Position numbers and translations under genes: made by a program
Shown here: piece by piece, positions 1 to 64,000 of the stretch
Layout: each line of letters opens with the position of its first letter
How positions within the stretch are numbered: the first letter of the stretch is position 1
Origin: Aeromonas rivipollensis
Lineage (GTDB): Bacteria; Pseudomonadota; Gammaproteobacteria; Enterobacterales; Aeromonadaceae
Direction of reading: 5' to 3'
Length of the DNA stretch: 64,000 nucleotides
NCBI RefSeq assembly: GCF_037811135.1
Contig: NZ_CP149130.1
Location: forward strand, 2,600,501 to 2,664,500
Notes under the pieces: generated by a model
The model's database searches: none
Seen by the model: only the letters and a program-made list of their open reading frames with translations
What the model was told of the DNA's origin: nothing

Positions 1-13
1 TGCCGAATGTCCG

Positions 14-64
14 CCGTCATCTGACTGTCATCGAGCTGTCATCCCGCGATCACCTGACCGTCAC
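14..64 (+). promoter_or_regulatory. PhoB box array (five phased 7-bp repeats)
   Basis: Two perfect CTGTCAT heptamers lie at 25-31 and 36-42, separated by 4 bp, which is the canonical pho box layout. Copies related to them sit in the same 11-bp phase at 14 (CCGTCAT), 47 (CGATCAC) and 58 (CCGTCAC). The array ends about 48 bp before the phnT start, which suits activation by PhoB when phosphate is scarce. PhoB control is inferred from the motif. Confidence 0.8.
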
Positions 65-79
65 ACTTTACCCGCAAAC

Positions 80-91
80 TGGTATATACCA
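80..91. promoter_or_regulatory. GntR/HutC-like palindromic operator
   Basis: TGGTATATACCA is a perfect 12-bp palindrome between the PhoB repeats and the phnT start. It resembles operators of GntR/HutC-type regulators, a family that often controls phosphonate genes (PhnR type). It also covers an AT-rich stretch that could serve as the -10 region, so a bound protein would probably repress. The cognate regulator is not in the window. Confidence 0.45.
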
Positions 92-111
92 AATCAGTAG
101 CGAGTCGAACC

Positions 112-1206
112 ATGACCCAGCCCTATCTGGACATTCAACATCTCAACAAGCAGTTCGGTGCTTTTCAAGCCCTCAAGGGGATCTCTCTGACCATTGAGCC
201 GGGGGAGTTTATCTGTTTTCTCGGCCCCTCCGGCTGCGGCAAGACCACATTGCTGCGAGCCATCGCCGGGCTGGATCTGCCGGACAGCGGCGAGATCTGG
301 CAAGGGGGACGGGAGATCTCCCTGCTACCTCCCCAGGAGCGGGACTTTGGCATAGTGTTTCAGTCCTATGCCCTCTTCCCCAACCTGACGGTGGCCCAGA
401 ACATCGCCTTCGGCCTTGAGAACCAGGGGCTGGCACGGGATGCCATCAAGGAGCGGGTGGATCACTGGCTGGCTCTGGTGGATCTCGATGCCCAGTCCCA
501 CAAGTACCCGAGCCAGATCTCCGGCGGTCAGCAGCAGCGGGTGGCGCTGGCCCGGGCGCTCGCCCTCTCCCCCGGTCTGCTACTGCTGGACGAACCGCTC
601 AGCGCCCTGGATGCCCTGGTGCGCACCCACCTTCGCAGCGAGATCCGCGCCCTGCAGCAGCGCCTCGGTATCACCACCATCATGGTGACCCACGATCAGG
701 AAGAAGCCCTGACCATGGCGGACCGCATAGTAGTGATGGAAGGCGGCCGCATCGTACAGGTGGGCACACCGCAGGAGATCTACCACCAGCCTGCGAGCCG
801 CTTCGTGGCAAGCTTCGTCGGCACCATGAACTTCCTCGAGACCCTGGTGCTCGGCCCCACTCAGGTGCGCCTCAACGAACAGCCCTTGACGCTCGCCAAC
901 CAGGCAGCTGCCGGCAGCAAATTGCAGGTGGCGATCCGCCCCGAGGCGATCACCCTGGGCGCCCCCCATGAGCCTTTTCCTGGTCAACATGGCGTAGAAG
1001 CGCAGATAGATCAGGTGGAGTTTCTGGGTGCCGCCCAGCGCCTTATCTGCACCGCCGACACCTATCTGGGCCCACAGCAAATTCTGGTAGAGCGCCCGAC
1101 CCAAGAGCTGCCCCACCACGAACGGGGTGGCTGGCGAAGCGGCATGCGCTGCTCCCTGCACTGGCCCGCCGGAGCGATGCAGCTGTTTGAAGGAGAGCGC
1201 CCATGA
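112..1206 (+). CDS. phnT: 2-aminoethylphosphonate-type ABC transporter, ATP-binding protein
   Basis: This 364-residue ABC ATPase would energise import of a small organic solute, most likely 2-aminoethylphosphonate. Walker A (GPSGCGKTT) is at about residues 39-47. The signature SGGQQQRVALARAL is near 137, followed by Walker B LLLLDEP. A C-terminal TOBE-like extension is typical of the spermidine/iron/phosphonate importers. The start ATG at 112 sits just downstream of the PhoB array. The stop overlaps the permease start by 4 bp (ATGA), indicating translational coupling. The substrate is inferred from the double-length permease and the aminophosphonate oxidoreductase downstream. Spermidine/putrescine- or iron-type importers are the alternatives. 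Confidence 0.85.
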   Translation: MTQPYLDIQHLNKQFGAFQALKGISLTIEPGEFICFLGPSGCGKTTLLRAIAGLDLPDSGEIWQGGREISLLPPQERDFGIVFQSYALFPNLTVAQNIAFGLENQGLARDAIKERVDHWLALVDLDAQSHKYPSQISGGQQQRVALARALALSPGLLLLDEPLSALDALVRTHLRSEIRALQQRLGITTIMVTHDQEEALTMADRIVVMEGGRIVQVGTPQEIYHQPASRFVASFVGTMNFLETLVLGPTQVRLNEQPLTLANQAAAGSKLQVAIRPEAITLGAPHEPFPGQHGVEAQIDQVEFLGAAQRLICTADTYLGPQQILVERPTQELPHHERGGWRSGMRCSLHWPAGAMQLFEGERP

Positions 1207-2951
1207 CCGCCCCCCTCGCGACCTCCTCTCTGCTGCCGCCAGCGACAGCCCGGCAAGACGCCCGCTGGCAGCGCCTTTGTCGCGGCTGGAGCCGGGATCA
1301 GCTGCTGCAACTGATCCTGCTGGTGCTCGGTATCGCCCTGCTGGTGGGGGGCCTCTTGCTGCCGCTGCTCACCATGCTGCAAAAGAGCCTGCAGGATGAA
1401 AACGGCCTCTCGGTGGGCCTTGCCAACGTCAAAGCCTACTTCGACTCCCCTCATCTGGGGCGCACCCTCGGCAACACCCTCTGGCTCGGGGTGCTGATCA
1501 CCGCGCTGGTCGTGACCATCGCCTTTGGCTACGCCTATGCCCTCACCCGCACCTGCATACCGGGCAAGCCCCTGTTTCGCCTCATCGGCCTGATCCCGCT
1601 CTTGATGCCCTCCCTGCTGCCCGCCATCAGTCTGGTCTACTGGTTTGGCAATCAGGGGATCGCCAAGGGGCTACTTGGCGGCGAGAGCATCTACGGCCCC
1701 ATCGGCATCGTCATTGGCCTTGGCTTCTGGTGCTTCCCCCACGCCCTGATGATCCTTATCACGGCACTGGGTCAGAGCGATGCCCGCCTTTATGAAGCTT
1801 CCCGGGTGCTCGGCAGCAGCGGCTGGCGCACCTTTGTCACCGTCACCCTGCCTACCGCCCGTTATGGCCTGCTCAGCGCCGCCATTGCCGTCTTCACCCT
1901 CACCATCTGCGACTTCGGGGTGGCCAAGGTGATTGGCGGCCAGTACAGCGTGCTGGCCACCGACATCTACCGGCAGGTGATCGGCATGCAGAACTTCTCG
2001 CTGGGCGCCGTTGCCAGCGTCACCCTGCTGCTGCCGGCGCTGCTCAGCTTTGCGCTGGAGCACAGGGTACGCAGCAAGATGCAGGAGCAGAGCAGCACCA
2101 AGGCGGTGCCCTATAGCCCCACGCCCCATCGGCTGCGGGATCTGCTGGCACTCGGCTGGTGTTCGCTGTGGGCCCTGCTGTTTCTGGCGCTGGTGGGCAT
2201 GGCGGTCTATGGCTCCCTGGTACAGTTCTGGCCCTACAACCTCGGGCTGACGCTCGATCACTACGCCTTCGACAGCAACAGCGTTTACGGCTGGCAGCCC
2301 TTTACCAACACCCTGCAACTTGGCCTCTATACCGCGCTTATCGGCACAGTGCTGGTGATGGTGCTGGCCTGGGCACAGGAGAAGGGACGTCACTTCCCAT
2401 GGCTACGCCAGTTGCTGCATCTGCTCGCCATGTTGTCACTGGCGGTACCCGGCATGGTGCTGGGGCTCGGTTACATCTTCTTTTTCAACGGCAACCCGCT
2501 CTTTGGCAGCCTCTACGGCACTCTCTATGGCACTCTGCCGCTGATGGTGCTCTCTTGCGTCATCCACTACTACACAGTGGGTCATATGACGGCGCTGACC
2601 AGCCTCAAGCAGTTGCCCAAGGAGCTGGAGTTGGTGGCCATCTCATTGCGCATTCCGCTCTGGAAGGCGTTCTGGCGGGTCACCCTGCCCGCCTCCCTGC
2701 CTGCGCTCTTGGAGATCTTCATCTATCTGTTCGTCAATGCCATGACCACCACCTCGGCGGTTATCTTCCTCTACTCGAGCGACAGCGTGCTCGCCTCCAT
2801 CGCCGTGCTCAATATGGAGGATTCCGGCGATACCGCCGCTGCTGCCGCCATGGCCACCCTGATCCTGCTGGCCGCCGCCACCGTCAAGCTGCTCCAGCTC
2901 TTTTTGAGTCGCGCCCTGCTGGATCGCACCCAGCGCTGGCGCCACCAATAA
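1203..2951 (+). CDS. phnU: 2-aminoethylphosphonate-type ABC transporter, fused permease
   Basis: This 582-residue inner-membrane protein contains two binding-protein-dependent permease halves in one chain, an arrangement found in the aminoethylphosphonate and FbpB-type families. Each half carries an EAA-like loop that contacts the ATPase: EASRVLGSSGWRTF near residue 200 and ELVAISLRIPLWKAF near 475. About twelve hydrophobic segments are visible. It overlaps phnT by four bases and is followed 15 bp later by the oxidoreductase, so the three genes form one operon. No periplasmic binding protein gene follows; it may lie upstream of the window or elsewhere. Confidence 0.82.
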   Translation: MTAPLATSSLLPPATARQDARWQRLCRGWSRDQLLQLILLVLGIALLVGGLLLPLLTMLQKSLQDENGLSVGLANVKAYFDSPHLGRTLGNTLWLGVLITALVVTIAFGYAYALTRTCIPGKPLFRLIGLIPLLMPSLLPAISLVYWFGNQGIAKGLLGGESIYGPIGIVIGLGFWCFPHALMILITALGQSDARLYEASRVLGSSGWRTFVTVTLPTARYGLLSAAIAVFTLTICDFGVAKVIGGQYSVLATDIYRQVIGMQNFSLGAVASVTLLLPALLSFALEHRVRSKMQEQSSTKAVPYSPTPHRLRDLLALGWCSLWALLFLALVGMAVYGSLVQFWPYNLGLTLDHYAFDSNSVYGWQPFTNTLQLGLYTALIGTVLVMVLAWAQEKGRHFPWLRQLLHLLAMLSLAVPGMVLGLGYIFFFNGNPLFGSLYGTLYGTLPLMVLSCVIHYYTVGHMTALTSLKQLPKELELVAISLRIPLWKAFWRVTLPASLPALLEIFIYLFVNAMTTTSAVIFLYSSDSVLASIAVLNMEDSGDTAAAAAMATLILLAAATVKLLQLFLSRALLDRTQRWRHQ

Positions 2952-2966
2952 CCTTATCGAGGAGTC

Positions 2967-4376
2967 ATGATGTCCACTCTCCCCTTCTGGCTGGCCGAAG
3001 CGCTCGCCGCCGAACAGCCCGAGCCCCCCACGCCCCTTCAAGGCCAGCACGAAGTGGATGTCTGCATCGTCGGCGGCGGCTTTACCGGGCTCTGGAGCGC
3101 CATTGCCCTTAAACAGGCCGAGCCTCACTTGCGTATCCTGGTGCTGGAAAAAGATCTGTGCGGCAGCGGCGCCTCCGGGCGCAATGGCGGCTGCCTGCTC
3201 ATCTGGTCGGCCAAATACCTGACGTTAAAGCGCCTCTTTGGCGAAGAGCAGGCTGCCTGGCTGGTGCAAAGCTCCGAGCAGGCGGTGCACGAGATCGCTC
3301 GCTTCTGCGAAAAGCACAACATAGAGGCAGAGCTGAGGGTCGAGGGCACCTGCTACACAGCCACCAGCGAGGCACAACGCGGCCTGATGGATCCGGTAGT
3401 GCGGGAGCTACAGCAGGCCGGCCTTAACCAGTGGCAGGCGATTGAAGAGGATGAACTGGCGAGCCAGAGCGGCTCCCAGGTTCATCTGGAGGGGCTCTAC
3501 AGCCCCCACGCGGGCTCGGTGCAACCGGCACTGCTGGTGCGCGGCCTGCTGCGGGTGGTGCGGGAATTGGGGGTCGAGGTCTATGAAGGATCGCCTATGC
3601 AGCGCCTTGAGGCGGGCAAGCCTGCACGGGTGCAGACGCCAGAGGCCATCGTCCACGCCCGCAAGGTGGTGCTGGCCCTCAACAGCGCCATGACGGCGCA
3701 CTTTCGCGAGTTTCGCCGCAGCATAGTGCTGGTCTCCTCGGATATGGTGATAACCGAACCCGCGCCACAGGCACTTGCCGCCCAGCAGCTCGCGCACGGC
3801 CGCTCCGTGGTGGATGGCCGCACCTTCGTGCACTACTACAGATCCACCCCGCAAGGGCGGCTGATGCTGGGCAAGGGGGGCAACACCTTCGCCTTTGCCA
3901 ACCGCCATCTCGCCGAGTTCGATGCCCCCAGCCGTTATCTTGCCCCTCTCACCTGTACCCTGCGCCGCTTTTTTCCTGCCCTCAAGGATGTGCCCATCGC
4001 CGCCAGCTGGTGCGGCGCCTCCGACCGCTCGGTGGATGGCCTCCCCTTCTTCGGCCACTGGCGAGCGCAGCCCAACGTTGTCTACGGCCTCGGCTATTCC
4101 GGCAACGGGGTGGCGCAGAGCTGGATCGGTGGCCAGATCCTTGCGGCCCTGGTGCGCGATGAAGTGCGGGAAGAAGACAAGCCGTGGCGCGAATGCGCCC
4201 TGGTGAGCGGTCCGCGCGGCTATTTTCCACCCGAGCCGTTTCGCTGGCTGGGGGCCATGGCGGTGCGCAACGCCATCCGGCGCAAAGAGAAGGCGGAAGA
4301 TGAAAACCGCCCAGTGCCCTGGTATGACAAACAGCTGGCCAAACTTGCCGATGCGGCGGGCAAGGCCGACAAATAG
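2967..4376 (+). CDS. FAD-dependent aminophosphonate oxidoreductase (DadA-like)
   Basis: This 469-residue flavoenzyme has an N-terminal dinucleotide-binding motif (VDVCIVGGGFTGLWSA, about residues 29-44), then SGRNGG near 70, the layout of the DAO/glycine-oxidase superfamily. Family members oxidise a secondary or primary amine to an imine with release of hydrogen peroxide. Placement directly after an aminoethylphosphonate-type transporter matches the putative aminophosphonate oxidoreductase subfamily (PbfC/PbfD-like). The likely job is to convert N-alkylated or unusual aminophosphonates into a form the phosphonate pathway can cleave. The exact substrate is not visible in the sequence. The gene ends just before a strong hairpin. 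Confidence 0.75.
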   Translation: MMSTLPFWLAEALAAEQPEPPTPLQGQHEVDVCIVGGGFTGLWSAIALKQAEPHLRILVLEKDLCGSGASGRNGGCLLIWSAKYLTLKRLFGEEQAAWLVQSSEQAVHEIARFCEKHNIEAELRVEGTCYTATSEAQRGLMDPVVRELQQAGLNQWQAIEEDELASQSGSQVHLEGLYSPHAGSVQPALLVRGLLRVVRELGVEVYEGSPMQRLEAGKPARVQTPEAIVHARKVVLALNSAMTAHFREFRRSIVLVSSDMVITEPAPQALAAQQLAHGRSVVDGRTFVHYYRSTPQGRLMLGKGGNTFAFANRHLAEFDAPSRYLAPLTCTLRRFFPALKDVPIAASWCGASDRSVDGLPFFGHWRAQPNVVYGLGYSGNGVAQSWIGGQILAALVRDEVREEDKPWRECALVSGPRGYFPPEPFRWLGAMAVRNAIRRKEKAEDENRPVPWYDKQLAKLADAAGKADK

Positions 4377-4402
4377 GGGCCGCACGGCACGCCAACATGC
4401 AG

Positions 4403-4435
4403 AAGGGGCAGGAGAGTATGACTCCCCTGCCCCTT
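4403..4435 (+). terminator. hairpin after phosphonate operon
   Basis: AAGGGGCAGG at 4403-4412 pairs with CCTGCCCCTT at 4426-4435, and the inner bases partly extend the stem. Only two T residues follow, so it may be a weak or bidirectional terminator. It sits between the convergent oxidoreductase and ycgN-like genes. Confidence 0.55.
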
Positions 4436-4476
4436 CGCAGTTAGTACGGCGGATGGCCCGATAGACAGGCCTGGCG

Positions 4477-4932
4477 TTAGCTGGCCCAGGTGATGATGTG
4501 ATCTATCCAGTCGCCAGCATCCACCTCGTGCACCACCTTGCCGCGCACCGACTGACCGGCCTGATGCATGGCGCTGCGGCTGCCGGTGATGAGCGGGTGC
4601 CACTCAGGCAGGCTCTGCCCCTCCGCCAGCAGGCGGTAGGCACAGCTCGACGGCAGCCAGTCATACTCGGCAATCTTGTCGAAGGTGATCTGCAGGCAGT
4701 CCGGCTCTTTTTTAAAGCGGTTCCCGTAGTCGGAGCACTGGCAGGTCTTGGTATTGAGCAGGTTGCAGGCCACGTTGGTGAACACCAGCTCCTCGGTGTC
4801 CTCGTCGATCAGCTTGTTCAGGCAGCACTTGCCGCAGCCGTCGCACAGGGACTCCCACTCGGACATGGTCATCTGTTGCAGGCTCTTCACCTGCCAAAAG
4901 GGGGCGTTCTGCACGGGTTCACTCTGCTGCAT
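4477..4932 (-). CDS. ycgN: YcgN-family cysteine-cluster protein (UPF0260)
   Basis: This 151-residue soluble protein contains the conserved cluster CDGCGKCC followed by further cysteines (CNLL, CQCSDY, DCLQ), the signature of the YcgN/UPF0260 family, which probably binds zinc or an iron-sulfur cluster. The family's function is unknown. The ATG at 4932 (MQQSEPVQN) was chosen because residues upstream of it in the open frame look random and run into a region of different composition. It faces the phosphonate operon and lies beside the AT-rich patch. Confidence 0.85.
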
Positions 4933-5192
4933 AAAAGTTGGCTCACTCAATACACTGACAAGCGCGTGGTTATACGCCCTATGGCCTGATTTTTCAAGGT
5001 TGGCGGCTATGACACGATTACGAAGCGAATGCTGCCAACAGTAGAAACAGAGGTTATCTCGATGCAATGCAGTCGTAACCTGACAGTCCAAGCACCTCTG
5101 ACTGAAGGGGCTATACAGAGTCGATTCATATCGTTCTGTATCATTATCTTCCTTAATTCAGGAACGGTGGATAACCCAATATTTCCGCGGTC

Positions 5193-5207
5193 AAAAGGAG
5201 GTGATCC
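5193..5207 (-). other. short copy of the 16S rRNA 3' end
   Basis: On the minus strand this reads GGATCACCTCCTTTT, matching the extreme 3' end of 16S rRNA including the anti-Shine-Dalgarno sequence, with CTG just before it after one extra G. Homology does not extend further into 16S or spacer sequence. It lies at the edge of the AT-rich patch. The rest of the gene-free stretch 4933-5260 shows no gene I can support. Confidence 0.45.
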
Positions 5208-5260
5208 CAGAACTACTACAAAACATCCCACAGGGTATTGTCACCATTTAGCACTGTGAT

Positions 5261-5887
5261 TCATATCTGGCTAGATAATACTAGGTTTAACGCCATTCCT
5301 ATTAATACAATGCTGCAAGACTTGTTTAGTCCGACTTGAACTGCCGGTCGAGATTGTATCCAAGGAGATAATACTCCAGCCATGTAGCCTATCGGCAACT
5401 TTACAAACAATGTAAGCAATGCAAATGCTGCCCCTAAATATAATAATGTCTGCATCGGTTGAGTACTGTCCGCACTAACAAACTGAGGAAGATATGCAAA
5501 ATAGAAGACTGCTATCTTTGGATTACTTATATTAGAGAACATTCCTTTAAAGAAAAAGGAATACATGCTTCCACCGGTTTCTTCCACATTGTTGAAACCA
5601 ATTGCTGGCGCTTTAAATAGTTTTATCCCAAGATAGAATAGGTAAGCTGCACCAATATATTTCATAATATTAAAGGCGAACTCAGATGTTTGTAACAAAG
5701 CACCTAATCCTAACGCTACCAAAAGCGTATGACCCAACAATCCAGTCGCGACTCCAGAGGCTGTAATCATGCCAGCCTTAGAGCCTCTGGCTATTGAATT
5801 GGATAGTACTAACACCATATCTTGCCCTGGAGCCAAGACGATTAATAATGATGTGGTTACAAAAAGGAATACTGCTGAGTCTATCAT
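5261..5887 (-). CDS. LysE/RhtB-family amino-acid exporter
   Basis: This 208-residue protein has about six hydrophobic segments and the N-terminal LysE/RhtB pattern (hydrophobic helix, then APGQDMVLVLSNS, then GSKAGMITASGVATG). Family members export amino acids or related compounds across the inner membrane. The gene is clearly AT-rich compared with neighbours on both sides and lies 107 bp downstream of a same-strand AraC-type regulator, its likely controller. The substrate cannot be told. The composition suggests horizontal acquisition. Confidence 0.85.
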   Translation of the reverse strand: MIDSAVFLFVTTSLLIVLAPGQDMVLVLSNSIARGSKAGMITASGVATGLLGHTLLVALGLGALLQTSEFAFNIMKYIGAAYLFYLGIKLFKAPAIGFNNVEETGGSMYSFFFKGMFSNISNPKIAVFYFAYLPQFVSADSTQPMQTLLYLGAAFALLTLFVKLPIGYMAGVLSPWIQSRPAVQVGLNKSCSIVLIGMALNLVLSSQI

Positions 5888-5994
5888 GGATGATCATCTC
5901 AAGTTCTATATCAAGTTTCTAAAAGATACCATTATATTTTCACCTCTAGTTTGTTGATAAGCCGATTTAGTATTGCCAAAAGCTGATTGTTGTA

Positions 5995-6732
5995 TTATCT
6001 CGCTCTCAGCTTTCTGGGCGGATAGCCGAAGTACTGACTAAATCGAGAACTAAATGCAGATGAGTCCTGATATCCGACATCACCAGCTATAACATTGATA
6101 GGGTAGTCAGTATTGACCAGCAGTGCTCTTGCTTTCTCCATTCTCAGGTGTAACAGATATTGCCCTGGTGTTTGACCTGTTTCTTTTTTAAATAACGCCT
6201 TGAATTGACTTATGCTCAGACAAGCCACTGATGCCAATTCATCTAGTGAAGGTGACATACGGATATCGTTTTCCAAGAGTTCTATTGCTCGGGAGATTCT
6301 CTTATCTGTATTAAGTAGAAATGGTTGTTCACTCAGAAGCTGGAAAAACCATTTCCCCATACTGCTTTCCAGTGTCGGACTAGTTCGGTACTCAAGTTGC
6401 TTTTGAACAAAGAAGCAGAAAGCTTGAACAGGCTCAGAGATTTTCACAAAAGATTCTTGTAGCTTCTCTATATTTGCAGGAAGTTCACTTAGATCTGCAA
6501 CCAGAAAATATGACCCTTTTTCTGGTGCAAATGTGTGCTCATCCCCTGCAAGAGTTATGATACATTGTCCAGGAACCCCTCTTCCTGTATGCCGGCCTGT
6601 ATGCATGTCAACAGCCCCGATCAAAGGGAACACTAGTTGGTGATGATCATGTGCATGAGTATGTGATACAAACGTATATGAGCGAATTGAAAGTTTAGCC
6701 GTCATATGTACACCAACGTTGTGTGCATCCAT
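5995..6732 (-). CDS. AraC-family transcriptional regulator
   Basis: This 245-residue protein has an N-terminal cupin-like sensor (HTHAHDHHQLVFPL near residue 25) and a C-terminal double helix-turn-helix of the AraC/XylS type (LASVACLSISQFKALFKKETG, then INVIAGDVGYQDSSAFSSRFSQYFG). It belongs to the AT-rich patch and precedes the LysE-type exporter on the same strand, a common regulator/exporter pairing. The effector is unknown. It may regulate the exporter and itself. Confidence 0.85.
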   Translation of the reverse strand: MDAHNVGVHMTAKLSIRSYTFVSHTHAHDHHQLVFPLIGAVDMHTGRHTGRGVPGQCIITLAGDEHTFAPEKGSYFLVADLSELPANIEKLQESFVKISEPVQAFCFFVQKQLEYRTSPTLESSMGKWFFQLLSEQPFLLNTDKRISRAIELLENDIRMSPSLDELASVACLSISQFKALFKKETGQTPGQYLLHLRMEKARALLVNTDYPINVIAGDVGYQDSSAFSSRFSQYFGYPPRKLRAR

Positions 6733-7076
6733 TCGCCAACGGATTTATCTTAGCTGACGTGCATTGAAGAGATGGATGATGTATGTAACGTGCTAGACTA
6801 GCATTAATTCTTTTAAGATATCAAGTATGCCGTCTTGTCAATGGCTTCTTATTATCTACACCTCCTTTTATTGACGAGCAGATAAATAAAGGCATGCAAA
6901 TGCCATATATCCCCTCAGTTCTGCCTGTTTCTGCGCTATTGGCTCATAAACGTTCATCCTTGGCAATTACTCTAACTGAAGGAGTCATCTGTAATAATGG
7001 TAATCAGCGCTGAGGTTAAAATAGTGAAGCGCATTTAGACACTATTGGAAAGGATGTCCATATAAGGTTTTCAATC
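6733..7076. other. AT-rich intergenic stretch
   Basis: About 340 bp between the AraC-type gene and the sucD terminator. It is AT-rich like the patch to its left and must hold the promoter of the AraC-type gene. I see no open frame with protein-like composition, no RNA gene and no clear repeat. Confidence 0.5.
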
Positions 7077-7078
7077 AT

Positions 7079-7102
7079 AAAAAAGCCGACCCTAAGGTCG
7101 GC
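7079..7102 (-). terminator. rho-independent terminator of sdh-suc operon
   Basis: In transcript sense GCCGACC, loop TTAG, GGTCGGC, then six T residues. It lies 32 bp after the sucD stop and is a textbook intrinsic terminator. Confidence 0.9.
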
Positions 7103-7133
7103 ATTTTCAATTAGAGATAACAGGCTAAAGAAC

Positions 7134-8005
7134 TTACCAGCCGGTTACTTCACGCAGGGCCTTGCCGATATCGGCCAGGGAGCGCACGGTTTTTACGCCG
7201 GCATCTTCCAGGGCGGCAAATTTCTCTGCTGCCGTGCCTTTACCACCGGCGATGATGGCGCCCGCATGACCCATGCGCTTGCCAGCAGGGGCGGTGACAC
7301 CCGCGATGTAGGAGACCACCGGCTTGGTGACGTTAGCCTTGATATAGGCCGCGGCTTCTTCCTCGGCGCTACCGCCGATCTCGCCGATCATCACTATGGC
7401 TTCAGTCTTGGGATCGTTCTGGAACATCTCCAGGATGTCGATGAAGTTGGAGCCCGGGATGGGGTCGCCACCGATACCGACGCAGGTGGACTGGCCGAAG
7501 CCCTCGTCCGTGGTCTGCTTGACCGCTTCGTAGGTCAGGGTGCCGGAGCGGGAGACGATGCCCACCTTGCCCGGCTTGTGGATGTGGCCCGGCATGATGC
7601 CGATCTTGCACTCACCCGGGGTGATGACGCCCGGGCAGTTGGGCCCTATCATGCGCACGCCGGTTTCCTGCAGCTTCACCTTGACCTGCAGCATGTCCAG
7701 GGTCGGGATGCCTTCGGTGATGGTGACGATGAGCTTGATGCCCGCGTCGATGGCTTCCAGGATGGCGTCCTTGCAGAACGGGGCCGGAACATAGATGACG
7801 GAGGCGGTGGCGCCGGTGGCTTCCACGGCGTCACGGACTGTGTTGAACACCGGCAGGCCCAGGTGAGTGGTGCCGCCCTTGCCTGGGGAGACGCCGCCGA
7901 CCATCTGGGTACCGTAGGCAATGGCCTGTTCGGAGTGGAAGGTACCCTGACCGCCGGTGAAGCCCTGGCAGATCACCTTGGTGTCTTTGTTGATCAGAAC
8001 GCTCA

Positions 8006-8006
<1 letters not shown>
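7134..8006 (-). CDS. sucD: succinyl-CoA synthetase, ADP-forming, alpha subunit
   Basis: The 290-residue alpha subunit of the TCA-cycle enzyme that converts succinyl-CoA to succinate with substrate-level phosphorylation. It shows the N-terminal CoA-binding Rossmann region ([14 protein letters not shown]), the [12 protein letters not shown] segment, and the phosphorylated active-site histidine in KRMGHAGAI near residue 247. Length matches E. coli SucD (289). It overlaps sucC by one base (stop and start share an A) and is the last gene before the operon terminator. Confidence 0.97.
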
Positions 8007-9172
<1,166 letters not shown>

Positions 9173-9278
9173 AGATGCTCTATCCGTGTTGTAGGTATTT
9201 CCGTCCGGGGCTCGTGTTTCTCAATCCCCTGTGAATGGGGGCCTGGGCGGCCCCTCGTTATCTTTCAGTCACTCTTGC

Positions 9279-10469
9279 TCAGACATCCAGCAGCAGACGG
9301 GTCGGGTCTTCCAGCAGCTCCTTGATGGAGACCAGGAAGCCCACGGACTCGCGGCCGTCGATGATGCGGTGATCGTAGGAGAGCGCCAGGTACATCATCG
9401 GCAGGATCTCGACCTTGCCGTCGACGGCCATGGGTCTGTCCTGGATCTTGTGCATGCCCAGAATGGCGCTCTGGGGCGGGTTGATGATGGGGGTAGACAT
9501 CAGGGAGCCGAACACGCCGCCGTTGGTGATGGTGAAGTTGCCGCCGGTCAGTTCGTCCACGGTCAGCTTGCCGTCACGGCCCTTGCCCGCCAGATCCTTG
9601 ATGGCCTTCTCGATGTCGGCGAGGCTCATGTTGTCGCAGTCACGCAGCACAGGGGTCACCAGACCACGGGGGGTGGAGACGGCGATACTGACGTCGAAGT
9701 AGCTGTGATAGACGATATCGTCACCGTCCAGCGCCGCGTTCACTTCCGGGTAGCGCTTGAGGGATTCGACAACGGCCTTGACGTAGAAGGACATGAAGCC
9801 GAGCTTGATGCCGTGCTTCTTCTCGAAGATCTCGCCGTACTGCTTGCGCAGCTTCATGATGGGCGCCATGTTGATCTCGTTGAAGGTGGTCAGCATGGCG
9901 GTGGTGTTCTTGGCCTCCAGCAGACGCTCGGCGATGCGCTTGCGCAGACGGGTCATGGGCACGCGCTTCTCGGTGCGACCAGCCAGCGGGGCTATGGGCG
10001 CAACCGGTGCGGCAGCCACTGCAGCGACGGGGGCTGCCGGCTTGCCCAGGTTCTTGATGAAGGCATCCACGTCTTCCTTGGTGACGCGACCACCCTTGCC
10101 GGTGCCGGTCAGCTTGGCCACGTCGATGTCGTGCTCGGCCACCAGGCGGCGCACTGAGGGGCTCAGGCCGTCGGCAGCGTCATCGGCTGCCACTTCCACC
10201 GGCTTCTCCTTGGTCTCTTCACCGGCCACCGGGGCCGCCTTGAGGATGGCGATCAGCTGGCGGGAGAGCACTGTCGCGCCTTCCAGTTGCAGGATGTCAC
10301 CCAGCACGCCGGCTTCCGGCGCGGGGACTTCCAGCACGACTTTATCGGTTTCGATGTCAACCAGTACTTCGTCACGGGCAACCAGATCACCCGGTTTCTT
10401 GTGCCAGGTGGCGATGGTGGCGTCCGCCACTGATTCCGGCAGGTCCGGTACCTTGATCTCGATAGTCAT
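9279..10469 (-). CDS. sucB: 2-oxoglutarate dehydrogenase E2, dihydrolipoyl succinyltransferase
   Basis: This 396-residue E2 core of the 2-oxoglutarate dehydrogenase complex transfers succinyl groups to CoA. It has one N-terminal lipoyl domain with the modified lysine in [11 protein letters not shown] (K43). An E1/E3-binding domain follows near residue 110 ([14 protein letters not shown]). After an Ala/Pro linker comes the catalytic domain, ending with the active-site histidine in [10 protein letters not shown] (about H367). It lies downstream of sucA by 92 bp. The E3 subunit is not in this window. Confidence 0.97.
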
Positions 10470-10561
10470 GTAATCAGTTCCTTGTTACTTCTTGGCCAGC
10501 AGGCTTGTTCCAGAGACGGAGAGGGTCGGCTTCACGGAGCCCCCTCCCCTTCACAACTCGT

Positions 10562-13372
10562 TTATTCCAGGGTCAGCGCGTCTTCCACCAGGGCTTTCTG
10601 CTGCTTGGCGTGGACAGACATGTAACCGACGGCCGGTGAGGCCGAGGCCGGGCGACCGGCGTAACGCAGACGGGCATTGCTTGGCAGCACGCTGTCATAG
10701 TGATGACGGGTGCTGTACCAGGCGCCCTGGTTCTGCGGCTCTTCCTGACACCAGACGAAATCGGTGACGTGGGCATAATCGGCCAGGATGGCGCGCACTT
10801 CCTCTTCCGGGAAGGGGTAGAGCTGCTCGATCCGCACCAGGGCCACGTCCTGCTGCTCCGCCTTGCGACGGGCATCGAGCAGGTCGTAGTAGACCTTGCC
10901 GGAGCAGAAGACCACCCGCTTGACGGCTTTCGGATCCAGGGCGTCGATCTCGCCGATGGCGTTCTGGAAAGTGCCTTCCGCCAGTTCGTCGAGCTTGCTC
11001 ACCGCCAGCGGGTGGCGCAGCAAGGACTTGGGCGTCATCACGATGAGCGGACGGCGCATCGGGCGCACCACCTGGCGGCGCAACATGTGGAACACCTGGG
11101 CAGGGGTGGAAGGCACGCATACCTGCATGTTGTGCTGGGCACACATCTGCAGATAGCGCTCCAGACGGGCGGAGGAGTGTTCCGGGCCCTGCCCCTCGTA
11201 ACCGTGGGGCAGCAGCATGGTCAGACCGCACATCCGGCCCCACTTCTGCTCGCCGGAGGAGAGGAACTGATCCACCACCACCTGGGCGCAGTTGGCGAAG
11301 TCGCCGAACTGGGCTTCCCAGATGGTCAGACCGGCCGGCTCCGCGCTGGCGTAGCCATATTCGAACGCCAGTACCGCGTTTTCGGTCAGCACCGAGTCGT
11401 AGATCTCGAACGGACCTTGCTCGTCGTGCAGGTTGCACAGCGGGGTATAGGTGCTGGCATCGGTCTGGCTGTGCAGCACGGCGTGGCGATGGAAGAAGGT
11501 GCCACGGCCGGAGTCTTCCCCGGTGAAGCGGATACGGGAACCCTTGTCCACCAGGGTGGCGTAGGCCAGGGTCTCGGCGAAGCCCCAGTCCACCAGCTTC
11601 TCGCCGGCGGCCATCAGGCGGCGATCTTCGTAGATCTTCTCGACCTGGCGTTGCAGCACATGGGTCGCCGGGTACTGGCTGATGCGCTCGCCGAGGGACT
11701 TGAGGTGATCCATGGGCACTGTGCTGTCATAGGGCATGGCCCAGTCGTGACCCAGGTACGGGGTCCAGTCCACGGAGTGCAGCTCCATGGGACGCCACTC
11801 CTTGCTCACCCGCTCGCCCCGATCCAGGGTATCGCGATAGTCGTTGACCAGGGTGGTGGCCAGCTCGGGAGTGATGGTGCCTTCGCCAATCAGCTGGTCG
11901 GCGTAGATCTTGCGCGGCGTCGGGTGCTGCTTGATCTTCTGGTACATCAAGGGCTGGGTCGCGCTCGGCTCGTCCGCTTCGTTGTGACCGTGACGACGGT
12001 AGCAGACCAGCTCGATCACCACGTCGCGCTTGAAGGTATTGCGGTAATCCAGCGCAATCTGGGTCACCAGCACCACGGCTTCCGGGTCGTCCCCGTTGAC
12101 GTGCAGTACCGGCGCCTGCACCGCCTTGGCGATGTCGGTACAGTATTCGGTGGAGCGCAGGTCACGTTGATAGGAGGTGGTGAAGCCGACCTGGTTGTTG
12201 ATGACGATGCGCACAGTGCCGCCGACGCCGTAGGCACGGGTCAGGGACATGTTAAAGGTCTCGGCCACCACCCCCTGCCCCGCGATGGCGGAGTCACCGT
12301 GGATGGTGATGGGCAACACGCTGGAGCCGTCCTTGTCACCGCGTCTGTCCATGCGAGCACGCACGGAGCCGATGACCACGGGGTTGACGATCTCGAGGTG
12401 GGACGGGTTGAAGGCCAGCGCCAGGTGGACGTTGCCGCCCGGGGTGGCGAAGTCGGAGGAGAAGCCCATGTGGTACTTCACATCCCCTGTGCCCCAGGAC
12501 TCGCCGTGCTTGCCGGCGAACTCGTCGAACAGGTCCTGGGCGCGCTTGCCCAGCACGTTGATCAGCACGTTCAGGCGACCGCGGTGGGCCATGCCGATGA
12601 CGGCCTCCTTGCAGCCCTGCTCACCGGCGCGGCGGATCAATTCTTTCAGCATGGGCACCATGGCATCACCCCCTTCCAGGGAGAAACGCTTGGCCCCCGG
12701 GAACTTGGCGCCCAGGTATTTTTCCAGCCCTTCGGCGGCGGTCAGGCTCTCGAGGAAGCGGGTCTTCTCCTCGGTGCTGTAGTTGCCCTTGGCTTCGATG
12801 GATTCAAGACGGTCTTGCAGCCAGCGCTTCTCCTCGGTGGAGGTGATGTGCATGTAGTCTGCACCTATGCTGCTGCAGTAGGTTTTCTTCAGCGAGGCGT
12901 AGAGATCGGAGAGCACCATGGTCTCGCGACCGATGGCGTAGGAGCCCACATTGAAGGTGGCTTCCATGTCTGCGCCCTGCAGGTTGTGGAAGGCGGGATC
13001 CAGTTCGGCAACGGTTTCACGGGTCCAGAGGCCGAGGGGATCCAGATTGGCATTCTGGTGACCGCGGAAGCGGAAGGCGTTGATCAGCTGCAGTACGCGC
13101 ACCTGCTTGGCATCCACCTGGGGATCGGAGACCGGAGCGCTGTAACGGGAGGGATCCTTGGCCAGGCGGCGGAAATAGTCGCGAACCTGGGAATGGGGTT
13201 GTTCAACTGCATGGCCATTGACCTGGGGCAGCTCGCTAAACAGGCTGCGCCACTCATCGGCCACGGAGTCGGGGTTTTCCAGGAAGGATTCGTACAAATC
13301 CTCAATGTAGCTTGCATTCGCACCAGCCAGGTGAGATGACTCCAACCAGGCCTTCATCACGCCGTTATGCAT
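10562..13372 (-). CDS. sucA: 2-oxoglutarate dehydrogenase E1 component
   Basis: This 936-residue thiamine-diphosphate enzyme decarboxylates 2-oxoglutarate and passes the succinyl group to SucB lipoate. The start at 13372 (MHNGVMKAWLESSHLAGAN) aligns with E. coli SucA (933 residues), including the N-terminal helix that binds E2. Visible marks are KRFSLEGGDAMVP, GMAHRGRLNVL and GDSAIAGQGVV in the ThDP region and the C-terminal transketolase-like half. It lies 114 bp after sdhB, with a hairpin in the gap. Confidence 0.97.
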   Translation of the reverse strand: MHNGVMKAWLESSHLAGANASYIEDLYESFLENPDSVADEWRSLFSELPQVNGHAVEQPHSQVRDYFRRLAKDPSRYSAPVSDPQVDAKQVRVLQLINAFRFRGHQNANLDPLGLWTRETVAELDPAFHNLQGADMEATFNVGSYAIGRETMVLSDLYASLKKTYCSSIGADYMHITSTEEKRWLQDRLESIEAKGNYSTEEKTRFLESLTAAEGLEKYLGAKFPGAKRFSLEGGDAMVPMLKELIRRAGEQGCKEAVIGMAHRGRLNVLINVLGKRAQDLFDEFAGKHGESWGTGDVKYHMGFSSDFATPGGNVHLALAFNPSHLEIVNPVVIGSVRARMDRRGDKDGSSVLPITIHGDSAIAGQGVVAETFNMSLTRAYGVGGTVRIVINNQVGFTTSYQRDLRSTEYCTDIAKAVQAPVLHVNGDDPEAVVLVTQIALDYRNTFKRDVVIELVCYRRHGHNEADEPSATQPLMYQKIKQHPTPRKIYADQLIGEGTITPELATTLVNDYRDTLDRGERVSKEWRPMELHSVDWTPYLGHDWAMPYDSTVPMDHLKSLGERISQYPATHVLQRQVEKIYEDRRLMAAGEKLVDWGFAETLAYATLVDKGSRIRFTGEDSGRGTFFHRHAVLHSQTDASTYTPLCNLHDEQGPFEIYDSVLTENAVLAFEYGYASAEPAGLTIWEAQFGDFANCAQVVVDQFLSSGEQKWGRMCGLTMLLPHGYEGQGPEHSSARLERYLQMCAQHNMQVCVPSTPAQVFHMLRRQVVRPMRRPLIVMTPKSLLRHPLAVSKLDELAEGTFQNAIGEIDALDPKAVKRVVFCSGKVYYDLLDARRKAEQQDVALVRIEQLYPFPEEEVRAILADYAHVTDFVWCQEEPQNQGAWYSTRHHYDSVLPSNARLRYAGRPASASPAVGYMSVHAKQQKALVEDALTLE

Positions 13373-13419
13373 TTCTATCCCTTGTACATCTTGTTCACTG
13401 CAGCGCAGCTTGTAGGGTC

Positions 13420-13446
13420 ATAGCCATCCCGGGACGGGATGGCTAT
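13420..13446 (-). other. stem-loop between sdhB and sucA
   Basis: ATAGCCATCCC at 13420-13430 pairs perfectly with GGGATGGCTAT at 13436-13446 around a 5-nt loop. No T-tract follows in the direction of transcription, so it is more likely an mRNA stability or processing hairpin than a terminator. Confidence 0.5.
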
Positions 13447-13486
13447 CCAGAGGTCGGGCCCGGCGCAAGGCGTCCTGGCCCTGGTA

Positions 13487-14203
13487 TCAAACAGCCCGGT
13501 TGAGCAACATCGACTTGATCTGACCGATGGCCTTGGTCGGGTTCAAGCCCTTGGGACAGACGTTCACGCAGTTCATGATGCCGTGGCAGCGGAACACGCT
13601 AAAGGCGTCATCCAGGTTGCCCAGTCGTTCAGTGGCGGCGGTGTCGCGGCTGTCTGCCAGCCAGCGGTAGGCGGCGAGCAGCCCGGCCGGGCCGATGAAC
13701 TTGTCCGGGTTCCACCAGAAGGAGGGGCAAGAGGTGGAGCAGCAGGCACAGAGAATACACTCGTACAGGCCATCCAGCTTGGCGCGCTCTTCGGGGGATT
13801 GCAGGTGCTCACGCACGGGCGGCAGTTTTTCATCGTTGATGAGGAAGGGCTTGACCTTCTCCCACTGGGTGTAGAACTGGGTCATGTCGATCACCAGATC
13901 GCGGATCACTGGCAGACCAGGCAGGGGCCGGATGACGACCTTGTTGCCCTTCTTCAGCAGATCGGAGAGCGGGGTGATGCAGGCAAGACCGTTCTTGCCA
14001 TTCATGTTGAGACCGTCTGATCCACAGACCCCTTCGCGGCAGGAGCGGCGGAAGGAGAGCGTGGGATCCAGCTCTTTGAGCTGGATCAGTGCGTCGAGCA
14101 CCATCATGTCGGAACCTTCAGGAATATCAAGACGATATTCCTTCATATGCGGGACGTTATCAACATCCGGGTTGTATCTGTAAACAGAGAATGTGACGTT
14201 CAT
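13487..14203 (-). CDS. sdhB: succinate dehydrogenase iron-sulfur subunit
   Basis: The 238-residue electron-transfer subunit, same length as E. coli SdhB, linking SdhA FAD to quinone. Ligands of three clusters are visible: the [2Fe-2S] set in SCREGVCGSDGLNMNGKNGLAC, the [4Fe-4S] set in CILCACCSTSCP, and the [3Fe-4S] set in CHGIMNCVNVCPKGL. It sits on the cytoplasmic face of the membrane with SdhA. It is 17 bp downstream of sdhA in sdhCDAB order. Confidence 0.97.
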   Translation of the reverse strand: MNVTFSVYRYNPDVDNVPHMKEYRLDIPEGSDMMVLDALIQLKELDPTLSFRRSCREGVCGSDGLNMNGKNGLACITPLSDLLKKGNKVVIRPLPGLPVIRDLVIDMTQFYTQWEKVKPFLINDEKLPPVREHLQSPEERAKLDGLYECILCACCSTSCPSFWWNPDKFIGPAGLLAAYRWLADSRDTAATERLGNLDDAFSVFRCHGIMNCVNVCPKGLNPTKAIGQIKSMLLNRAV

Positions 14204-14220
14204 TGTGGTTGCCTCCGCAA

Positions 14221-15987
14221 TCAGTAAGTCCGCACCTTGGGTGGGAATGCCTCACGGGTTTTCGGAGACATGTTGACAGCACGACGGGTCATGGACTCGG
14301 TGTCCGGATGATAGAGGCTGTGGCACAGCCAGCTCTCGTCGTCACGCTCCGGGAAGTCGAAGCGGCTATGGGCGCCCCGGCTCTCGGTACGGAAGTTGGC
14401 GGCAACCGCGGTGGCAAACGCCGTCTCCATCAGGTTGTCCAGCTCCAGGCACTCGATGCGCTGGGTGTTGAACTCCTTGGAGGTGTCGTCCAGACGGGCA
14501 TTCTTGAGGCGCTCGCGGATGAGTTTCAGCTCGGCCAGCCCTTCTGCCATGGCGTCCCCTTCACGGAACACGGAGAAGTTGTTCTGCATGCAGCGTTGCA
14601 GGTCACGGCGGATCTCGGCGGGATCCTCGCCATCGCGGTTGTTCTCCCAGCGATTGAAGCGGGCCAGCGCCGCGGCGATATCGGATTCGGAGGCCTCGCG
14701 ACCATGATCCATCTCGCCCAGGGTCTCCACCAGGTGCATGCCGGCGGCACGACCGAACACCACCAGATCCAGCAGGGAGTTGCCACCCAGGCGGTTGGCA
14801 CCGTGCACGGAGACGCAGGCTATCTCCCCCACCGCGAACAGGCCGACCACAGGGACGTCGTTGCCGTCTTTATCCTGAGTCAGGCACTGGCCGTTCACGC
14901 TGGTCGGCACGCCGCCCATCATGTAGTGGCAGGTCGGGATGATGGGAATGGGTTCCTTGACCGGATCCACGTGGGCGAAGGTGCGAGAGAGCTCGCAGAT
15001 GCCCGGCAGACGGGATTCCAGCACCTCTTTGCCGAGGTGATCCAGCTTGAGCTTGATGTGCGGACCCCAGGGACCGTCACAACCACGGCCTTCTCGGATC
15101 TCGATCATGATGGAACGAGCCACCACGTCGCGACCGGCCAGGTCCTTGGCGTTCGGCGCATAACGCTCCATGAAGCGCTCGCCATCTTTATTGAGCAGAT
15201 AGCCGCCTTCACCACGGCAACCCTCGGTCACCAATACCCCTGCCCCGGCGATGCCGGTGGGGTGGAACTGCCAGAACTCCATGTCCTGCACGCCAACCCC
15301 GGCACGCAGTGCCATGCCGACGCCGTCACCGGTGTTGATGTGGGCGTTGGTGGTGGACTGGTAGATACGACCGGCGCCGCCGGTGGCGAGCACCGTGGCC
15401 TTGGCCTTGAAGTAGACGACTTCACCGCTCTCCATGTCGATGGCGGTACAGCCAACGATGTGGCCATCCTGGTTCTTCACCAGATCCAGGGCATACCACT
15501 CGGAGAAGACGGTGGTCTTGTTCTTGACGTTCTGCTGATACAGGGTATGCAGCAGGGCGTGACCGGTCCGGTCGGCCGCGGCCGCGGTACGGGCCGCCTG
15601 CTCGCCGCCAAAATTCTTGGACTGACCGCCGAAGGGGCGCTGATAGACAGAGCCGTTGTCGAAACGGGAGAAGGGCAAGCCCATGTTCTCCAGCTCATAG
15701 ATGGCCTCGGGGCCGGTCTTGCACATGTATTCAATCGCTTCCTGGTCACCGATGTAATCGGAGCCCTTGACGGTGTCATACATGTGCCACTGCCAGTTGT
15801 CGTCATGGGCATTGCCCAGGGCGACCGTGATCCCGCCCTGGGCGGAAACCGTGTGGGAACGAGTCGGGAAAACCTTGGAAAGCAGTGCGCAGCTCTTGCC
15901 GGACTGGGCAATCTGCAGCGCGGCGCGCATGCCGGCACCACCGGCACCGATCACGACCGCATCAAATTCACGAGTTGGAATAGTCAC
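14221..15987 (-). CDS. sdhA: succinate dehydrogenase flavoprotein subunit
   Basis: This catalytic subunit oxidises succinate to fumarate using covalently bound FAD. The dinucleotide motif [12 protein letters not shown] is near residue 12, the FAD-linked histidine is in [11 protein letters not shown] near residue 45, and substrate-site residues are in HPTGIAGAG and the CHYMMGGV region. I chose the GTG at 15987 (MTIPTREFD), immediately after the sdhD stop, giving 588 residues as in E. coli. A GTG three codons upstream, overlapping sdhD, is also possible. Confidence 0.95.
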
Positions 15988-15988
15988 C

Positions 15989-16333
15989 TTACACACCCCA
16001 CAGCACGACGAAACCCGTCATCAGATAGACGAACAGCACCACCACCAGCGCAAACTGCAGCGCACCGCGCAGCCCGACCGGCTTGATATAGTCGGTCAGC
16101 ACCTGCCACAGACCGATCCAGGCGTGGATCAGGACGCACAAGAGCGTCAGCAGCGTGAAGACCTTGGTGAAGGTTGTGGCGAAGAAGCCGGTCCACACCT
16201 CGTAGGTAATGTCGTTGAAGGCGACAAAGCCGACCAGATAGAGGACGTAAGCCGTCATGATGAGGGCGGTGGCGCGGATCAGGATGTAATCATGAACACC
16301 GCTGCGCCCGAAAGTTGCAGAATTGGTTACCAT
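15989..16333 (-). CDS. sdhD: succinate dehydrogenase membrane anchor subunit
   Basis: This 114-residue protein with three membrane helices anchors SdhAB and, with SdhC, binds haem b and ubiquinone. The haem-ligand-type histidine lies in [15 protein letters not shown] near residue 70, which also carries the conserved DY used in quinone binding. The ATG at 16333 ([12 protein letters not shown]) overlaps the sdhC end by 7 bp and matches the usual family length of about 115. A longer open frame upstream is just the sdhC region read out of phase. Confidence 0.94.
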
Positions 16334-16716
16334 ACCAGTACCCCCGCCAATACCGCCAGAATCCCGGTAATCACGAAGCCCACCCGGGCACTCTGATTCG
16401 CGGAATCCAGCTCTTCCCAATGCCCCATGTCCATGACCAGATGACGCAGGCCGCCCACTATGTGGTATGCCAGCGCAGTCAGGATCCCCCACAACACGAA
16501 CTTGACCAGGAAGTTGTCCATGATGGCAACGACGGTTTCAAATCCTTCGGGAGAGGAGAGTGAAGTACCAAGCATCCACAGCAAGATGGCCAGCGCCACA
16601 AAGGTGATGACCCCTGAGACACGGTGCAAGATGGAAGCGATGGCGGTGACAGGAAAGCTGATCGTTTGCAGGTCGAGGTTTACAGGTCTCTGTTTATTTT
16701 TCACGGCTTTGCCCAC
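16327..16716 (-). CDS. sdhC: succinate dehydrogenase cytochrome b556 subunit
   Basis: This 129-residue membrane subunit has the same length as E. coli SdhC. It has the diagnostic [10 protein letters not shown] start region, SILHRVSGV (quinone-site serine and arginine) and the haem-ligand histidine in [13 protein letters not shown] near residue 84. Three membrane helices are visible. The start is GTG at 16716, preceded by GGAG at good spacing. It is the first gene of the long sdhCDAB-sucABCD unit, divergent from gltA. Confidence 0.95.
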
Positions 16717-17139
16717 TCAGCTCCATTGAGCACGTTAGTTATTGTTTTCACACGCTTTGAGGGCTAGGAGTGGCATTTGTTAGGTTTTTGTTACCAAAAC
16801 AACTCAGAAAAGCCAAAAACAACATTTTAGATATCACATCTGGCTTTGCGAAAGCGTTTCAAACACCGACGGCCATCACCCACGAGGCGCAGTATATCGG
16901 CGGCCTTAACCAATGACAATCAATTAGCTACATAGAAAACCCAAAACCGTAAACCAGATCTCACAACCGCTTTAACAAGTCATTAATGATCATTCAAGAA
17001 AATTGACAAGAAGGTGGTTCTCTGGTTCAAATAAGGCGCTCCAGCCGCCGTGGTACGGGTAAGAACCTTTGCCAGCGTCATGAAAGTCGTAATAAAGTAG
17101 GGCTGGAACCAAATTATAAAAGAGCAAAGGAGACGTGCT
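16717..17139. promoter_or_regulatory. sdhC-gltA divergent promoter region
   Basis: A 423-bp gene-free region that drives the sdh-suc operon leftward and gltA rightward. It is AT-rich compared with the flanking genes. One ArcA-type direct repeat stands out (listed separately). Short open frames here have no protein-like composition. Confidence 0.7.
16779..16793. promoter_or_regulatory. ArcA-type direct repeat
   Basis: GTTAGGTTTTTGTTA has two GTTA elements starting exactly 11 bp apart, with T-rich sequence between them, as in the ArcA box. It lies 63 bp upstream of the sdhC start. ArcA repression of sdh and gltA under low oxygen is known in enterobacteria. Confidence 0.5.
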
Positions 17140-18426
17140 ATGGCTGATAAGATAGCCACCCTACATCTGCCCGGAAAAGAGCCGGTAGAACTACCGATCC
17201 TGTCCGGTACTGTTGGACCCGATGTAATCGATGTCAGAAAACTGGGCGCGCAAGGGTATTTCACCTTCGACCCCGGCTTTATGGCCACCGGTGCTTGCAA
17301 ATCATCCATTACCTATATCGACGGAGATCAGGGTGTCTTGCTGCACCGTGGTTATCCCATCGCCCAGTTGGCCACCCAGGCCAGTTACCTGGAAGTCTGC
17401 TACATACTGCTGTACGGCGAGGCGCCCACCAAGACGCAATACGCGGAATTTGAACGCCTGGTCACCCGCCACACCATGGTGCACGAGCAGATCGCCTTCT
17501 TCTTCCGCGGCTTCCGCCGTGACTCCCACCCCATGGCGATCATGTGCGGTGTGGTCAGCGCCCTGTCCGCCTTCTATCACGATGCCCTCGACATCAACAA
17601 CGAAGAGCATCGCGAGATCTGCGCCTTCCGTCTGCTCTCCAAGATGCCGACCCTGGCTGCCATGTGTTACAAGTACTCCATCGGCCAGCCCTTCATGCAG
17701 CCGCGTAACGCCCTCTCCTATGCCGGCAACTTCCTGCACATGATGTTTGGCGTACCGACCGAAGAGTACAAGGTCAACCCCATCGTCGAGCGGGCCATGG
17801 ATCGCATCTTCACTCTGCATGCGGATCACGAGCAGAACGCCTCCACCTCCACCGTGCGTCTGGCCGGCTCCTCCGGCGCCAACCCCTTTGCCTGTATCGC
17901 CGCGGGGATTGCCTCCCTGTGGGGTCCGGCCCACGGCGGTGCCAACGAAGCCTGCCTCAAGATGCTCGAAGAGATTGGCTCCGTGGATCGCATCCCCGAG
18001 TACATTGCCAAGGCCAAGGACAAGAACGATCCCTTCCGTCTGATGGGTTTCGGTCACCGGGTCTACAAGAACCACGATCCCCGTGCCACCGTGATGCGCG
18101 AGACCTGCCACGAGGTACTGACAGAGCTGCAGATCAAGGATCCGCTGCTGGATGTGGCCATGGAGCTGGAGCGCATCGCGCTGTCCGACCCCTACTTCAT
18201 CGAGAAGAAGCTCTACCCGAACGTGGACTTCTACTCCGGCATCATCATGAAGGCCATCGGCATCCCCATGTCCATGTTCACCGTGATCTTCGCCATCTCC
18301 CGCACCATCGGCTGGATAGCCCACTGGAACGAGATGCACTCGGACCCGGATCAGAAGATCGGTCGTCCGCGTCAGCTCTATACCGGCCTGGCCCAACGGG
18401 ATTTCACTCCGCTCGATCAACGCTGA
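17140..18426 (+). CDS. gltA: citrate synthase
   Basis: The 428-residue type II (hexameric, NADH-sensitive class) citrate synthase condenses oxaloacetate with acetyl-CoA. E. coli GltA has 427 residues. Visible marks are the N-terminal [15 protein letters not shown] region, the substrate-binding [10 protein letters not shown] with its catalytic histidine, [14 protein letters not shown], and the FYSGI segment with the nearby catalytic aspartate region. The start ATG at 17140 follows an AAAGGAG ribosome site. It is divergent from sdhC and ends at a strong terminator. Confidence 0.97.
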
Positions 18427-18452
18427 TCCGGCAAGTTGTCATGGTTTGTTAC

Positions 18453-18476
18453 AAAGGCGGTCATTGACCGCCTTTT
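18453..18476 (+). terminator. gltA terminator
   Basis: AAAGGCGGTC, loop ATT, GACCGCCTTTT, 27 bp after the gltA stop. The stem is perfect over 10 bp and merges into a short T run. Confidence 0.85.
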
Positions 18477-18521
18477 CATTTGAGGGTTTAATCGCGCCCT
18501 TTTACGCCAAGGACACCCGTC

Positions 18522-18836
18522 ATGAAAGCTCCCCTGCTCCTCTGCTCCGCCCTGTTGCTCAGCGCCTGCCAGAGCACCCCGACCACAGAGACCCTCTATA
18601 TCCAGGACAAGCTGGCCGACTGCGTCGGTGTCGCCCCCATGAAGTGCATGCAGGTGCGCAGCCAGCCCGGTGAGAGCTGGACCCTCTTCTACCAGCAGAT
18701 CGAGGGCTTCACCTTCGAGCCAGGTTTCCGCTATCAGCTGGAAGTGCGTACCGAACAGCTCACCGACGTGCCGGCAGACGCCTCCTCGGTGCGCTATCAG
18801 CTGATCAAGGTGGTGAGCAAAGAGGCCATTCGCTGA
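18522..18836 (+). CDS. DUF4377 lipoprotein
   Basis: This 104-residue predicted lipoprotein has a short signal with the lipobox LLSAC (cysteine near residue 16), so it is probably lipid-anchored in the cell envelope. The mature part has the DUF4377 pattern: a cysteine pair in ADCVGVAPMKCMQV, then SWTLFYQQIEGFTFEPGFRY and a final strand-rich stretch. This domain often accompanies HslJ/META folds. Its function is unknown. An AAGGA motif precedes the ATG. Confidence 0.75.
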   Translation: MKAPLLLCSALLLSACQSTPTTETLYIQDKLADCVGVAPMKCMQVRSQPGESWTLFYQQIEGFTFEPGFRYQLEVRTEQLTDVPADASSVRYQLIKVVSKEAIR

Positions 18837-18928
18837 GCCTTGAGGGCCCCGGTTCCGTTTGCGCGCCCCTTGGGTTATGCTGACCCCTTCTTTCAAGGGT
18901 TGACCAGGGGCGCACGCCCCCCAGTACG

Positions 18929-19423
18929 ATGATCAAGATAAGAACCATACGCCCCCCAGACTGGCCCGCCATCATGGCCATTCAGAGCGAGTGCTACCAC
19001 CAACTGGAGCCCGAGCCCCTCGAGGTGATGAGCAACAAGGCAGAGCTCGCCCCCGCCTGCTGCTGGGTCGCCGAGCGCCAGGGCAAGGTGCTGGGCTATC
19101 TGCTCTGCCATCCCTGGCGCGCCCACTGCCCTCCTCCGCTCTCGCAACCCTTGCAGTCCCTCACCGACCACGAGGAGTTCTACCTGCACGATCTCGCTGT
19201 CAGTGGCGAGGCGCGCGGTCTGGGGGTGGGCCAGCGGCTGCTCGCCACTGCCCTCGCCTTTGCCAGCGATGAGGGTTACCAGCATGCCGGGCTGGTGGCG
19301 GTGCAGGATGCCCCGGCCTTCTGGCGCAAGCAGGGCTTCGTGCCAGCCAGGACCCCCAAGTCGCTGGAGGAGTATGGCGAGGGCGCCGTCTATATGCGGC
19401 TACCTTTGACCGAACCGGCCTGA
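18929..19423 (+). CDS. GNAT-family N-acetyltransferase
   Basis: This 164-residue protein has the GNAT acetyl-CoA fold. It begins IRTIRPPDWPAIMAIQ, with a beta strand EFYLHDLAVSGEARGLGVGQRLL that contains the pyrophosphate-binding (R/Q)xxGxG/A motif near residue 97, and a final strand with HAGLVAVQDAPAFWRKQGF. Members acetylate amines on small molecules or proteins. The substrate is not predictable. It stands alone between gltA and fabB and ends at a shared terminator. Confidence 0.85.
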   Translation: MIKIRTIRPPDWPAIMAIQSECYHQLEPEPLEVMSNKAELAPACCWVAERQGKVLGYLLCHPWRAHCPPPLSQPLQSLTDHEEFYLHDLAVSGEARGLGVGQRLLATALAFASDEGYQHAGLVAVQDAPAFWRKQGFVPARTPKSLEEYGEGAVYMRLPLTEPA

Positions 19424-19441
19424 GACCCAGTTCAAGCCAAT

Positions 19442-19469
19442 AAAAAAGGCGCCTTGCGGCGCCTTTTTT
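19442..19469. terminator. bidirectional terminator
   Basis: AAAAAAGGCGCC, loop TTGC, GGCGCCTTTTTT. The A and T runs on either side let it end both the GNAT gene and the convergent fabB. Confidence 0.92.
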
Positions 19470-19484
19470 CACTTCATCGGTTCA

Positions 19485-20696
19485 TCAAGCCTTGAACTTG
19501 CTGAAGACCAGGGAGGCGTTGGTACCGCCAAAGCCGAAGCTGTTGGACATGACGGTATTAAGATCGGCGGTTTCGTAGGCGCGCACTATGGGCAGACCCA
19601 CCGCCTTCTCGTCCAGGTTCTCGATGTTGATGCTGGGGGCGATGAAGCCGTGTTCCATCATCAGCAGGGAGTAGACGGCCTCATGCACACCGGCGGCGCC
19701 CAGGGCATGACCCGTCATGGCCTTGGTGGCGGAGAGCTTGGGCGCATTGCTGCCAAACAGGGTCTGGATGGCTTCAAGCTCCTTGGTATCACCGACCGGG
19801 GTGGAGGTACCGTGGGTGTTGATGTAGTCCACGGAGCCGACGTCCTTCATCGCCATCTTCATGCAACGCACAGCGCCTTCACCGCTCGGGGCGACCATGT
19901 CGTAGCCGTCGGAGGTGGCACCGTAACCGGTGATCTCGGCGTAGATGTGGGCACCGCGGGCCAGGGCATGTTCCAGCTCCTCGACCACCAAGATACCGCC
20001 GCCACCGGAGATGACGAAACCATCGCGGTCCGCATCATAGGTACGGGACGCCTTTTCAGGGGTGTCATTGTACTTGGTGGAGAGGGCGCCCATGGCGTCG
20101 AACTGTATGGTGGAAGACCAGTCCAGCTCCTCGCCGCCGCCGGCGAAGACGATGTCCTGCTTGCCAAGCTGGATCAGCTCCAGTGCGTGACCTATGCAGT
20201 GGGCAGAGGTGGCACAGGCGGAGCTGATGGTGTAGTTGACACCCTTGATCTTGAACGGGGTGGCCAGGCAGGCAGAGGTGGTGGAGGACATGGTGCGCGG
20301 CACCATGTAGGGACCCACGCGCTTGACCCCTTTCTCACGGGCAATGTCCGCAGACTCGGAGGTGTTCTTGCCGGAGGCGCCGCCGGATCCGACCACTATG
20401 CCGGTACGCTCGTTGGAGACCTGATCCTCTGGCAGACCCGCGTCAGCGATGGCCTGCTCCATGGACAGATAGGCATAGGCCGCAGCGTCACCCATGAAAC
20501 GCATGACTTTACGGTCGATCAGTTCAGACGGATCGAGTTTGATGTTACCCCAGACACGGCTGCGCAGGTTGTATTGTTCAAACTGCTCGGAATAGGTGAT
20601 GCCGGATTTGCCTGCTTTCAGGGAGGCCAGCACCTCTTCCTTGTTGTTGCCGATACTGGAGATGACGCCGATACCGGTGATCACTGCTCTTCTCAT
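19485..20696 (-). CDS. fabB: beta-ketoacyl-ACP synthase I
   Basis: This 403-residue condensing enzyme of fatty-acid elongation is needed for unsaturated fatty acids. The Cys-His-His triad is visible: cysteine in [10 protein letters not shown] near 163, histidine in [12 protein letters not shown] near 298, histidine in [10 protein letters not shown] near 333. The start ATG at 20696 ([11 protein letters not shown]) matches E. coli FabB. Upstream in-frame residues do not look like protein. It is divergent from mnmC with about 110 bp between them, as in E. coli. Confidence 0.97.
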
Positions 20697-20807
20697 TAAT
20701 TCATCTCGTCTGGAAAAACTGGCACCGAGTCTACCCGCTTTCGGCTGCCAAACTGGTCTGCTTTCACGTAGAATGCCCGCGAATTTATGACGCGAGCAGA
20801 GGAAAAC

Positions 20808-22802
20808 GTGAGTCAAACATCCTTACATCATGCCCGATTGGACTGGAATGAAGCGGGAACTCCAGTCTCCAGTGAGTTCGGGGATGTGTACTTTTCCAAT
20901 GATAACGGTCTAAGTGAAACCCGCTACGTCTTTTTATTGCAAAATCGCCTACCGGCACGATTTTCGCACCACGATAGTGACAGTTTCGTGATTGGCGAAA
21001 CAGGTTTCGGCACAGGTCTTAACTTTCTGGCGACAATGGCCGCCTTCCTGGAACAGGCGCCCCAATCAGGCAACGGCTCCCGCCTGCACTTCATCAGCTT
21101 CGAGAAATACCCCCTGGCCCAGGCCGATCTGCGCAAGGCCCTGGCGGCCTGGCCCGAGCTCGCGTCCTTAAGCCAGCCTCTCATCGACCAGTGGCCGCTG
21201 CCGGTATCCGGCTGCCACCGCCTGCTGTTTGCAGACGGTCGCATTCGCCTCGATCTCTGGCTTGGCGACATCAAGGAGATGCTGCCCCAGGTGCCTCACG
21301 GGCCCCAGGGCCTGGTGGATGCCTGGTATCTGGATGGCTTCTCGCCGGCCAAGAATCCCGAGATGTGGACGCAAGCGCTGTTCGATGGCCTGGCTCGCCT
21401 CGCCCGCCCCGCCGCAACCCTCTCGACCTTTACCTGCGCCGGTTTCGTGCGCCGCGGCCTGATTGACGCCGGCTTTGCCATGAAGAAGGTGAAAGGGCAC
21501 GGCAGCAAGCGGGAGATGCTGGCAGGGATGCGAGAGGGCAAAGTGCCTGAGCAGAGCATCTCCCCCTGGTATGCCCGCCCCGCCGGCCGGGACGGCGAGG
21601 TGCTGATCATCGGCGGCGGCATCGCCTCGGCCATGACGGCACTCTCCCTGGTGGAACGGGGCCGCAAGGTGACCCTGTTGTGCGAAGAGGGCGAGCCGGC
21701 CACCGGCGCCTCCGGCAACCGGCAGGGTGCGCTCTATCCCCTGCTCAATGGGGAGCACGATGCGCTGTCGCGCTTCTATTCCCTGGCCTTTGGCTATTCC
21801 CGCCAGCGGCTGCTGGCGCTGGCCGAGCGCCATCCCGTCGCCTTCTCCCTGTGCGGCGTCACCCAGCTTGGCTATGACGAGAAATCCGCCGCCAAGCTCG
21901 CCAAGATGGGTCAGGGTCCCTTCCCCCCCGAGCTGATGCATGCCATGTCAGCCACTGATGTCGAACAGGCTGTCGGCCTGCCCTGCGGCCATGGTGGCGT
22001 CAGCTACCCCCTGGGGGGCTGGCTCTGCCCAGCGGATCTCACCCGCGCCGCCCTGAAAGAAGCGCAAGCCAGCGGCCTGCTGCGCCTTGAGTACTACACA
22101 CCGGTGAGCACCATTAGCGAACTGGCGGACGGCTGGCAGGTGGAGAGCCAGGATGGCCGCCAGTGGCTGGCCCCCAACCTGGTGGTGGCCGCCGGTCACC
22201 AGCTGCCCGCCCTGATCCCCTTTGCGGAGTTGCCGCTCTACCCGGTGCGCGGTCAGGTGAGCCATGTACCGACCACGGCGCGGTTAAGCGAGCTCAGGAC
22301 GGTTCTCTGTTACGACGGCTACCTCACCCCGGCCCACGACGGAGCGCACTGCATCGGGGCCAGCTATGGCCGCAACCAGAGCACCCTCGCGTATAGTGCC
22401 GAGGAGCAGGCCCAGAACCAGGCGCGGCTGCAAGCCTGCCTGCCGGATCAAAGCTGGCCTGCCGAGGTGGATGTGAGCGGCAACGAGGCGCGAGTGGGAG
22501 TGCGCTGCGCCAGCCGGGATCACCTGCCGGTGGCGGGGCCAATCGCCAGATTGGCAAGCCTGGCGGATCACGATCTCAAGGCCCCCGCTGATCGGCAGAG
22601 CGCGCTGCCCCTCCACCCGGGTCTGTTTGTGCTGGGGGCCCTCGGCTCCCGGGGCCTGTGCTCGGCACCGCTCTGCGGTGAGCTGGTCGCGAGCGAAATT
22701 TGCGGTGATCCGCTGCCGCTGGCCGCCGATCTGCTGGAGGCGCTGCATCCCGCCCGCTACTGGGTGCGCAGGCTGCGCAAGGGCAAGCCGCTACGGGACT
22801 AG
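20808..22802 (+). CDS. mnmC: bifunctional tRNA U34 methyltransferase/FAD oxidoreductase
   Basis: This 664-residue fusion makes the last steps of mnm5(s2)U34 in tRNA. The N-terminal half is the SAM methyltransferase (MnmD) with [17 protein letters not shown] and [11 protein letters not shown]. The C-terminal half is the FAD oxidoreductase with [17 protein letters not shown] near residue 262 and the ATGASGN segment. I chose GTG at 20808 because AGAGGA lies just upstream. An in-frame ATG at 20787 would add seven residues. E. coli MnmC has 668 residues. Confidence 0.93.
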
Positions 22803-22840
22803 GCCAAGGAGGCGCGGCGGCCGCCGCACCATTCAGCGCA

Positions 22841-22882
22841 CCAATAAAAACGGGCTTCCCCAGGGAAGCCCGTTTTTATTGG
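22841..22882. terminator. bidirectional terminator of mnmC and DUF922 gene
   Basis: A perfect 20-bp inverted repeat, CCAATAAAAACGGGCTTCCC at 22841-22860 and its complement at 22863-22882, with a 2-nt centre. A/T runs on both flanks serve both strands. Confidence 0.93.
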
Positions 22883-22891
22883 TGATGACGC

Positions 22892-23497
22892 TCAACTGCC
22901 CTCTGGCCAGCTGACCCCGAGCTTGCGCCCCCGATCGGTCTGCTGCGCCAGGGTGGCGAATCGATCGCGGGTCGCCTCCAGCACTGCCTGTCCCTGTTGC
23001 CAGCCCTGATACTGCAAGGCGGCACAATCCTGGGCGACGGGCAGCTGGGCGAGCCGGATGCCGAGCTGGCTGACGCTCTCCAGCAGAATGTCCTTGTGAC
23101 GGCTCTCGTAGTCGAACATGGCCGCCACCAGCTTGTCCCACTTCTGCCGCTCCGCCGCAGACGCCCTGGCCTTGTCCATCCAGTTCGGCACCCTGACCTG
23201 GATGCGGGCCGTCACACTGGCCTTATCCAGCTCGCAGCGCGCCGGGGTCGCCCTGGTCTGCAACTGCCAGGAGAGCTGATAGCTGGCCCTGCCGATATGG
23301 CCGTCCGCCTGAGTAGGCGACAAGGCGGTGATCTGGCGCATCACGGCGGCCACATCGGCCCCAAAGACCCGGTAGAACTGGAAATCGACCTTGATATCGG
23401 GCGCCACCCGAATACCTGCATAATGGGAGGGTGCAGCTCCGATTGAGGCGGCATATATGAGGGCCGCCACCACCCCTGTCTTGCTGAAGAGTCCCAT
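22892..23497 (-). CDS. DUF922 secreted protease-like protein
   Basis: This 201-residue exported protein has a hydrophobic N-terminal signal (MGLFSKTGVVAALIYAASIGAA) and a mature part matching the DUF922 layout: SYQLSWQLQTRATPARCEL, RIQVRVPNWMD, then WDKLVAAMFDYESRHKDIL. DUF922 proteins are predicted zinc proteases with an HExxH motif. Here the first histidine is tyrosine (YESRH), so classical metal binding is doubtful. I chose ATG at 23497 because the signal begins there. An in-frame TTG at 23539 is the alternative. Confidence 0.7.
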   Translation of the reverse strand: MGLFSKTGVVAALIYAASIGAAPSHYAGIRVAPDIKVDFQFYRVFGADVAAVMRQITALSPTQADGHIGRASYQLSWQLQTRATPARCELDKASVTARIQVRVPNWMDKARASAAERQKWDKLVAAMFDYESRHKDILLESVSQLGIRLAQLPVAQDCAALQYQGWQQGQAVLEATRDRFATLAQQTDRGRKLGVSWPEGS

Positions 23498-23818
23498 CGC
23501 TGTGCTGCCTTGCTCCTTGTGAGTCCGGCGTAATTTCAATTAATAATCAATGAATTAATAGTCAGTGTGGGAGATTAACCGTGATCAGGGCTGCTGTCAC
23601 CTGCTCTCGGAGCCGGGAGCGGCAAAGGGACGGGATCCGACCCTGCTCCAGATGGGGATTTGCAAGGGAGATCACAGCCAGCCACCATCCTCATGGTGAA
23701 TTACTCCTTATGAGGTAATAATCCCGGCGTTTTTGTTGGCACATGTCAGGCTAGCCAGTCCAACCCTCTGCTCAGCCCGCTAGATGCCCGACGTCACTCC
23801 ATACTCAGGAACCTATTT
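23498..23818. other. divergent intergenic region upstream of dcuC
   Basis: A 321-bp region between the divergent DUF922 gene and dcuC. It contains AT-rich stretches at 23530-23570 and a partial inverted repeat around 23700-23722 (TTACTCC/GAGGTAA). dcuC of E. coli is under FNR control, but I could not find a clean FNR site here. No gene seen. Confidence 0.4.
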
Positions 23819-25171
23819 ATGATGGAACTCCTTATTGGCACCCTGGTCACCCTGGCCGTGGGTCGCTACATCTTCAAGGACTATTCGGCGACCGGGGTGC
23901 TGCTCGGCGGTGGCCTCTTGCTGCTGGCGATCACCGCCTTGATGGGCAAGGCGGTGCTGCCTGCCAGCGTCGCCTCCACCGGCCACGTGGCCACCGATGT
24001 ATTCGAATACGTGCGCTTCCTGCTGGTGGACAGGGGCGGCGGCCTCGGCATGCTGATCATGGTGCTGTGCGGCTTTGCCGGCTACATGAGCCACATAGGC
24101 GCCAACACCATACTGGTGAAGCTGGCCAGCAAGCCCCTCGGCATCATCAAGTCCCCTTACATATTGCTGGTGGCTGCCTACCTGGTGGCCTGCGCCATGT
24201 CGCTGGCGGTGAGCTCCGCCACCGGCCTCGGCGTGCTGCTGATGGCGACCCTGTTCCCGCTGATGGTCAACATGGGGATCTCCCGTGGCGCCGCGGCCGC
24301 AGTGTGCGCCTCCCCGGCCGCCATCATACTGTCTCCCACCTCGGGGGACGTGGTGATGGCCGCCCAGGCCGCCAACATGGAGCTCATCGACTTTGCCTTC
24401 AAGCTGACCCTGCCCATCTCCCTGACGGCCATAGCCGCCATGGCGGTGACCCACTTCTTCTGGCAGCGCTATCTGGACAGAAAGTCCGGCGAGCACAACG
24501 AGGCGGTTGCCCCGAGCGATCTCATCACCGATGCCCCCGGCTTCTACGCCATACTGCCGTTCACCCCCATCATCGGCGTGCTGCTGTTTGACGGCAAGCT
24601 GGGCCCCAAGCTCGACATAGTCACCATCATCGTCATCTGTCTGGTGCTGGCCGCCCTGCTGGAACTGGTGCGTAAACGCAACGGCAAGGAATTGCTGGAC
24701 GGCCTGCAGGTGTGCTGGCGCAGCATGGCTGACGCCTTCGCCGGCGTGGTCATGCTGCTGGTGGGGGCCGGGGTCTTCGCCCAGGGGCTGATGGGGCTCG
24801 GCTTCATCGCCAACCTCCTGGATCTGGCCCAGAGCTTTGGCACAGGCGGCATCGTCATCATGCTGGTGCTGGTGGTCATCACCACCCTGGCCGCCTTCAC
24901 CACGGGGTCCGGCAACGCCCCCTTCTACGCCTTCGTGGAGCTGATCCCGCACCTGGCCACCAGTCTGGGTGTCAACCCCGCCTACCTGGTCATCCCCATG
25001 CTGCAGGCCTCGAACCTGGGTCGCACTATTTCGCCGGTCTCCGGGGTGGTGGTCGCCTGTGCGGGCATGGGCAACCTCTCCCCGTTCGAGGTGGTCAAAC
25101 GCACCTCTATGCCGGTCGCCGTCGGCCTGCTGGTGGTGATCCTCGCCACCCAGATCCTGGTGCCTGCCTGA
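23819..25171 (+). CDS. dcuC: anaerobic C4-dicarboxylate transporter DcuC
   Basis: This 450-residue inner-membrane carrier has about 12 hydrophobic segments. It aligns closely with E. coli DcuC along its length: ELLIGTLVTLAVGRYIFKDYSATGV, GYMSHIGAN, SSATGLGVLLMATLFPLMVN, TTGSGNAPFYAFVE, SNLGRTISPVSGVVVA. DcuC exports succinate during anaerobic fermentation, fitting the TCA genes nearby only functionally. The first two codons are both ATG; either could start. A hairpin follows at 25190-25213. Confidence 0.93.
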   Translation: MMELLIGTLVTLAVGRYIFKDYSATGVLLGGGLLLLAITALMGKAVLPASVASTGHVATDVFEYVRFLLVDRGGGLGMLIMVLCGFAGYMSHIGANTILVKLASKPLGIIKSPYILLVAAYLVACAMSLAVSSATGLGVLLMATLFPLMVNMGISRGAAAAVCASPAAIILSPTSGDVVMAAQAANMELIDFAFKLTLPISLTAIAAMAVTHFFWQRYLDRKSGEHNEAVAPSDLITDAPGFYAILPFTPIIGVLLFDGKLGPKLDIVTIIVICLVLAALLELVRKRNGKELLDGLQVCWRSMADAFAGVVMLLVGAGVFAQGLMGLGFIANLLDLAQSFGTGGIVIMLVLVVITTLAAFTTGSGNAPFYAFVELIPHLATSLGVNPAYLVIPMLQASNLGRTISPVSGVVVACAGMGNLSPFEVVKRTSMPVAVGLLVVILATQILVPA

Positions 25172-25189
25172 GTACCGTCTGACTCTTTT

Positions 25190-25213
25190 CCAGCCCGGCG
25201 TCTGCCGGGCTGG
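25190..25213 (+). terminator. hairpin after dcuC
   Basis: CCAGCCCGG pairs with CCGGGCTGG around a 6-nt loop, 19 bp after the dcuC stop. There is no T-tract, so its terminator role is uncertain. Confidence 0.4.
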
Positions 25214-25273
25214 CATCCCCCCCACCCCTTGCAGTAGACTCGGTGCTCTTTTTCCCCTAAGGAGGACCGAGCC

Positions 25274-26935
25274 TTGAGTATTACGGTTCAACTTGCCCAC
25301 TTCAGTGACTGCCACTCCCATTTCGATGGCGCGCCCATGCGCTTCTCCCCAGAGGGTAAGTCCGAGTGGCGTACCCAATGTGGCGGCTACGGCCGCATCC
25401 TGACCCGGCTGACCGCCCTGCGCCAGCAGGCCGCTGCCGCCGGCCAGACCTGCCTGCTGCTGCACGGGGGTGACACCTTCCAGGGGTCGCTCTATTTCAA
25501 CCGCTTCAAGGGACGGGCCAACGCCGACTTGCTCGGCCTGCTGCGACCTGATGCCATGGTGATCGGCAACCATGAGTTCGATCTCGGCAACGGTCCGCTG
25601 GTGGAGTTTTTGCGCCAGCTCGACTATCCGGTGCTGGCCGCCAACCTTGACAGCAGCCAGGAGCCGGCCGATGCCCCGCTGCGACTGCACGGCTTGCCTC
25701 ACCTGTTTGATGCCAGCCGCCCCTGGCACAGGCGCGTCATCGACGGCGTCCCCTTTGCCCTGCTCGGCATCACCTTGCCGCAGATGGCCGCCATCGCGAG
25801 CCCGGATCCCCACACCCGCTTCCACGGCATAGAGGAGACCCTCAGCGCCGCCCTCGGCGAGATCAAGGCCGAAGGAATAAAGCACATCATATTGCTCAGT
25901 CACCTGGGGCTGGAGCAGGACAAGCGGCTGGCGGCCCGCTTCCCCGAACTCAGCCTGATTGTCGGCGGCCACACCCACAGCCAGCTGGGGGATCTGGCCC
26001 CGCTCGGGCTGATAAGCGAGGGAGACTACCCCTTGATGATCGAGGGGGTTGCCATACTGCATGCGGCCCACAGCGCCCTCTGTCTCGGGGTGTGCGAGCT
26101 GGAATTTGATGAGCGCGGGCGAGTTTGCCAAAGCCACGGCCAGCTGGAGTGGCTGCCCTGGCAGCCCTGGCCCTTTGCCTCTCCCCCGCCGGCAGGCCTC
26201 CATTTCTGCGAGCCGGCTGCCGAGCTCGAGCAGCACCTGGCCAAGCGTTACCAGCCCGAGCTCGAGACCATGACCCGGCGCATAGTGACCCGCCTCGCCG
26301 GGCCACTGCACCATCAGCGCCTGCCCGATGTCGCCCTGCCCGCCGGCAGTCAGGTCGCCCCCCTGGTGGCCCAGGCCATGCTGGCCGGCGCCCGCGAACA
26401 GGTGGGTCAGGTGGATTTCGCCCTGCACAACGCAGGGGGGGTGCGCTGCTCGCTCGAGCCCGGGCCCCTCAGCGAGGCAGACATCGCCGGGCGCCTGCTG
26501 CCCTTTGCCATTCCGCTCACCCTCTACCGGGTGCACGGCCATGAGCTGGCGGAGGCGCTGGAAGGTGCCATCGACAACGCCACCAACAACGGGGTGGTCG
26601 GCAATGGCAGCGGCAGCTTCCCCTATACCGCCGGGATGCGCTTCTGTTATCAGGCAGACAGGCCCAAGGGGAGCCGGATCACCCGCCTCGAATGGGAGGT
26701 GAGCCCGGGTCAGTGGCAGAGCGTCGAGATGGATGCCATCTATCGGGGGGTCTCCAGCGCCTACACCGCCTCCGGCAAGGAGGGCTACACCGCCCTGGCC
26801 CGCACCCTGACCCAGCACAATCAGGAGCTCGGCATCACCCTGGCCGATGCCTTTATCCGCTGGGCCCGCCATCTGCCCGAGCTGGCCCCCCTGCCGCCGC
26901 TGGTGGAATACCAGGGCGCCAGCCCCATGGCCTGA
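25274..26935 (+). CDS. UshA-family metallophosphatase/5'-nucleotidase
   Basis: This 553-residue protein has an N-terminal calcineurin-like phosphatase domain with metal-binding motifs HFSDCHSH (near 8), HGGDTFQG, IGNHEFD (near 97) and GGHTHSQLG (near 235). A C-terminal 5'-nucleotidase domain carries NAGGVR near 384 and YTASGKEGY. Members hydrolyse nucleotides or sugar nucleotides. Unlike UshA, no signal peptide is visible, because the catalytic motif starts at residue 9, so it is probably cytoplasmic. The start codon at 25274 is TTG behind AAGGAGG. Substrate unknown. Confidence 0.82.
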   Translation: MSITVQLAHFSDCHSHFDGAPMRFSPEGKSEWRTQCGGYGRILTRLTALRQQAAAAGQTCLLLHGGDTFQGSLYFNRFKGRANADLLGLLRPDAMVIGNHEFDLGNGPLVEFLRQLDYPVLAANLDSSQEPADAPLRLHGLPHLFDASRPWHRRVIDGVPFALLGITLPQMAAIASPDPHTRFHGIEETLSAALGEIKAEGIKHIILLSHLGLEQDKRLAARFPELSLIVGGHTHSQLGDLAPLGLISEGDYPLMIEGVAILHAAHSALCLGVCELEFDERGRVCQSHGQLEWLPWQPWPFASPPPAGLHFCEPAAELEQHLAKRYQPELETMTRRIVTRLAGPLHHQRLPDVALPAGSQVAPLVAQAMLAGAREQVGQVDFALHNAGGVRCSLEPGPLSEADIAGRLLPFAIPLTLYRVHGHELAEALEGAIDNATNNGVVGNGSGSFPYTAGMRFCYQADRPKGSRITRLEWEVSPGQWQSVEMDAIYRGVSSAYTASGKEGYTALARTLTQHNQELGITLADAFIRWARHLPELAPLPPLVEYQGASPMA

Positions 26936-26961
26936 GTCCTCTCACCGGGCCATCTCCTGTC

Positions 26962-27007
26962 AAGGCGCCGCTTTTCTTCGTGAGAGCGGCGCTTATTACA
27001 TTTTTTC
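26962..27007 (+). terminator. terminator of the 5'-nucleotidase-family gene
   Basis: GCGCCGCT near 26965-26972 pairs with AGCGGCGC at 26985-26992, followed by TTATTACATTTTTTC. It lies 27 bp after the stop and leads into the tandem repeat region. Confidence 0.7.
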
Positions 27008-27293
27008 GAGCACAGTCCCCAGCCCCATTGCAGCGGATTGCCGGCCTCGGCAACACCAGGCAACAGCGGGTCCCGCTAATCATTTAGCCCACTGCAGGCA
27101 CTGAAAACGCTACTTTTATACATTATTTCAAACACATCACCCCAGCCTATTGCATCGGACTGCCGACCTCGGCAACACCAGGTACCGCCGTTCGTCTTGT
27201 GCAATTCAGGCACTGAAAACGCTACTTTTGTACATTATTTCAAACACATCACCCCAGCCCATTGCATCGGACTGCCGGCCTCGGCAAGATAGG
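26988..27293 (+). repeat. three-copy tandem intergenic repeat
   Basis: Copies two (27095-27182) and three (from 27207 to about 27293) are nearly identical over about 80 bp. Each starts CAGGCACTGAAAACGCTACT and continues through TACATTATTTCAAACACATC to a small inverted repeat TGCCG-NCCT-CGGCA. Copy one (about 26988-27060) is more diverged. Offsets between matching points are 122 and 112 bp. Each copy is an AT-rich block, then a GC-rich hairpin, which could be a promoter with a small transcript. The repeats fill the leader of the membrane-protein gene at 27331. No protein-like frame is seen. Confidence 0.8.
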
Positions 27294-27330
27294 CCCGCTT
27301 TTACGTCTTTCCCGCAGGAACAGGTCATCC

Positions 27331-28974
27331 ATGAATCACGCCATCCGTTTTACCCCTCAGCGCTACAACCCCGGGCTCAAGCCGCCGGTTGTCCTGCTCA
27401 CCGCCCTGATGGCGCTGCTGTTTTGCTTGCGCAACCCGCTGTTCCACGGCATGGCACCAGGCTTTGATGCCTCCCTGTTTGCTGTGATGGGCAAGATGTG
27501 GAGCGAGGGGGGCGTGCTCTATCGGGACATGATCGACATCAAGGGCCCCATGATCTTCGCCCTCGACGCCCTCGGTTACCATCTGGGGGGCTTCTTCGGG
27601 ATCTGGCTGCTGGAGTGGGTCCTCTGCTGGCTCGGCCTGCTCGCCAGCTGGCAGGCCTTCTCCCAGCTGGGGCTCTCCCTGCGGGCCCGCCTCGGCAGCA
27701 TGCTGGCGATCCTGGCGCTCTACAGCACCCGCTACTACTACGGCAACATGACCGAGGACTGGACATTCCACCTGGCCCTCATCGCCCAGTGGGCCTTCAT
27801 CACCCTGCTGCTGGACAAGCAGTTTCGCTGGGGCCCGGCCCTGGTGGCGGCCCTCACCTTCGCCATAGTGGCCTGGATGCGCACCAACAACGGCGCCTTC
27901 TGGGGTGCCTGGTATCTGGTGCTGTTCTGCCACTGGTGTCTGCGTGAGCAGTGGCGCTGCGCCTTCGGTCTGCTCTGCTCCAGCCTGTTGGGGCTGGCCC
28001 TGGTCGGCGGCCCGCTGTTCGCCTACTTCCAGCACCACGGGTTGCTGGCCGAATTCAAATACTACGCCTTCGGCATCTTCTTCGAAGGGAGCTACGGCAA
28101 CGGCTTCTCGCCGGAAGTGGGGGCCGTCGGCTTGCTGCGCACCGGCCTCGTCATGCTGCTGCCGGCCTTCATTGTGCTGATGCTGGGACGCCGCCAGGAG
28201 TGGTATCTGCCCGCCCTTTGCGCCACCCTGTTCGGCGTGCTCTTCACCCTGATCGCCAACTCCGTCTCCGGCCATGTGTTCGATCACTACGACGTGCTCT
28301 ACCTGCAGCTTGGCCTGCTGCCACTCGCCTGCCTGCTGGATCGCAGCGAGCAGCAATCCGATGCCCTGGGCATGCTCTGCATCTCCCTGGTGGTGCTGAC
28401 CGCCAGCTGGCTGCTGGCCCAGCAGCTCGGTTACGGCTGGAGCACTAAGGAGTGGTCGCTGCCGCGGGTGCGCGAAGTGCTCGGCAACAGTCTGCTGTGG
28501 GCCCTGCCGGTGCTCATCCTGGTGCCGCTCTGGCGCGCCTGGGATGTGCGCAGCGCCACCCCCTGGCTGGCCTCTCTGGCCATGCTGGCGCTCCTGGTCA
28601 ACAACGCCTGGGAGGGCAACCTCAAGGGCAAGCCGTTCAATCCGCCGGCCCAGGTAAGGGTCGACAGGATCAAGGCCGAAACGGTGCCGGCCGACAAGAT
28701 CTGGGTCGATGGCATACAGCCGCAATACTATCTGTGGACAGATCGCCAGCCCGCCTCCGCCTATCTGTTCTTCGCCAACGTCAATCCGCCCTATGACGTG
28801 CGCGAGCGGGTGCTGGCCGACATCCGGCGGCAGGACCCCAAGTTCATCATCGCCAAGCCGGAGCGGGTGGCAGAGCAGCTGAAAACGCCGAGTTCCCCCT
28901 CCAGCCTCGCCTTCTATCAATATCTGACGGACCGCTACGAAGAGGTGGATCCGGGTCTCTATCGCCGTCGTTGA
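27331..28974 (+). CDS. multi-pass membrane protein, GT-C glycosyltransferase-like
   Basis: This 547-residue inner-membrane protein has about ten or more hydrophobic segments and a C-terminal soluble part. The first periplasmic loop contains GFDASLFAVMGKMWSEGG and YRDMIDIKGPM, a D-rich loop pattern of bacterial GT-C/family-39-like transferases that use lipid-linked sugars. A C-terminal WVDGIQPQYYLWTDRQPAS segment fits the same group. The start ATG at 27331 follows AGGAACAGG. It could glycosylate an envelope polymer or protein. Acceptor and donor are unknown. It stands alone behind the tandem repeats and ends at a strong hairpin. Confidence 0.6.
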   Translation: MNHAIRFTPQRYNPGLKPPVVLLTALMALLFCLRNPLFHGMAPGFDASLFAVMGKMWSEGGVLYRDMIDIKGPMIFALDALGYHLGGFFGIWLLEWVLCWLGLLASWQAFSQLGLSLRARLGSMLAILALYSTRYYYGNMTEDWTFHLALIAQWAFITLLLDKQFRWGPALVAALTFAIVAWMRTNNGAFWGAWYLVLFCHWCLREQWRCAFGLLCSSLLGLALVGGPLFAYFQHHGLLAEFKYYAFGIFFEGSYGNGFSPEVGAVGLLRTGLVMLLPAFIVLMLGRRQEWYLPALCATLFGVLFTLIANSVSGHVFDHYDVLYLQLGLLPLACLLDRSEQQSDALGMLCISLVVLTASWLLAQQLGYGWSTKEWSLPRVREVLGNSLLWALPVLILVPLWRAWDVRSATPWLASLAMLALLVNNAWEGNLKGKPFNPPAQVRVDRIKAETVPADKIWVDGIQPQYYLWTDRQPASAYLFFANVNPPYDVRERVLADIRRQDPKFIIAKPERVAEQLKTPSSPSSLAFYQYLTDRYEEVDPGLYRRR

Positions 28975-28992
28975 GAGCGGTTGACGACAGTC

Positions 28993-29025
28993 GGGGCCGT
29001 CGCTGGCAACAGCGACGGCCCCTTT
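28993..29025 (+). terminator. terminator of the GT-C-like gene
   Basis: GGGGCCGTCGCTG, loop GCAA, CAGCGACGGCCCC, then TTTC. The 13-bp stem is perfect and lies 19 bp after the stop. Confidence 0.8.
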
Positions 29026-29110
29026 CATTGGCGTACAGATACCTGTTGTGTTCAAGGGGGCCCATCATGATTACAATGGCGCTCTTTTTTAGTGTGAAGG
29101 GGGAGACATC

Positions 29111-29614
29111 ATGGCGGATCTGACCTATCTGGGGGGCTATCCTGACCCGCTCAAGAGCCAGGTACAGCAGTTGATCGCGGCGGGAAAACTCGGCGAGATG
29201 CTGGCCAAACGCTACCCCGAGACCCACCTCATCCAGAGTGACAAGGCGCTGCTGGCCTATACCATGGAGCTGAAAAACCGCTACCTGAAAAGCTCGGCGC
29301 CGCTCTCCAAGGTGATCTTCGACGGCAAGATCAATGTGATCAAGGATGCCCTCGGCCTGCACACCTATGTCAGCCGGGTACAGGGCAACAAGCTCAAGGC
29401 CAAGAACGAGATCCGCATCGCCGCCCTGTTCAAGGAGGCCCATCCCGCCTTCCTGAAGATGATAGTGGTGCACGAGCTGGCCCACTTGCGGGAGAAGGAT
29501 CACAACAAGGCCTTCTACCAGCTCTGTCAGCACATGGAACCGGACTATCATCAACTGGAGTTCGATCTCAGGCTCTGGCTCACCTGGCGTGACATCGAAC
29601 GCTCCTCGGGCTGA
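29111..29614 (+). CDS. ygjP: YgjP-like M48/DUF45 metallopeptidase-family protein
   Basis: This 167-residue soluble protein has the zinc motif HELAHLREKDH (near residue 121). It aligns with E. coli YgjP almost end to end (DLTYLGGYP, LAKRYP, LGLHTYVSRVQG, KAFYQLCQHMEPDYHQLEFD). The fold is that of WLM/DUF45 metalloproteases; E. coli YgjP has been reported as a UTP pyrophosphatase. The ATG at 29111 follows AAGGGGGAGA. It is immediately upstream of the DUF2927 gene, with a 24-bp gap, so they may be co-transcribed. Confidence 0.9.
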   Translation: MADLTYLGGYPDPLKSQVQQLIAAGKLGEMLAKRYPETHLIQSDKALLAYTMELKNRYLKSSAPLSKVIFDGKINVIKDALGLHTYVSRVQGNKLKAKNEIRIAALFKEAHPAFLKMIVVHELAHLREKDHNKAFYQLCQHMEPDYHQLEFDLRLWLTWRDIERSSG

Positions 29615-29638
29615 CCCTATCGATTGCAAGGAGGCAAG

Positions 29639-30460
29639 ATGATCCCAGGGCACATTCGTTCAGGGCACAGCCGTCGTCATGTCGCGCCAGGCCGGATGCT
29701 GGCCCTGTGGCTAGCCGCGCTGCTGCCCTGCTCTCTGCAGGCAACCGAACGCTGGCAGAGCAACGACTATCTGGTCCAGAGCTTCATGGAAGTCGCCATG
29801 AAGCGAGAATATGGGCATGAGGCTCAGGTACGCTTCTCCCGCTGGCAAGGCCCCATCCGCCTCAAGCTCATCAACGAATTTGGCGACAAGGCGCTGCAGG
29901 CCGAGGTGGTCAAGGTGCAGAGCCAGCATCTGGCCAGGATCACCGGCCACCCCATACAGCTTGTCAACGACAACCCCAATCTCACCCTCATCATGACAAG
30001 GCACCAGCAGATGGCCAGTTGGGCCGGCCGTACCATGCGCCGGGATGACTCTGTCAGCATTGCCCTCAAGGAGGGGATCTGCCTGGCCAATTTCGCCACC
30101 AATGCCCGCTACGAGATCACCCGTGCCACCATCATCATCCCGGTGGACTACAGCCGGGCCAAGGGCCGCTTCCTGGATTGCGTGGTGGAAGAGCTCACCC
30201 AGGTGATGGGGCTGCCCAACGACTCGAACAAGGTGTTTCCCTCCATCTTCAATGACAACAGCATCGACAGCTTCCCCACCGGTCTCGACTATGTGCTGCT
30301 CAAGCTTGCCTATCATCCCGCACTCCGGGCAGGGATGACGGCAGACGAGGTGCGCACTGCCCTGCCCGTTGCCCTCAAGGCGCTTCGCGCCAATGGCGAC
30401 ATCGCAGGGGCCAACCAGCGGGTACAGAGCGGCAGCCTCAAACGTTGGGCCGGGCTCTGA
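29639..30460 (+). CDS. DUF2927 exported protein
   Basis: This 273-residue protein has a basic then hydrophobic N-terminus (LALWLAALLPCSLQA) that is likely a signal peptide. The body matches DUF2927: RWQGPIRL, then CVVEELTQVMGLPNDSNKVFPSIFNDN and LDYVLLKLAYHPALRAGM. Related DUF2927 proteins resemble inactive or unusual metalloproteases. Here the histidine motif is absent (EELTQ). I chose ATG at 29639 because GGAGG lies 5 bp upstream. Function unknown. Confidence 0.75.
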   Translation: MIPGHIRSGHSRRHVAPGRMLALWLAALLPCSLQATERWQSNDYLVQSFMEVAMKREYGHEAQVRFSRWQGPIRLKLINEFGDKALQAEVVKVQSQHLARITGHPIQLVNDNPNLTLIMTRHQQMASWAGRTMRRDDSVSIALKEGICLANFATNARYEITRATIIIPVDYSRAKGRFLDCVVEELTQVMGLPNDSNKVFPSIFNDNSIDSFPTGLDYVLLKLAYHPALRAGMTADEVRTALPVALKALRANGDIAGANQRVQSGSLKRWAGL

Positions 30461-30503
30461 ATCTCCTTGCCAGGCTAAGCGCCCGATCGCCTGCCCACAA
30501 ACA

Positions 30504-30532
30504 CGAAACGCAGCCTTGAGCTGCGTTTCGTT
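30504..30532 (+). terminator. terminator of DUF2927 gene
   Basis: CGAAACGCAGC, loop CTTGA, GCTGCGTTTCG, then TT. An 11-bp perfect stem 43 bp after the stop. It lies between the convergent DUF2927 and dinI-type genes. Confidence 0.75.
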
Positions 30533-30586
30533 CAAACCGGGGAACCTGCCCTGGCCAGGACAGGCAAACCGACAACCGGCCCCTGA

Positions 30587-30841
30587 TCAGGCCTCGGCGC
30601 CTTCTGCCTCCGGCATCCAGCTCTCGGCGTTCTCCCACACTTCCTGCACCATGGTCTCGGCCAGTTCCCTGTCCTCCTTGCTGGCACGGCTGACCGTCAA
30701 GGCCATGGCACTGCCCGGGGCGACTCGCACATGCAGATCAGGGAATCGCTCGCCCAGTTGCTTGAGCAACTCCTGGCGCAGCGCCTCCATGGTCGCAGTG
30801 GGGATCTGATGTTTTCTGTCGATGATGATTTCCAGGCGCAT
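30587..30841 (-). CDS. dinI: DinI-family SOS protein
   Basis: This 84-residue protein matches the DinI family: MRLEIIIDRKHQIPTATMEAL start, LHVRVAPGSAMALTV strand, then SKEDRELAETMVQEVWENAESW. E. coli DinI modulates RecA filaments and UmuD processing. The ATG at 30841 was chosen because GGAG lies 9 bp upstream and the DinI alignment starts here; an ATG at 30856 is an alternative. A perfect LexA box sits just upstream. Confidence 0.88.
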   Translation of the reverse strand: MRLEIIIDRKHQIPTATMEALRQELLKQLGERFPDLHVRVAPGSAMALTVSRASKEDRELAETMVQEVWENAESWMPEAEGAEA

Positions 30842-30865
30842 AGGATAGGTCTCCATGATGATGGA

Positions 30866-30881
30866 CTGTATTTTTATACAG
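30866..30881. promoter_or_regulatory. LexA (SOS) box
   Basis: CTGTATTTTTATACAG fits the CTGT-N8-ACAG consensus exactly, with the flanking TA/TA extending the palindrome. It lies 25 bp upstream of the dinI start, where LexA would block its promoter. Confidence 0.93.
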
Positions 30882-31065
30882 TAAAAACCAAAAGTAAAGG
30901 CTGAGCTTCTCGTTCCCCTTCCATCGCTCAACAATCCATCGCTCTCCCCTTTCATCACCATATCCGCATTCCCTCCCGCCCCTTACCTGAACGCGCTCCA
31001 TCCTGCCTGGCTACCTCGGGAGAAAAAATGGTTGATATTGGTTCTCATCCATCGCATCATAAACC

Positions 31066-31084
31066 AGTGTTATAACATAACACT
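31066..31084. promoter_or_regulatory. Zur box
   Basis: AGTGTTATAACATAACACT has 8-bp arms that pair and a core one mismatch from GTTATA-N-TATAAC, the gammaproteobacterial Zur operator. It ends 10 bp before the rpmE2 start, so zinc-loaded Zur would shut off this pair. Confidence 0.85.
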
Positions 31085-31094
31085 CGAGACAATC

Positions 31095-31364
31095 ATGCGC
31101 CCCAACATTCACCCTGAATACCGCAAGGTCCTGTTTCACGATCTGGCCAGCAACACCTGCTTCCTGATCGGATCCACCTTGCAGACCGATCGCACCAAGC
31201 AATGGGAAGATGGCAACACCTATCCCTATGTGACGCTGGATGTCTCCAGTGCCTCCCACCCCTTCTATACCGGCAAGCAGAAGCAGGTCGGCAAGGAAGG
31301 CCAGGTAGCCCGCTTCGGTCAACGATTCGGCCAATTCTTCAACAAAGGAAAAGAGAAATCATGA
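31095..31364 (+). CDS. rpmE2: 50S ribosomal protein L31 type B (zinc-free)
   Basis: This 89-residue alternative L31 lacks the CxxC zinc motifs of the standard protein. It begins [20 protein letters not shown] and has the type B signature [12 protein letters not shown]. During zinc shortage it replaces the zinc-bearing L31 and frees zinc. It overlaps rpmJ2 by four bases (ATGA) and lies directly behind a Zur box. Confidence 0.95.
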
Positions 31365-31486
31365 AAGTGCTCGCCTCCCTGAAATCAGCCAAGTCACGTC
31401 ACCCGGATTGCCAGGTCGTTCGTCGACGCGGCAGGCTGTTCGTGATCTGCAAGAGCAATCCCAGATTCAAGGCTCGCCAGGGCTGA
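31361..31486 (+). CDS. rpmJ2: 50S ribosomal protein L36 type B (zinc-free)
   Basis: This 41-residue alternative L36 reads [20 protein letters not shown], then [19 protein letters not shown]. The standard four zinc ligands (three cysteines and a histidine) are not kept in their usual spacing. Its start overlaps the rpmE2 stop (ATGA), so both are made together under Zur control. Confidence 0.95.
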
Positions 31487-31554
31487 TCGCCCCCCTGCCC
31501 TTCGTGGATAACACCAGCCCTCATCACGAGGGCTTTGTCATCTCTGGGTTCTTC

Positions 31555-32466
31555 TCACAACGGGGTGGCGCACTTGCGGTATTCGGTGGGGCTGACCCCG
31601 ACCCGCTTTCGGAACACCCGGGAGAAGTAGAGCTGATCGTCATAACCCACCTGCTGGCCTATGGTGGCCACCGACATGGGGGTGGTCTGCAGCAGCAGCT
31701 TGGCCCGCATGATCCGCTGATCCTCGCGCCAGCGCACTATGCTCACCCCCACCTGCTCGCGGAACAGGTGGGCGAGGCGCGAGGGGGACAAGAAGACCTG
31801 CTCCGCCAGCGCCTCCACCGAGATCTCGGCACAGAGCGACTCGCTCAGGATCTGGCACGCCTGGTGAACTCTGTGATCTATGGTGGGGTAGGCACTGAGG
31901 GAAGAGGCCTCGTAGCAGCGAATGAGCAGCCGCTCCAGCAGGTTCATGGCCAGCTGTTCCGACATGGGTCTGAGCTGCTGGTGGGTCTCTTCGATGTCGA
32001 GGAAGAGGGCGTCAAATTCGGCGAGCAACTGGCTGTCCGCCAGTTGCAGACGCCCCACCCGCTCCGTCACCTGAGGCCACTTGAGCCAGTCGGCCCAATA
32101 GGCCCTCGGCCGGAAATAGACCCAGCGGTGATACCACTCCCGGGCATCCGGCGCCCGGCCGTAATAGTGCACGGCCGCAGGCGGGAACAGCAGCAGGTCG
32201 CCGGGCTCCACGGTGAAGGCCTGATCCCCCTGAAAGATCTGCCCCTTGCCCCTGATGGTCAGGTTGACGATGAAACCCTTCATGCCCTGGGGGCGGTCGA
32301 TGATGAAGTCGAGGGCGCTCCCCTGCTCTATGGGGGTCATGCCCGAGACCAGGAAGACGTCGAAGGCGTAGCCCGGCAACAGGGGATTGAGTTGTTTCGG
32401 CTTCTCTTTTTGCATCGAAGACATGGCGGAAAACAGCGCTTGGGTAAAAAAATCGGCTTGGGCCAT
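31555..32466 (-). CDS. araC: arabinose operon regulator AraC
   Basis: This 303-residue regulator aligns with E. coli Ara[66 protein letters not shown] in the arabinose-binding domain, and [15 protein letters not shown] plus [16 protein letters not shown] in the double helix-turn-helix. It binds L-arabinose and switches ara promoters from repression to activation. I chose ATG at 32466; a TTG at 32490 would add eight residues. It is downstream of araH rather than next to araB as in E. coli. Confidence 0.93.
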
Positions 32467-32598
32467 TGTAGAGATCCGGCGTTGGAACAACCTATTTTCG
32501 CAAGCGGCCTGATGTGAATTTATTGAACTGGCTCACAGCTTGCTTGAAGGAGGCACCAGGCCAGCGAGGGCCAACCCGGTGCCGGAGGGAGCAAGAGA

Positions 32599-33600
32599 TC
32601 AGACGCGCGCCTTGCGCACCTGCTTGTAGCGGTCGAACAGCACGGCGGCGAGCAGGATGAGGCCGCGCACCACGTACTGGGCGAAGGGGGAGATGTTGAG
32701 CAGGTTCATGGCGTTCTCCATCAGCCCCAAAATCAGCACACCGGCGATGATGTAGGAGATCTTGCCAATCCCCCCCTTCATGGAGACCCCACCCAGCACG
32801 CAGGCGGAGATCACCACCAGCTCGAAGCCGATGGAGGTCATGGGCTGTCCCGAGGTCATGCGCGAGGCGAGTATGATGCCCGCAATGGAGGCGATCAGCC
32901 CGGTCATGGTGAAGATGATGATCTTGGTGCGCACCACGTTGACCCCGGCGAGGCGCGCGGCCTCCTCGTTGCCCCCCATGGCCAGGGTGTTGCGGCCGAA
33001 GGTGGTCTTGTTGAGCAGCAGGCCGAACAGCACGAAGCAGAGCGCCGTCAGCCAGACCGGGGTCGGGATCCCGAGCAGGGCGGAGTTGCCGAGCTCGAAG
33101 AAGCCCTCTTCCACTATGCCGACCGCCTTGCCGTCCGAGATGATGTAGCCCACCCCGCGCGCCATCTGCATGGTGGCCAGGGTGGTGATGAGGGCGTTGA
33201 TCTTGAATTTGGCCACCACTATGCCGTTGATGAGGCCAAACAGCACCCCCACCGACATGCCGGCCAGGATGCCGACCGTGATGCTCTCGGTGGCGTTGAT
33301 GCCCACGGCGCAGGCGACGCCGGAGCAGGCCACCACGGATCCGACCGACATGTCGAATTCCCCTGAGGCGAGGCAGAACAGCATGCCGCAGGCCACCATG
33401 CCCGACATGGAGACGGCGAGCCCCAGGCCGCGCATGTTGATCAGGCTGGCGAAGTTGGGCACCAGCGCGCAGGCCAGCAGGAACAGGATGGCGAAGATCA
33501 CCAGCATGCCGTACTGATCCCAGACGCGGGCCAGTTGTACTCTGGAGCCGGTGGCCGCAGGGACTGTCGCGGCCTGACCGGCAGAGGTAGTTGTTGTCAT
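32599..33600 (-). CDS. araH: L-arabinose ABC transporter permease
   Basis: This 333-residue inner-membrane permease has about 8-10 hydrophobic segments and the ribose/arabinose-type signature GEFDMSVGSVVACSGV and AGVNVVRTK. It matches AraH. The start ATG at 33600 (MTTTTSAGQAATVP) has AGGAG about 8 bp upstream. It lies 50 bp after araG and ends the araFGH unit, which imports arabinose in three parts: binding protein, ATPase, permease. Confidence 0.95.
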   Translation of the reverse strand: MTTTTSAGQAATVPAATGSRVQLARVWDQYGMLVIFAILFLLACALVPNFASLINMRGLGLAVSMSGMVACGMLFCLASGEFDMSVGSVVACSGVACAVGINATESITVGILAGMSVGVLFGLINGIVVAKFKINALITTLATMQMARGVGYIISDGKAVGIVEEGFFELGNSALLGIPTPVWLTALCFVLFGLLLNKTTFGRNTLAMGGNEEAARLAGVNVVRTKIIIFTMTGLIASIAGIILASRMTSGQPMTSIGFELVVISACVLGGVSMKGGIGKISYIIAGVLILGLMENAMNLLNISPFAQYVVRGLILLAAVLFDRYKQVRKARV

Positions 33601-33650
33601 GGTATTTCTCCTAAAAAATCTGGGTGCTATCCCGTTGCAGTCACGGGGGA

Positions 33651-35147
33651 TTAACGGGCCGGCATGGCCAGATTGAGTGCCTTGACCTCGTCGGCCTCGT
33701 CGTGGGAGAGCTCCCCTGCTATCACCCCCTCCCGCATGACCATGATCCGGTCCGCGATGCCCAGCACCTCCGGCAGCTCGCTCGAGACCACCACCACGGC
33801 GATGCCCACCTTGGCCAGATCGTAAATCACGTTGTAAATCTCGTTCTTTGCCCCGACGTCTATGCCGCGGGTCGGCTCGTCGAGCAAAATCACCTTCATG
33901 TCTTCGGAGAGCCAGCGCCCCAGAATGGCCTTCTGCTGATTGCCGCCGGAGAGGTTCATGATGACCTGATGGGGGGACGGGGTCTTGACCCTCATGTCGC
34001 GGATCCTGAGCCTCGCGTTCTCGTCCTCCCATTTCTGGTTGATCCAGAAGCCCCCCCACGCCTTGTGGCGGCGGGCACTGATGTTGATGTTCTCCTGCAC
34101 CGAGTGGATGGGGATGATGCCGAGGGCCTTTCTGTCCTCGGTACAGAGCATGATGCCGCTGTGAATGGCGTCGATGGGGTTGCGGATGGGCACCGGCTTG
34201 CCAAACACGGCAATCTCGCCCCCACGCGCCTTCTCGGCACCGAAGACAAGCTTCATCAGCTCGCTGCGACCGGCCCCCACCAGCCCGAAGATCCCGAGGA
34301 TCTCCCCCCGTTTCACCTCGAACGACACCGGCGCCTTGAGTCCCGGCCCCATCAGGTTCTCCACCTTGAGGCCCACTTCTCCTAGCTGTCTCGGGCTGTA
34401 GCCATAGATGTCGGTCAGATCCCGCCCCACCATGGTCTTGACCAGCAGATCCCGGTCCACCTCGGCCATGGAGGCGAAGGTGCGTACGAACTGGCCATCC
34501 TTGAACACGGTGATGGCATCGCACAGGGCGAAGATCTCGTCCATGCGGTGGGAGACATAGAGAATGACCTTGCCCTCGTCCCGCAACTGGCGAATGACCC
34601 GAAACAGCTGATCTATCTCGCGGGACGACAGGCTGCTGGTCGGCTCGTCGAAGGCGATGACGCTGGCATCCCGGGTCAGGGCCTTGGCGATCTCCACCAT
34701 CTGCCATTGCCCGAGGGACAGGTACTTGAGCGGTGTCTCGGGGGAGACGTCCATGCCGAGGCGCGCCAGCTGTCTCGCCGCATCCTGATAGAGCTTCTCC
34801 CGATCGATGACGCCGCGCCGGGTGGGCAGCTGGCCGAGGTAGATGTTCTCGGCGATGGTCATCTCGGGGACCAGATGCAACTCCTGATAGATGATGGCGA
34901 TCCCGCTCTCCAGGGCATCGACCGTGTCTTGAAACACCTTCTCCTGGCCGGCCAGCTTCATCACCCCTGTGGTGGGCGCCTGAAAGCCGCTCAGGATCTT
35001 GAGCAGGGTGGATTTGCCCGCGCCGTTCTCCCCCATCAGCGCGTGCACCGAGCCCTGCTGGCAGGAGAAGGAGACGTTCTGCAGCGCCTTGACGCCGGGG
35101 AACTCCTTGCTGATGCCGCAAAACTCCAGATAAGGAACCTGATTCAT
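33651..35147 (-). CDS. araG: L-arabinose ABC transporter ATP-binding protein
   Basis: This 498-residue protein has two ABC domains in tandem, as in AraG/RbsA. The first has Walker [11 protein letters not shown] near residue 38 and signature [12 protein letters not shown]. The second lacks a strict Walker A ([10 protein letters not shown]) and has [12 protein letters not shown] with [12 protein letters not shown] chose ATG at 35147 with GGAG upstream; the longer frame to 35171 is unlikely. It is 74 bp downstream of araF. Confidence 0.95.
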
Positions 35148-35221
35148 GTGTTCACTCCAGCCAACCGGCATGACGCCACTGCGTCATGCCGGTCTCGGTG
35201 TCAGGGTTTAAATGGCGTCAA

Positions 35222-36205
35222 TCACAGACCTTTCTTCTGCAGCTCGACCTTGAAGTTGTCGCGGGTGATGAGCACCACATCGGTCACTTCGGTGAACTTG
35301 GCAGGCTCGGTGCCATTGACGACCCAGTCATGGAGCATCTGGATGCTCTTGTAACCGTGCACGTCCGGGCTTGGCAGCAGGGAGCCGAGGAAGCCGGTGG
35401 CGCTGGACTTGGAGAGCTCGTTCACCGCATCCACCCCGTTGATGCCGATGCCGATGACGTTCTCGGCCTTGAAGCCCTGCCCTTCGGTGGCACGAACGCC
35501 GCCGAGCACCGTATTGTCATTCATGCCGACGATGAGCCAGTTTTTGACCTCGGGGTGCTGCACCAGCATGGAGTTGGCGGCATCCAGGGCCCCCGGAATG
35601 TCGTTGGCCTTGGTAGGAGAGCGGTAGATCTGGCCTTCGGGGAAACCGGCGGCCTTGAGCGCCCCCAGGGAGCCTTCGACCCGGCGACGGGCGGTATCCA
35701 GCTCATCGGCAGTGATGGCGAGCACCCCGGTAGCCTTCAGGTCCCACTGGCGTTTTTGCATCTCCTTGTAGAGCTCCTGGCCCTGGCGCTCGCCTATCTT
35801 GGTGGCGGCCATCATCACCAGGGGCACCTGCTCCATGGGCAGCCCCTTGGCGTTGACGAACTGGTCATCCACAGTGATGACTTTCAGATCCATGCTGTTG
35901 GCCTTGGCCATGATGGCGGCCCCGAGCTTGGGGTCCGGGGTGCAGATGACGAAACCCTTGGCGCCATTGGCCGCCAGGCTGTCGATGGCATTGAGGGTCT
36001 TCTCCCCATCGGGCACGGCTATCTTGATCACCTCGAAACCGAGATCCTTGCCCGCCTTGTCGGCGAAGTTCCATTCGGTCTGGAACCAGGGCTCTTCCGG
36101 TTGCTTGACCAGGTAGCCCAGCTTCAGCGCCTCGGCCGAGAAAGCAGAATTTGCCATACCAAGGGCAAACCCCATCGCGATCATGCCTTTAACGATTTTG
36201 TTCAT
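35222..36205 (-). CDS. araF: L-arabinose-binding periplasmic protein
   Basis: This 327-residue secreted protein has a signal peptide (MNKIVKGMIAMGFALGMANSAFSAEA, cleavage after AFSA). It has the type 1 sugar-binding fold: LKLGYLVKQPEEPWFQTEW, then VICTPDPKLGAAI and VGMNDNTVLGGVRATEGQGF. It captures L-arabinose and delivers it to AraHG. The ATG at 36205 is preceded by GGAGA. Divergent from araB across a shared control region. Confidence 0.95.
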   Translation of the reverse strand: MNKIVKGMIAMGFALGMANSAFSAEALKLGYLVKQPEEPWFQTEWNFADKAGKDLGFEVIKIAVPDGEKTLNAIDSLAANGAKGFVICTPDPKLGAAIMAKANSMDLKVITVDDQFVNAKGLPMEQVPLVMMAATKIGERQGQELYKEMQKRQWDLKATGVLAITADELDTARRRVEGSLGALKAAGFPEGQIYRSPTKANDIPGALDAANSMLVQHPEVKNWLIVGMNDNTVLGGVRATEGQGFKAENVIGIGINGVDAVNELSKSSATGFLGSLLPSPDVHGYKSIQMLHDWVVNGTEPAKFTEVTDVVLITRDNFKVELQKKGL

Positions 36206-36336
36206 GCGAGTGTCTCCAGATGTTCCATCAATCCATGTATCCATGAAACGCAGCCATTGGGTCCATTCCTCTGACCGCCACATAAAAACATGTCCAAACA
36301 TGACGTTATTGTTGTTGCTAGATGAGCGAACCAAGT

Positions 36337-36352
36337 TGTAATCGTTTTCACA
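36337..36352. promoter_or_regulatory. CRP-type site in ara control region
   Basis: TGTAATCGTTTTCACA fits TGTGA-N6-TCACA with one mismatch. It sits centrally between araF and araB, where one CRP dimer could serve both promoters. Confidence 0.6.
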
Positions 36353-36462
36353 TGGAAAAATGGAGAGCAGGATCACGCCATGAGATTGCAGCCATTTTGT
36401 CTATATATTTAGCAAAATCGTTACATACGGAATCCTCGACAAGGGTCACCCTCTTGCGCTTG

Positions 36463-36479
36463 TAGCGTTTAAATCCATA
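36463..36479 (+). promoter_or_regulatory. AraC half-site (araI1-like)
   Basis: TAGCGTTTAAATCCATA matches the E. coli consensus TAGC-N7-TCCATA perfectly. It lies 88 bp upstream of the araB start in the activating orientation. A second half-site 4 bp downstream is at best weak. Confidence 0.82.
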
Positions 36480-36566
36480 TTTCCAGCAGCCAATGGCTAA
36501 CCGTCCGTCCGGTGCATCTCCTATGGTTCCTCCCCAGTTACCCCTCATTGATGGTCAGGAGCACAT

Positions 36567-38243
36567 ATGTCTGAGCACATCGTCATCGGACTCGATTTCG
36601 GCAGCGACTCGGTCAGGGCACTCGCCGTGCGCTGCCAGGACGGCGCCGAGCTGGCGACCCATGTCGTCTATTACCCACGCTGGCAGGCCGGCCACTACTG
36701 CCAGCCGGTCAACAACCAGTTCCGCCACCACCCCCTCGACTATCTGGAGTCCATGGAGCAGGCGGTGGTGGCGGTGGTGAGCCAGCTCACCCCGGCCCAG
36801 CGAACCGCCGTGCGCGGCATAGGGGTGGACAGCACAGGCTCCACACCGGCCCCCATCGATGAGGAAGGGCGCGTGCTGGCCCTGCGCCCAGAATTTGCCG
36901 ACAACCCCAACGCCATGTTCGTGCTGTGGAAGGATCACACCGCCATCGAGGAGGCCGAGGCCATCACGGCCCTGTGCCACGGCGGCCAGTTCCCCGACTA
37001 CAGCCGCTACATAGGCGGCATCTACTCCTCCGAGTGGTTCTGGGCCAAGATACTGCACGTCTCCCGAGCCGATGCGGCAGTGCGCGCCGCCGCCTGCAAC
37101 TGGGTCGAGCTGTGCGACTGGGTGCCCGCCATACTGAGCGGCACCCAGGCTCCGGCGACCCTCAAGCGCGGGCGCTGCGCCGCCGGTCACAAGTCCCTCT
37201 GGCACCCGAGCTGGGGCGGCCTGCCCGCCGCCGACTTTCTCAATGCGCTTGATCCGCTGCTGACCCAGGATCTCGACTTCCCCCTCTTTACCGACAGCTG
37301 GACCGCCGATCTGCCGGTCGGCACCCTGACCCCGGAGTGGGCGGAGCGGCTGCACCTCTCCTGCGAGGTGGTGATCGCCGGCGGTGCCTTCGACTGCCAC
37401 ATGGGGGCCGTGGGGGCCGGGGCCGGCAACAATGCCCTGGTCAAGGTGATAGGCACCTCCACCTGCGACATCCTTATCGCCGATGAGGCCACCATCGGTG
37501 ATCGTGCCATTGCCGGGATCTGCGGCCAGGTGGACGGCAGCGTGGTGCCGGGCAGGGTGGGACTGGAGGCGGGGCAATCGGCCTTCGGCGACATCTATGC
37601 CTGGTATCAGCGCCAGCTCGGCTGGCCGCTGGAGAGCCTCGCCGCCCAATACCCCGAGCTTCGTACCGCCATCGAGGCCCACAAGCGGGAGCTGTTGCCG
37701 AGCCTCGCCGCCGCCTGGGATCAGCAGCGCGATCTCGCCCACCTGCCAGTGGTGCTCGACTGGTTCAACGGCCGACGCACCCCTTATGCCAACCAGCGCC
37801 TGCAGGGCACCCTCACGGGCATCAACCTCGGCACCGATGCGCCTGACCTGTTCGGCGCCCTGGTGGCTTCCACCGCCTTCGGGGCCCGCAGCATCATGGA
37901 GTGTTTGACCAGCCAGCAGGTGCCGGTGGAGCAGGTGATTGCCCTTGGCGGCATCGCCCGCAAATCAACGACCGTGATGCAGACCTGCGCCGATGTGATG
38001 AACAGGCCCATCCAGGTGGTGGCCTCGGATCAGTGCTGCGCCCTGGGGGCGGCCATCTTTGCCGCCGTGGCGGCCGGGATCCATGGTGATGTGGCGGATG
38101 CCCAGCACCACATGGCGAGCGCCGTGGAGCGCACCCACCAGCCGGATCCGGCGCGGGTCGCCGAATACGAGCGGCTCTACCAGCGTTACCTCGCCTGGGG
38201 CGCCGCAGCCGAGCCCCTCTACAACCGGGAGGTACCGGCATGA
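36567..38243 (+). CDS. araB: ribulokinase
   Basis: This 558-residue FGGY-family kinase phosphorylates L-ribulose. It begins [16 protein letters not shown] (ATP-binding, near residue 6) and has [12 protein letters not shown] near 89, [14 protein letters not shown] and [19 protein letters not shown] near the end. E. coli AraB has 566 residues. The stop overlaps the araD start by four bases (ATGA). It is the first gene of araBDA, downstream of the AraC half-site. Confidence 0.96.
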
Positions 38244-38938
38244 GCCTCAACACCCTCAAGGAGCAGGTGCTCGCCGCCAACCTGGATCTGCCGCGCCACG
38301 GTCTGGTGACTTTCACCTGGGGCAACGTGAGTGGCATAGACCGGGAACAGGGTCTGGTGGTCATCAAGCCGAGCGGCGTCAGCTACGAGCGGATGCGGGT
38401 CGAGGACATGGTGGTGCTGGATCTCGCGGGCAAGCAGGTGGAAGGATCCTTGCGCCCCTCCTCCGACACCGCCACCCACCTGGTGCTCTATCGCACCTAT
38501 TCCGAACTTGGCGGCGTGGTGCACACCCACTCCACCCACGCCACCGCCTGGGCCCAGGCCGGACGCCCCATTCCCATTTTCGGCACCACCCAGGCCGACT
38601 ACTTCAACGGCGAGATCCCCTGCTCCCGCCTGCTCACCCCGGGGGAGGTCGAGGAGGACTACGAGGGGCTGACCGGTCATCTCATCGTCGAGACGCTCAG
38701 GCAGACCCCCATCCTCACCATGCCGGGGGTGCTGGTGGCCAATCACGGCCCCTTCAGCTGGGGCAAGAGCGCCGATGACGCTGTACACAACGCCGTGGTG
38801 CTGGAAGAGGTGGCCCGCATGGCCTGGCTCACCGGCCAGATCAACCCAGCGGCCCGCCCCCTGCCCCATTACCTGCTGGAGAAGCACTACCAGCGCAAAC
38901 ATGGCAAACACGCCTATTACGGCCAGACAAAAGCGTAA
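38240..38938 (+). CDS. araD: L-ribulose-5-phosphate 4-epimerase
   Basis: This 232-residue class II aldolase-fold enzyme converts L-ribulose 5-phosphate to D-xylulose 5-phosphate. The zinc ligands are visible in [10 protein letters not shown] near residue 95 and in the later [10 protein letters not shown]. The N-terminal GNVSGID motif binds phosphate. Its length matches E. coli AraD (231). It overlaps araB and is followed by araA 15 bp later, so the order is B-D-A rather than the E. coli B-A-D. Confidence 0.96.
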
Positions 38939-38953
38939 AAAGAGGACACCAAG

Positions 38954-40453
38954 ATGGAATTGATGAAACAGCTGGAGGTGTGGTTCCTGGTCGGCAGCCA
39001 GCACCTGTATGGCGCCACCACCCTGAAGCAGGTGGCCGATCACGCCCACACCATCACCAACCAGCTCAACGAGGGGGCGAACCTGCCCCTCAAGATAGTG
39101 CTCAAGCCCACCGGCACCACCCTCGACGAGATAAGCAGCGTCGCTCGCGATGCGAACCACAGCGAGCAGTGCGTGGGGCTCATGGTGTGGATGCACACCT
39201 TCTCCCCCGCCAAGATGTGGATCCCGGCCCTGAGTCAGCTGCAAAAACCCCTGCTGCAGTTCCACACCCAGTTCAACCGGGATCTCCCCTGGAGCGAGAT
39301 CGACATGGACTTCATGAACCTGAACCAGACCGCCCATGGCGGCCGCGAGTTCGGCTTCATGGGAGCCCGCCTGCGGCTGCCCCGCACCGTGGTGGTCGGC
39401 CACTGGCAGGATGAGGAGCCCAGACAGAAGATTGGCAACTGGATGCGGGTCGCCGCCGCCATCCACGACAGCCGCCACCTCAAGATCGCCCGCTTTGGCG
39501 ACAACATGCGCAACGTGGCGGTCACCGAAGGCGACAAGATTGAGGCCCAGATCCAGTTCGGCTATCAGGTGAACTACCACCCGGTCGGCGATCTGGTGAA
39601 GGTGATCGACGCCGTGCCTGCAAGCGACATCGAGACGCTGCTGGCCGAATACGAAGAAACCTATACCCTCACTGAGGCGGTGCAGGCGGGTGGGCCGCTG
39701 CGTGCCTCCCTGTATGAGGCGGCGCGCCAGGAGCTGGGGATGAAGAAGTTCCTCACCGACGGCGGCTTTGGCGCCTTCACCACCACCTTCGAGGATCTTC
39801 ACGGCCTGCACCAGCTACCGGGGCTCGCCTGCCAGCGCCTGATGCAGCAAGGCTTCGGCTTTGGGGCCGAAGGGGACTGGAAGACAGCGGCCCTGCTGCG
39901 CACCCTGAAAGTGATGGGCGCAGGCCTGCCGGGGGGCGCCTCCTTCATGGAGGACTACACCTACCACCTGGAGGCGGACAACAACCTGGTACTGGGGGCC
40001 CACATGCTGGAGGTCTGCCCCTCCATCGCCGCAGGCAAACCCGTGCTGGACGCCCAGCATCTGGGCATAGGCAAGAAGGCTGATCCAGCCCGCCTGCTGT
40101 TTGCGGCCCCCGCCGGCAAGGCGGTCAATGCCAGCCTCATCGATCTCGGCAACCGCTTCCGGCTGGTGGTCAATCAACTGGAGGTGGTGGACCTGCCAGA
40201 GGCCATGCCGAAACTGCCGGTGGCCAGCGCCCTGTGGCAGCCCCTGCCGGACCTGCAGACCAGCGCCGAGGCCTGGATCCTGGCGGGGGCCGCCCACCAC
40301 TCGGTGTTCACCCAATCGGTGGACATAGCGCAGCTGCGCACCTTCGCCGACATCATGGGCATAGAGTTCGTGGTCATCGACGAGCACACCCGGATCCCCG
40401 AACTCAAAGAGACCCTGCGCTGGAACGAGGTCTACTACAAGATCTGCCACTGA
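38954..40453 (+). CDS. araA: L-arabinose isomerase
   Basis: This 499-residue Mn-dependent enzyme converts L-arabinose to L-ribulose. It starts [21 protein letters not shown], matching AraA, and shows [27 protein letters not shown], the metal-site [16 protein letters not shown], and [12 protein letters not shown]. coli AraA has 500 residues. It is the last gene of araBDA, followed by a terminator. Confidence 0.97.
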
Positions 40454-40485
40454 CGCCTTAATCGGCCAGCGGCCACCACCATGAC

Positions 40486-40512
40486 AACAGCCCCGCCAGC
40501 GGGGCTGTTTCT
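40486..40512 (+). terminator. araBDA terminator
   Basis: AACAGCCCC, loop GCCAGC, GGGGCTGTT, then TCTT. It lies 33 bp after the araA stop and separates the ara genes from the helicase module. Confidence 0.85.
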
Positions 40513-40682
40513 TGATGACGAGTCGAGCTTGTCTTACAGGGTGCCCCCTTCACTCATCCCTTGCCGGGGCAAACGCCACCCTTGACATGACGATTTAATT
40601 AACCTGCTGTTTAAGCTGAATATTTCCATTGGTTTATCGTTTTTGATAGGGTATGGCAACCTTTCCAGCCGACCCAGCCATC

Positions 40683-41267
40683 ATGTCCATCGCTTACTAT
40701 GATCAGCACGCCCGCGCATTTGCCGACAGTACCTTGAGTGTCGATATGCAGCCTCTCTATCAGCACTTTCTGCCGCTGCTGCCACCCGGTGGCCATATCG
40801 TCGATGCCGGTTGCGGCAGCGGACGGGACAGCCACTTTTTCATGGCGGCGGGATTCAGGGTCACGGCATTCGATGGCAGCAAGAAGCTGGCGGCGCTGGC
40901 CAGCCACTATATCGGCCTCGCGGTGGCGGTATGTCGGTTCGAGCAGTTTCAGGCCAGCGAGCCGGTGGACGGGATCTGGGCCTGCGCCAGTCTGCTCCAT
41001 GTGCCGTTGGCGGACTTGCCTGCCGTCATGAGGCATCTGGCCATTCAACTGAGAGCTGGCGGCCACTTTTATTGCTCTTTCAAGTACGGCCGTGGCACGC
41101 TTGCCCGTGACGGGCGAACCTTCACGCAACTGGATGAAGATGCCCTTTACGCCCTGCTGAGCGAGTTACCTCTGGTCGCCATCGATGTGTGGCAGACGAC
41201 CGATCTGAGACCGGGCAGAGCCGAAGAACGCTGGCTCAATGCCGTACTGCAGGTCAAACAGCCATGA
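40683..41267 (+). CDS. class I SAM-dependent methyltransferase
   Basis: This 194-residue protein has a Rossmann methyltransferase fold. Motif I is HIVDAGCGSGRDSHFF near residue 38, followed by FDGSKKL and a later IWACASLLHVPLADLPAVMRHL motif. It resembles tellurite-resistance/small-molecule methyltransferases (Methyltransf_11/TehB type) and lacks DNA-methyltransferase DPPY/NPPY motifs. The ATG at 40683 was preferred; 40653 would add ten residues. Its stop overlaps the helicase start (ATGA), so the two are translationally coupled. Target unknown. Confidence 0.72.
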   Translation: MSIAYYDQHARAFADSTLSVDMQPLYQHFLPLLPPGGHIVDAGCGSGRDSHFFMAAGFRVTAFDGSKKLAALASHYIGLAVAVCRFEQFQASEPVDGIWACASLLHVPLADLPAVMRHLAIQLRAGGHFYCSFKYGRGTLARDGRTFTQLDEDALYALLSELPLVAIDVWQTTDLRPGRAEERWLNAVLQVKQP

Positions 41268-44251
41268 ACTCGCTGATGCTGGTCGGCGGCGGACACGCAA
41301 GCGATCCCCTTTTTACCGACCCCCTGCTCCCCCATCTGCTGGCGGCACTGGCCGAGTGCGGACAAGGGGCGCGGATCGAGCTGTGCGTCTCGTTCATCCG
41401 GCAAAGCGGTCTGTTGCTGCTGCGTGAGGCGCTGCAGCAGGCACAAGCCAGAGGGGCGCACCTGCGCGTCATCACCTCCGACTATCTGGACGTGACCCAG
41501 CCGGTGGCACTGCGCGAGCTGCTCAAACTGGATCCCGCCCGCACCACGGCCCTTGTCTATCAGAGCGCAGGAAACCGCGGCTTTCACCTCAAATCCTATC
41601 TGTTCGTGCGCCAGCATTGCTCACACCACCTCTGCGGCCGGGCCTTTGTGGGCTCGAGCAATATCTCGGCTGCCGCCTTGAACGACTCGCTGGAGTGGAA
41701 CTGGTCGCTGACCGTGGATGACTCGCCCTGTGTCGAGGCACAGCAGAGCCTGCAACAGCTGATGACACAGGTTGAACTGCTCGCAAGGGATCCACGGGTC
41801 GTGCCACTGACTCACCGCTGGATTGATGACTATCTGGCGCGCTATCAGCAAAGCAGCTTGCGGGAACTGAGGGCTCTGACCGGTGACAAAACAAAAGATG
41901 CCGAGGCACTGCGCGAACGGCCAATGCCCAACAAGGTGCAGCTGGATGCCCTTGCCGCGCTGCATGCCACCCGCAACGCGGGTTACCAGCGGGGATTGGT
42001 GGTCATGGCGACCGGTCTTGGCAAAACCTGGCTGGCCGCCTTCGATGTACATCAGATGCAGGCGGCTCGCTTGCTGTTTGTTGCCCATCGGGAAGAGATC
42101 CTGACGCAGGCCAGAGCCACGTTCCAGCGCCTGTCTCCCTCGGCCCGTACCGGCCTCTATCAGGGGGAGCAGCAGCAGGATGTGGACTGGCTGTTTGCCT
42201 CCATCCAGACGCTGGGCAAGGGCCGGCATCTGCTGCGCTTTGCCCCCGACCACTTTGATTACATCGTTGTTGACGAGTTTCATCATGCCGCCTCCCCCTC
42301 GTATCGCAGGTTGCTCGATCACTTTCAACCTCGCTTCCTGCTGGGATTGACTGCCACACCGGATCGAACCGATCAGGCCGATATTCTGGCGCTCTGTGAC
42401 AACAATCAGGTCTTTGAATGCTATCTCGCCGAGGCCATTGAACAGCATTTTCTGGTGCCGCTGGTCTACCACGGCATCCTCGACGACACCATCGACTATG
42501 CGGCCCTGCCCTGGCGAAATGGCCAGTTTGACCCGGATGCGTTGGAACATGCCTTCGCCAGTCAGCGGCGGGCACAACACGCCCTGCACCAGTGGCAAAA
42601 GCTGGGTCAGCAACGCACGCTGGCCTTTTGCATCTCCATTCGCCATGCCGAGTTTATGGCCCAGTGTTTCACTGCGGCCGGAGTCAGGGCGATGGCCATC
42701 CATGCCCAGTCATCCCTTGACCGCACCTGGGTACTGAAACAGCTGGAAGCGGGAGAGCTCGACATCATCTTCTCGGTCGACCTCTTCAACGAAGGCACAG
42801 ACCTGCCCGCCATTGATACCGTACTGATGCTGCGCCCGACGGAGTCTCGCATTGTCTTCCTGCAGCAACTGGGACGCGGATTGCGTCTCCATCCGGGCAA
42901 AGAGCGGCTGCAGGTGATCGATCTGGTGGGCAACCACAAGGCCTGCCTTGGCAAACCTATCTTGCTGGAACAGCAGTTGACCCGCCGCCATGGCGTGCAC
43001 GGCGAACCCGTACTGGCGCCTGGGTGCTTTATCAATCTGGATCCTGCCCTGCTGCCCATGCTGGATCGCCTCAACGCCACGCGCCGCCCGCCACTGCTGC
43101 AAACCTATCGCGAACTCAAGGAACAGTTCGGCTACCGACCGACAGCCCACCAGGTCTGGCAAAGCATGCAGGCCAATCAGCTTGAATTCGATACCCGCGC
43201 CTTTGGTGGCTGGTTCGCACTGGTGGCACAAGAGGGCGATCTGGACGCAACCAGTGAGCAGGTTTGGCAGCAACTGCGGGAATTTCTCCATCTCGCCGTT
43301 GAAACCACCCAGCTGGCGAAAAGTTTCAAGCTTATTTTGCTGCAGGCCCTGCTCGAGCTGGACGGGTTGCGCTCGCCGCCGACCCTTGCCGAGCTGGCCA
43401 GCCACTCCCGCTACCTGCTGGAACGCCATCCCCGGCTGTTGAAACTGGATCTGCCCGATCCGCAACAGCAGCTTGCCGCAGACAGCGCAAGCTGGTTGCG
43501 CTACTGGCGCAATAACCCGATAAAACACACCACTGGTGAGAATAACGCTGCGCGCCGCCGCTACTGGTTTGTGGTCAAGGATGATCGTTTTTGCACGGAT
43601 TTCGCGCTCAATGAGACGCAGATAGATCAGCTCCACCATATGATGCAGGAGCTGCTGGACTTGCGCATGGCTCAGTATCTGGCCCGCAAGTCTCGGATTC
43701 GGTCGGCACAAAGCACGGCGTCATCAGACACTGGCGAGCGTGCAGAGGTTGTGGCGCTGGGCAGCCTCCGCCAAACAGCGCCTCTCAAGCCGGAGAACAG
43801 CGCGGTGGAGAGCGGCTCCTTGCTCTCCTACTTCCCCAATCTCAAGATTGCCTGCGGCCACTTCAAACATGGTGACGAGAGTGATATGGCGCTGCAGCGC
43901 CTCGACAGCAGTTGGGGAGAACTTGATCCCAAGCGCCACTTCCTGGCCCGCGCCAGCGGCAATTCGATGGATGGCGGCAAACAACCGATTGTGGATGGCG
44001 ATCTGCTGTTGCTGGAGTGGATCACCCCGGACAGTGCGGGCTCTATCACCGGCAGCATCATGGCGATCGAGCAAGAGGATGAGAGCGGCCTGAATCAATA
44101 CCTGTTGCGGGTTGTCACCAAAAACAGCGCGGGCCAATACCGTCTTAAAGCCAATAACCGCGACTATCCCGAGCTGTCCGCCAACGAAAATATGCGGACA
44201 TTCGCTCGCTTGAAAAACGTAATAAAATTCTATGAAAGCAGGGCAAATTAG
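41264..44251 (+). CDS. PLD nuclease/SF2 helicase/S24-like fusion protein
   Basis: This 995-residue protein has three parts. Residues about 30-190 form a PLD-type nuclease half: HLK at 108-110 and GSSNIS at 130-135. Residues about 225-560 are an SF2 helicase: Walker A GLGKT (251-255), DEFH (337-340), TATPDR (363-368), QLGRGLR (535-541). A C-terminal LexA/S24-like domain (about 890-982) has the serine motif GNSM (S901) and DGD (911-913); the usual catalytic lysine appears to be arginine (R949). PLD-SF2 proteins are annotated as restriction or repair helicases. The start is fixed by the ATGA overlap with the methyltransferase. Confidence 0.85.
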   Translation: MNSLMLVGGGHASDPLFTDPLLPHLLAALAECGQGARIELCVSFIRQSGLLLLREALQQAQARGAHLRVITSDYLDVTQPVALRELLKLDPARTTALVYQSAGNRGFHLKSYLFVRQHCSHHLCGRAFVGSSNISAAALNDSLEWNWSLTVDDSPCVEAQQSLQQLMTQVELLARDPRVVPLTHRWIDDYLARYQQSSLRELRALTGDKTKDAEALRERPMPNKVQLDALAALHATRNAGYQRGLVVMATGLGKTWLAAFDVHQMQAARLLFVAHREEILTQARATFQRLSPSARTGLYQGEQQQDVDWLFASIQTLGKGRHLLRFAPDHFDYIVVDEFHHAASPSYRRLLDHFQPRFLLGLTATPDRTDQADILALCDNNQVFECYLAEAIEQHFLVPLVYHGILDDTIDYAALPWRNGQFDPDALEHAFASQRRAQHALHQWQKLGQQRTLAFCISIRHAEFMAQCFTAAGVRAMAIHAQSSLDRTWVLKQLEAGELDIIFSVDLFNEGTDLPAIDTVLMLRPTESRIVFLQQLGRGLRLHPGKERLQVIDLVGNHKACLGKPILLEQQLTRRHGVHGEPVLAPGCFINLDPALLPMLDRLNATRRPPLLQTYRELKEQFGYRPTAHQVWQSMQANQLEFDTRAFGGWFALVAQEGDLDATSEQVWQQLREFLHLAVETTQLAKSFKLILLQALLELDGLRSPPTLAELASHSRYLLERHPRLLKLDLPDPQQQLAADSASWLRYWRNNPIKHTTGENNAARRRYWFVVKDDRFCTDFALNETQIDQLHHMMQELLDLRMAQYLARKSRIRSAQSTASSDTGERAEVVALGSLRQTAPLKPENSAVESGSLLSYFPNLKIACGHFKHGDESDMALQRLDSSWGELDPKRHFLARASGNSMDGGKQPIVDGDLLLLEWITPDSAGSITGSIMAIEQEDESGLNQYLLRVVTKNSAGQYRLKANNRDYPELSANENMRTFARLKNVIKFYESRAN

Positions 44252-44495
44252 ATCCTCATATCGTATCCACTATATGTTTCAGAACTGGCGTGATTGTTAC
44301 GTGTTTTATAGCCGGACCAACTCAGGATCCTGTATGCAGAGGTCCATTGGTAGAAAAGGTTTGCAACATGCAGCATAAAAATCAACGCAGAACGATGCCA
44401 ACTCTCCCTTTTATCAGGTAAAGTAGCGCCAACCCCATGATCTAATAGCACTAATTATTATCTGGATGAATTGTACCAGATGGAGATGGCTGTTG
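44252..44495. other. AT-rich gap in helicase module
   Basis: A 244-bp AT-rich stretch between the two large helicase genes, likely holding the promoter of the second. I see no terminator after the first gene and no RNA gene or repeat, so read-through is possible. Confidence 0.45.
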
Positions 44496-47400
44496 ATGAA
44501 TCTTCTACTCTCATCTGTTCTCGGAAATGACAAGATCCTCTCTTTTGACCTTGAATTAACACGGGATGATAACTTACGGCACCTTGGTGCACTTCTTGAT
44601 GATCAGCAATTAAGCCTTAAAGGTCCTCAAGAACTCTCCATCAAAGAACTTAACAATCTAGCCCATCATGCAGACTTGGTTCTCGGCCATAATATTCTGG
44701 ATTTTGATCTCCCCTGGTTAGCCAAACAGGCGGTGCGTCCCCAACAGCTTCTCGATAAACCGGTGATCGATACTCTCTATCTCTCACCCCTTGCCTTTCC
44801 CAAGAATCCCTATCACCGCTTGGTCAAAGATTACAAACTGGTACGAGATGCCCTCAATGATCCGGTCGCCGATGCAAGACTCGCCCTGCAGGTTTTCTCC
44901 GAACAATTGGCCGTCCTGCAGTCCTTACCCCTGCCCCAGCTACAACTCTATCAATATCTTTTTAGCCAAGGAGTCACAGCACAGTTCAGCACTCAAGGTC
45001 TCTCTCTGGTATTTGCCAGGTTAACGGGTCGTCCTCTGGTCAAGGTTTCTGAGCTGCCCACCCTCATTAAGAGCATTGCCCACGAGAAAGCCTGCCCCAA
45101 TCAGCTTAACCGGGTGATTGGCGATGCCTTGCGCCAACCCATGCTGTTGTTGCCGCTGGCCTATGCTTGCGCCTGGTTGCCTGTGTCCGGCGGAAACTCT
45201 GTACTACCCCCCTGGATTTGGCGTCGCTTTCCTCAAACAGCGGAGATCATCAACACAGTTCGCGAACGCCACTGTGGTCACGCTGACTGCGGCTACTGTC
45301 AGGAGAACCACGATGCCCGCCGTCATCTGCAACGCATCTTTGAACTCGACAACTTCCGAAGCCTGCCTGATGGAACCCCATTGCAAAAGACCCTTGTTGA
45401 GGAAGCAATGGCCGGAGTCGCGCTACTTGGCATCCTGCCCACCAGCGGTGGTAAATCGCTCTGCTACCAGCTCCCCGCACTGGTACGCAACCAGCGCAGT
45501 GGCGCTCTCACTATCGTGATCTCGCCGCTACAGGCACTAATGAAAGATCAGGTGGACAACCTTAAATTCAAGGCAGGTATCGAAGGTGTCGCGGCCATAT
45601 CCGGACTGCTCACCCTGCCTGAACGTGGTGCGATTCTCGAACAGATCCGCATGGGGGATATCGCCCTGCTCTATATCTCCCCCGAGCAGCTTCGCAATCG
45701 CACCGTCAAGCAAGCCATACGACAACGTCAGATCGGTGGCTGGGTATTTGACGAGGCACACTGCTTATCAAAATGGGGCCATGATTTTCGCCCCGATTAT
45801 CTCTACTGCGCCAAGGCCATCGCTACCATTGCCAGCGAGCAACAAGTCCCCGTTCCACCAGTCTTTTGCTACACAGCAACGGCCAAGCCGGATGTGGTTA
45901 CAGACATCTGCGACCAGTTTCTCGACAAGCTGCCCCAACCACTGCGCCGACTGGAAGGGGGGGTTGAGCGAACAAACCTCGAGTACGCAGTCATCGAATG
46001 CCCCGGTCTCAATAAACACGGACATATCCTCAACTTACTCGAGCAGTTCTTCGGTGAAGATAAGCCTGGTTCCTGCGTTATCTACTGCGCGACCAAACGT
46101 AATGTGGACGAACTGGCCGATTTTCTCGGGCAACAACAGCCCCTTCCCGTCGCCCGCTTTTACGCCCGAATGGACAATGCCACAAAGAAGGAGACTCTGG
46201 AGCAATTTATCAATGGCGAGATACGGGTCATCTGTGCAACCAATGCCTTTGGCATGGGGATCGACAAAGATGATGTGCGCCTGGTGGTCCACGCCGATAT
46301 TCCCGGCTCCCTCGAAAACTATTTGCAAGAAGCGGGGCGAGCGGGACGCGATACGAGGCAGGCGCACTGCGTATTGCTCTTTGATGAACAGGATATAGAG
46401 AAACAGTTCCGACTCGAGGCCATGAGTGAAGTTAGCCTGCGAGACATCAAACAGATCCTGCGCGGAATACGGATCCGGGCCAATAAGGGAAGCAAACAGG
46501 AGCCCCCATCCCCATTGGTTGCAACCAGTGCAGAGCTCATCAACCAACCCGATGTAGAGACCAGCTTCGCCGCCGACGACAGCAATGCCGATACCAAGGT
46601 CAAGACGGCTATCGCCTGGCTCGAGCGCACCGGTTATCTGGAACGCAGCGACAACATCACCCAGGTGTTTCAAGGGCGCCCCCTGTTTGCCTCCACGAAG
46701 GAGGCGATGGACCTGATTGAGAGCCTGAAACTTGCTCCAAAGGCCAAAGCTATCTGGCAGGCCGTTATCCAGGCACTGATCAATGCAGCCGATGATGACG
46801 GTCTCAGTGCCGATAGCATTGCCGAAGAGGCCGGTCAGTACATGGCCGATCAGGGACGCGGCGTACAAGCCAGCGAAGTGATGCGAGTGCTCACCCAGAT
46901 GGCGGATGTCGGGCTGCTCTCACAAGGCATGCTGCTCACCGCCTGGATCCGTCCCAAAGGGAAAGACAACGCCCGGATACTCACTGGCCAGGTACACAGC
47001 ATTGAGAAGGAGATGCTCACGACCTTGCGGGAGCAACTGCCCGACCCCGATGCCAGAGTTGGTCACCCTCTCAACATGCGACACCTCAACCAAGCCATCA
47101 AGGAACAGGGCCATGAGCAATGTAACCCGGGCCTTTTACGAAATCTGCTGACCAGTTGGTCCCAGGATGGCCGCTCGGGAGGTGAGAAAGGCGCGATAGA
47201 TGTCAAATACCTCTCCCGAGATCACTACCAGATAACCTTTAACCGACCATGGGCACAAATAGAGCAGACTATCGCTCAGCGCCATGCTGTCACCGGAGCC
47301 ACCCTCGATTTTCTCTACACCCAACTGGCCAGTAGCGAGGAGAGTGTCCAGCGTCAGGTGATGATCTCGTTTGCTCTGGAGCAATTGGTTAAATACCTGC

Positions 47401-49691
47401 GTGAAGATATGGATGTTACCCAGCTGATGAATAAGCGAGAAGCTAGCAGCCAGCAGGAGTGGCTACTCAAAGGGGCCGAACGGGCGCTACTCTATCTGCA
47501 CGAGCAACATGCGGTGGTGCTGCAAAATGGCCTCGCCGTTTTCCGCACCGCCATGACCCTCACCCTGACCTCGGAGCGTCAACAGCAGTACGGCAAGACG
47601 GACTACCAACCCCTCGAACATCACTACCGCCAGAAGGTCATCCAGATCCATGTGATGAACGAATATGCCCGCATTGGACTGGAGCACTTCAAAAGAGCCA
47701 AGGAGCTGGTGACCAATTACTTCTCAATGGAGGCCGACAAATTCCTCGGTCACTACTTCAAGGGAAGAGGCAAGATCCTGGAACTAGCAACTAGCGAACA
47801 CTCTTGGAAGCGCATTGTCGAAGATCTGCACAACCGGCCTCAGGAGCAGATAGTCCAGGCCCCGCCCGAACAAAATTTGCTGATACTGGCTGGCCCAGGT
47901 TCGGGCAAGAGCAAGGTAATCATCCATCGCTGCGCCTACCTGCTGCGAGTCAAACAGGTCGATCCGGCCAAGATCATGCTGCTTTGCTACAACCACAACG
48001 CAGCAATCTCACTGCGCCGCCGTCTGGTTGAACTACTGGGACGCGATGGCGCCCGGGTATCGGTATTCACCTTCCACGGTCTTGCCATGAGCCTGACCGG
48101 TAATGCAATGCAAAACCGAACATCGGACGATATCAATTTCTCCGCCATCATCGATGATGCAATCAAGCTGCTCCGCGGTGAGCAAAGTCAGCTCGGCCTC
48201 GAGCTCGAAGAACAGAGAGAGAGACTGCTTGGTGGTCTGCAATTTTTGCTCGTCGATGAGTATCAGGACATAGACGAGCAGCAGTACCAACTTATCGCGG
48301 CACTGGTGGGCAAGAGCGAAGAGGATGAAGAAGCTCGTTTGCATCTGATGGCAGTGGGTGATGACGACCAGTCCATCTACGCCTTTCGCGAAGCAAATGT
48401 GAGCTTTATCCGCCGTTTTGAGCAAGACTACAACGCCCAAACCCACTTTCTGACCTGGAACTACCGATCCACGGCCCACATCATCGAAACGGCCAACCGC
48501 TTGATAGAGCACAATCAGGATCGCATGAAGCGAGCGCACCCCATCGTGATCGACGAACGGCGCAAGATGGAGGTCCCCGGTGGCCACTGGGAGGAACTGG
48601 AGACTGCGCGAGGCAGAGTCATCATCCAGCAGTGTCTGGATGCGCCCCAACAGGCGGCCGAAGTCGTGAGACATATCGCGCTCATCCGTCAGAAGGATCC
48701 GGACTGTCCACTGGAGTCGATCGCAGTGCTGGCCCGTAACGGGCTGGAGAAAGAGGAGCTGACCTGGGTTCGCTCGGCTCTGGCGGATGCCGCCATCCCC
48801 TGCCGCTTTAACCTGGATAAAGAGCACGGTTTCCCGGTTCACCGCTGCCGCGAGATCTTGCGCTACCAGAGTTGGTTACAACAGCAAGGCCATTCCCTGC
48901 TGACAGTTGAGCAACTTGCTGCCCCACTCCCCCCGCTAGAGCAGGCCAATCGTTGGGAGACTCTGCTGCATGAACTAATCGAGCAATGGCAAGGCAGTCA
49001 GGGGGAGCATGCCCTTTCCGCCCACCACTTCCTGATGTTCCTCTACGAGTATCTTGGCGAGCAAAGACGCCAGATCCGCTTTGGCAAGGGAGTACTGCTG
49101 AGCACAGTACATGGGGTCAAGGGTGAGGAGTATCGCTATGTACTGATCCTTGATGGCGGATGGCAACGCTGCGCAGAACGCAACTCGAACAACATCGAGG
49201 AAGAGAGACGCCTTTTCTATGTAGCAATGACCCGAGCAATACAACGTTTAGTGGTTATGTCCCGCGTGGATCAGCGGCATCCGCACCTTCCTCTTATCAA
49301 CGAATGTTGTTACAACGAGTCGCACCAAGCCACATCACCTGCCCGACTACGCCGTTTTACCATTATGGGAATGCGTCAACTTGATATTGGTTTTGCAGGA
49401 CGTAGTAACGAAAACAATCCTATCCACCACCAACTTCGCCGATTACAAGTCGGAGACGCAGTGCGTATTGATATCGATAATCTTCAGAAACTTCATGTGT
49501 TCCATGGCCAAAAAACCGTTGCTCGGCTTTCCCAAAGTGCTCATCAAATATGGCAAAGCCAATTTTCAGCAATCCGGCATGCCACAGTGATCGCTATGGT
49601 TGAGCGAAGCAAAGAGCAGGAAGACGAGCCCTACCAAGCACAAATTCGAAGCGAACGATGGGAGCTCCCCATTATCGAGTTGGAGTTGTAA
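44496..49691 (+). CDS. DEDD exonuclease/RecQ/UvrD triple fusion helicase
   Basis: This 1731-residue protein joins three enzymes. Residues about 14-135 form a DEDD 3'-5' exonuclease (D18, E20 in SFDLELT; GHNILDFD near 65; D126). A cysteine cluster (CGHADCGYC, 260-268) follows. RecQ motifs are GGKS (318-321), DEAH (419-422) and QEAGRAGRD (611-619). UvrD motifs are GPGSGKS (1133-1139), VDEYQD (1253-1258), GDDDQSIYAFR (near 1288), WNYRS (1321-1325) and FYVAMTRA (1574-1581). All helicase motifs look intact. ATG 44496 has GGAGA upstream; ATG 44466 is the alternative. Composition is more AT-rich than flanking genes. Confidence 0.87.
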   Translation: MNLLLSSVLGNDKILSFDLELTRDDNLRHLGALLDDQQLSLKGPQELSIKELNNLAHHADLVLGHNILDFDLPWLAKQAVRPQQLLDKPVIDTLYLSPLAFPKNPYHRLVKDYKLVRDALNDPVADARLALQVFSEQLAVLQSLPLPQLQLYQYLFSQGVTAQFSTQGLSLVFARLTGRPLVKVSELPTLIKSIAHEKACPNQLNRVIGDALRQPMLLLPLAYACAWLPVSGGNSVLPPWIWRRFPQTAEIINTVRERHCGHADCGYCQENHDARRHLQRIFELDNFRSLPDGTPLQKTLVEEAMAGVALLGILPTSGGKSLCYQLPALVRNQRSGALTIVISPLQALMKDQVDNLKFKAGIEGVAAISGLLTLPERGAILEQIRMGDIALLYISPEQLRNRTVKQAIRQRQIGGWVFDEAHCLSKWGHDFRPDYLYCAKAIATIASEQQVPVPPVFCYTATAKPDVVTDICDQFLDKLPQPLRRLEGGVERTNLEYAVIECPGLNKHGHILNLLEQFFGEDKPGSCVIYCATKRNVDELADFLGQQQPLPVARFYARMDNATKKETLEQFINGEIRVICATNAFGMGIDKDDVRLVVHADIPGSLENYLQEAGRAGRDTRQAHCVLLFDEQDIEKQFRLEAMSEVSLRDIKQILRGIRIRANKGSKQEPPSPLVATSAELINQPDVETSFAADDSNADTKVKTAIAWLERTGYLERSDNITQVFQGRPLFASTKEAMDLIESLKLAPKAKAIWQAVIQALINAADDDGLSADSIAEEAGQYMADQGRGVQASEVMRVLTQMADVGLLSQGMLLTAWIRPKGKDNARILTGQVHSIEKEMLTTLREQLPDPDARVGHPLNMRHLNQAIKEQGHEQCNPGLLRNLLTSWSQDGRSGGEKGAIDVKYLSRDHYQITFNRPWAQIEQTIAQRHAVTGATLDFLYTQLASSEESVQRQVMISFALEQLVKYLREDMDVTQLMNKREASSQQEWLLKGAERALLYLHEQHAVVLQNGLAVFRTAMTLTLTSERQQQYGKTDYQPLEHHYRQKVIQIHVMNEYARIGLEHFKRAKELVTNYFSMEADKFLGHYFKGRGKILELATSEHSWKRIVEDLHNRPQEQIVQAPPEQNLLILAGPGSGKSKVIIHRCAYLLRVKQVDPAKIMLLCYNHNAAISLRRRLVELLGRDGARVSVFTFHGLAMSLTGNAMQNRTSDDINFSAIIDDAIKLLRGEQSQLGLELEEQRERLLGGLQFLLVDEYQDIDEQQYQLIAALVGKSEEDEEARLHLMAVGDDDQSIYAFREANVSFIRRFEQDYNAQTHFLTWNYRSTAHIIETANRLIEHNQDRMKRAHPIVIDERRKMEVPGGHWEELETARGRVIIQQCLDAPQQAAEVVRHIALIRQKDPDCPLESIAVLARNGLEKEELTWVRSALADAAIPCRFNLDKEHGFPVHRCREILRYQSWLQQQGHSLLTVEQLAAPLPPLEQANRWETLLHELIEQWQGSQGEHALSAHHFLMFLYEYLGEQRRQIRFGKGVLLSTVHGVKGEEYRYVLILDGGWQRCAERNSNNIEEERRLFYVAMTRAIQRLVVMSRVDQRHPHLPLINECCYNESHQATSPARLRRFTIMGMRQLDIGFAGRSNENNPIHHQLRRLQVGDAVRIDIDNLQKLHVFHGQKTVARLSQSAHQIWQSQFSAIRHATVIAMVERSKEQEDEPYQAQIRSERWELPIIELEL

Positions 49692-49773
49692 CTGTGCCGC
49701 GAGAGGAGGTGCGCCAAGTCCACAGCACATACCTATCTGCACACATCTCATCCGTGTGGCGTGACGGGTTCGA

Positions 49774-50661
49774 CTAGATGGTATCCCCCTCCAGCAGCCA
49801 GCGGCAGACCCTGTCTACCCCCTGGCGCCGGCTGTCTGGCCGGGCGAGCAGGGCGTACTCGTGGTCCGTCTCCAGCACGGGGGCGAAGGGAGCGACCAGG
49901 GCGCCGCTCTCCAGCTCCTCGGCCACGATTGTGGGATCCCCGAGGGAGAGGCCAAACCCCTGCAGCGCGGCATTCATCGCCAGGTCCAGGGTATCGAACA
50001 GCTGTCCCCCCTGGGGCTGCCAGGGGGTGGCGAGGAAGGCGGCGAACCAGTTGCGCCAGTCCCGTCGATCCGCGCTGGCATGGAGCAGGGGCAGCCGGGG
50101 CAGCTCTTCTATGGTGCGCTCGAACAGACGGTGCTTGGCGGCAAAGGCGGGGGCGCAGACCGGGGTCAGCCGCTCCTGGAACAGCGGCTGGCTATGGGGG
50201 TACCTGGCCTGACAGGGTTGATAGACGATGGCGAGATCGAAGGACTCCCGGGAAAAGTCGATGCCATGGCTGTGGCTGCCGCGCACTTCGACTGCCTCCC
50301 CCTCGAACGCCTGCAGCCGTCGCAGCAGCCAGCGGCTGGCACAGGAGGGCACCTTGATGCTGATGGCCTGCTCGTGGGGCAGAGTCTGCAGGGCACTGAG
50401 CCCCTCCCCCATGCGGGCCAGCCCTTCGCGAACGAAGGGCAGCAGGCGCTCGGCGGCCGGGGTCAAGGCCAGGCAACGGGTACCTCGCACGAACAGCAGG
50501 TGGCCGAGGCGGGCCTCCAGCTGGGCGATCTGCTTGCTCACCGCCCCCTGGCTCACGCACAGCTCGTCGGCGGCCAGGGTGAAACTCAGGTGGCGGGCAG
50601 AACACTCGAAAACCTGCAAGCCATAGAGGGGCAACTGGCTGCGGGGTTGGCTGGACAACAT
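49774..50661 (-). CDS. LysR-family transcriptional regulator
   Basis: This 295-residue protein has the LysR N-terminal winged helix-turn-helix (LQVFECSARHLSFTLAADEL, then SQGAVSKQIAQLEARLG) and a C-terminal substrate-binding domain. It resembles GcvA/AmpR-type members (LPLYGLQVFE start). The ATG at 50661 has GGAGG five bases upstream, preferred over the longer frame to 50748. It is divergent from the aminotransferase-amidase-binding-protein genes and probably controls them. Ligand unknown. Confidence 0.85.
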   Translation of the reverse strand: MLSSQPRSQLPLYGLQVFECSARHLSFTLAADELCVSQGAVSKQIAQLEARLGHLLFVRGTRCLALTPAAERLLPFVREGLARMGEGLSALQTLPHEQAISIKVPSCASRWLLRRLQAFEGEAVEVRGSHSHGIDFSRESFDLAIVYQPCQARYPHSQPLFQERLTPVCAPAFAAKHRLFERTIEELPRLPLLHASADRRDWRNWFAAFLATPWQPQGGQLFDTLDLAMNAALQGFGLSLGDPTIVAEELESGALVAPFAPVLETDHEYALLARPDSRRQGVDRVCRWLLEGDTI

Positions 50662-50774
50662 ACAAGCCTCCATGCTTGAGAAAAACTCATGCATAACATG
50701 CCGAATAATCCGTTGTCCGGCAAGGAAGCGAGGGCTAAAAAGGGACATCTTTCACACACATCGGTGACGGCGCC

Positions 50775-51926
50775 ATGTCTTCCCCCCGCATTGTCAGCAA
50801 ACTGCCCCAGGTGGGCACCACCATCTTCAGCGTGATCGGGGATCTGGCCGCCCGCCATCCCAGCATCAACCTCTCCCAGGGGGCCCCGAGTTTCCCCTGC
50901 GATCCCGAGCTCATCCGGGTGACCCATGAGGCCATGCTGGCCGGGGAGAACCAGTATGCCCCCATGACGGGGCTGCCCGCCCTGCGCGAGCAACTGGCGG
51001 CCAAGATTGCGGCCAGCTATGGCCACCACTATGACGCGGGCGAGGAAATCACCATCACCGCCAGCGCCAGCGAGGCACTGTTCTGTGCCATCACCGCCCT
51101 GGTGCACCCGGGGGACGAGGTGATCATGTTCGAGCCGGCGTTCGACAGCTATCGCCCCATGATCCAGCTGCAAGGGGCCACCCCTGTGGTGATCGCCCTC
51201 AAGGCGCCGGACTTTGCCATCCCCTGGGATGAGGTGGCGGCCCGCATCACCCCGCGTACCCGCATGATAGTGCTCAACACCCCCCACAACCCCACCGGCA
51301 CCGTCTGGCAGGCGGGGGATCAGGAGCACCTCGCCCGCCTGGTGCGCGGCACCGACATACTGATCCTCTCGGACGAGGTGTACGAGCACGTGGTGTTCGA
51401 CGGCGCCCTGCACCAGAGCGTGATCCGTTACCCCGAGCTGGTGGAGCGCTCCGTCGCCGTCTTCTCCTTCGGCAAGACCTTCCACGTCACCGGCTGGCGG
51501 GTGGGTTACTGCGTGGCGCCCCGCCCCCTGATGGAGGAGATCCGCAAGGTGCACCAGTTCGCCATGTTCGCCGCCGACACCCCCATGCAGTACGGCTTCG
51601 CCCACCTGTTGCAGCAACCGGCCCACTATCAGGGGCTGGCGGCCTTCTATCAACGCAAGCGGGATCTGCTGGTCTCGGCCCTGGGGGATTCGCGCTTTAC
51701 CCTGCTCCCCTCGGCGGGCAGCTTCTTTATGCTGGCGAGCTACGAGCGGATAAGCGACGAGCCGGACAGCCTCTTCGTGCAGCGGCTCATCCGCGACCAC
51801 GGGGTCGCCACCATTCCGGTCTCCGCCTTCTATCACGACGGCACGGATCAGCGGGTCATCCGCCTCTCCTTCTCCAAAGATGACGACACCCTGCTGGCGG
51901 GCGCCGAGCGCCTGTGCGGCGTCTAG
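50775..51926 (+). CDS. ybdL: PLP-dependent aminotransferase (YbdL/methionine type)
   Basis: This 383-residue class I aminotransferase aligns with E. coli YbdL, which transaminates methionine and aromatic amino acids. Marks are KLPQVGTTIF, NQYAPMTGLPALRE, NTPHNPTGTVW, ILSDEVYEHVVF, and the PLP lysine in SFGKTFHVTGWRVGYC near residue 237. It is followed 8 bp later by an omega-amidase-like hydrolase, a pairing known for glutamine transaminase, suggesting glutamine as amino donor. It is divergent from the LysR gene. Confidence 0.85.
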   Translation: MSSPRIVSKLPQVGTTIFSVIGDLAARHPSINLSQGAPSFPCDPELIRVTHEAMLAGENQYAPMTGLPALREQLAAKIAASYGHHYDAGEEITITASASEALFCAITALVHPGDEVIMFEPAFDSYRPMIQLQGATPVVIALKAPDFAIPWDEVAARITPRTRMIVLNTPHNPTGTVWQAGDQEHLARLVRGTDILILSDEVYEHVVFDGALHQSVIRYPELVERSVAVFSFGKTFHVTGWRVGYCVAPRPLMEEIRKVHQFAMFAADTPMQYGFAHLLQQPAHYQGLAAFYQRKRDLLVSALGDSRFTLLPSAGSFFMLASYERISDEPDSLFVQRLIRDHGVATIPVSAFYHDGTDQRVIRLSFSKDDDTLLAGAERLCGV

Positions 51927-51934
51927 GAGGCACC

Positions 51935-52750
51935 ATGGATTCTGTGCGCGTTGCCGTCCTGCAGATGGTCTCCGGGGATGATCTCGCCAGCAACCTGGTC
52001 CAGGCCGAGGCGCTGCTGCGCCAGGCCGCGGCCGAGGGGGCCGAGCTGGCCCTGCTGCCCGAATACTTCTACCTGATGCCTGCCGACGAGCGGGCGCGGG
52101 TGGCCCTGGCCGCCCCCGTGAGCGATCACCCTCTGCTGGCCTGGGCCCAGGGGCTGGCCCGGGAGCTCGGGATCTGGCTGCTGGCGGGCACATTGCCACT
52201 CGTAAGCGACGAGCCCGGCAAGATGCACAACAGCAGCCTGCTCATCGACCCGCGAGGGCAGCTCGCCAGCCGCTACGACAAGCTGCACCTGTTTGGCTTT
52301 TGCACCGGGCAGGAGCAGTATGACGAGGCCGCGACCATGAGCCCGGGCCGGGAGGTGGTGAGCCATCCCCTGCCCTGGGGCGTGCTGCGCTTCGGGATCT
52401 GCTACGACCTGCGCTTCCCCGAGCTGTTTCGCCTGGGGCCCGCCCCCGACTTCATCGCCCTGCCAGCGGCCTTCACCCACACCACGGGGCTCGCGCACTG
52501 GGAGCTGCTGCTGCGGGCCAGGGCGGTGGAAAATCTCGCCTTCGTGCTGGCCTCGGCCCAGGGGGGAGAGCACCCCGGCGGGCGCCGCACCTTCGGCCAC
52601 AGCATGATCATCGATCCCTGGGGCCGGGTGCTGGCCCAGGTAGAGGAGGGTCAGGGACTGGCCATCGCCACCCTGGATCTGGCGGCCCAGCGCAGGGTGC
52701 GCAGCCAGCTGCCGGCCCTCACCCATCGCAAGATAGCCGTCGGCCCCTGA
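51935..52750 (+). CDS. nitrilase-superfamily amidase (Nit/omega-amidase-like)
   Basis: This 271-residue enzyme has the Glu-Lys-Cys triad of the nitrilase superfamily: ELALLPEYF near residue 40, YDKLHLF near 112, GICYDLRFPELF with the cysteine near 154. It resembles Nit1 (deaminated glutathione amidase) and YafV omega-amidase. Next to a YbdL-type aminotransferase it likely hydrolyses the 2-oxo amide by-product (for example 2-oxoglutaramate). The ATG at 51935 is preceded by AGGAGG, within the end of the upstream gene. Confidence 0.82.
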   Translation: MDSVRVAVLQMVSGDDLASNLVQAEALLRQAAAEGAELALLPEYFYLMPADERARVALAAPVSDHPLLAWAQGLARELGIWLLAGTLPLVSDEPGKMHNSSLLIDPRGQLASRYDKLHLFGFCTGQEQYDEAATMSPGREVVSHPLPWGVLRFGICYDLRFPELFRLGPAPDFIALPAAFTHTTGLAHWELLLRARAVENLAFVLASAQGGEHPGGRRTFGHSMIIDPWGRVLAQVEEGQGLAIATLDLAAQRRVRSQLPALTHRKIAVGP

Positions 52751-52803
52751 GGCCGGCACCATTTAGAACCATAGGCATGACACCACACTTCAAGGGACTG
52801 ACC

Positions 52804-53574
52804 ATGAAACTCAACACCGCAATGATGCTGGTGGCTCTGGCCACCGCCGGCCAGGCGGCCGCCAAACCCCTGGTGATCGCCACCGACGCCACCTACCCCC
52901 CCTTCGAGATGGTCGACAGCAGCGGCAAGCTCGGCGGCTTCGAAGTGGATCTGGCCTATGCTCTCTGCGCGGCCATGAAGACAGAGTGCGAGGTGATCAA
53001 CCAGCCCTGGGATGCCCTGCTCCCCGGCCTACAGGTGCGCAAGTACGACGCCATCATGTCCTCCATGAACATCACGGACGAGCGGCGCCAGAAGGTCGCC
53101 TTCAGCCAGGTCTACTACATGATGCAGAACCGCTTCGTGGGGCGCAGCGACAAGACAGCCGACTTTGCCGACACCCCTGAGCACTTCAAGGGCAAGGTGA
53201 TAGCGGTGCAGGAAGGCACGCCCCAGGATAACTTCATCACCGCCCGCTACGGTGAGGTGGCCAAGATCAAGCGCTACGTCAACGCCCAGTCCCCCATGCT
53301 GGATCTGCAGTCCAGCCGCGCCGACTACACCTTCGGCAACATGGTGCAGTTGAAGGTCGGCTTCCTCGACAAGGAGATGGGCAAGCAGTTCGCCTTCGTC
53401 GGTCCCCAGTTCAACGGCACTCAGGACAAGATCCTGGGAGAAGGGGTGGCGGTGGCCCTGCGCAAGAACGATGACAAGCTCAAGAGCCAGTTCGATGCCG
53501 CCATCGAGAGCGTCAAGGCCGATGGCACCTTCGACACCCTGCTCAAGAAGTACCAGCTCGAAGACCTGCTCTGA
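52804..53574 (+). CDS. amino-acid ABC transporter substrate-binding protein
   Basis: This 256-residue periplasmic protein has a signal peptide (MKLNTAMMLVALATAGQAAA, cut before KPLVIA). Its type 2 binding fold resembles ArtJ/HisJ: ATDATYPPFEMVD, GGFEVDLAYALC, WDALLPGLQVRKYDAIMSSMNIT. It likely binds a basic or polar amino acid. No permease or ATPase gene follows, so it must work with components encoded elsewhere. It follows the amidase by 53 bp and ends at a clear terminator. Confidence 0.87.
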   Translation: MKLNTAMMLVALATAGQAAAKPLVIATDATYPPFEMVDSSGKLGGFEVDLAYALCAAMKTECEVINQPWDALLPGLQVRKYDAIMSSMNITDERRQKVAFSQVYYMMQNRFVGRSDKTADFADTPEHFKGKVIAVQEGTPQDNFITARYGEVAKIKRYVNAQSPMLDLQSSRADYTFGNMVQLKVGFLDKEMGKQFAFVGPQFNGTQDKILGEGVAVALRKNDDKLKSQFDAAIESVKADGTFDTLLKKYQLEDLL

Positions 53575-53609
53575 TCCCGACGCCGGGCATCCGTCAGGCC
53601 ATACCTTGC

Positions 53610-53640
53610 ATGCCAGTCGACACCGACTGGCATCTTTTTA
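53610..53640 (+). terminator. terminator after binding-protein gene
   Basis: ATGCCAGTCG, loop ACAC, CGACTGGCAT, then CTTTTTA, 36 bp after the stop. The remainder of the gap to 53838 shows nothing recognisable. Confidence 0.92.
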
Positions 53641-53838
53641 TCCGGGATCTGCCGGCAAGGCGGCAAACTGCCCTCCGTTATGCAGGCCGCCTGTCACCTC
53701 GACGGGGAGAGCCTCCCCCACCTGCCTCTACTATGAGGAGGCAGAGCATGCCATGCTGCACTTATCCACGAGCCCCTGATCCCCCATCGGTCATCCGGCG
53801 GCGCCGCGAGCCGGTCACACCAGACAAGGAGGCAAGCC

Positions 53839-54555
53839 ATGAACCCGTCCCCGCTGATCCGACGCTTCTCCCGCAATCCTCTGGGGCGGGATCTCGCCGT
53901 CGGCGATATCCACGGCTACTTTTCGCGGCTGGAACAGACCCTGAACCAGGCGGGATTCGATCCCGCTCGGGATCGCCTCTTCTCCGTGGGGGATCTGACG
54001 GATCGCGGCCCCGACTGCACAGCAGTGCTCGAGTGGCTGGCCAAGCCCTGGTTTCACCCTGTCTGCGGCAATCACGACGACTACGTCTGCCGTTACGAGA
54101 GCTGCGATCGGGAGAACTGGCTCCAGAACGGCGGCGGCTGGTTTCAGCAACTGACCCCGGGCGAGCAGGCGACCTTCGCCGCCCACTACCGCACCCTGCC
54201 TATCGCCATCGAAGTAGCCACTCCGGCCGGCCCGGTCGGGCTGCTCCACGCCGATTGCCCCTTCTCCTCCTGGCAGGGGCTGCTGGACCAACTGGATACG
54301 GGGGTGAGCGGCGGGAAGCTTCGGGCCATCAAGAACGTCTGCCTCTGGTCAAGGCGCCGCATCGAGCGGCTGGACGAGAGCGGTGTAGAGGATCTCGTCG
54401 CCCTGGTGGTGGGCCACACCCCGGTAGGCCGCCCGGCCCGCCTTGGCAATGTCTACTACATAGACACCGGCGGCTGGTATCCCGACGAAGGCGGCTTCTT
54501 CACCCTGCTCGACCTCCACACCCTGATGCCGCTGCCCCCGGGTACAGCCCGATAA
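53839..54555 (+). CDS. PrpA/PrpB-like serine/threonine protein phosphatase
   Basis: This 238-residue PP2A-like metallophosphatase is related to lambda and E. coli PrpA/PrpB phosphatases. Two-metal motifs are visible: DLAVGDIHGYFSRLE (near residue 18), SVGDLTDRGPD (near 48), VCGNHDDYV (near 74) and VVGHTPVG (near 190). Members dephosphorylate proteins or small molecules and PrpA is linked to misfolded-protein stress. The ATG at 53839 follows AAGGAGG. Single-gene unit. Confidence 0.88.
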   Translation: MNPSPLIRRFSRNPLGRDLAVGDIHGYFSRLEQTLNQAGFDPARDRLFSVGDLTDRGPDCTAVLEWLAKPWFHPVCGNHDDYVCRYESCDRENWLQNGGGWFQQLTPGEQATFAAHYRTLPIAIEVATPAGPVGLLHADCPFSSWQGLLDQLDTGVSGGKLRAIKNVCLWSRRRIERLDESGVEDLVALVVGHTPVGRPARLGNVYYIDTGGWYPDEGGFFTLLDLHTLMPLPPGTAR

Positions 54556-54741
54556 CCCCCATCCAGCCGCAGTCATGTACCTCCCTTGAGCCGACACCCT
54601 TGAGCGTTCAATAAACCGGCAGCCAGGGCGCCCGGGCTTCGCTCTGCCTGCGCTATGGTTTACCATGCTGGCAACTGCGGTGCATGGCACCGCCCACCCA
54701 GGCGCCATGGCGCCGCCATCGGACACCTCACCTCGAGCAAC

Positions 54742-56169
54742 ATGAGCAAAACAGCACAGCCCGGCAGCGAGCCTACCTTCTATTTCCACGATTACGAGAC
54801 CTTCGGCATCAGCCCCGCCAGGGACAGACCGTCGCAGTTTGCGGGCATTCGCACCGACGCCGACTTCAACCTCATCGGCGAGCCGCTGGTGATCTATTGC
54901 AAGCCGCCCGCGGACTACCTGCCGGAACCGGAGGCCTGCCTCATCACCGGCATCACGCCGCAGAAGGCGATGAAGGACGGGCTCTGCGAGGCGGATTTCA
55001 TCCGCCAGATCCACGAGCAGTTCGCCACCCCGAACACCTGCGTGCTGGGCTACAACAGCATCCGCTTCGATGATGAGGTGACCCGCTACACCCTCTATCG
55101 CAACTTCTATGACCCCTATGCCTACGCTTGGCAGAACGGCAACTCCCGCTGGGATATCCTCGACATGCTGCGGGCCTGCTATGCCCTGCGCCCGGAGGGG
55201 ATAGAGTGGGCCCTTGACGACGAGGGCAAGCCGAGCTTCAGGCTGGAGAAGTTGACGGTGGCCAATGGCGTGGCCCACGCCAACGCCCACGATGCGCTGT
55301 CGGATGTGCTGGCCACCATAGAGATGGCCAAGCTGGTGAAAAAGGCCCAGCCCAAGCTGTTTGACTACCTGTTTGCCCTGCGCAACAAGAACAAGGTGAA
55401 GGCGCTCATCGACGTGGTGACCATGAAGCCCCTGGTCCACGTCTCCGGCATGTTCTCCCCCTGGCAGGGGTGCGCAAGCTGGGTGTCGCCGCTGGCCTGG
55501 CATCCGACCAACCAGAATGCGGTGATCATGGTGGATCTGACCCGTGACCCGACCCCCCTTGTCGAGCTCACGAGCGAGGAGATCCGCGAGCGCCTCTACA
55601 CCAGGAAGGATGATCTCGGGGATCTGGCGGCCATTCCGGTGAAGCTGGTGCACATCAACAAGTGCCCGGTGCTGGCGCCGGCCGCCACCCTGACCCCGGA
55701 GCGGGCCGATCAGCTTGGCATCGACCGGGAGCAGTGCCGCAAGAGCCTGGATCTGCTGCGGGCCCATCCCGAGGTGCGGGAGAAACTGGTGGAGGTGTTC
55801 AATCAGGAGTTTGCCGGCAGCAATGACAGCGATCCCGATACCCAGCTCTACGCCGGTTTCTTCGGTCACGGTGACAAGTCCACCATGGATCTGGTGCGCG
55901 CCACCCCGGCGGATCTGCTGGGCGAGCGGGAGTTTGCCTTCACCGACTCACGGCTGCCGGAGATGCTGTTCCGCTATCGCGCCCGCAACTGGCCCCACAC
56001 CTTGAGCGAAGCGGAGCAGAAGCGCTGGCGCCTGCACTGCAGCGACTACTTCAGTCGCCGTCTGCCGGACTATGTGCCCCGTCTCGAGGCGCTGGCGGAG
56101 CAGAATCAGAGTAACGAACGGAACTTTGCGATCCTAAAGAGTCTCTATCGCTATCTGGAAGATCTATGA
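54742..56169 (+). CDS. sbcB: exodeoxyribonuclease I
   Basis: This 475-residue single-strand 3'-5' exonuclease has the same length as E. coli SbcB. It has the DEDD catalytic set: FHDYETFG (near residue 16), VLGYNSIRFDDE, and NAHDALSDVLAT near 180. The C-terminal SH3-like and helical domains follow. It removes 3' ends in RecBCD/RecF-type repair and mismatch repair. I chose ATG 54742; upstream in-frame codons look non-coding. Confidence 0.95.
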   Translation: MSKTAQPGSEPTFYFHDYETFGISPARDRPSQFAGIRTDADFNLIGEPLVIYCKPPADYLPEPEACLITGITPQKAMKDGLCEADFIRQIHEQFATPNTCVLGYNSIRFDDEVTRYTLYRNFYDPYAYAWQNGNSRWDILDMLRACYALRPEGIEWALDDEGKPSFRLEKLTVANGVAHANAHDALSDVLATIEMAKLVKKAQPKLFDYLFALRNKNKVKALIDVVTMKPLVHVSGMFSPWQGCASWVSPLAWHPTNQNAVIMVDLTRDPTPLVELTSEEIRERLYTRKDDLGDLAAIPVKLVHINKCPVLAPAATLTPERADQLGIDREQCRKSLDLLRAHPEVREKLVEVFNQEFAGSNDSDPDTQLYAGFFGHGDKSTMDLVRATPADLLGEREFAFTDSRLPEMLFRYRARNWPHTLSEAEQKRWRLHCSDYFSRRLPDYVPRLEALAEQNQSNERNFAILKSLYRYLEDL

Positions 56170-56316
56170 GATGTGAGGTATTTCACACTTAAAACCCTGT
56201 CGGCTCCCCGCGCCCGCGACATAATGAGCAGGGGAGCCAAGCTCCTGATAGTTTGATAATTACATGCGCTGCCGGCATGGATGCCGTGCTCTCGACCGTT
56301 GGGGATCTCTCGTCTT

Positions 56317-56823
56317 ATGCGTTCAGCTCTGCCTGCTCTCACCCTTGTCGCCTGTGCCTTGCTGCCCCAGGCCGCCCTGGCCGGGGTGCGTTTCGAGGTG
56401 CCGGACTACCTGCTGCGCCTGCCAGAGCAGACCTATCGGCTGATCGAGCGCAATTTCAATACCCTCTATCAGCAGACCGACTTCACCCCCCAGATCACCA
56501 ACAGCTATTTCAACCACTCGGACCTCTATCGCTTCGCCGGCATTCCCCTGGCCATCACGCCCCAGAACGGCTTCCAGATGGAGATCTTCGGTCAGCTCTA
56601 CAACAAGTCGTCCCAGATCTATGCCCAGATGAGCCAGGATCTCTCCCTCTATCGCACGCTGCGGGTCGACATGATGGGGGATCAGAGCGACGAGGTCGCC
56701 ATCGGCATGGGGCTCGGCATTCCCCTGGGCGCCCGTCTCACCCTCAAGGCGCTCGCCTCCAGCAACGAGATCCCGGGCTATGGCTCCGCCAACTACGCCA
56801 TCGGGATGGAGTGGCACTTCTAG
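56317..56823 (+). CDS. small exported protein of unknown function
   Basis: This 168-residue protein has a signal peptide (MRSALPALTLVACALLPQAALA) followed by a mature segment with alternating polar and hydrophobic residues, and ends in phenylalanine (AIGMEWHF). That ending is typical of outer-membrane beta-barrel proteins, so it may insert in the outer membrane. I do not recognise the family. The ATG at 56317 was chosen to begin the signal peptide. It is followed by a shared terminator. Confidence 0.65.
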   Translation: MRSALPALTLVACALLPQAALAGVRFEVPDYLLRLPEQTYRLIERNFNTLYQQTDFTPQITNSYFNHSDLYRFAGIPLAITPQNGFQMEIFGQLYNKSSQIYAQMSQDLSLYRTLRVDMMGDQSDEVAIGMGLGIPLGARLTLKALASSNEIPGYGSANYAIGMEWHF

Positions 56824-56840
56824 GGATCAACATCATCCAG

Positions 56841-56874
56841 CAGCAAAAAGGCTCCCGAGGGAGCCTTTTTGCTG
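56841..56874. terminator. bidirectional terminator
   Basis: CAGCAAAAAGGCTCCC, a 2-nt centre, and the perfect complement. Its A/T runs serve the exported-protein gene and the convergent alpha-galactosidase gene. Confidence 0.93.
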
Positions 56875-56884
56875 AGTGCGGCAC

Positions 56885-58600
56885 TCAAAGATAACGGATC
56901 ACCCGCCCCTGGCCCCCCGCCAGTTCCAGCGTCTCTCCCAGGGCAGTGTCGTCCCAGAAATCCGTGCCCCCTGCTGGCAGTTCAAACTGTGCAGCATGCT
57001 CGCCCCAGTTGAACAGGCAGAGCAGCTCGCCGCCCCCGGGCAGGGCCACCCGGCCTCGGCCAAACCCCATGTCATCGAAACGGGCCGCCGGGGTGCGCGC
57101 CGCGCACAGGGCCAGCAGCTTGCCAAGGTGCGTCCCCTGCACCTCGTCCAGATCCTGCAGCCGGTCGCCGGCCAGCACCATGCCACCGCTCGCCACCAGG
57201 GCGGCCAGGTGGAACTGATACTCGGACTCGCTGGCGTGCTGGCCCGGGATATCCCGCAGGCAGACGCAGTCGGGATCCAGCGCCCAGAGCCGGTCGTTCT
57301 GCCAGGCGCGGCAGAAGGCTTCCCGCGCTATCTGGCGAAAACGGGGGCCCTGGCGCTCCACGTCATCGCTCACCCGCATGCCGTGCACCAGGCCGAGGCT
57401 AGGCCAGATCGGGGCGTTGCAGCCGAGCAGGAAGGCGCCCTCCCCCGCCCCGCGCAGCACTGCGGCCATGCCACGTCTATAGGCCTCGACCCGAGTGGCG
57501 GCGGAGTCATGGAAGCGGCCGCCGTGGATGGCGCCCCAGAAGTTGGCATCCAGCTTGAAGTAGTGGATGCCCCACTGCTCGCGCAGGGTGCGAAACACGC
57601 TCTCGAGGTGGGCCTGCACCTCGGGATGGGTGCCGTCCAGCACATACCAGGGGGTGCAGCGCCAGCCGCCGTAGGTGACCCGCTCCGAGGGCAGCGGCAG
57701 GCCATCCTCCCCTTTCACGAACCAGTCAGGGTGCTGGCGGAACACGTCGGAGCCAGGCTCTGCGATGAAGGGGGCGACCCAGAGCGCGGGCTCGCAGCCG
57801 GCGGCGCGGATCTCCCCTGCCAGGGTTGCTACCCCCTGCTCGAACTTGGATGAAGGGGTGAGCCAGTCCCCCATCTTCGCCTGATAGCCGTCATCTATCT
57901 GCACGTAACGCAGAGCCGGGAAGCGCATCGCCCGCACCGCCAGGTTCTCGCGAATGTCGGCGGCGCTCACGTCCGCATAGTAGTGATACCAGGAGCACCA
58001 GCCACTCGGGCGCGCGGCCAGGTCCGCCACCAGCGAAGGGTGTTCGGCCTCGATATAGTTAGCCAGCGACCCCAGCAGTGCTTCCCTGTCCGGCCCCTCC
58101 AGGCAGATCAGCGCCTCGCTCTGCCAGTGCTGGCCGGGTGCGAGGGTGCGCCCTTCGGCGTTCATCACTATCTCCAGGCGGCCGTCCGGATAGAGGCGGA
58201 ACTCGCCGCCGAAGCGGTGGCAGCTCGCGAACGCCAGCAGCAACCAGCCCCCCTCGCAGGCCAGCAGCAGCAGGTTGTGGACGGTGTGATAGCCGTCATC
58301 CTCGGTGATGCGATAGACGCCGGCGTCGGGGCAGCGACCCACCGGCTCTGGAGCCTGCCAGCTGCCCATGGTCTGGGCCAGCATCTGGAACCCCTCTCCG
58401 TAGATGGCCGCGTCGGGAGAGAGGCCAAGCGTCCCCTCAAACAGCCGCCAGTGGCGAACGGCCTCGGGACTGGACCCGGTATTGTCCAGCCTAACCCGGC
58501 ACAGGGGGCCGTCCCACTGGCGGGTTTGCAGCAGTTGGGAAGGCAGGGCGGGATCGGCGGGCAACTGGCGCAATCTGGCCAGGAAAGAGGGGTACGACAT
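56885..58600 (-). CDS. GH36 alpha-galactosidase
   Basis: This 571-residue glycosidase has the GH36/GHD fold. The nucleophile aspartate is in HYFKLDANFWG near residue 352, and the acid/base aspartate is in MRVSDDVERQG near 415. WCSWYHYYADVSA and RYVQIDDGYQ complete the family pattern. It hydrolyses alpha-galactosides such as melibiose or raffinose sugars. No signal peptide is visible, so substrate must be imported, but no sugar transporter or regulator is adjacent. The ATG at 58600 follows AGGAG. Confidence 0.85.
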   Translation of the reverse strand: MSYPSFLARLRQLPADPALPSQLLQTRQWDGPLCRVRLDNTGSSPEAVRHWRLFEGTLGLSPDAAIYGEGFQMLAQTMGSWQAPEPVGRCPDAGVYRITEDDGYHTVHNLLLLACEGGWLLLAFASCHRFGGEFRLYPDGRLEIVMNAEGRTLAPGQHWQSEALICLEGPDREALLGSLANYIEAEHPSLVADLAARPSGWCSWYHYYADVSAADIRENLAVRAMRFPALRYVQIDDGYQAKMGDWLTPSSKFEQGVATLAGEIRAAGCEPALWVAPFIAEPGSDVFRQHPDWFVKGEDGLPLPSERVTYGGWRCTPWYVLDGTHPEVQAHLESVFRTLREQWGIHYFKLDANFWGAIHGGRFHDSAATRVEAYRRGMAAVLRGAGEGAFLLGCNAPIWPSLGLVHGMRVSDDVERQGPRFRQIAREAFCRAWQNDRLWALDPDCVCLRDIPGQHASESEYQFHLAALVASGGMVLAGDRLQDLDEVQGTHLGKLLALCAARTPAARFDDMGFGRGRVALPGGGELLCLFNWGEHAAQFELPAGGTDFWDDTALGETLELAGGQGRVIRYL

Positions 58601-58730
58601 GGGAGCTCCTTCTTGTGAATGGGGATGATGCCGGGACCATTGTATCCCCTGTGGGTCAGTTGACCCTGTTCCATGCCCCCCGTGCCTGTTAAACTGCGAC
58701 CTCGCTCACAGTTGCCAAGATGAGGCCCCC

Positions 58731-59090
58731 GTGTTGTTGCAACGCGCCTTGCGCTACCTTCGTGATTTTCTGGTCATCATCGCCTGCCTGCTGGCGGGCA
58801 AGGCCCTGGCCGCCCTGCTGCCCTTCGCCTTCCCCGGCAGCATCATCGGCATGCTGCTGCTGTTCGTGCTGCTCTCTTTGCAGCTGATCCGCTTCTCCTG
58901 GGTCGAGCAGGGGGGCGGCCTGCTGCTGCGTCACATGGGGGTCCTGTTCGTGCCGGTCGCCGTCGGTCTGGTGGCCTGGCTCGAGCCCCTGCGTCAATCC
59001 TTCGGCCTCATCATGCTCTGCGTGGTGCTCGGCATAGTGCTGATCCTCGGCGCCGTCGGCCATCTCTACCAGAGGATGAACAGACAATGA
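58731..59090 (+). CDS. yohJ: CidA/LrgA-family protein (YohJ)
   Basis: This 119-residue protein has four hydrophobic segments and matches the CidA/LrgA (UPF0299 YohJ) family: LPFAFPGSIIGMLLLF and GVLFVPVAVGLV. Members are holin-like proteins linked to murein-hydrolase activity or export of small metabolites. The start is GTG at 58731. It overlaps yohK by four bases (ATGA). Confidence 0.88.
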   Translation: MLLQRALRYLRDFLVIIACLLAGKALAALLPFAFPGSIIGMLLLFVLLSLQLIRFSWVEQGGGLLLRHMGVLFVPVAVGLVAWLEPLRQSFGLIMLCVVLGIVLILGAVGHLYQRMNRQ

Positions 59091-59773
59091 TGTTCTGGTT
59101 GGCCATTCCCCTGACCCTGGCGCTCTATTTCATGACCAGGGCCCTCTACCGCCGCCTGCCCTGGCCCGTCATCAATCCGGTGCTGATCCCCACCGCCGTC
59201 ATCATCGGCCTGCTGCTCTGGCTGGATCTGCCGCTGGACCAGTACCAACGCGGTACCGCCCCCATCACGGCCCTGCTGGAGCCCGCCGTGGTGGCGCTGG
59301 CGCTGCCCCTCTACCAGCAGGCCCGCCAGATCCGGGACAAGCTCAAGCCCATCGTCCTCTGCACCCTCACCTCTGTGCTCATCTCGGTCTGCACCACCCT
59401 GGGCATTGGCCACCTGATGGGGGCGGATCCGGCGCTGCTCGCCTCCATCGCCACCAAGTCCATCACCACGCCGCTCGCCATGAGCGTCAGCCAGTCCCTC
59501 GGCGGCATTCCCGCCATCGCCGCCGCCGTGGTGGTGGTGGTGGGGATTGTCGGCGCCCTGATCGGCTACCCGCTGCTCAAACTACTCAAAGTGACCGATC
59601 CGGAAGCGCAAGGGCTCGCCATGGGGGCCTGCGCCCACGCCATCGGCACCGCCGCCTCCGCCGAGCAGGGGGTCACCCAGGGGGCCTTCTCGTCGCTGGC
59701 CATGGTGGTGTGCGGCGTGCTGACCGCCGCCGTCGCCCCCCTGCTGTTTGCCCTCTATCACTGGCTGACCTGA
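59087..59773 (+). CDS. yohK: CidB/LrgB-family protein (YohK)
   Basis: This 228-residue membrane protein has about six hydrophobic segments and the LrgB pattern KSITTPLAMSVSQSLGGIPAIAAA and GACAHAIGTAAS. It works with CidA/LrgA-type partners. The pair yohJ-yohK just upstream of cdd matches the E. coli order. It overlaps yohJ by four bases, so they are translationally coupled. Confidence 0.9.
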   Translation: MMFWLAIPLTLALYFMTRALYRRLPWPVINPVLIPTAVIIGLLLWLDLPLDQYQRGTAPITALLEPAVVALALPLYQQARQIRDKLKPIVLCTLTSVLISVCTTLGIGHLMGADPALLASIATKSITTPLAMSVSQSLGGIPAIAAAVVVVVGIVGALIGYPLLKLLKVTDPEAQGLAMGACAHAIGTAASAEQGVTQGAFSSLAMVVCGVLTAAVAPLLFALYHWLT

Positions 59774-59940
59774 GCCCCCTCCCACGACTCCCCTGCCATG
59801 GCCGCCCCCTGCGGCCATGGCCTCTTTGCCCCTTCAAGCAGTCCATATGACACCGCCATGCCCTCCGTGCTGCGAGCAAGCGCACAGATTGCGAAAGACA
59901 AACGTTTCCTTTACCATCCCCGGCCCTTTGCCCATCAAGG

Positions 59941-59956
59941 CGTGAGCGCGCTCACA
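59941..59956. promoter_or_regulatory. CRP-type site upstream of cdd
   Basis: CGTGAGCGCGCTCACA matches TGTGA-N6-TCACA with one mismatch, 57 bp upstream of the cdd start. The E. coli cdd promoter is controlled by CRP and CytR. Confidence 0.65.
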
Positions 59957-60013
59957 CATTTTGCCGCGCTTGCTCCCTACAATGGCCCCCCAATTGGCCT
60001 TTGAGGACACAGT

Positions 60014-60895
60014 ATGCATCCCCGCTTTGCCAAGCCGTTCGAGACCCTTTCCGCCCCGCTCCAGGCCGCCCTGCTGCCCATGCTGGGGGACGATTTCCAG
60101 GCCCGTTTTACCCCTGAGCAGGTGGCGACCCTGAAAGCCGCCACCGGGCTCGACGATCGGGCCCTGCGCCTGGCCCTGCTGCCGCTGGCGGCCGCCTGCT
60201 CGGTCGCCCCCATCTCCAGGTTCTTCGTCGGCGCCATCGCCTGCGGCCTGAGCGGCAGCTGGTATTTTGGCGCCAACATGGAGTTTGCGGGCCAGGGACT
60301 GTTCCACTCGGTGCACGCCGAGCAGTCCGCCATCTCCAACGCCTGGCTCGGCGGCGAGACCGGGATCAGTGAAATCACCGTCAACTACACCCCTTGCGGT
60401 CACTGCCGCCAGTTCATGAACGAGCTGAGCACCGCCAAGACCTTGAAAGTCTCCCTGCCGGATGACCTGAGCGAGCTGCAGTCCTTCCTGCCCCACTCCT
60501 TCGGCCCCGCCGATCTGGAGATCACCGATGCCCTGATGAGCCCTCAGGCCCACGACGAGCTGGTGCTCGAGAGCGACGACCCCCTGTGGCAGGCCGCGCT
60601 GGCCGCCGCCCGCCAGAGCTATGCCCCCTACAGCCAGGGCTATGCCGCTGTGGCGCTGCAGTTCGAGGACGGCCGTATCTTCTGCGGTCGCTACGCCGAG
60701 AACGCCGCCTTCAACCCGAGCCTCCCCCCCATGCAGATGGCCTGCGCCCATGCGGTGCTGGGTGGCGAGGAGCTCACCAGAGTGCGCCGCGCCGTGCTGC
60801 TGGAGAACAAGGATGGCCAGATCAGCCAGCGGGATTCGGCCCAGTCGACCCTCAAGGCCCTGGGATCCGTCCAGCTGGAGTACCAGGCGGTCTGA
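60014..60895 (+). CDS. cdd: cytidine deaminase
   Basis: This 293-residue dimeric-type enzyme deaminates cytidine and deoxycytidine to uridine forms. The zinc site is visible: HAEQSAI (catalytic glutamate, near residue 102) and TPCGHCRQF (two cysteines, near 129). The C-terminal half is a second, degenerate deaminase domain, as in E. coli Cdd (294). It is downstream of a CRP-type site and its stop lies at the edge of the duplicated segment. Confidence 0.95.
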   Translation: MHPRFAKPFETLSAPLQAALLPMLGDDFQARFTPEQVATLKAATGLDDRALRLALLPLAAACSVAPISRFFVGAIACGLSGSWYFGANMEFAGQGLFHSVHAEQSAISNAWLGGETGISEITVNYTPCGHCRQFMNELSTAKTLKVSLPDDLSELQSFLPHSFGPADLEITDALMSPQAHDELVLESDDPLWQAALAAARQSYAPYSQGYAAVALQFEDGRIFCGRYAENAAFNPSLPPMQMACAHAVLGGEELTRVRRAVLLENKDGQISQRDSAQSTLKALGSVQLEYQAV

Positions 60896-60914
60896 TCCGG
60901 CGCCGGAATCTATT

Positions 60915-60939
60915 AGGGGAGCCACTGGCTCCCCTTTTT
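60915..60939 (+). terminator. cdd terminator
   Basis: AGGGGAGCC, loop ACT, GGCTCCCCT, then TTTT. It lies within the distal duplicated copy. Confidence 0.88.
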
Positions 60940-61031
60940 GCATTCATTTTCCAAATACCTTTGCCCCCTGCCAGGCCCCCCGGATCATGGGCCTGCACTG
61001 GCCGCGGCGCGCTGATTCGCGCCCAAGATGC

Positions 61032-61058
61032 ATCAGGGGAGCCGCCGGCTCCCCTGAT
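61032..61058 (-). terminator. terminator of the acyl-CoA synthetase gene
   Basis: A 12-bp stem ATCAGGGGAGCC with GGCTCCCCTGAT and a 3-nt loop, 33 bp past the stop. There is no T-tract, but it has the same core as the cdd terminator. Confidence 0.6.
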
Positions 61059-61090
61059 CTCATTGATGTTCCAGCTAGTGCGCGCCCCTG

Positions 61091-62755
61091 TCAGGACTCC
61101 CAGATGATGGTCCTGGCACCGGACCAGCGCTCGCCTATGTCCGCGTACTTTTGCTCCAGCAGGTGGCGGCGGATCTTCATGGTGGGGGTCAGCACCCCGT
61201 TCTCGATGTTCCAGGGGCTCTTGACCACCAGGATGCCGCGCAGGCGGGCATGGGATTCGAGCTGGCCGTTGACCCGGGTCAGGGCGGCCTCCAACTGGGC
61301 GTCGACCGCAGCCTTGTCCCCCTTCATGGCACTCTCGGCCAGCTGCACCAGGGCGACCGGTTGCGGCATGCCGTAACCGATGACGCACAGCTGCTCTATG
61401 ATGGGCTCCTGCCCCAAGAGCCCCTCGATGGGCACGGGGGCGACGTACTTGCCCTTGGCGGTCTTGAACACGTCCTTCATACGGCCCGTGATGGTGAGGT
61501 AACCCTCCCTGTCCAGCTTGCCCATGTCGCCGGTGTGGAGCCAGCCCTCGGCGTCGATGGCCTCGGCGCTGTGCTCGGGATCCTTGTAGTAGCCCAGCAT
61601 CATGCCGTCGCAACGGCAGAGGATCTCCCCCTCGTCGGAGATCTTGATGGTTACCCCGGGGCCCGCCTTGCCGACTGTGCCTATCTTGTCGGCCCTGAAG
61701 GGGTAGTTGAGGGTGGAGTAGGCGTGGTTCTCGGTCATGCCCCAAGCCTCGGTGATCTCGAGGCCTATGCTGTGATACCACTCGAGCAGCGCCGGGGCCA
61801 CCGGGGCCGAGCCGCAACCCAGCACCCGCGCCTGATCCAGCCCAAGCCCCTTCTGCAGCTTGCGCTTGATGAGACCCGAGATGAGCGGGATCTTGAGCAG
61901 CAGCGCCAGCTTCTTCTGGGGCAGCTTCTCGTGGATCTTGATGCGGAACATGGCCCACAGCCGCGGCACCGAGATGAAGACGGTGGGTCGGCAGCGCTTG
62001 ACGTCGTCGATGAAGGTATCGAGGGACTCGGGGAAGGCGATGGTGGCGCCGCTGAACAGGCTGCCGCCGTAGATGTAGACCCGCTCGGTGATGTGGGCGA
62101 GGGGCAGGTAGGAGAAGCCGCGATCCGCGGCCGTCAGGGAGACCGCTTCCACCAGCTTCTCGCAGGACCAGGCGTAGCGCTCCACGCTCAGCATGGCGCC
62201 CTTGGGCTTGCCGGTACTGCCCGAGGTGTAGACCAGGCTCAGCAGGGCATCCGGCGCCTGCACCGGGCTGTCCGGGATGGGCTCATGGGCATCGAGCAGC
62301 GCGTCCCACTGGTGGGCCGCCGGCATGGTGTCATAGGGCAGCGCTATGCGCAGCAGATCAGCGGGCACCCCCGCCTCCTGGCTCTTCCAGTCGTCCAGCT
62401 TGCCGACGAAGATCGCCTTGGCCTCGCTGTGACGCAGCACGTATTCGATGGTGTCGACGTTGGCGGTCGGATAGATGGGCACGCTCACGTACTGCCCCAT
62501 CTGCATGGCGAGATCGGCGATGAACCACTCTGCGCAATTCTTGGAGAGCAGGGCCACCTTGTCCCCCGGGACCAGCCCCAGGGCACGCAGTGCCGTCACC
62601 ATGCGGCGGGCCTCGTCGGCGACCTCACCCCAGGTGAAGTCGACGTATTCGCGGTTGATGGTCTGGCGAAGATAGATCCGGTCGGGACACTGCCGCTCCC
62701 AGTGATAGAGCATCTCGAGCGGCAGTTTGGTGGCAATGCGTGAGGTGGAGGCCAT
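61091..62755 (-). CDS. AMP-forming long-chain acyl-CoA synthetase
   Basis: This 554-residue adenylate-forming enzyme has the P-loop YTSGSTGKPKGAML near residue 175, AWGMTENHAYS near 340, the DEGEILCR and GWLHTGDMGKLD segments near 400, and KTAKGKYVAPVPIE. It activates carboxylic acids, probably long-chain fatty acids, to acyl-CoA. E. coli FadD is about the same length, but the sequence is closer to the FAA1-like/long-chain subgroup. The ATG at 62755 begins MASTSRIATKLP. Its 3' end is the source of the tandem duplication. Confidence 0.85.
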   Translation of the reverse strand: MASTSRIATKLPLEMLYHWERQCPDRIYLRQTINREYVDFTWGEVADEARRMVTALRALGLVPGDKVALLSKNCAEWFIADLAMQMGQYVSVPIYPTANVDTIEYVLRHSEAKAIFVGKLDDWKSQEAGVPADLLRIALPYDTMPAAHQWDALLDAHEPIPDSPVQAPDALLSLVYTSGSTGKPKGAMLSVERYAWSCEKLVEAVSLTAADRGFSYLPLAHITERVYIYGGSLFSGATIAFPESLDTFIDDVKRCRPTVFISVPRLWAMFRIKIHEKLPQKKLALLLKIPLISGLIKRKLQKGLGLDQARVLGCGSAPVAPALLEWYHSIGLEITEAWGMTENHAYSTLNYPFRADKIGTVGKAGPGVTIKISDEGEILCRCDGMMLGYYKDPEHSAEAIDAEGWLHTGDMGKLDREGYLTITGRMKDVFKTAKGKYVAPVPIEGLLGQEPIIEQLCVIGYGMPQPVALVQLAESAMKGDKAAVDAQLEAALTRVNGQLESHARLRGILVVKSPWNIENGVLTPTMKIRRHLLEQKYADIGERWSGARTIIWES

Positions 62756-62854
62756 AGTTTAATCCCTGAAACAAAAGGCGAGCCTCATTATTAACCTTTT
62801 GATAACACTCAGGGAAGCAGATTACTTAAACTTCTGTTTGAATTGCGAATGGGA

Positions 62855-63133
62855 TCAAGCTTCCGCCTGCTGCTGCAGACGCTTCCACATCTCCTGCACC
62901 AGCACCTCATCCTGCTCGGAGAGCTCCCCCTGCAAGATGGCCTCGTTCAGGCTGCGCAGCACATAGCTCTTTACGTCCCGCACCAGGGTCTTGCCCTCCA
63001 GCTCGGCGCGCGCCACCGCCAGGGAGATATGACCCCGAAGATAGCCGCCCGCAAACAGCTCGTCCTCGCTGGCCGTGGCGACCATGGCGTCGATCAGTCC
63101 CAACAACTTGTGTTCAAAATCGTGAATCGTCAT
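62855..63133 (-). CDS. yfcL: YfcL-family protein
   Basis: This 92-residue protein aligns with E. coli YfcL: LIDAMVATASEDELFAGGYLRGH, then SLNEAILQGELSEQDEVLVQEMW. It is acidic and probably helical. Function unknown. In E. coli it lies next to mnmC, but here it is about 40 kb away. It follows the partial ATP-NAD-kinase-family gene on the same strand. Confidence 0.85.
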   Translation of the reverse strand: MTIHDFEHKLLGLIDAMVATASEDELFAGGYLRGHISLAVARAELEGKTLVRDVKSYVLRSLNEAILQGELSEQDEVLVQEMWKRLQQQAEA

Positions 63134-63182
63134 TTAACGCAGCCTCATTTCCGGGATTGCCGGCAAAAAATTCGGGGGAGTG

Positions 63183-63209
63183 GAACCGCGATCTTGTTGA
63201 TCGCGGCTC
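63183..63209 (-). other. stem-loop between kinase-family gene and yfcL
   Basis: Near-perfect GAACCGCGATC, loop TTGTT, GATCGCGGCTC (an A-C mismatch near the base). No T-tract, so it is not a clear terminator. Confidence 0.35.
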
Positions 63210-63241
63210 TCTGGCGCCAGGCCAGCCGCATCCTTGATGTC

Positions 63242-64000
63242 CTATTCCGGGCTGGCCACCGGGTAGATGACCTGATCCTTGTATCCCGTGGTTATGCGCA
63301 GATAACCACTTAACGACCGGTTCAGTGCCGGGTCATCGGTATCCACCAGCAGCGGACGGCCATCGAAGGCCGCCAGCTTGGACTTGGTGGCGAGCACCTG
63401 AATATGGTCTCGCCCGACGGCCCGGATCACCTCTGGACTCAGTTGCTGATTTCCGCGCCCGAACAGATGTCCCTGACCACCGATCAGGGTAATGATCAGG
63501 CGGCAGCGACGACCGCGGATCCGGGTCAGGATCTCGGCGGCGCTGAGATCCTGCCCGATAAGTTGGCCATTTTCCACCAGATCCACACCGAGCAAGGTAT
63601 TTTCCAGACCCAGCTCCGCCATGCAGGCGGCCACTGTGCTCCCCGACCCCATCAGATAGAGGGTGTCAGGCTCCATCTGCTCCACCACGCCGGCGGCGAG
63701 ATCGGCGAGCACCAGCTCCTCGGACTCCCGCCCGCCCTGCTTGACCGCCTGGACGTAGCGCAGATCCCCGGGCACCAGCAGCTGGCCGTAGTGGCGGGCG
63801 CGCACCTTGCCGGCGCGAAACGCCTCCTCGTCGATGTCCATCACCTCGGCATCCACCAGGCTCAGCAGCTCCCCTGCGATCATTCTGGCCGCCACCCGGC
63901 CACTCGCCGCCGGGGTCACGCCGTAGACCCCGGAGTGGATCTTGCACCCCGCCGGGATGCCGAGCACATGGCAGGACTCCCCCACCGCCGCGCAGATGTC
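63242..64000 (-). CDS. ATP-NAD kinase family protein, partial
   Basis: The C-terminal 252 or so codons of a larger gene; the reading frame stays open to the window end, so the true start is beyond it. Visible marks are GIPAGCKIHSGVYGVTP, LMGSGSTVAACMAELG near the middle and LIGGQGHLFGRGNQQLSPEVIR, which fit the ATP-NAD/AcoX kinase group. It might phosphorylate NAD or a related molecule, but the exact substrate is uncertain. Confidence 0.75.
   Translation of the reverse strand, partial: DICAAVGESCHVLGIPAGCKIHSGVYGVTPAASGRVAARMIAGELLSLVDAEVMDIDEEAFRAGKVRARHYGQLLVPGDLRYVQAVKQGGRESEELVLADLAAGVVEQMEPDTLYLMGSGSTVAACMAELGLENTLLGVDLVENGQLIGQDLSAAEILTRIRGRRCRLIITLIGGQGHLFGRGNQQLSPEVIRAVGRDHIQVLATKSKLAAFDGRPLLVDTDDPALNRSLSGYLRITTGYKDQVIYPVASPE

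Follow-up and report, generated by a model that had tools for sequence, protein, structure and literature searches.

An accessory locus of Aeromonas rivipollensis encoding a SauUSI-like nuclease with a LexA-type domain and an exonuclease-RecQ-UvrD fusion

Between araA and a LysR-type regulator gene of Aeromonas rivipollensis lie three same-strand genes, encoding a small methyltransferase (MT), a PLD-SF2-S24 protein (gene 2) and an exonuclease-RecQ-UvrD protein (gene 3), which raises the question of whether they work as a single module and whether they serve in defence. The window considered here is the whole stretch of 64,000 nucleotides (G000:C1:2600501-2664500), and the features discussed are collected in Table 1. 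The initial annotation had read the domains correctly, as confirmed by Pfam, NCBIfam and fold comparisons, and its three same-strand genes and the overlap of MT and gene 2 were also borne out, whereas its single module was not. The reading that we favour, with a probability of roughly 0.5, is that two accessory cassettes directed against invaders lie next to each other in the insert, one consisting of MT and gene 2 and the other of gene 3.

The insert between the ara and LysR loci

Over 6.5 kb, the ara region shares 91.7% identity with A. caviae. According to blastn, the ara-LysR site is uninterrupted, with only 25-82 bp in between, in G296 (same species), G298, G294, G299 and G292, and a sixth site compared, L071, matches the window on the LysR side only. 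Because ara is joined to LysR in relatives, the segment is an insert, 9.28 kb in size, and a universal presence of the genes at this site, which would have spoken against the initial reading, is excluded. The ATG of gene 2 overlaps the MT stop codon (ATGA). GC content is 54.3% in gene 3 and about 60% in MT and gene 2, as compared to 63-66% in the flanks; the AT-rich composition first ascribed to the whole module thus holds for gene 3 and for the gap in front of it, and hardly for MT and gene 2. A mobile-element signature at the insert ends was considered and rejected, as the ends carry no direct or inverted repeat of at least 10 bases and the window contains no tRNA. Promoter and terminator scans returned no more than shuffled sequences did (1 versus 4.0; 6 versus 7.9). 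The anatomy of the locus, its insertion and the separateness of its units are well supported, and the evidence also supports an accessory, horizontally acquired, nucleic-acid-processing locus, parts of which resemble defence proteins.

Elsewhere in the window, a second AT-rich stretch was noticed by eye at positions 5001-7000 (40-42% GC), with open reading frames for a LysE-like exporter (5261-5887, minus strand) and an AraC-like regulator (5995-6732, minus strand), and it is probably a second acquired piece.

Table 1. Features of the insert and its LysR flank, in window coordinates
Feature	Coordinates	Strand	Basis or details
Accessory insert	40510..49788	.	from the terminator region of araA to the LysR gene 3' end
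MT, small class I SAM methyltransferase, 194 aa, partner of gene 2	40683..41267	+	Pfam Methyltransf_23/25/11/12 above cut-off
Gene 2, 995 aa: SauUSI-like PLD nuclease, SF2 motor, helical linker, LexA/UmuD-type S24 domain	41264..44251	+	Pfam; SauUSI profile match
PLD nuclease region of gene 2, residues about 1-189	41264..41830	+	PLDc_2 8.1e-07; H108, K110, N133, E144
SF2 motor region of gene 2, residues about 222-562	41927..42950	+	ResIII 3.1e-36, Helicase_C 9.2e-13
LexA/lambda-CI/UmuD-type domain of gene 2, residues 853-988	43820..44227	+	C864-G865, Ser901, Arg949, Lys953
AT-rich gap separating both units	44252..44495	.	42.2% GC, 244 bp
Gene 3, 1731 aa: DnaQ-like exonuclease, Cys cluster, RecQ motor, helical/winged-helix-like middle, UvrD motor, C-terminal domain	44496..49691	+	Pfam, NCBIfam, fold
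DEDD exonuclease core of gene 3, residues about 10-134	44523..44898	+	D18, E20, D71, D126
LysR-type regulator, flanking the insert on its outside	49774..50748	-	Pfam HTH_1 and LysR_substrate

A SauUSI-like nuclease carrying a LexA-type domain

Judged by its sequence, gene 2 is related to SauUSI, a type IV restriction enzyme. Its profile matches SauUSI (PDB 7clg) at 2.8e-96 over residues 28-576 (hmmsearch), and the PADLOC model that it matches best (residues 31-563) describes a methyl-directed enzyme of type IV. In 12 of 12 aligned relatives H108 and K110 of the HxK motif, N133 and E144 are invariant and the SF2 motor motifs are conserved; the HxKx4E column holds Val115 in the window protein and no Glu in any of the 12 aligned proteins. 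SauUSI itself is laid out as PLD (1-191), ATPase (221-617), coupler (618-805) and SRA recognition domain (806-953) according to PMC7913695, and its C-terminus is described as DUF3427 in PMC3874153. SauUSI shares with gene 2 the order of PLD nuclease and SF2 motor, perhaps also of a helical coupler behind them, in a single chain of about 950-1000 aa, but gene 2 differs in that a LexA-type domain replaces the DUF3427/SRA recognition domain, a methyltransferase is its partner, and the Glu five residues past the HxK lysine is missing. The structure model of gene 2 is helical from residue 565 to about 819, and no sequence kinship of this region to the SauUSI coupler was found, the match ending at 576. 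Pfam detects no DUF3427 in the window protein and finds it in the relatives L167, L169, L124, L150 and L044; between the L167 copy and the recognition domain of SauUSI the alignment is weak (E 0.06). Without the recognition domain of SauUSI, the target choice of gene 2 is unexplained.

NgoAVII and CglI also combine a PLD nuclease with an SF2 motor, but according to PMC7913695 they are two-subunit enzymes (R2H2) with a B3 domain for recognition, whereas gene 2 is one chain. PLD-SF2-DUF3427 proteins are about 40% identical to gene 2 in nuclease and motor, and one of them, L044, is a paralog in the window genome (G000:C1:2997651-2999192; 14 of 37 Aeromonas genomes) that, unlike gene 2, has DUF3427 and no S24 match. 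In E. coli, MT plus gene 2 gave no blastn match at 1e-30, a search that leaves room for distant proteins. Among other relatives, the one at 2237940-2241947 of A. caviae NZ_AP026896.1 (L179), a 4.9-Mb record titled plasmid, lies in two pieces over 4.0 kb, as if interrupted. Three PLD-SF2 relatives (L124, L150 and L170) have an N-terminal extension with CxxC and an APRRHV/IPRRH-like motif, which matched no Pfam model in the two that were scanned (L124 and L150) and is perhaps a HIT-like nucleotide domain.

The S24 fold with its cleavage-site region is present at the gene 2 C-terminus, where C864-G865 sits at the cleavage-site column; together with S901 it is conserved in 12 of 12 aligned relatives and shares columns with the UmuD-like and LexA proteins of the window genome. 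Unlike LexA, lambda CI and UmuD (family S24), this domain is fused to a nuclease-motor and lacks a Lys in the column aligned with the dyad lysine, with Arg949 nearby. No Lys occupies that column in any of the eight S24 domains compared, while both Arg949 and Lys953, close to it, are invariant in all 12 relatives. The structure model is weakest at the cleavage site and the serine, in blocks with a mean pLDDT of 55 and 53. Given the column without Lys, the protease may be dead: the reading that the domain is a LexA-type fold that never cuts and instead binds DNA, RecA or a protein comes close to an even chance, given the eight dyad columns and the invariant arginine. However, a dead fold would have no need of the Cys-Gly and Ser that all 12 relatives keep, and the invariant Lys953 might serve in place of the missing residue.

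The domain would most likely couple the gene 2 nuclease to RecA filaments formed upon DNA damage or phage replication, either because RecA stimulates it to cleave itself behind C864 or, at the least, through docking. A fuller version of this proposal, which is tentative and possible rather than probable, makes gene 2 a restriction-type nuclease with an SOS switch: RecA filaments would trigger self-cleavage at C864-G865 and thereby arm or disarm a SauUSI-type shredder, MT would license it, and the arginine near the dyad Lys column would make cleavage strictly RecA-dependent. L167 (MT-PLD-SF2-S24-DUF3427) and L169 (PLD-SF2-S24-DUF3427) carry both C-terminal domains, which indicates that S24 is an extra module that occurs with or without a recognition domain; in relatives of this layout a cut would sever the nuclease and motor from the recognition domain. 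The partial texts covered by our literature search contained no description of a restriction enzyme with a LexA-type domain or switch.

The exonuclease-RecQ-UvrD fusion

Gene 3 begins with a DnaQ-like fold with four acidic residues, for which DinG is the best fold match. As a single sequence, this N-terminus has no clear match in the PDB, and its profile gives weak matches to exonucleases and DinG with unrelated chains among them. DEDDh and DEDDy exonucleases carry a His or Tyr in motif III. This residue is absent from gene 3, where Asn121 stands at -5 in 48 of 53 aligned proteins and Asp, Asn, His or Ser at -4; His107 is invariant and lies in a poorly modelled loop. The motor motifs are conserved across the 53 proteins, as are C200, C260, C265 and C268 (53/53) of the Cys cluster before the RecQ motor (residues 260-268), which perhaps binds zinc. 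The middle region has no Pfam match in the window protein and weak winged-helix matches in a few of 27 relatives, and the C-terminal domain (A6) could be aligned, its identity not being found. Relatives of full or near-full length within the class are 40-46% identical.

An exonuclease fused N-terminally to a helicase motor is the layout of WRN, and both WRN and bacterial DinG resemble gene 3 in having a DEDD-type exonuclease ahead of the motor, to which gene 3 adds a complete UvrD motor, the Cys cluster and the long middle region. Membership in Gabija, Dpd or PsyrTA was rejected, as the PADLOC matches cover one motor each, the UvrD part in common with GajB and the RecQ part with DpdF and PsyrT. 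None of the GajA, Dpd and PsyrA partners is seen in the window region listed, and no GajA OLD-family nuclease lies beside gene 3, the neighbours of which are MT, gene 2 and LysR. In E. coli, part of gene 3 as query gave no blastn match at 1e-30, distant proteins not being excluded by this method, and phages contained none at 1e-150; relatives occur in seven viral contigs, nearly full length in four. The plasmid annotations examined list gene 3 only as 'RecQ family ATP-dependent DNA helicase'.

Gene 3 would make a self-contained machine that destroys or resects DNA, its two motors, RecQ and UvrD, supplying the DnaQ-like 3'-5' exonuclease. A role of the locus in accessory DNA repair, with gene 3 as a WRN-like exonuclease-RecQ plus UvrD enzyme for resection or fork repair and gene 2 as a damage-responsive nuclease, draws on the classic place of RecQ, UvrD and DEDD exonucleases in repair and on the hint at DNA damage that the LexA-type domain gives. 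This role is rather unlikely, however, in view of the patchy presence, the empty sites, the plasmid carriage and the kinship of gene 2 to SauUSI, and the window genome has full sets of housekeeping RecQ and UvrD homologs elsewhere.

No constant partner of gene 3 exists in 80 gene-3 loci, which come from named genomes and are a sample of the relatives. The three other Aeromonas loci (L023 8986-16641, L024 5805-13469, L025 from 2040) have gene 3 facing both an HNH protein and a methyltransferase of class I (MT'), and the surroundings of this 7.7-kb block differ between L023 and L024. The HNH-MT' pair was rejected as a constant partner, since it holds for these three copies and gene 3 is missing from three of six HNH carriers; against the 80 loci, the HNH query had no match and the MT' query weak matches only, in four. 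The pair is a different association from that of the window locus. Relatives of genes 2 and 3 sometimes adjoin defence genes, and many gene-3 neighbours resemble ordinary metabolism. At 1e-20, PADLOC matched 152 families when 110 of the 261 eligible near neighbours were scanned and 51 families with 110 of the 158 eligible far neighbours, figures that count models, not genes, with 25 rows of each inspected. Defence enrichment near gene 3 is suggestive at most; the far-neighbour control contains defence families too.

Separate cassettes, the methyltransferase and the likely roles

MT plus gene 2 and gene 3 are separate, patchily distributed units. Gene 3 occurs in 4 of 37 Aeromonas genomes and gene 2 orthologs (at least 66% identity) in 5, the search for gene 2 having matched 17 of the 37 overall, where the non-orthologs are the 40% identical paralog. 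Only the window genome has both, and eight of nine Aeromonas carriers hold a single unit. G294 has gene 3 and G292 has MT plus gene 2 elsewhere in the genome, in both cases with an empty ara-LysR site, and gene-3 homology in other Aeromonas genomes begins at 44390, 44428 or 44476. Of the 80 gene-3 loci, four (L120, L124, L140 and L150) have a gene-2 relative at a distance of up to 10 kb, and three of these also contain MT. The three-gene module was accordingly rejected as the main reading.

That MT, gene 2 and gene 3 nevertheless cooperate as one defence system is distinctly unlikely. Four co-localised loci are far more than chance would roughly predict from the 1.13 Mb of flank in 79 loci and from the occurrence of gene 2 in 7 of 398 genomes, and a methyltransferase-nuclease pair adjoins other Aeromonas gene-3 copies too. 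However, gene 2 is missing from the available sequence of 76 of the 80 loci, many flanks being short (34 of 79 have at least 9 kb on both sides), and gene order and strand vary. Three of the four co-localised loci come from Rhodobacterales and are hence not independent, and shared defence islands are the simplest account of them.

MT adjoins or is fused to gene 2 in 13 of 13 S24-bearing loci and is thus an obligate partner of these forms. Ten have the window type (the window, L029, L046, L047, L164, L166, L168 and L204, and as fusions L167 and L206), and three a sister type that is 25-28% identical (L169, L205 and L207), located downstream on the opposite strand in L205. Among the gene 2 relatives with no detected S24, four of eight have MT (L030, L140, L120 and L150) and four do not (L124, L165, L170 and L171). 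In all four other Aeromonas gene 2 loci the homology takes in MT, and a truncated gene on a Polaromonas plasmid is also an MT fusion. By sequence, MT, which matches 3e23 at 1.4e-23 (phmmer), appears to lack a typical DNA-methyltransferase motif IV, the corresponding region being WACASLLHV; in amino-DNA methyltransferases this motif is (D/N/S)PPY/F. A classical restriction-modification pair, in which MT protects and gene 2 cuts unmethylated DNA, would account for the strict pairing and the two fusions in genome loci, but it is very unlikely for an enzyme with such a motif IV and no target-recognition region, the closest solved relatives of which are small-molecule-type or uncharacterised enzymes.

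We keep the two-cassette reading, against which stand the missing dyad lysine and recognition domain of gene 2, the low model confidence at its cleavage site and serine, the motif III of gene 3, the many metabolic neighbours of gene 3, the defence families in the far-neighbour control and the different association of the other Aeromonas copies. In the first cassette gene 2 would act, by homology, as an ATP-driven SauUSI-type endonuclease whose SF2 motor runs on DNA and whose dimeric PLD domain cuts; the second would be gene 3. For both units a role in defence is the likeliest, at somewhat better than even odds, in view of the kinship to SauUSI, the patchy distribution, the mobility and the defence genes among some neighbours. 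The computations themselves show the anatomy, the separateness and mobility of the units, the kinship to SauUSI, the LexA-type fold and the linkage of MT, and it is the defence role, together with RecA coupling, polarity and substrates, that we infer beyond them. The defence-like reading of the initial annotation thus survives for an accessory, acquired locus and fails for one module. A match to a described system exists in part: SauUSI-like nucleases are known and the window form of gene 2 is a variant, whereas no match was found for gene 3, and no exonuclease-RecQ-UvrD fusion was described in the literature as far as the partial texts searched extend.

To conclude, a working LexA-type domain would tie a DNA-cutting defence enzyme to the cell's RecA/SOS state directly and at the level of the protein, which would explain how the nuclease is restrained or released (compare restriction alleviation). 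The strict pairing or fusion of MT with gene 2 raises the question of what MT targets. Gene 3, in turn, combines exonuclease, RecQ and UvrD in a single chain and is widespread; it offers a clean candidate for a defence system made up of one gene.
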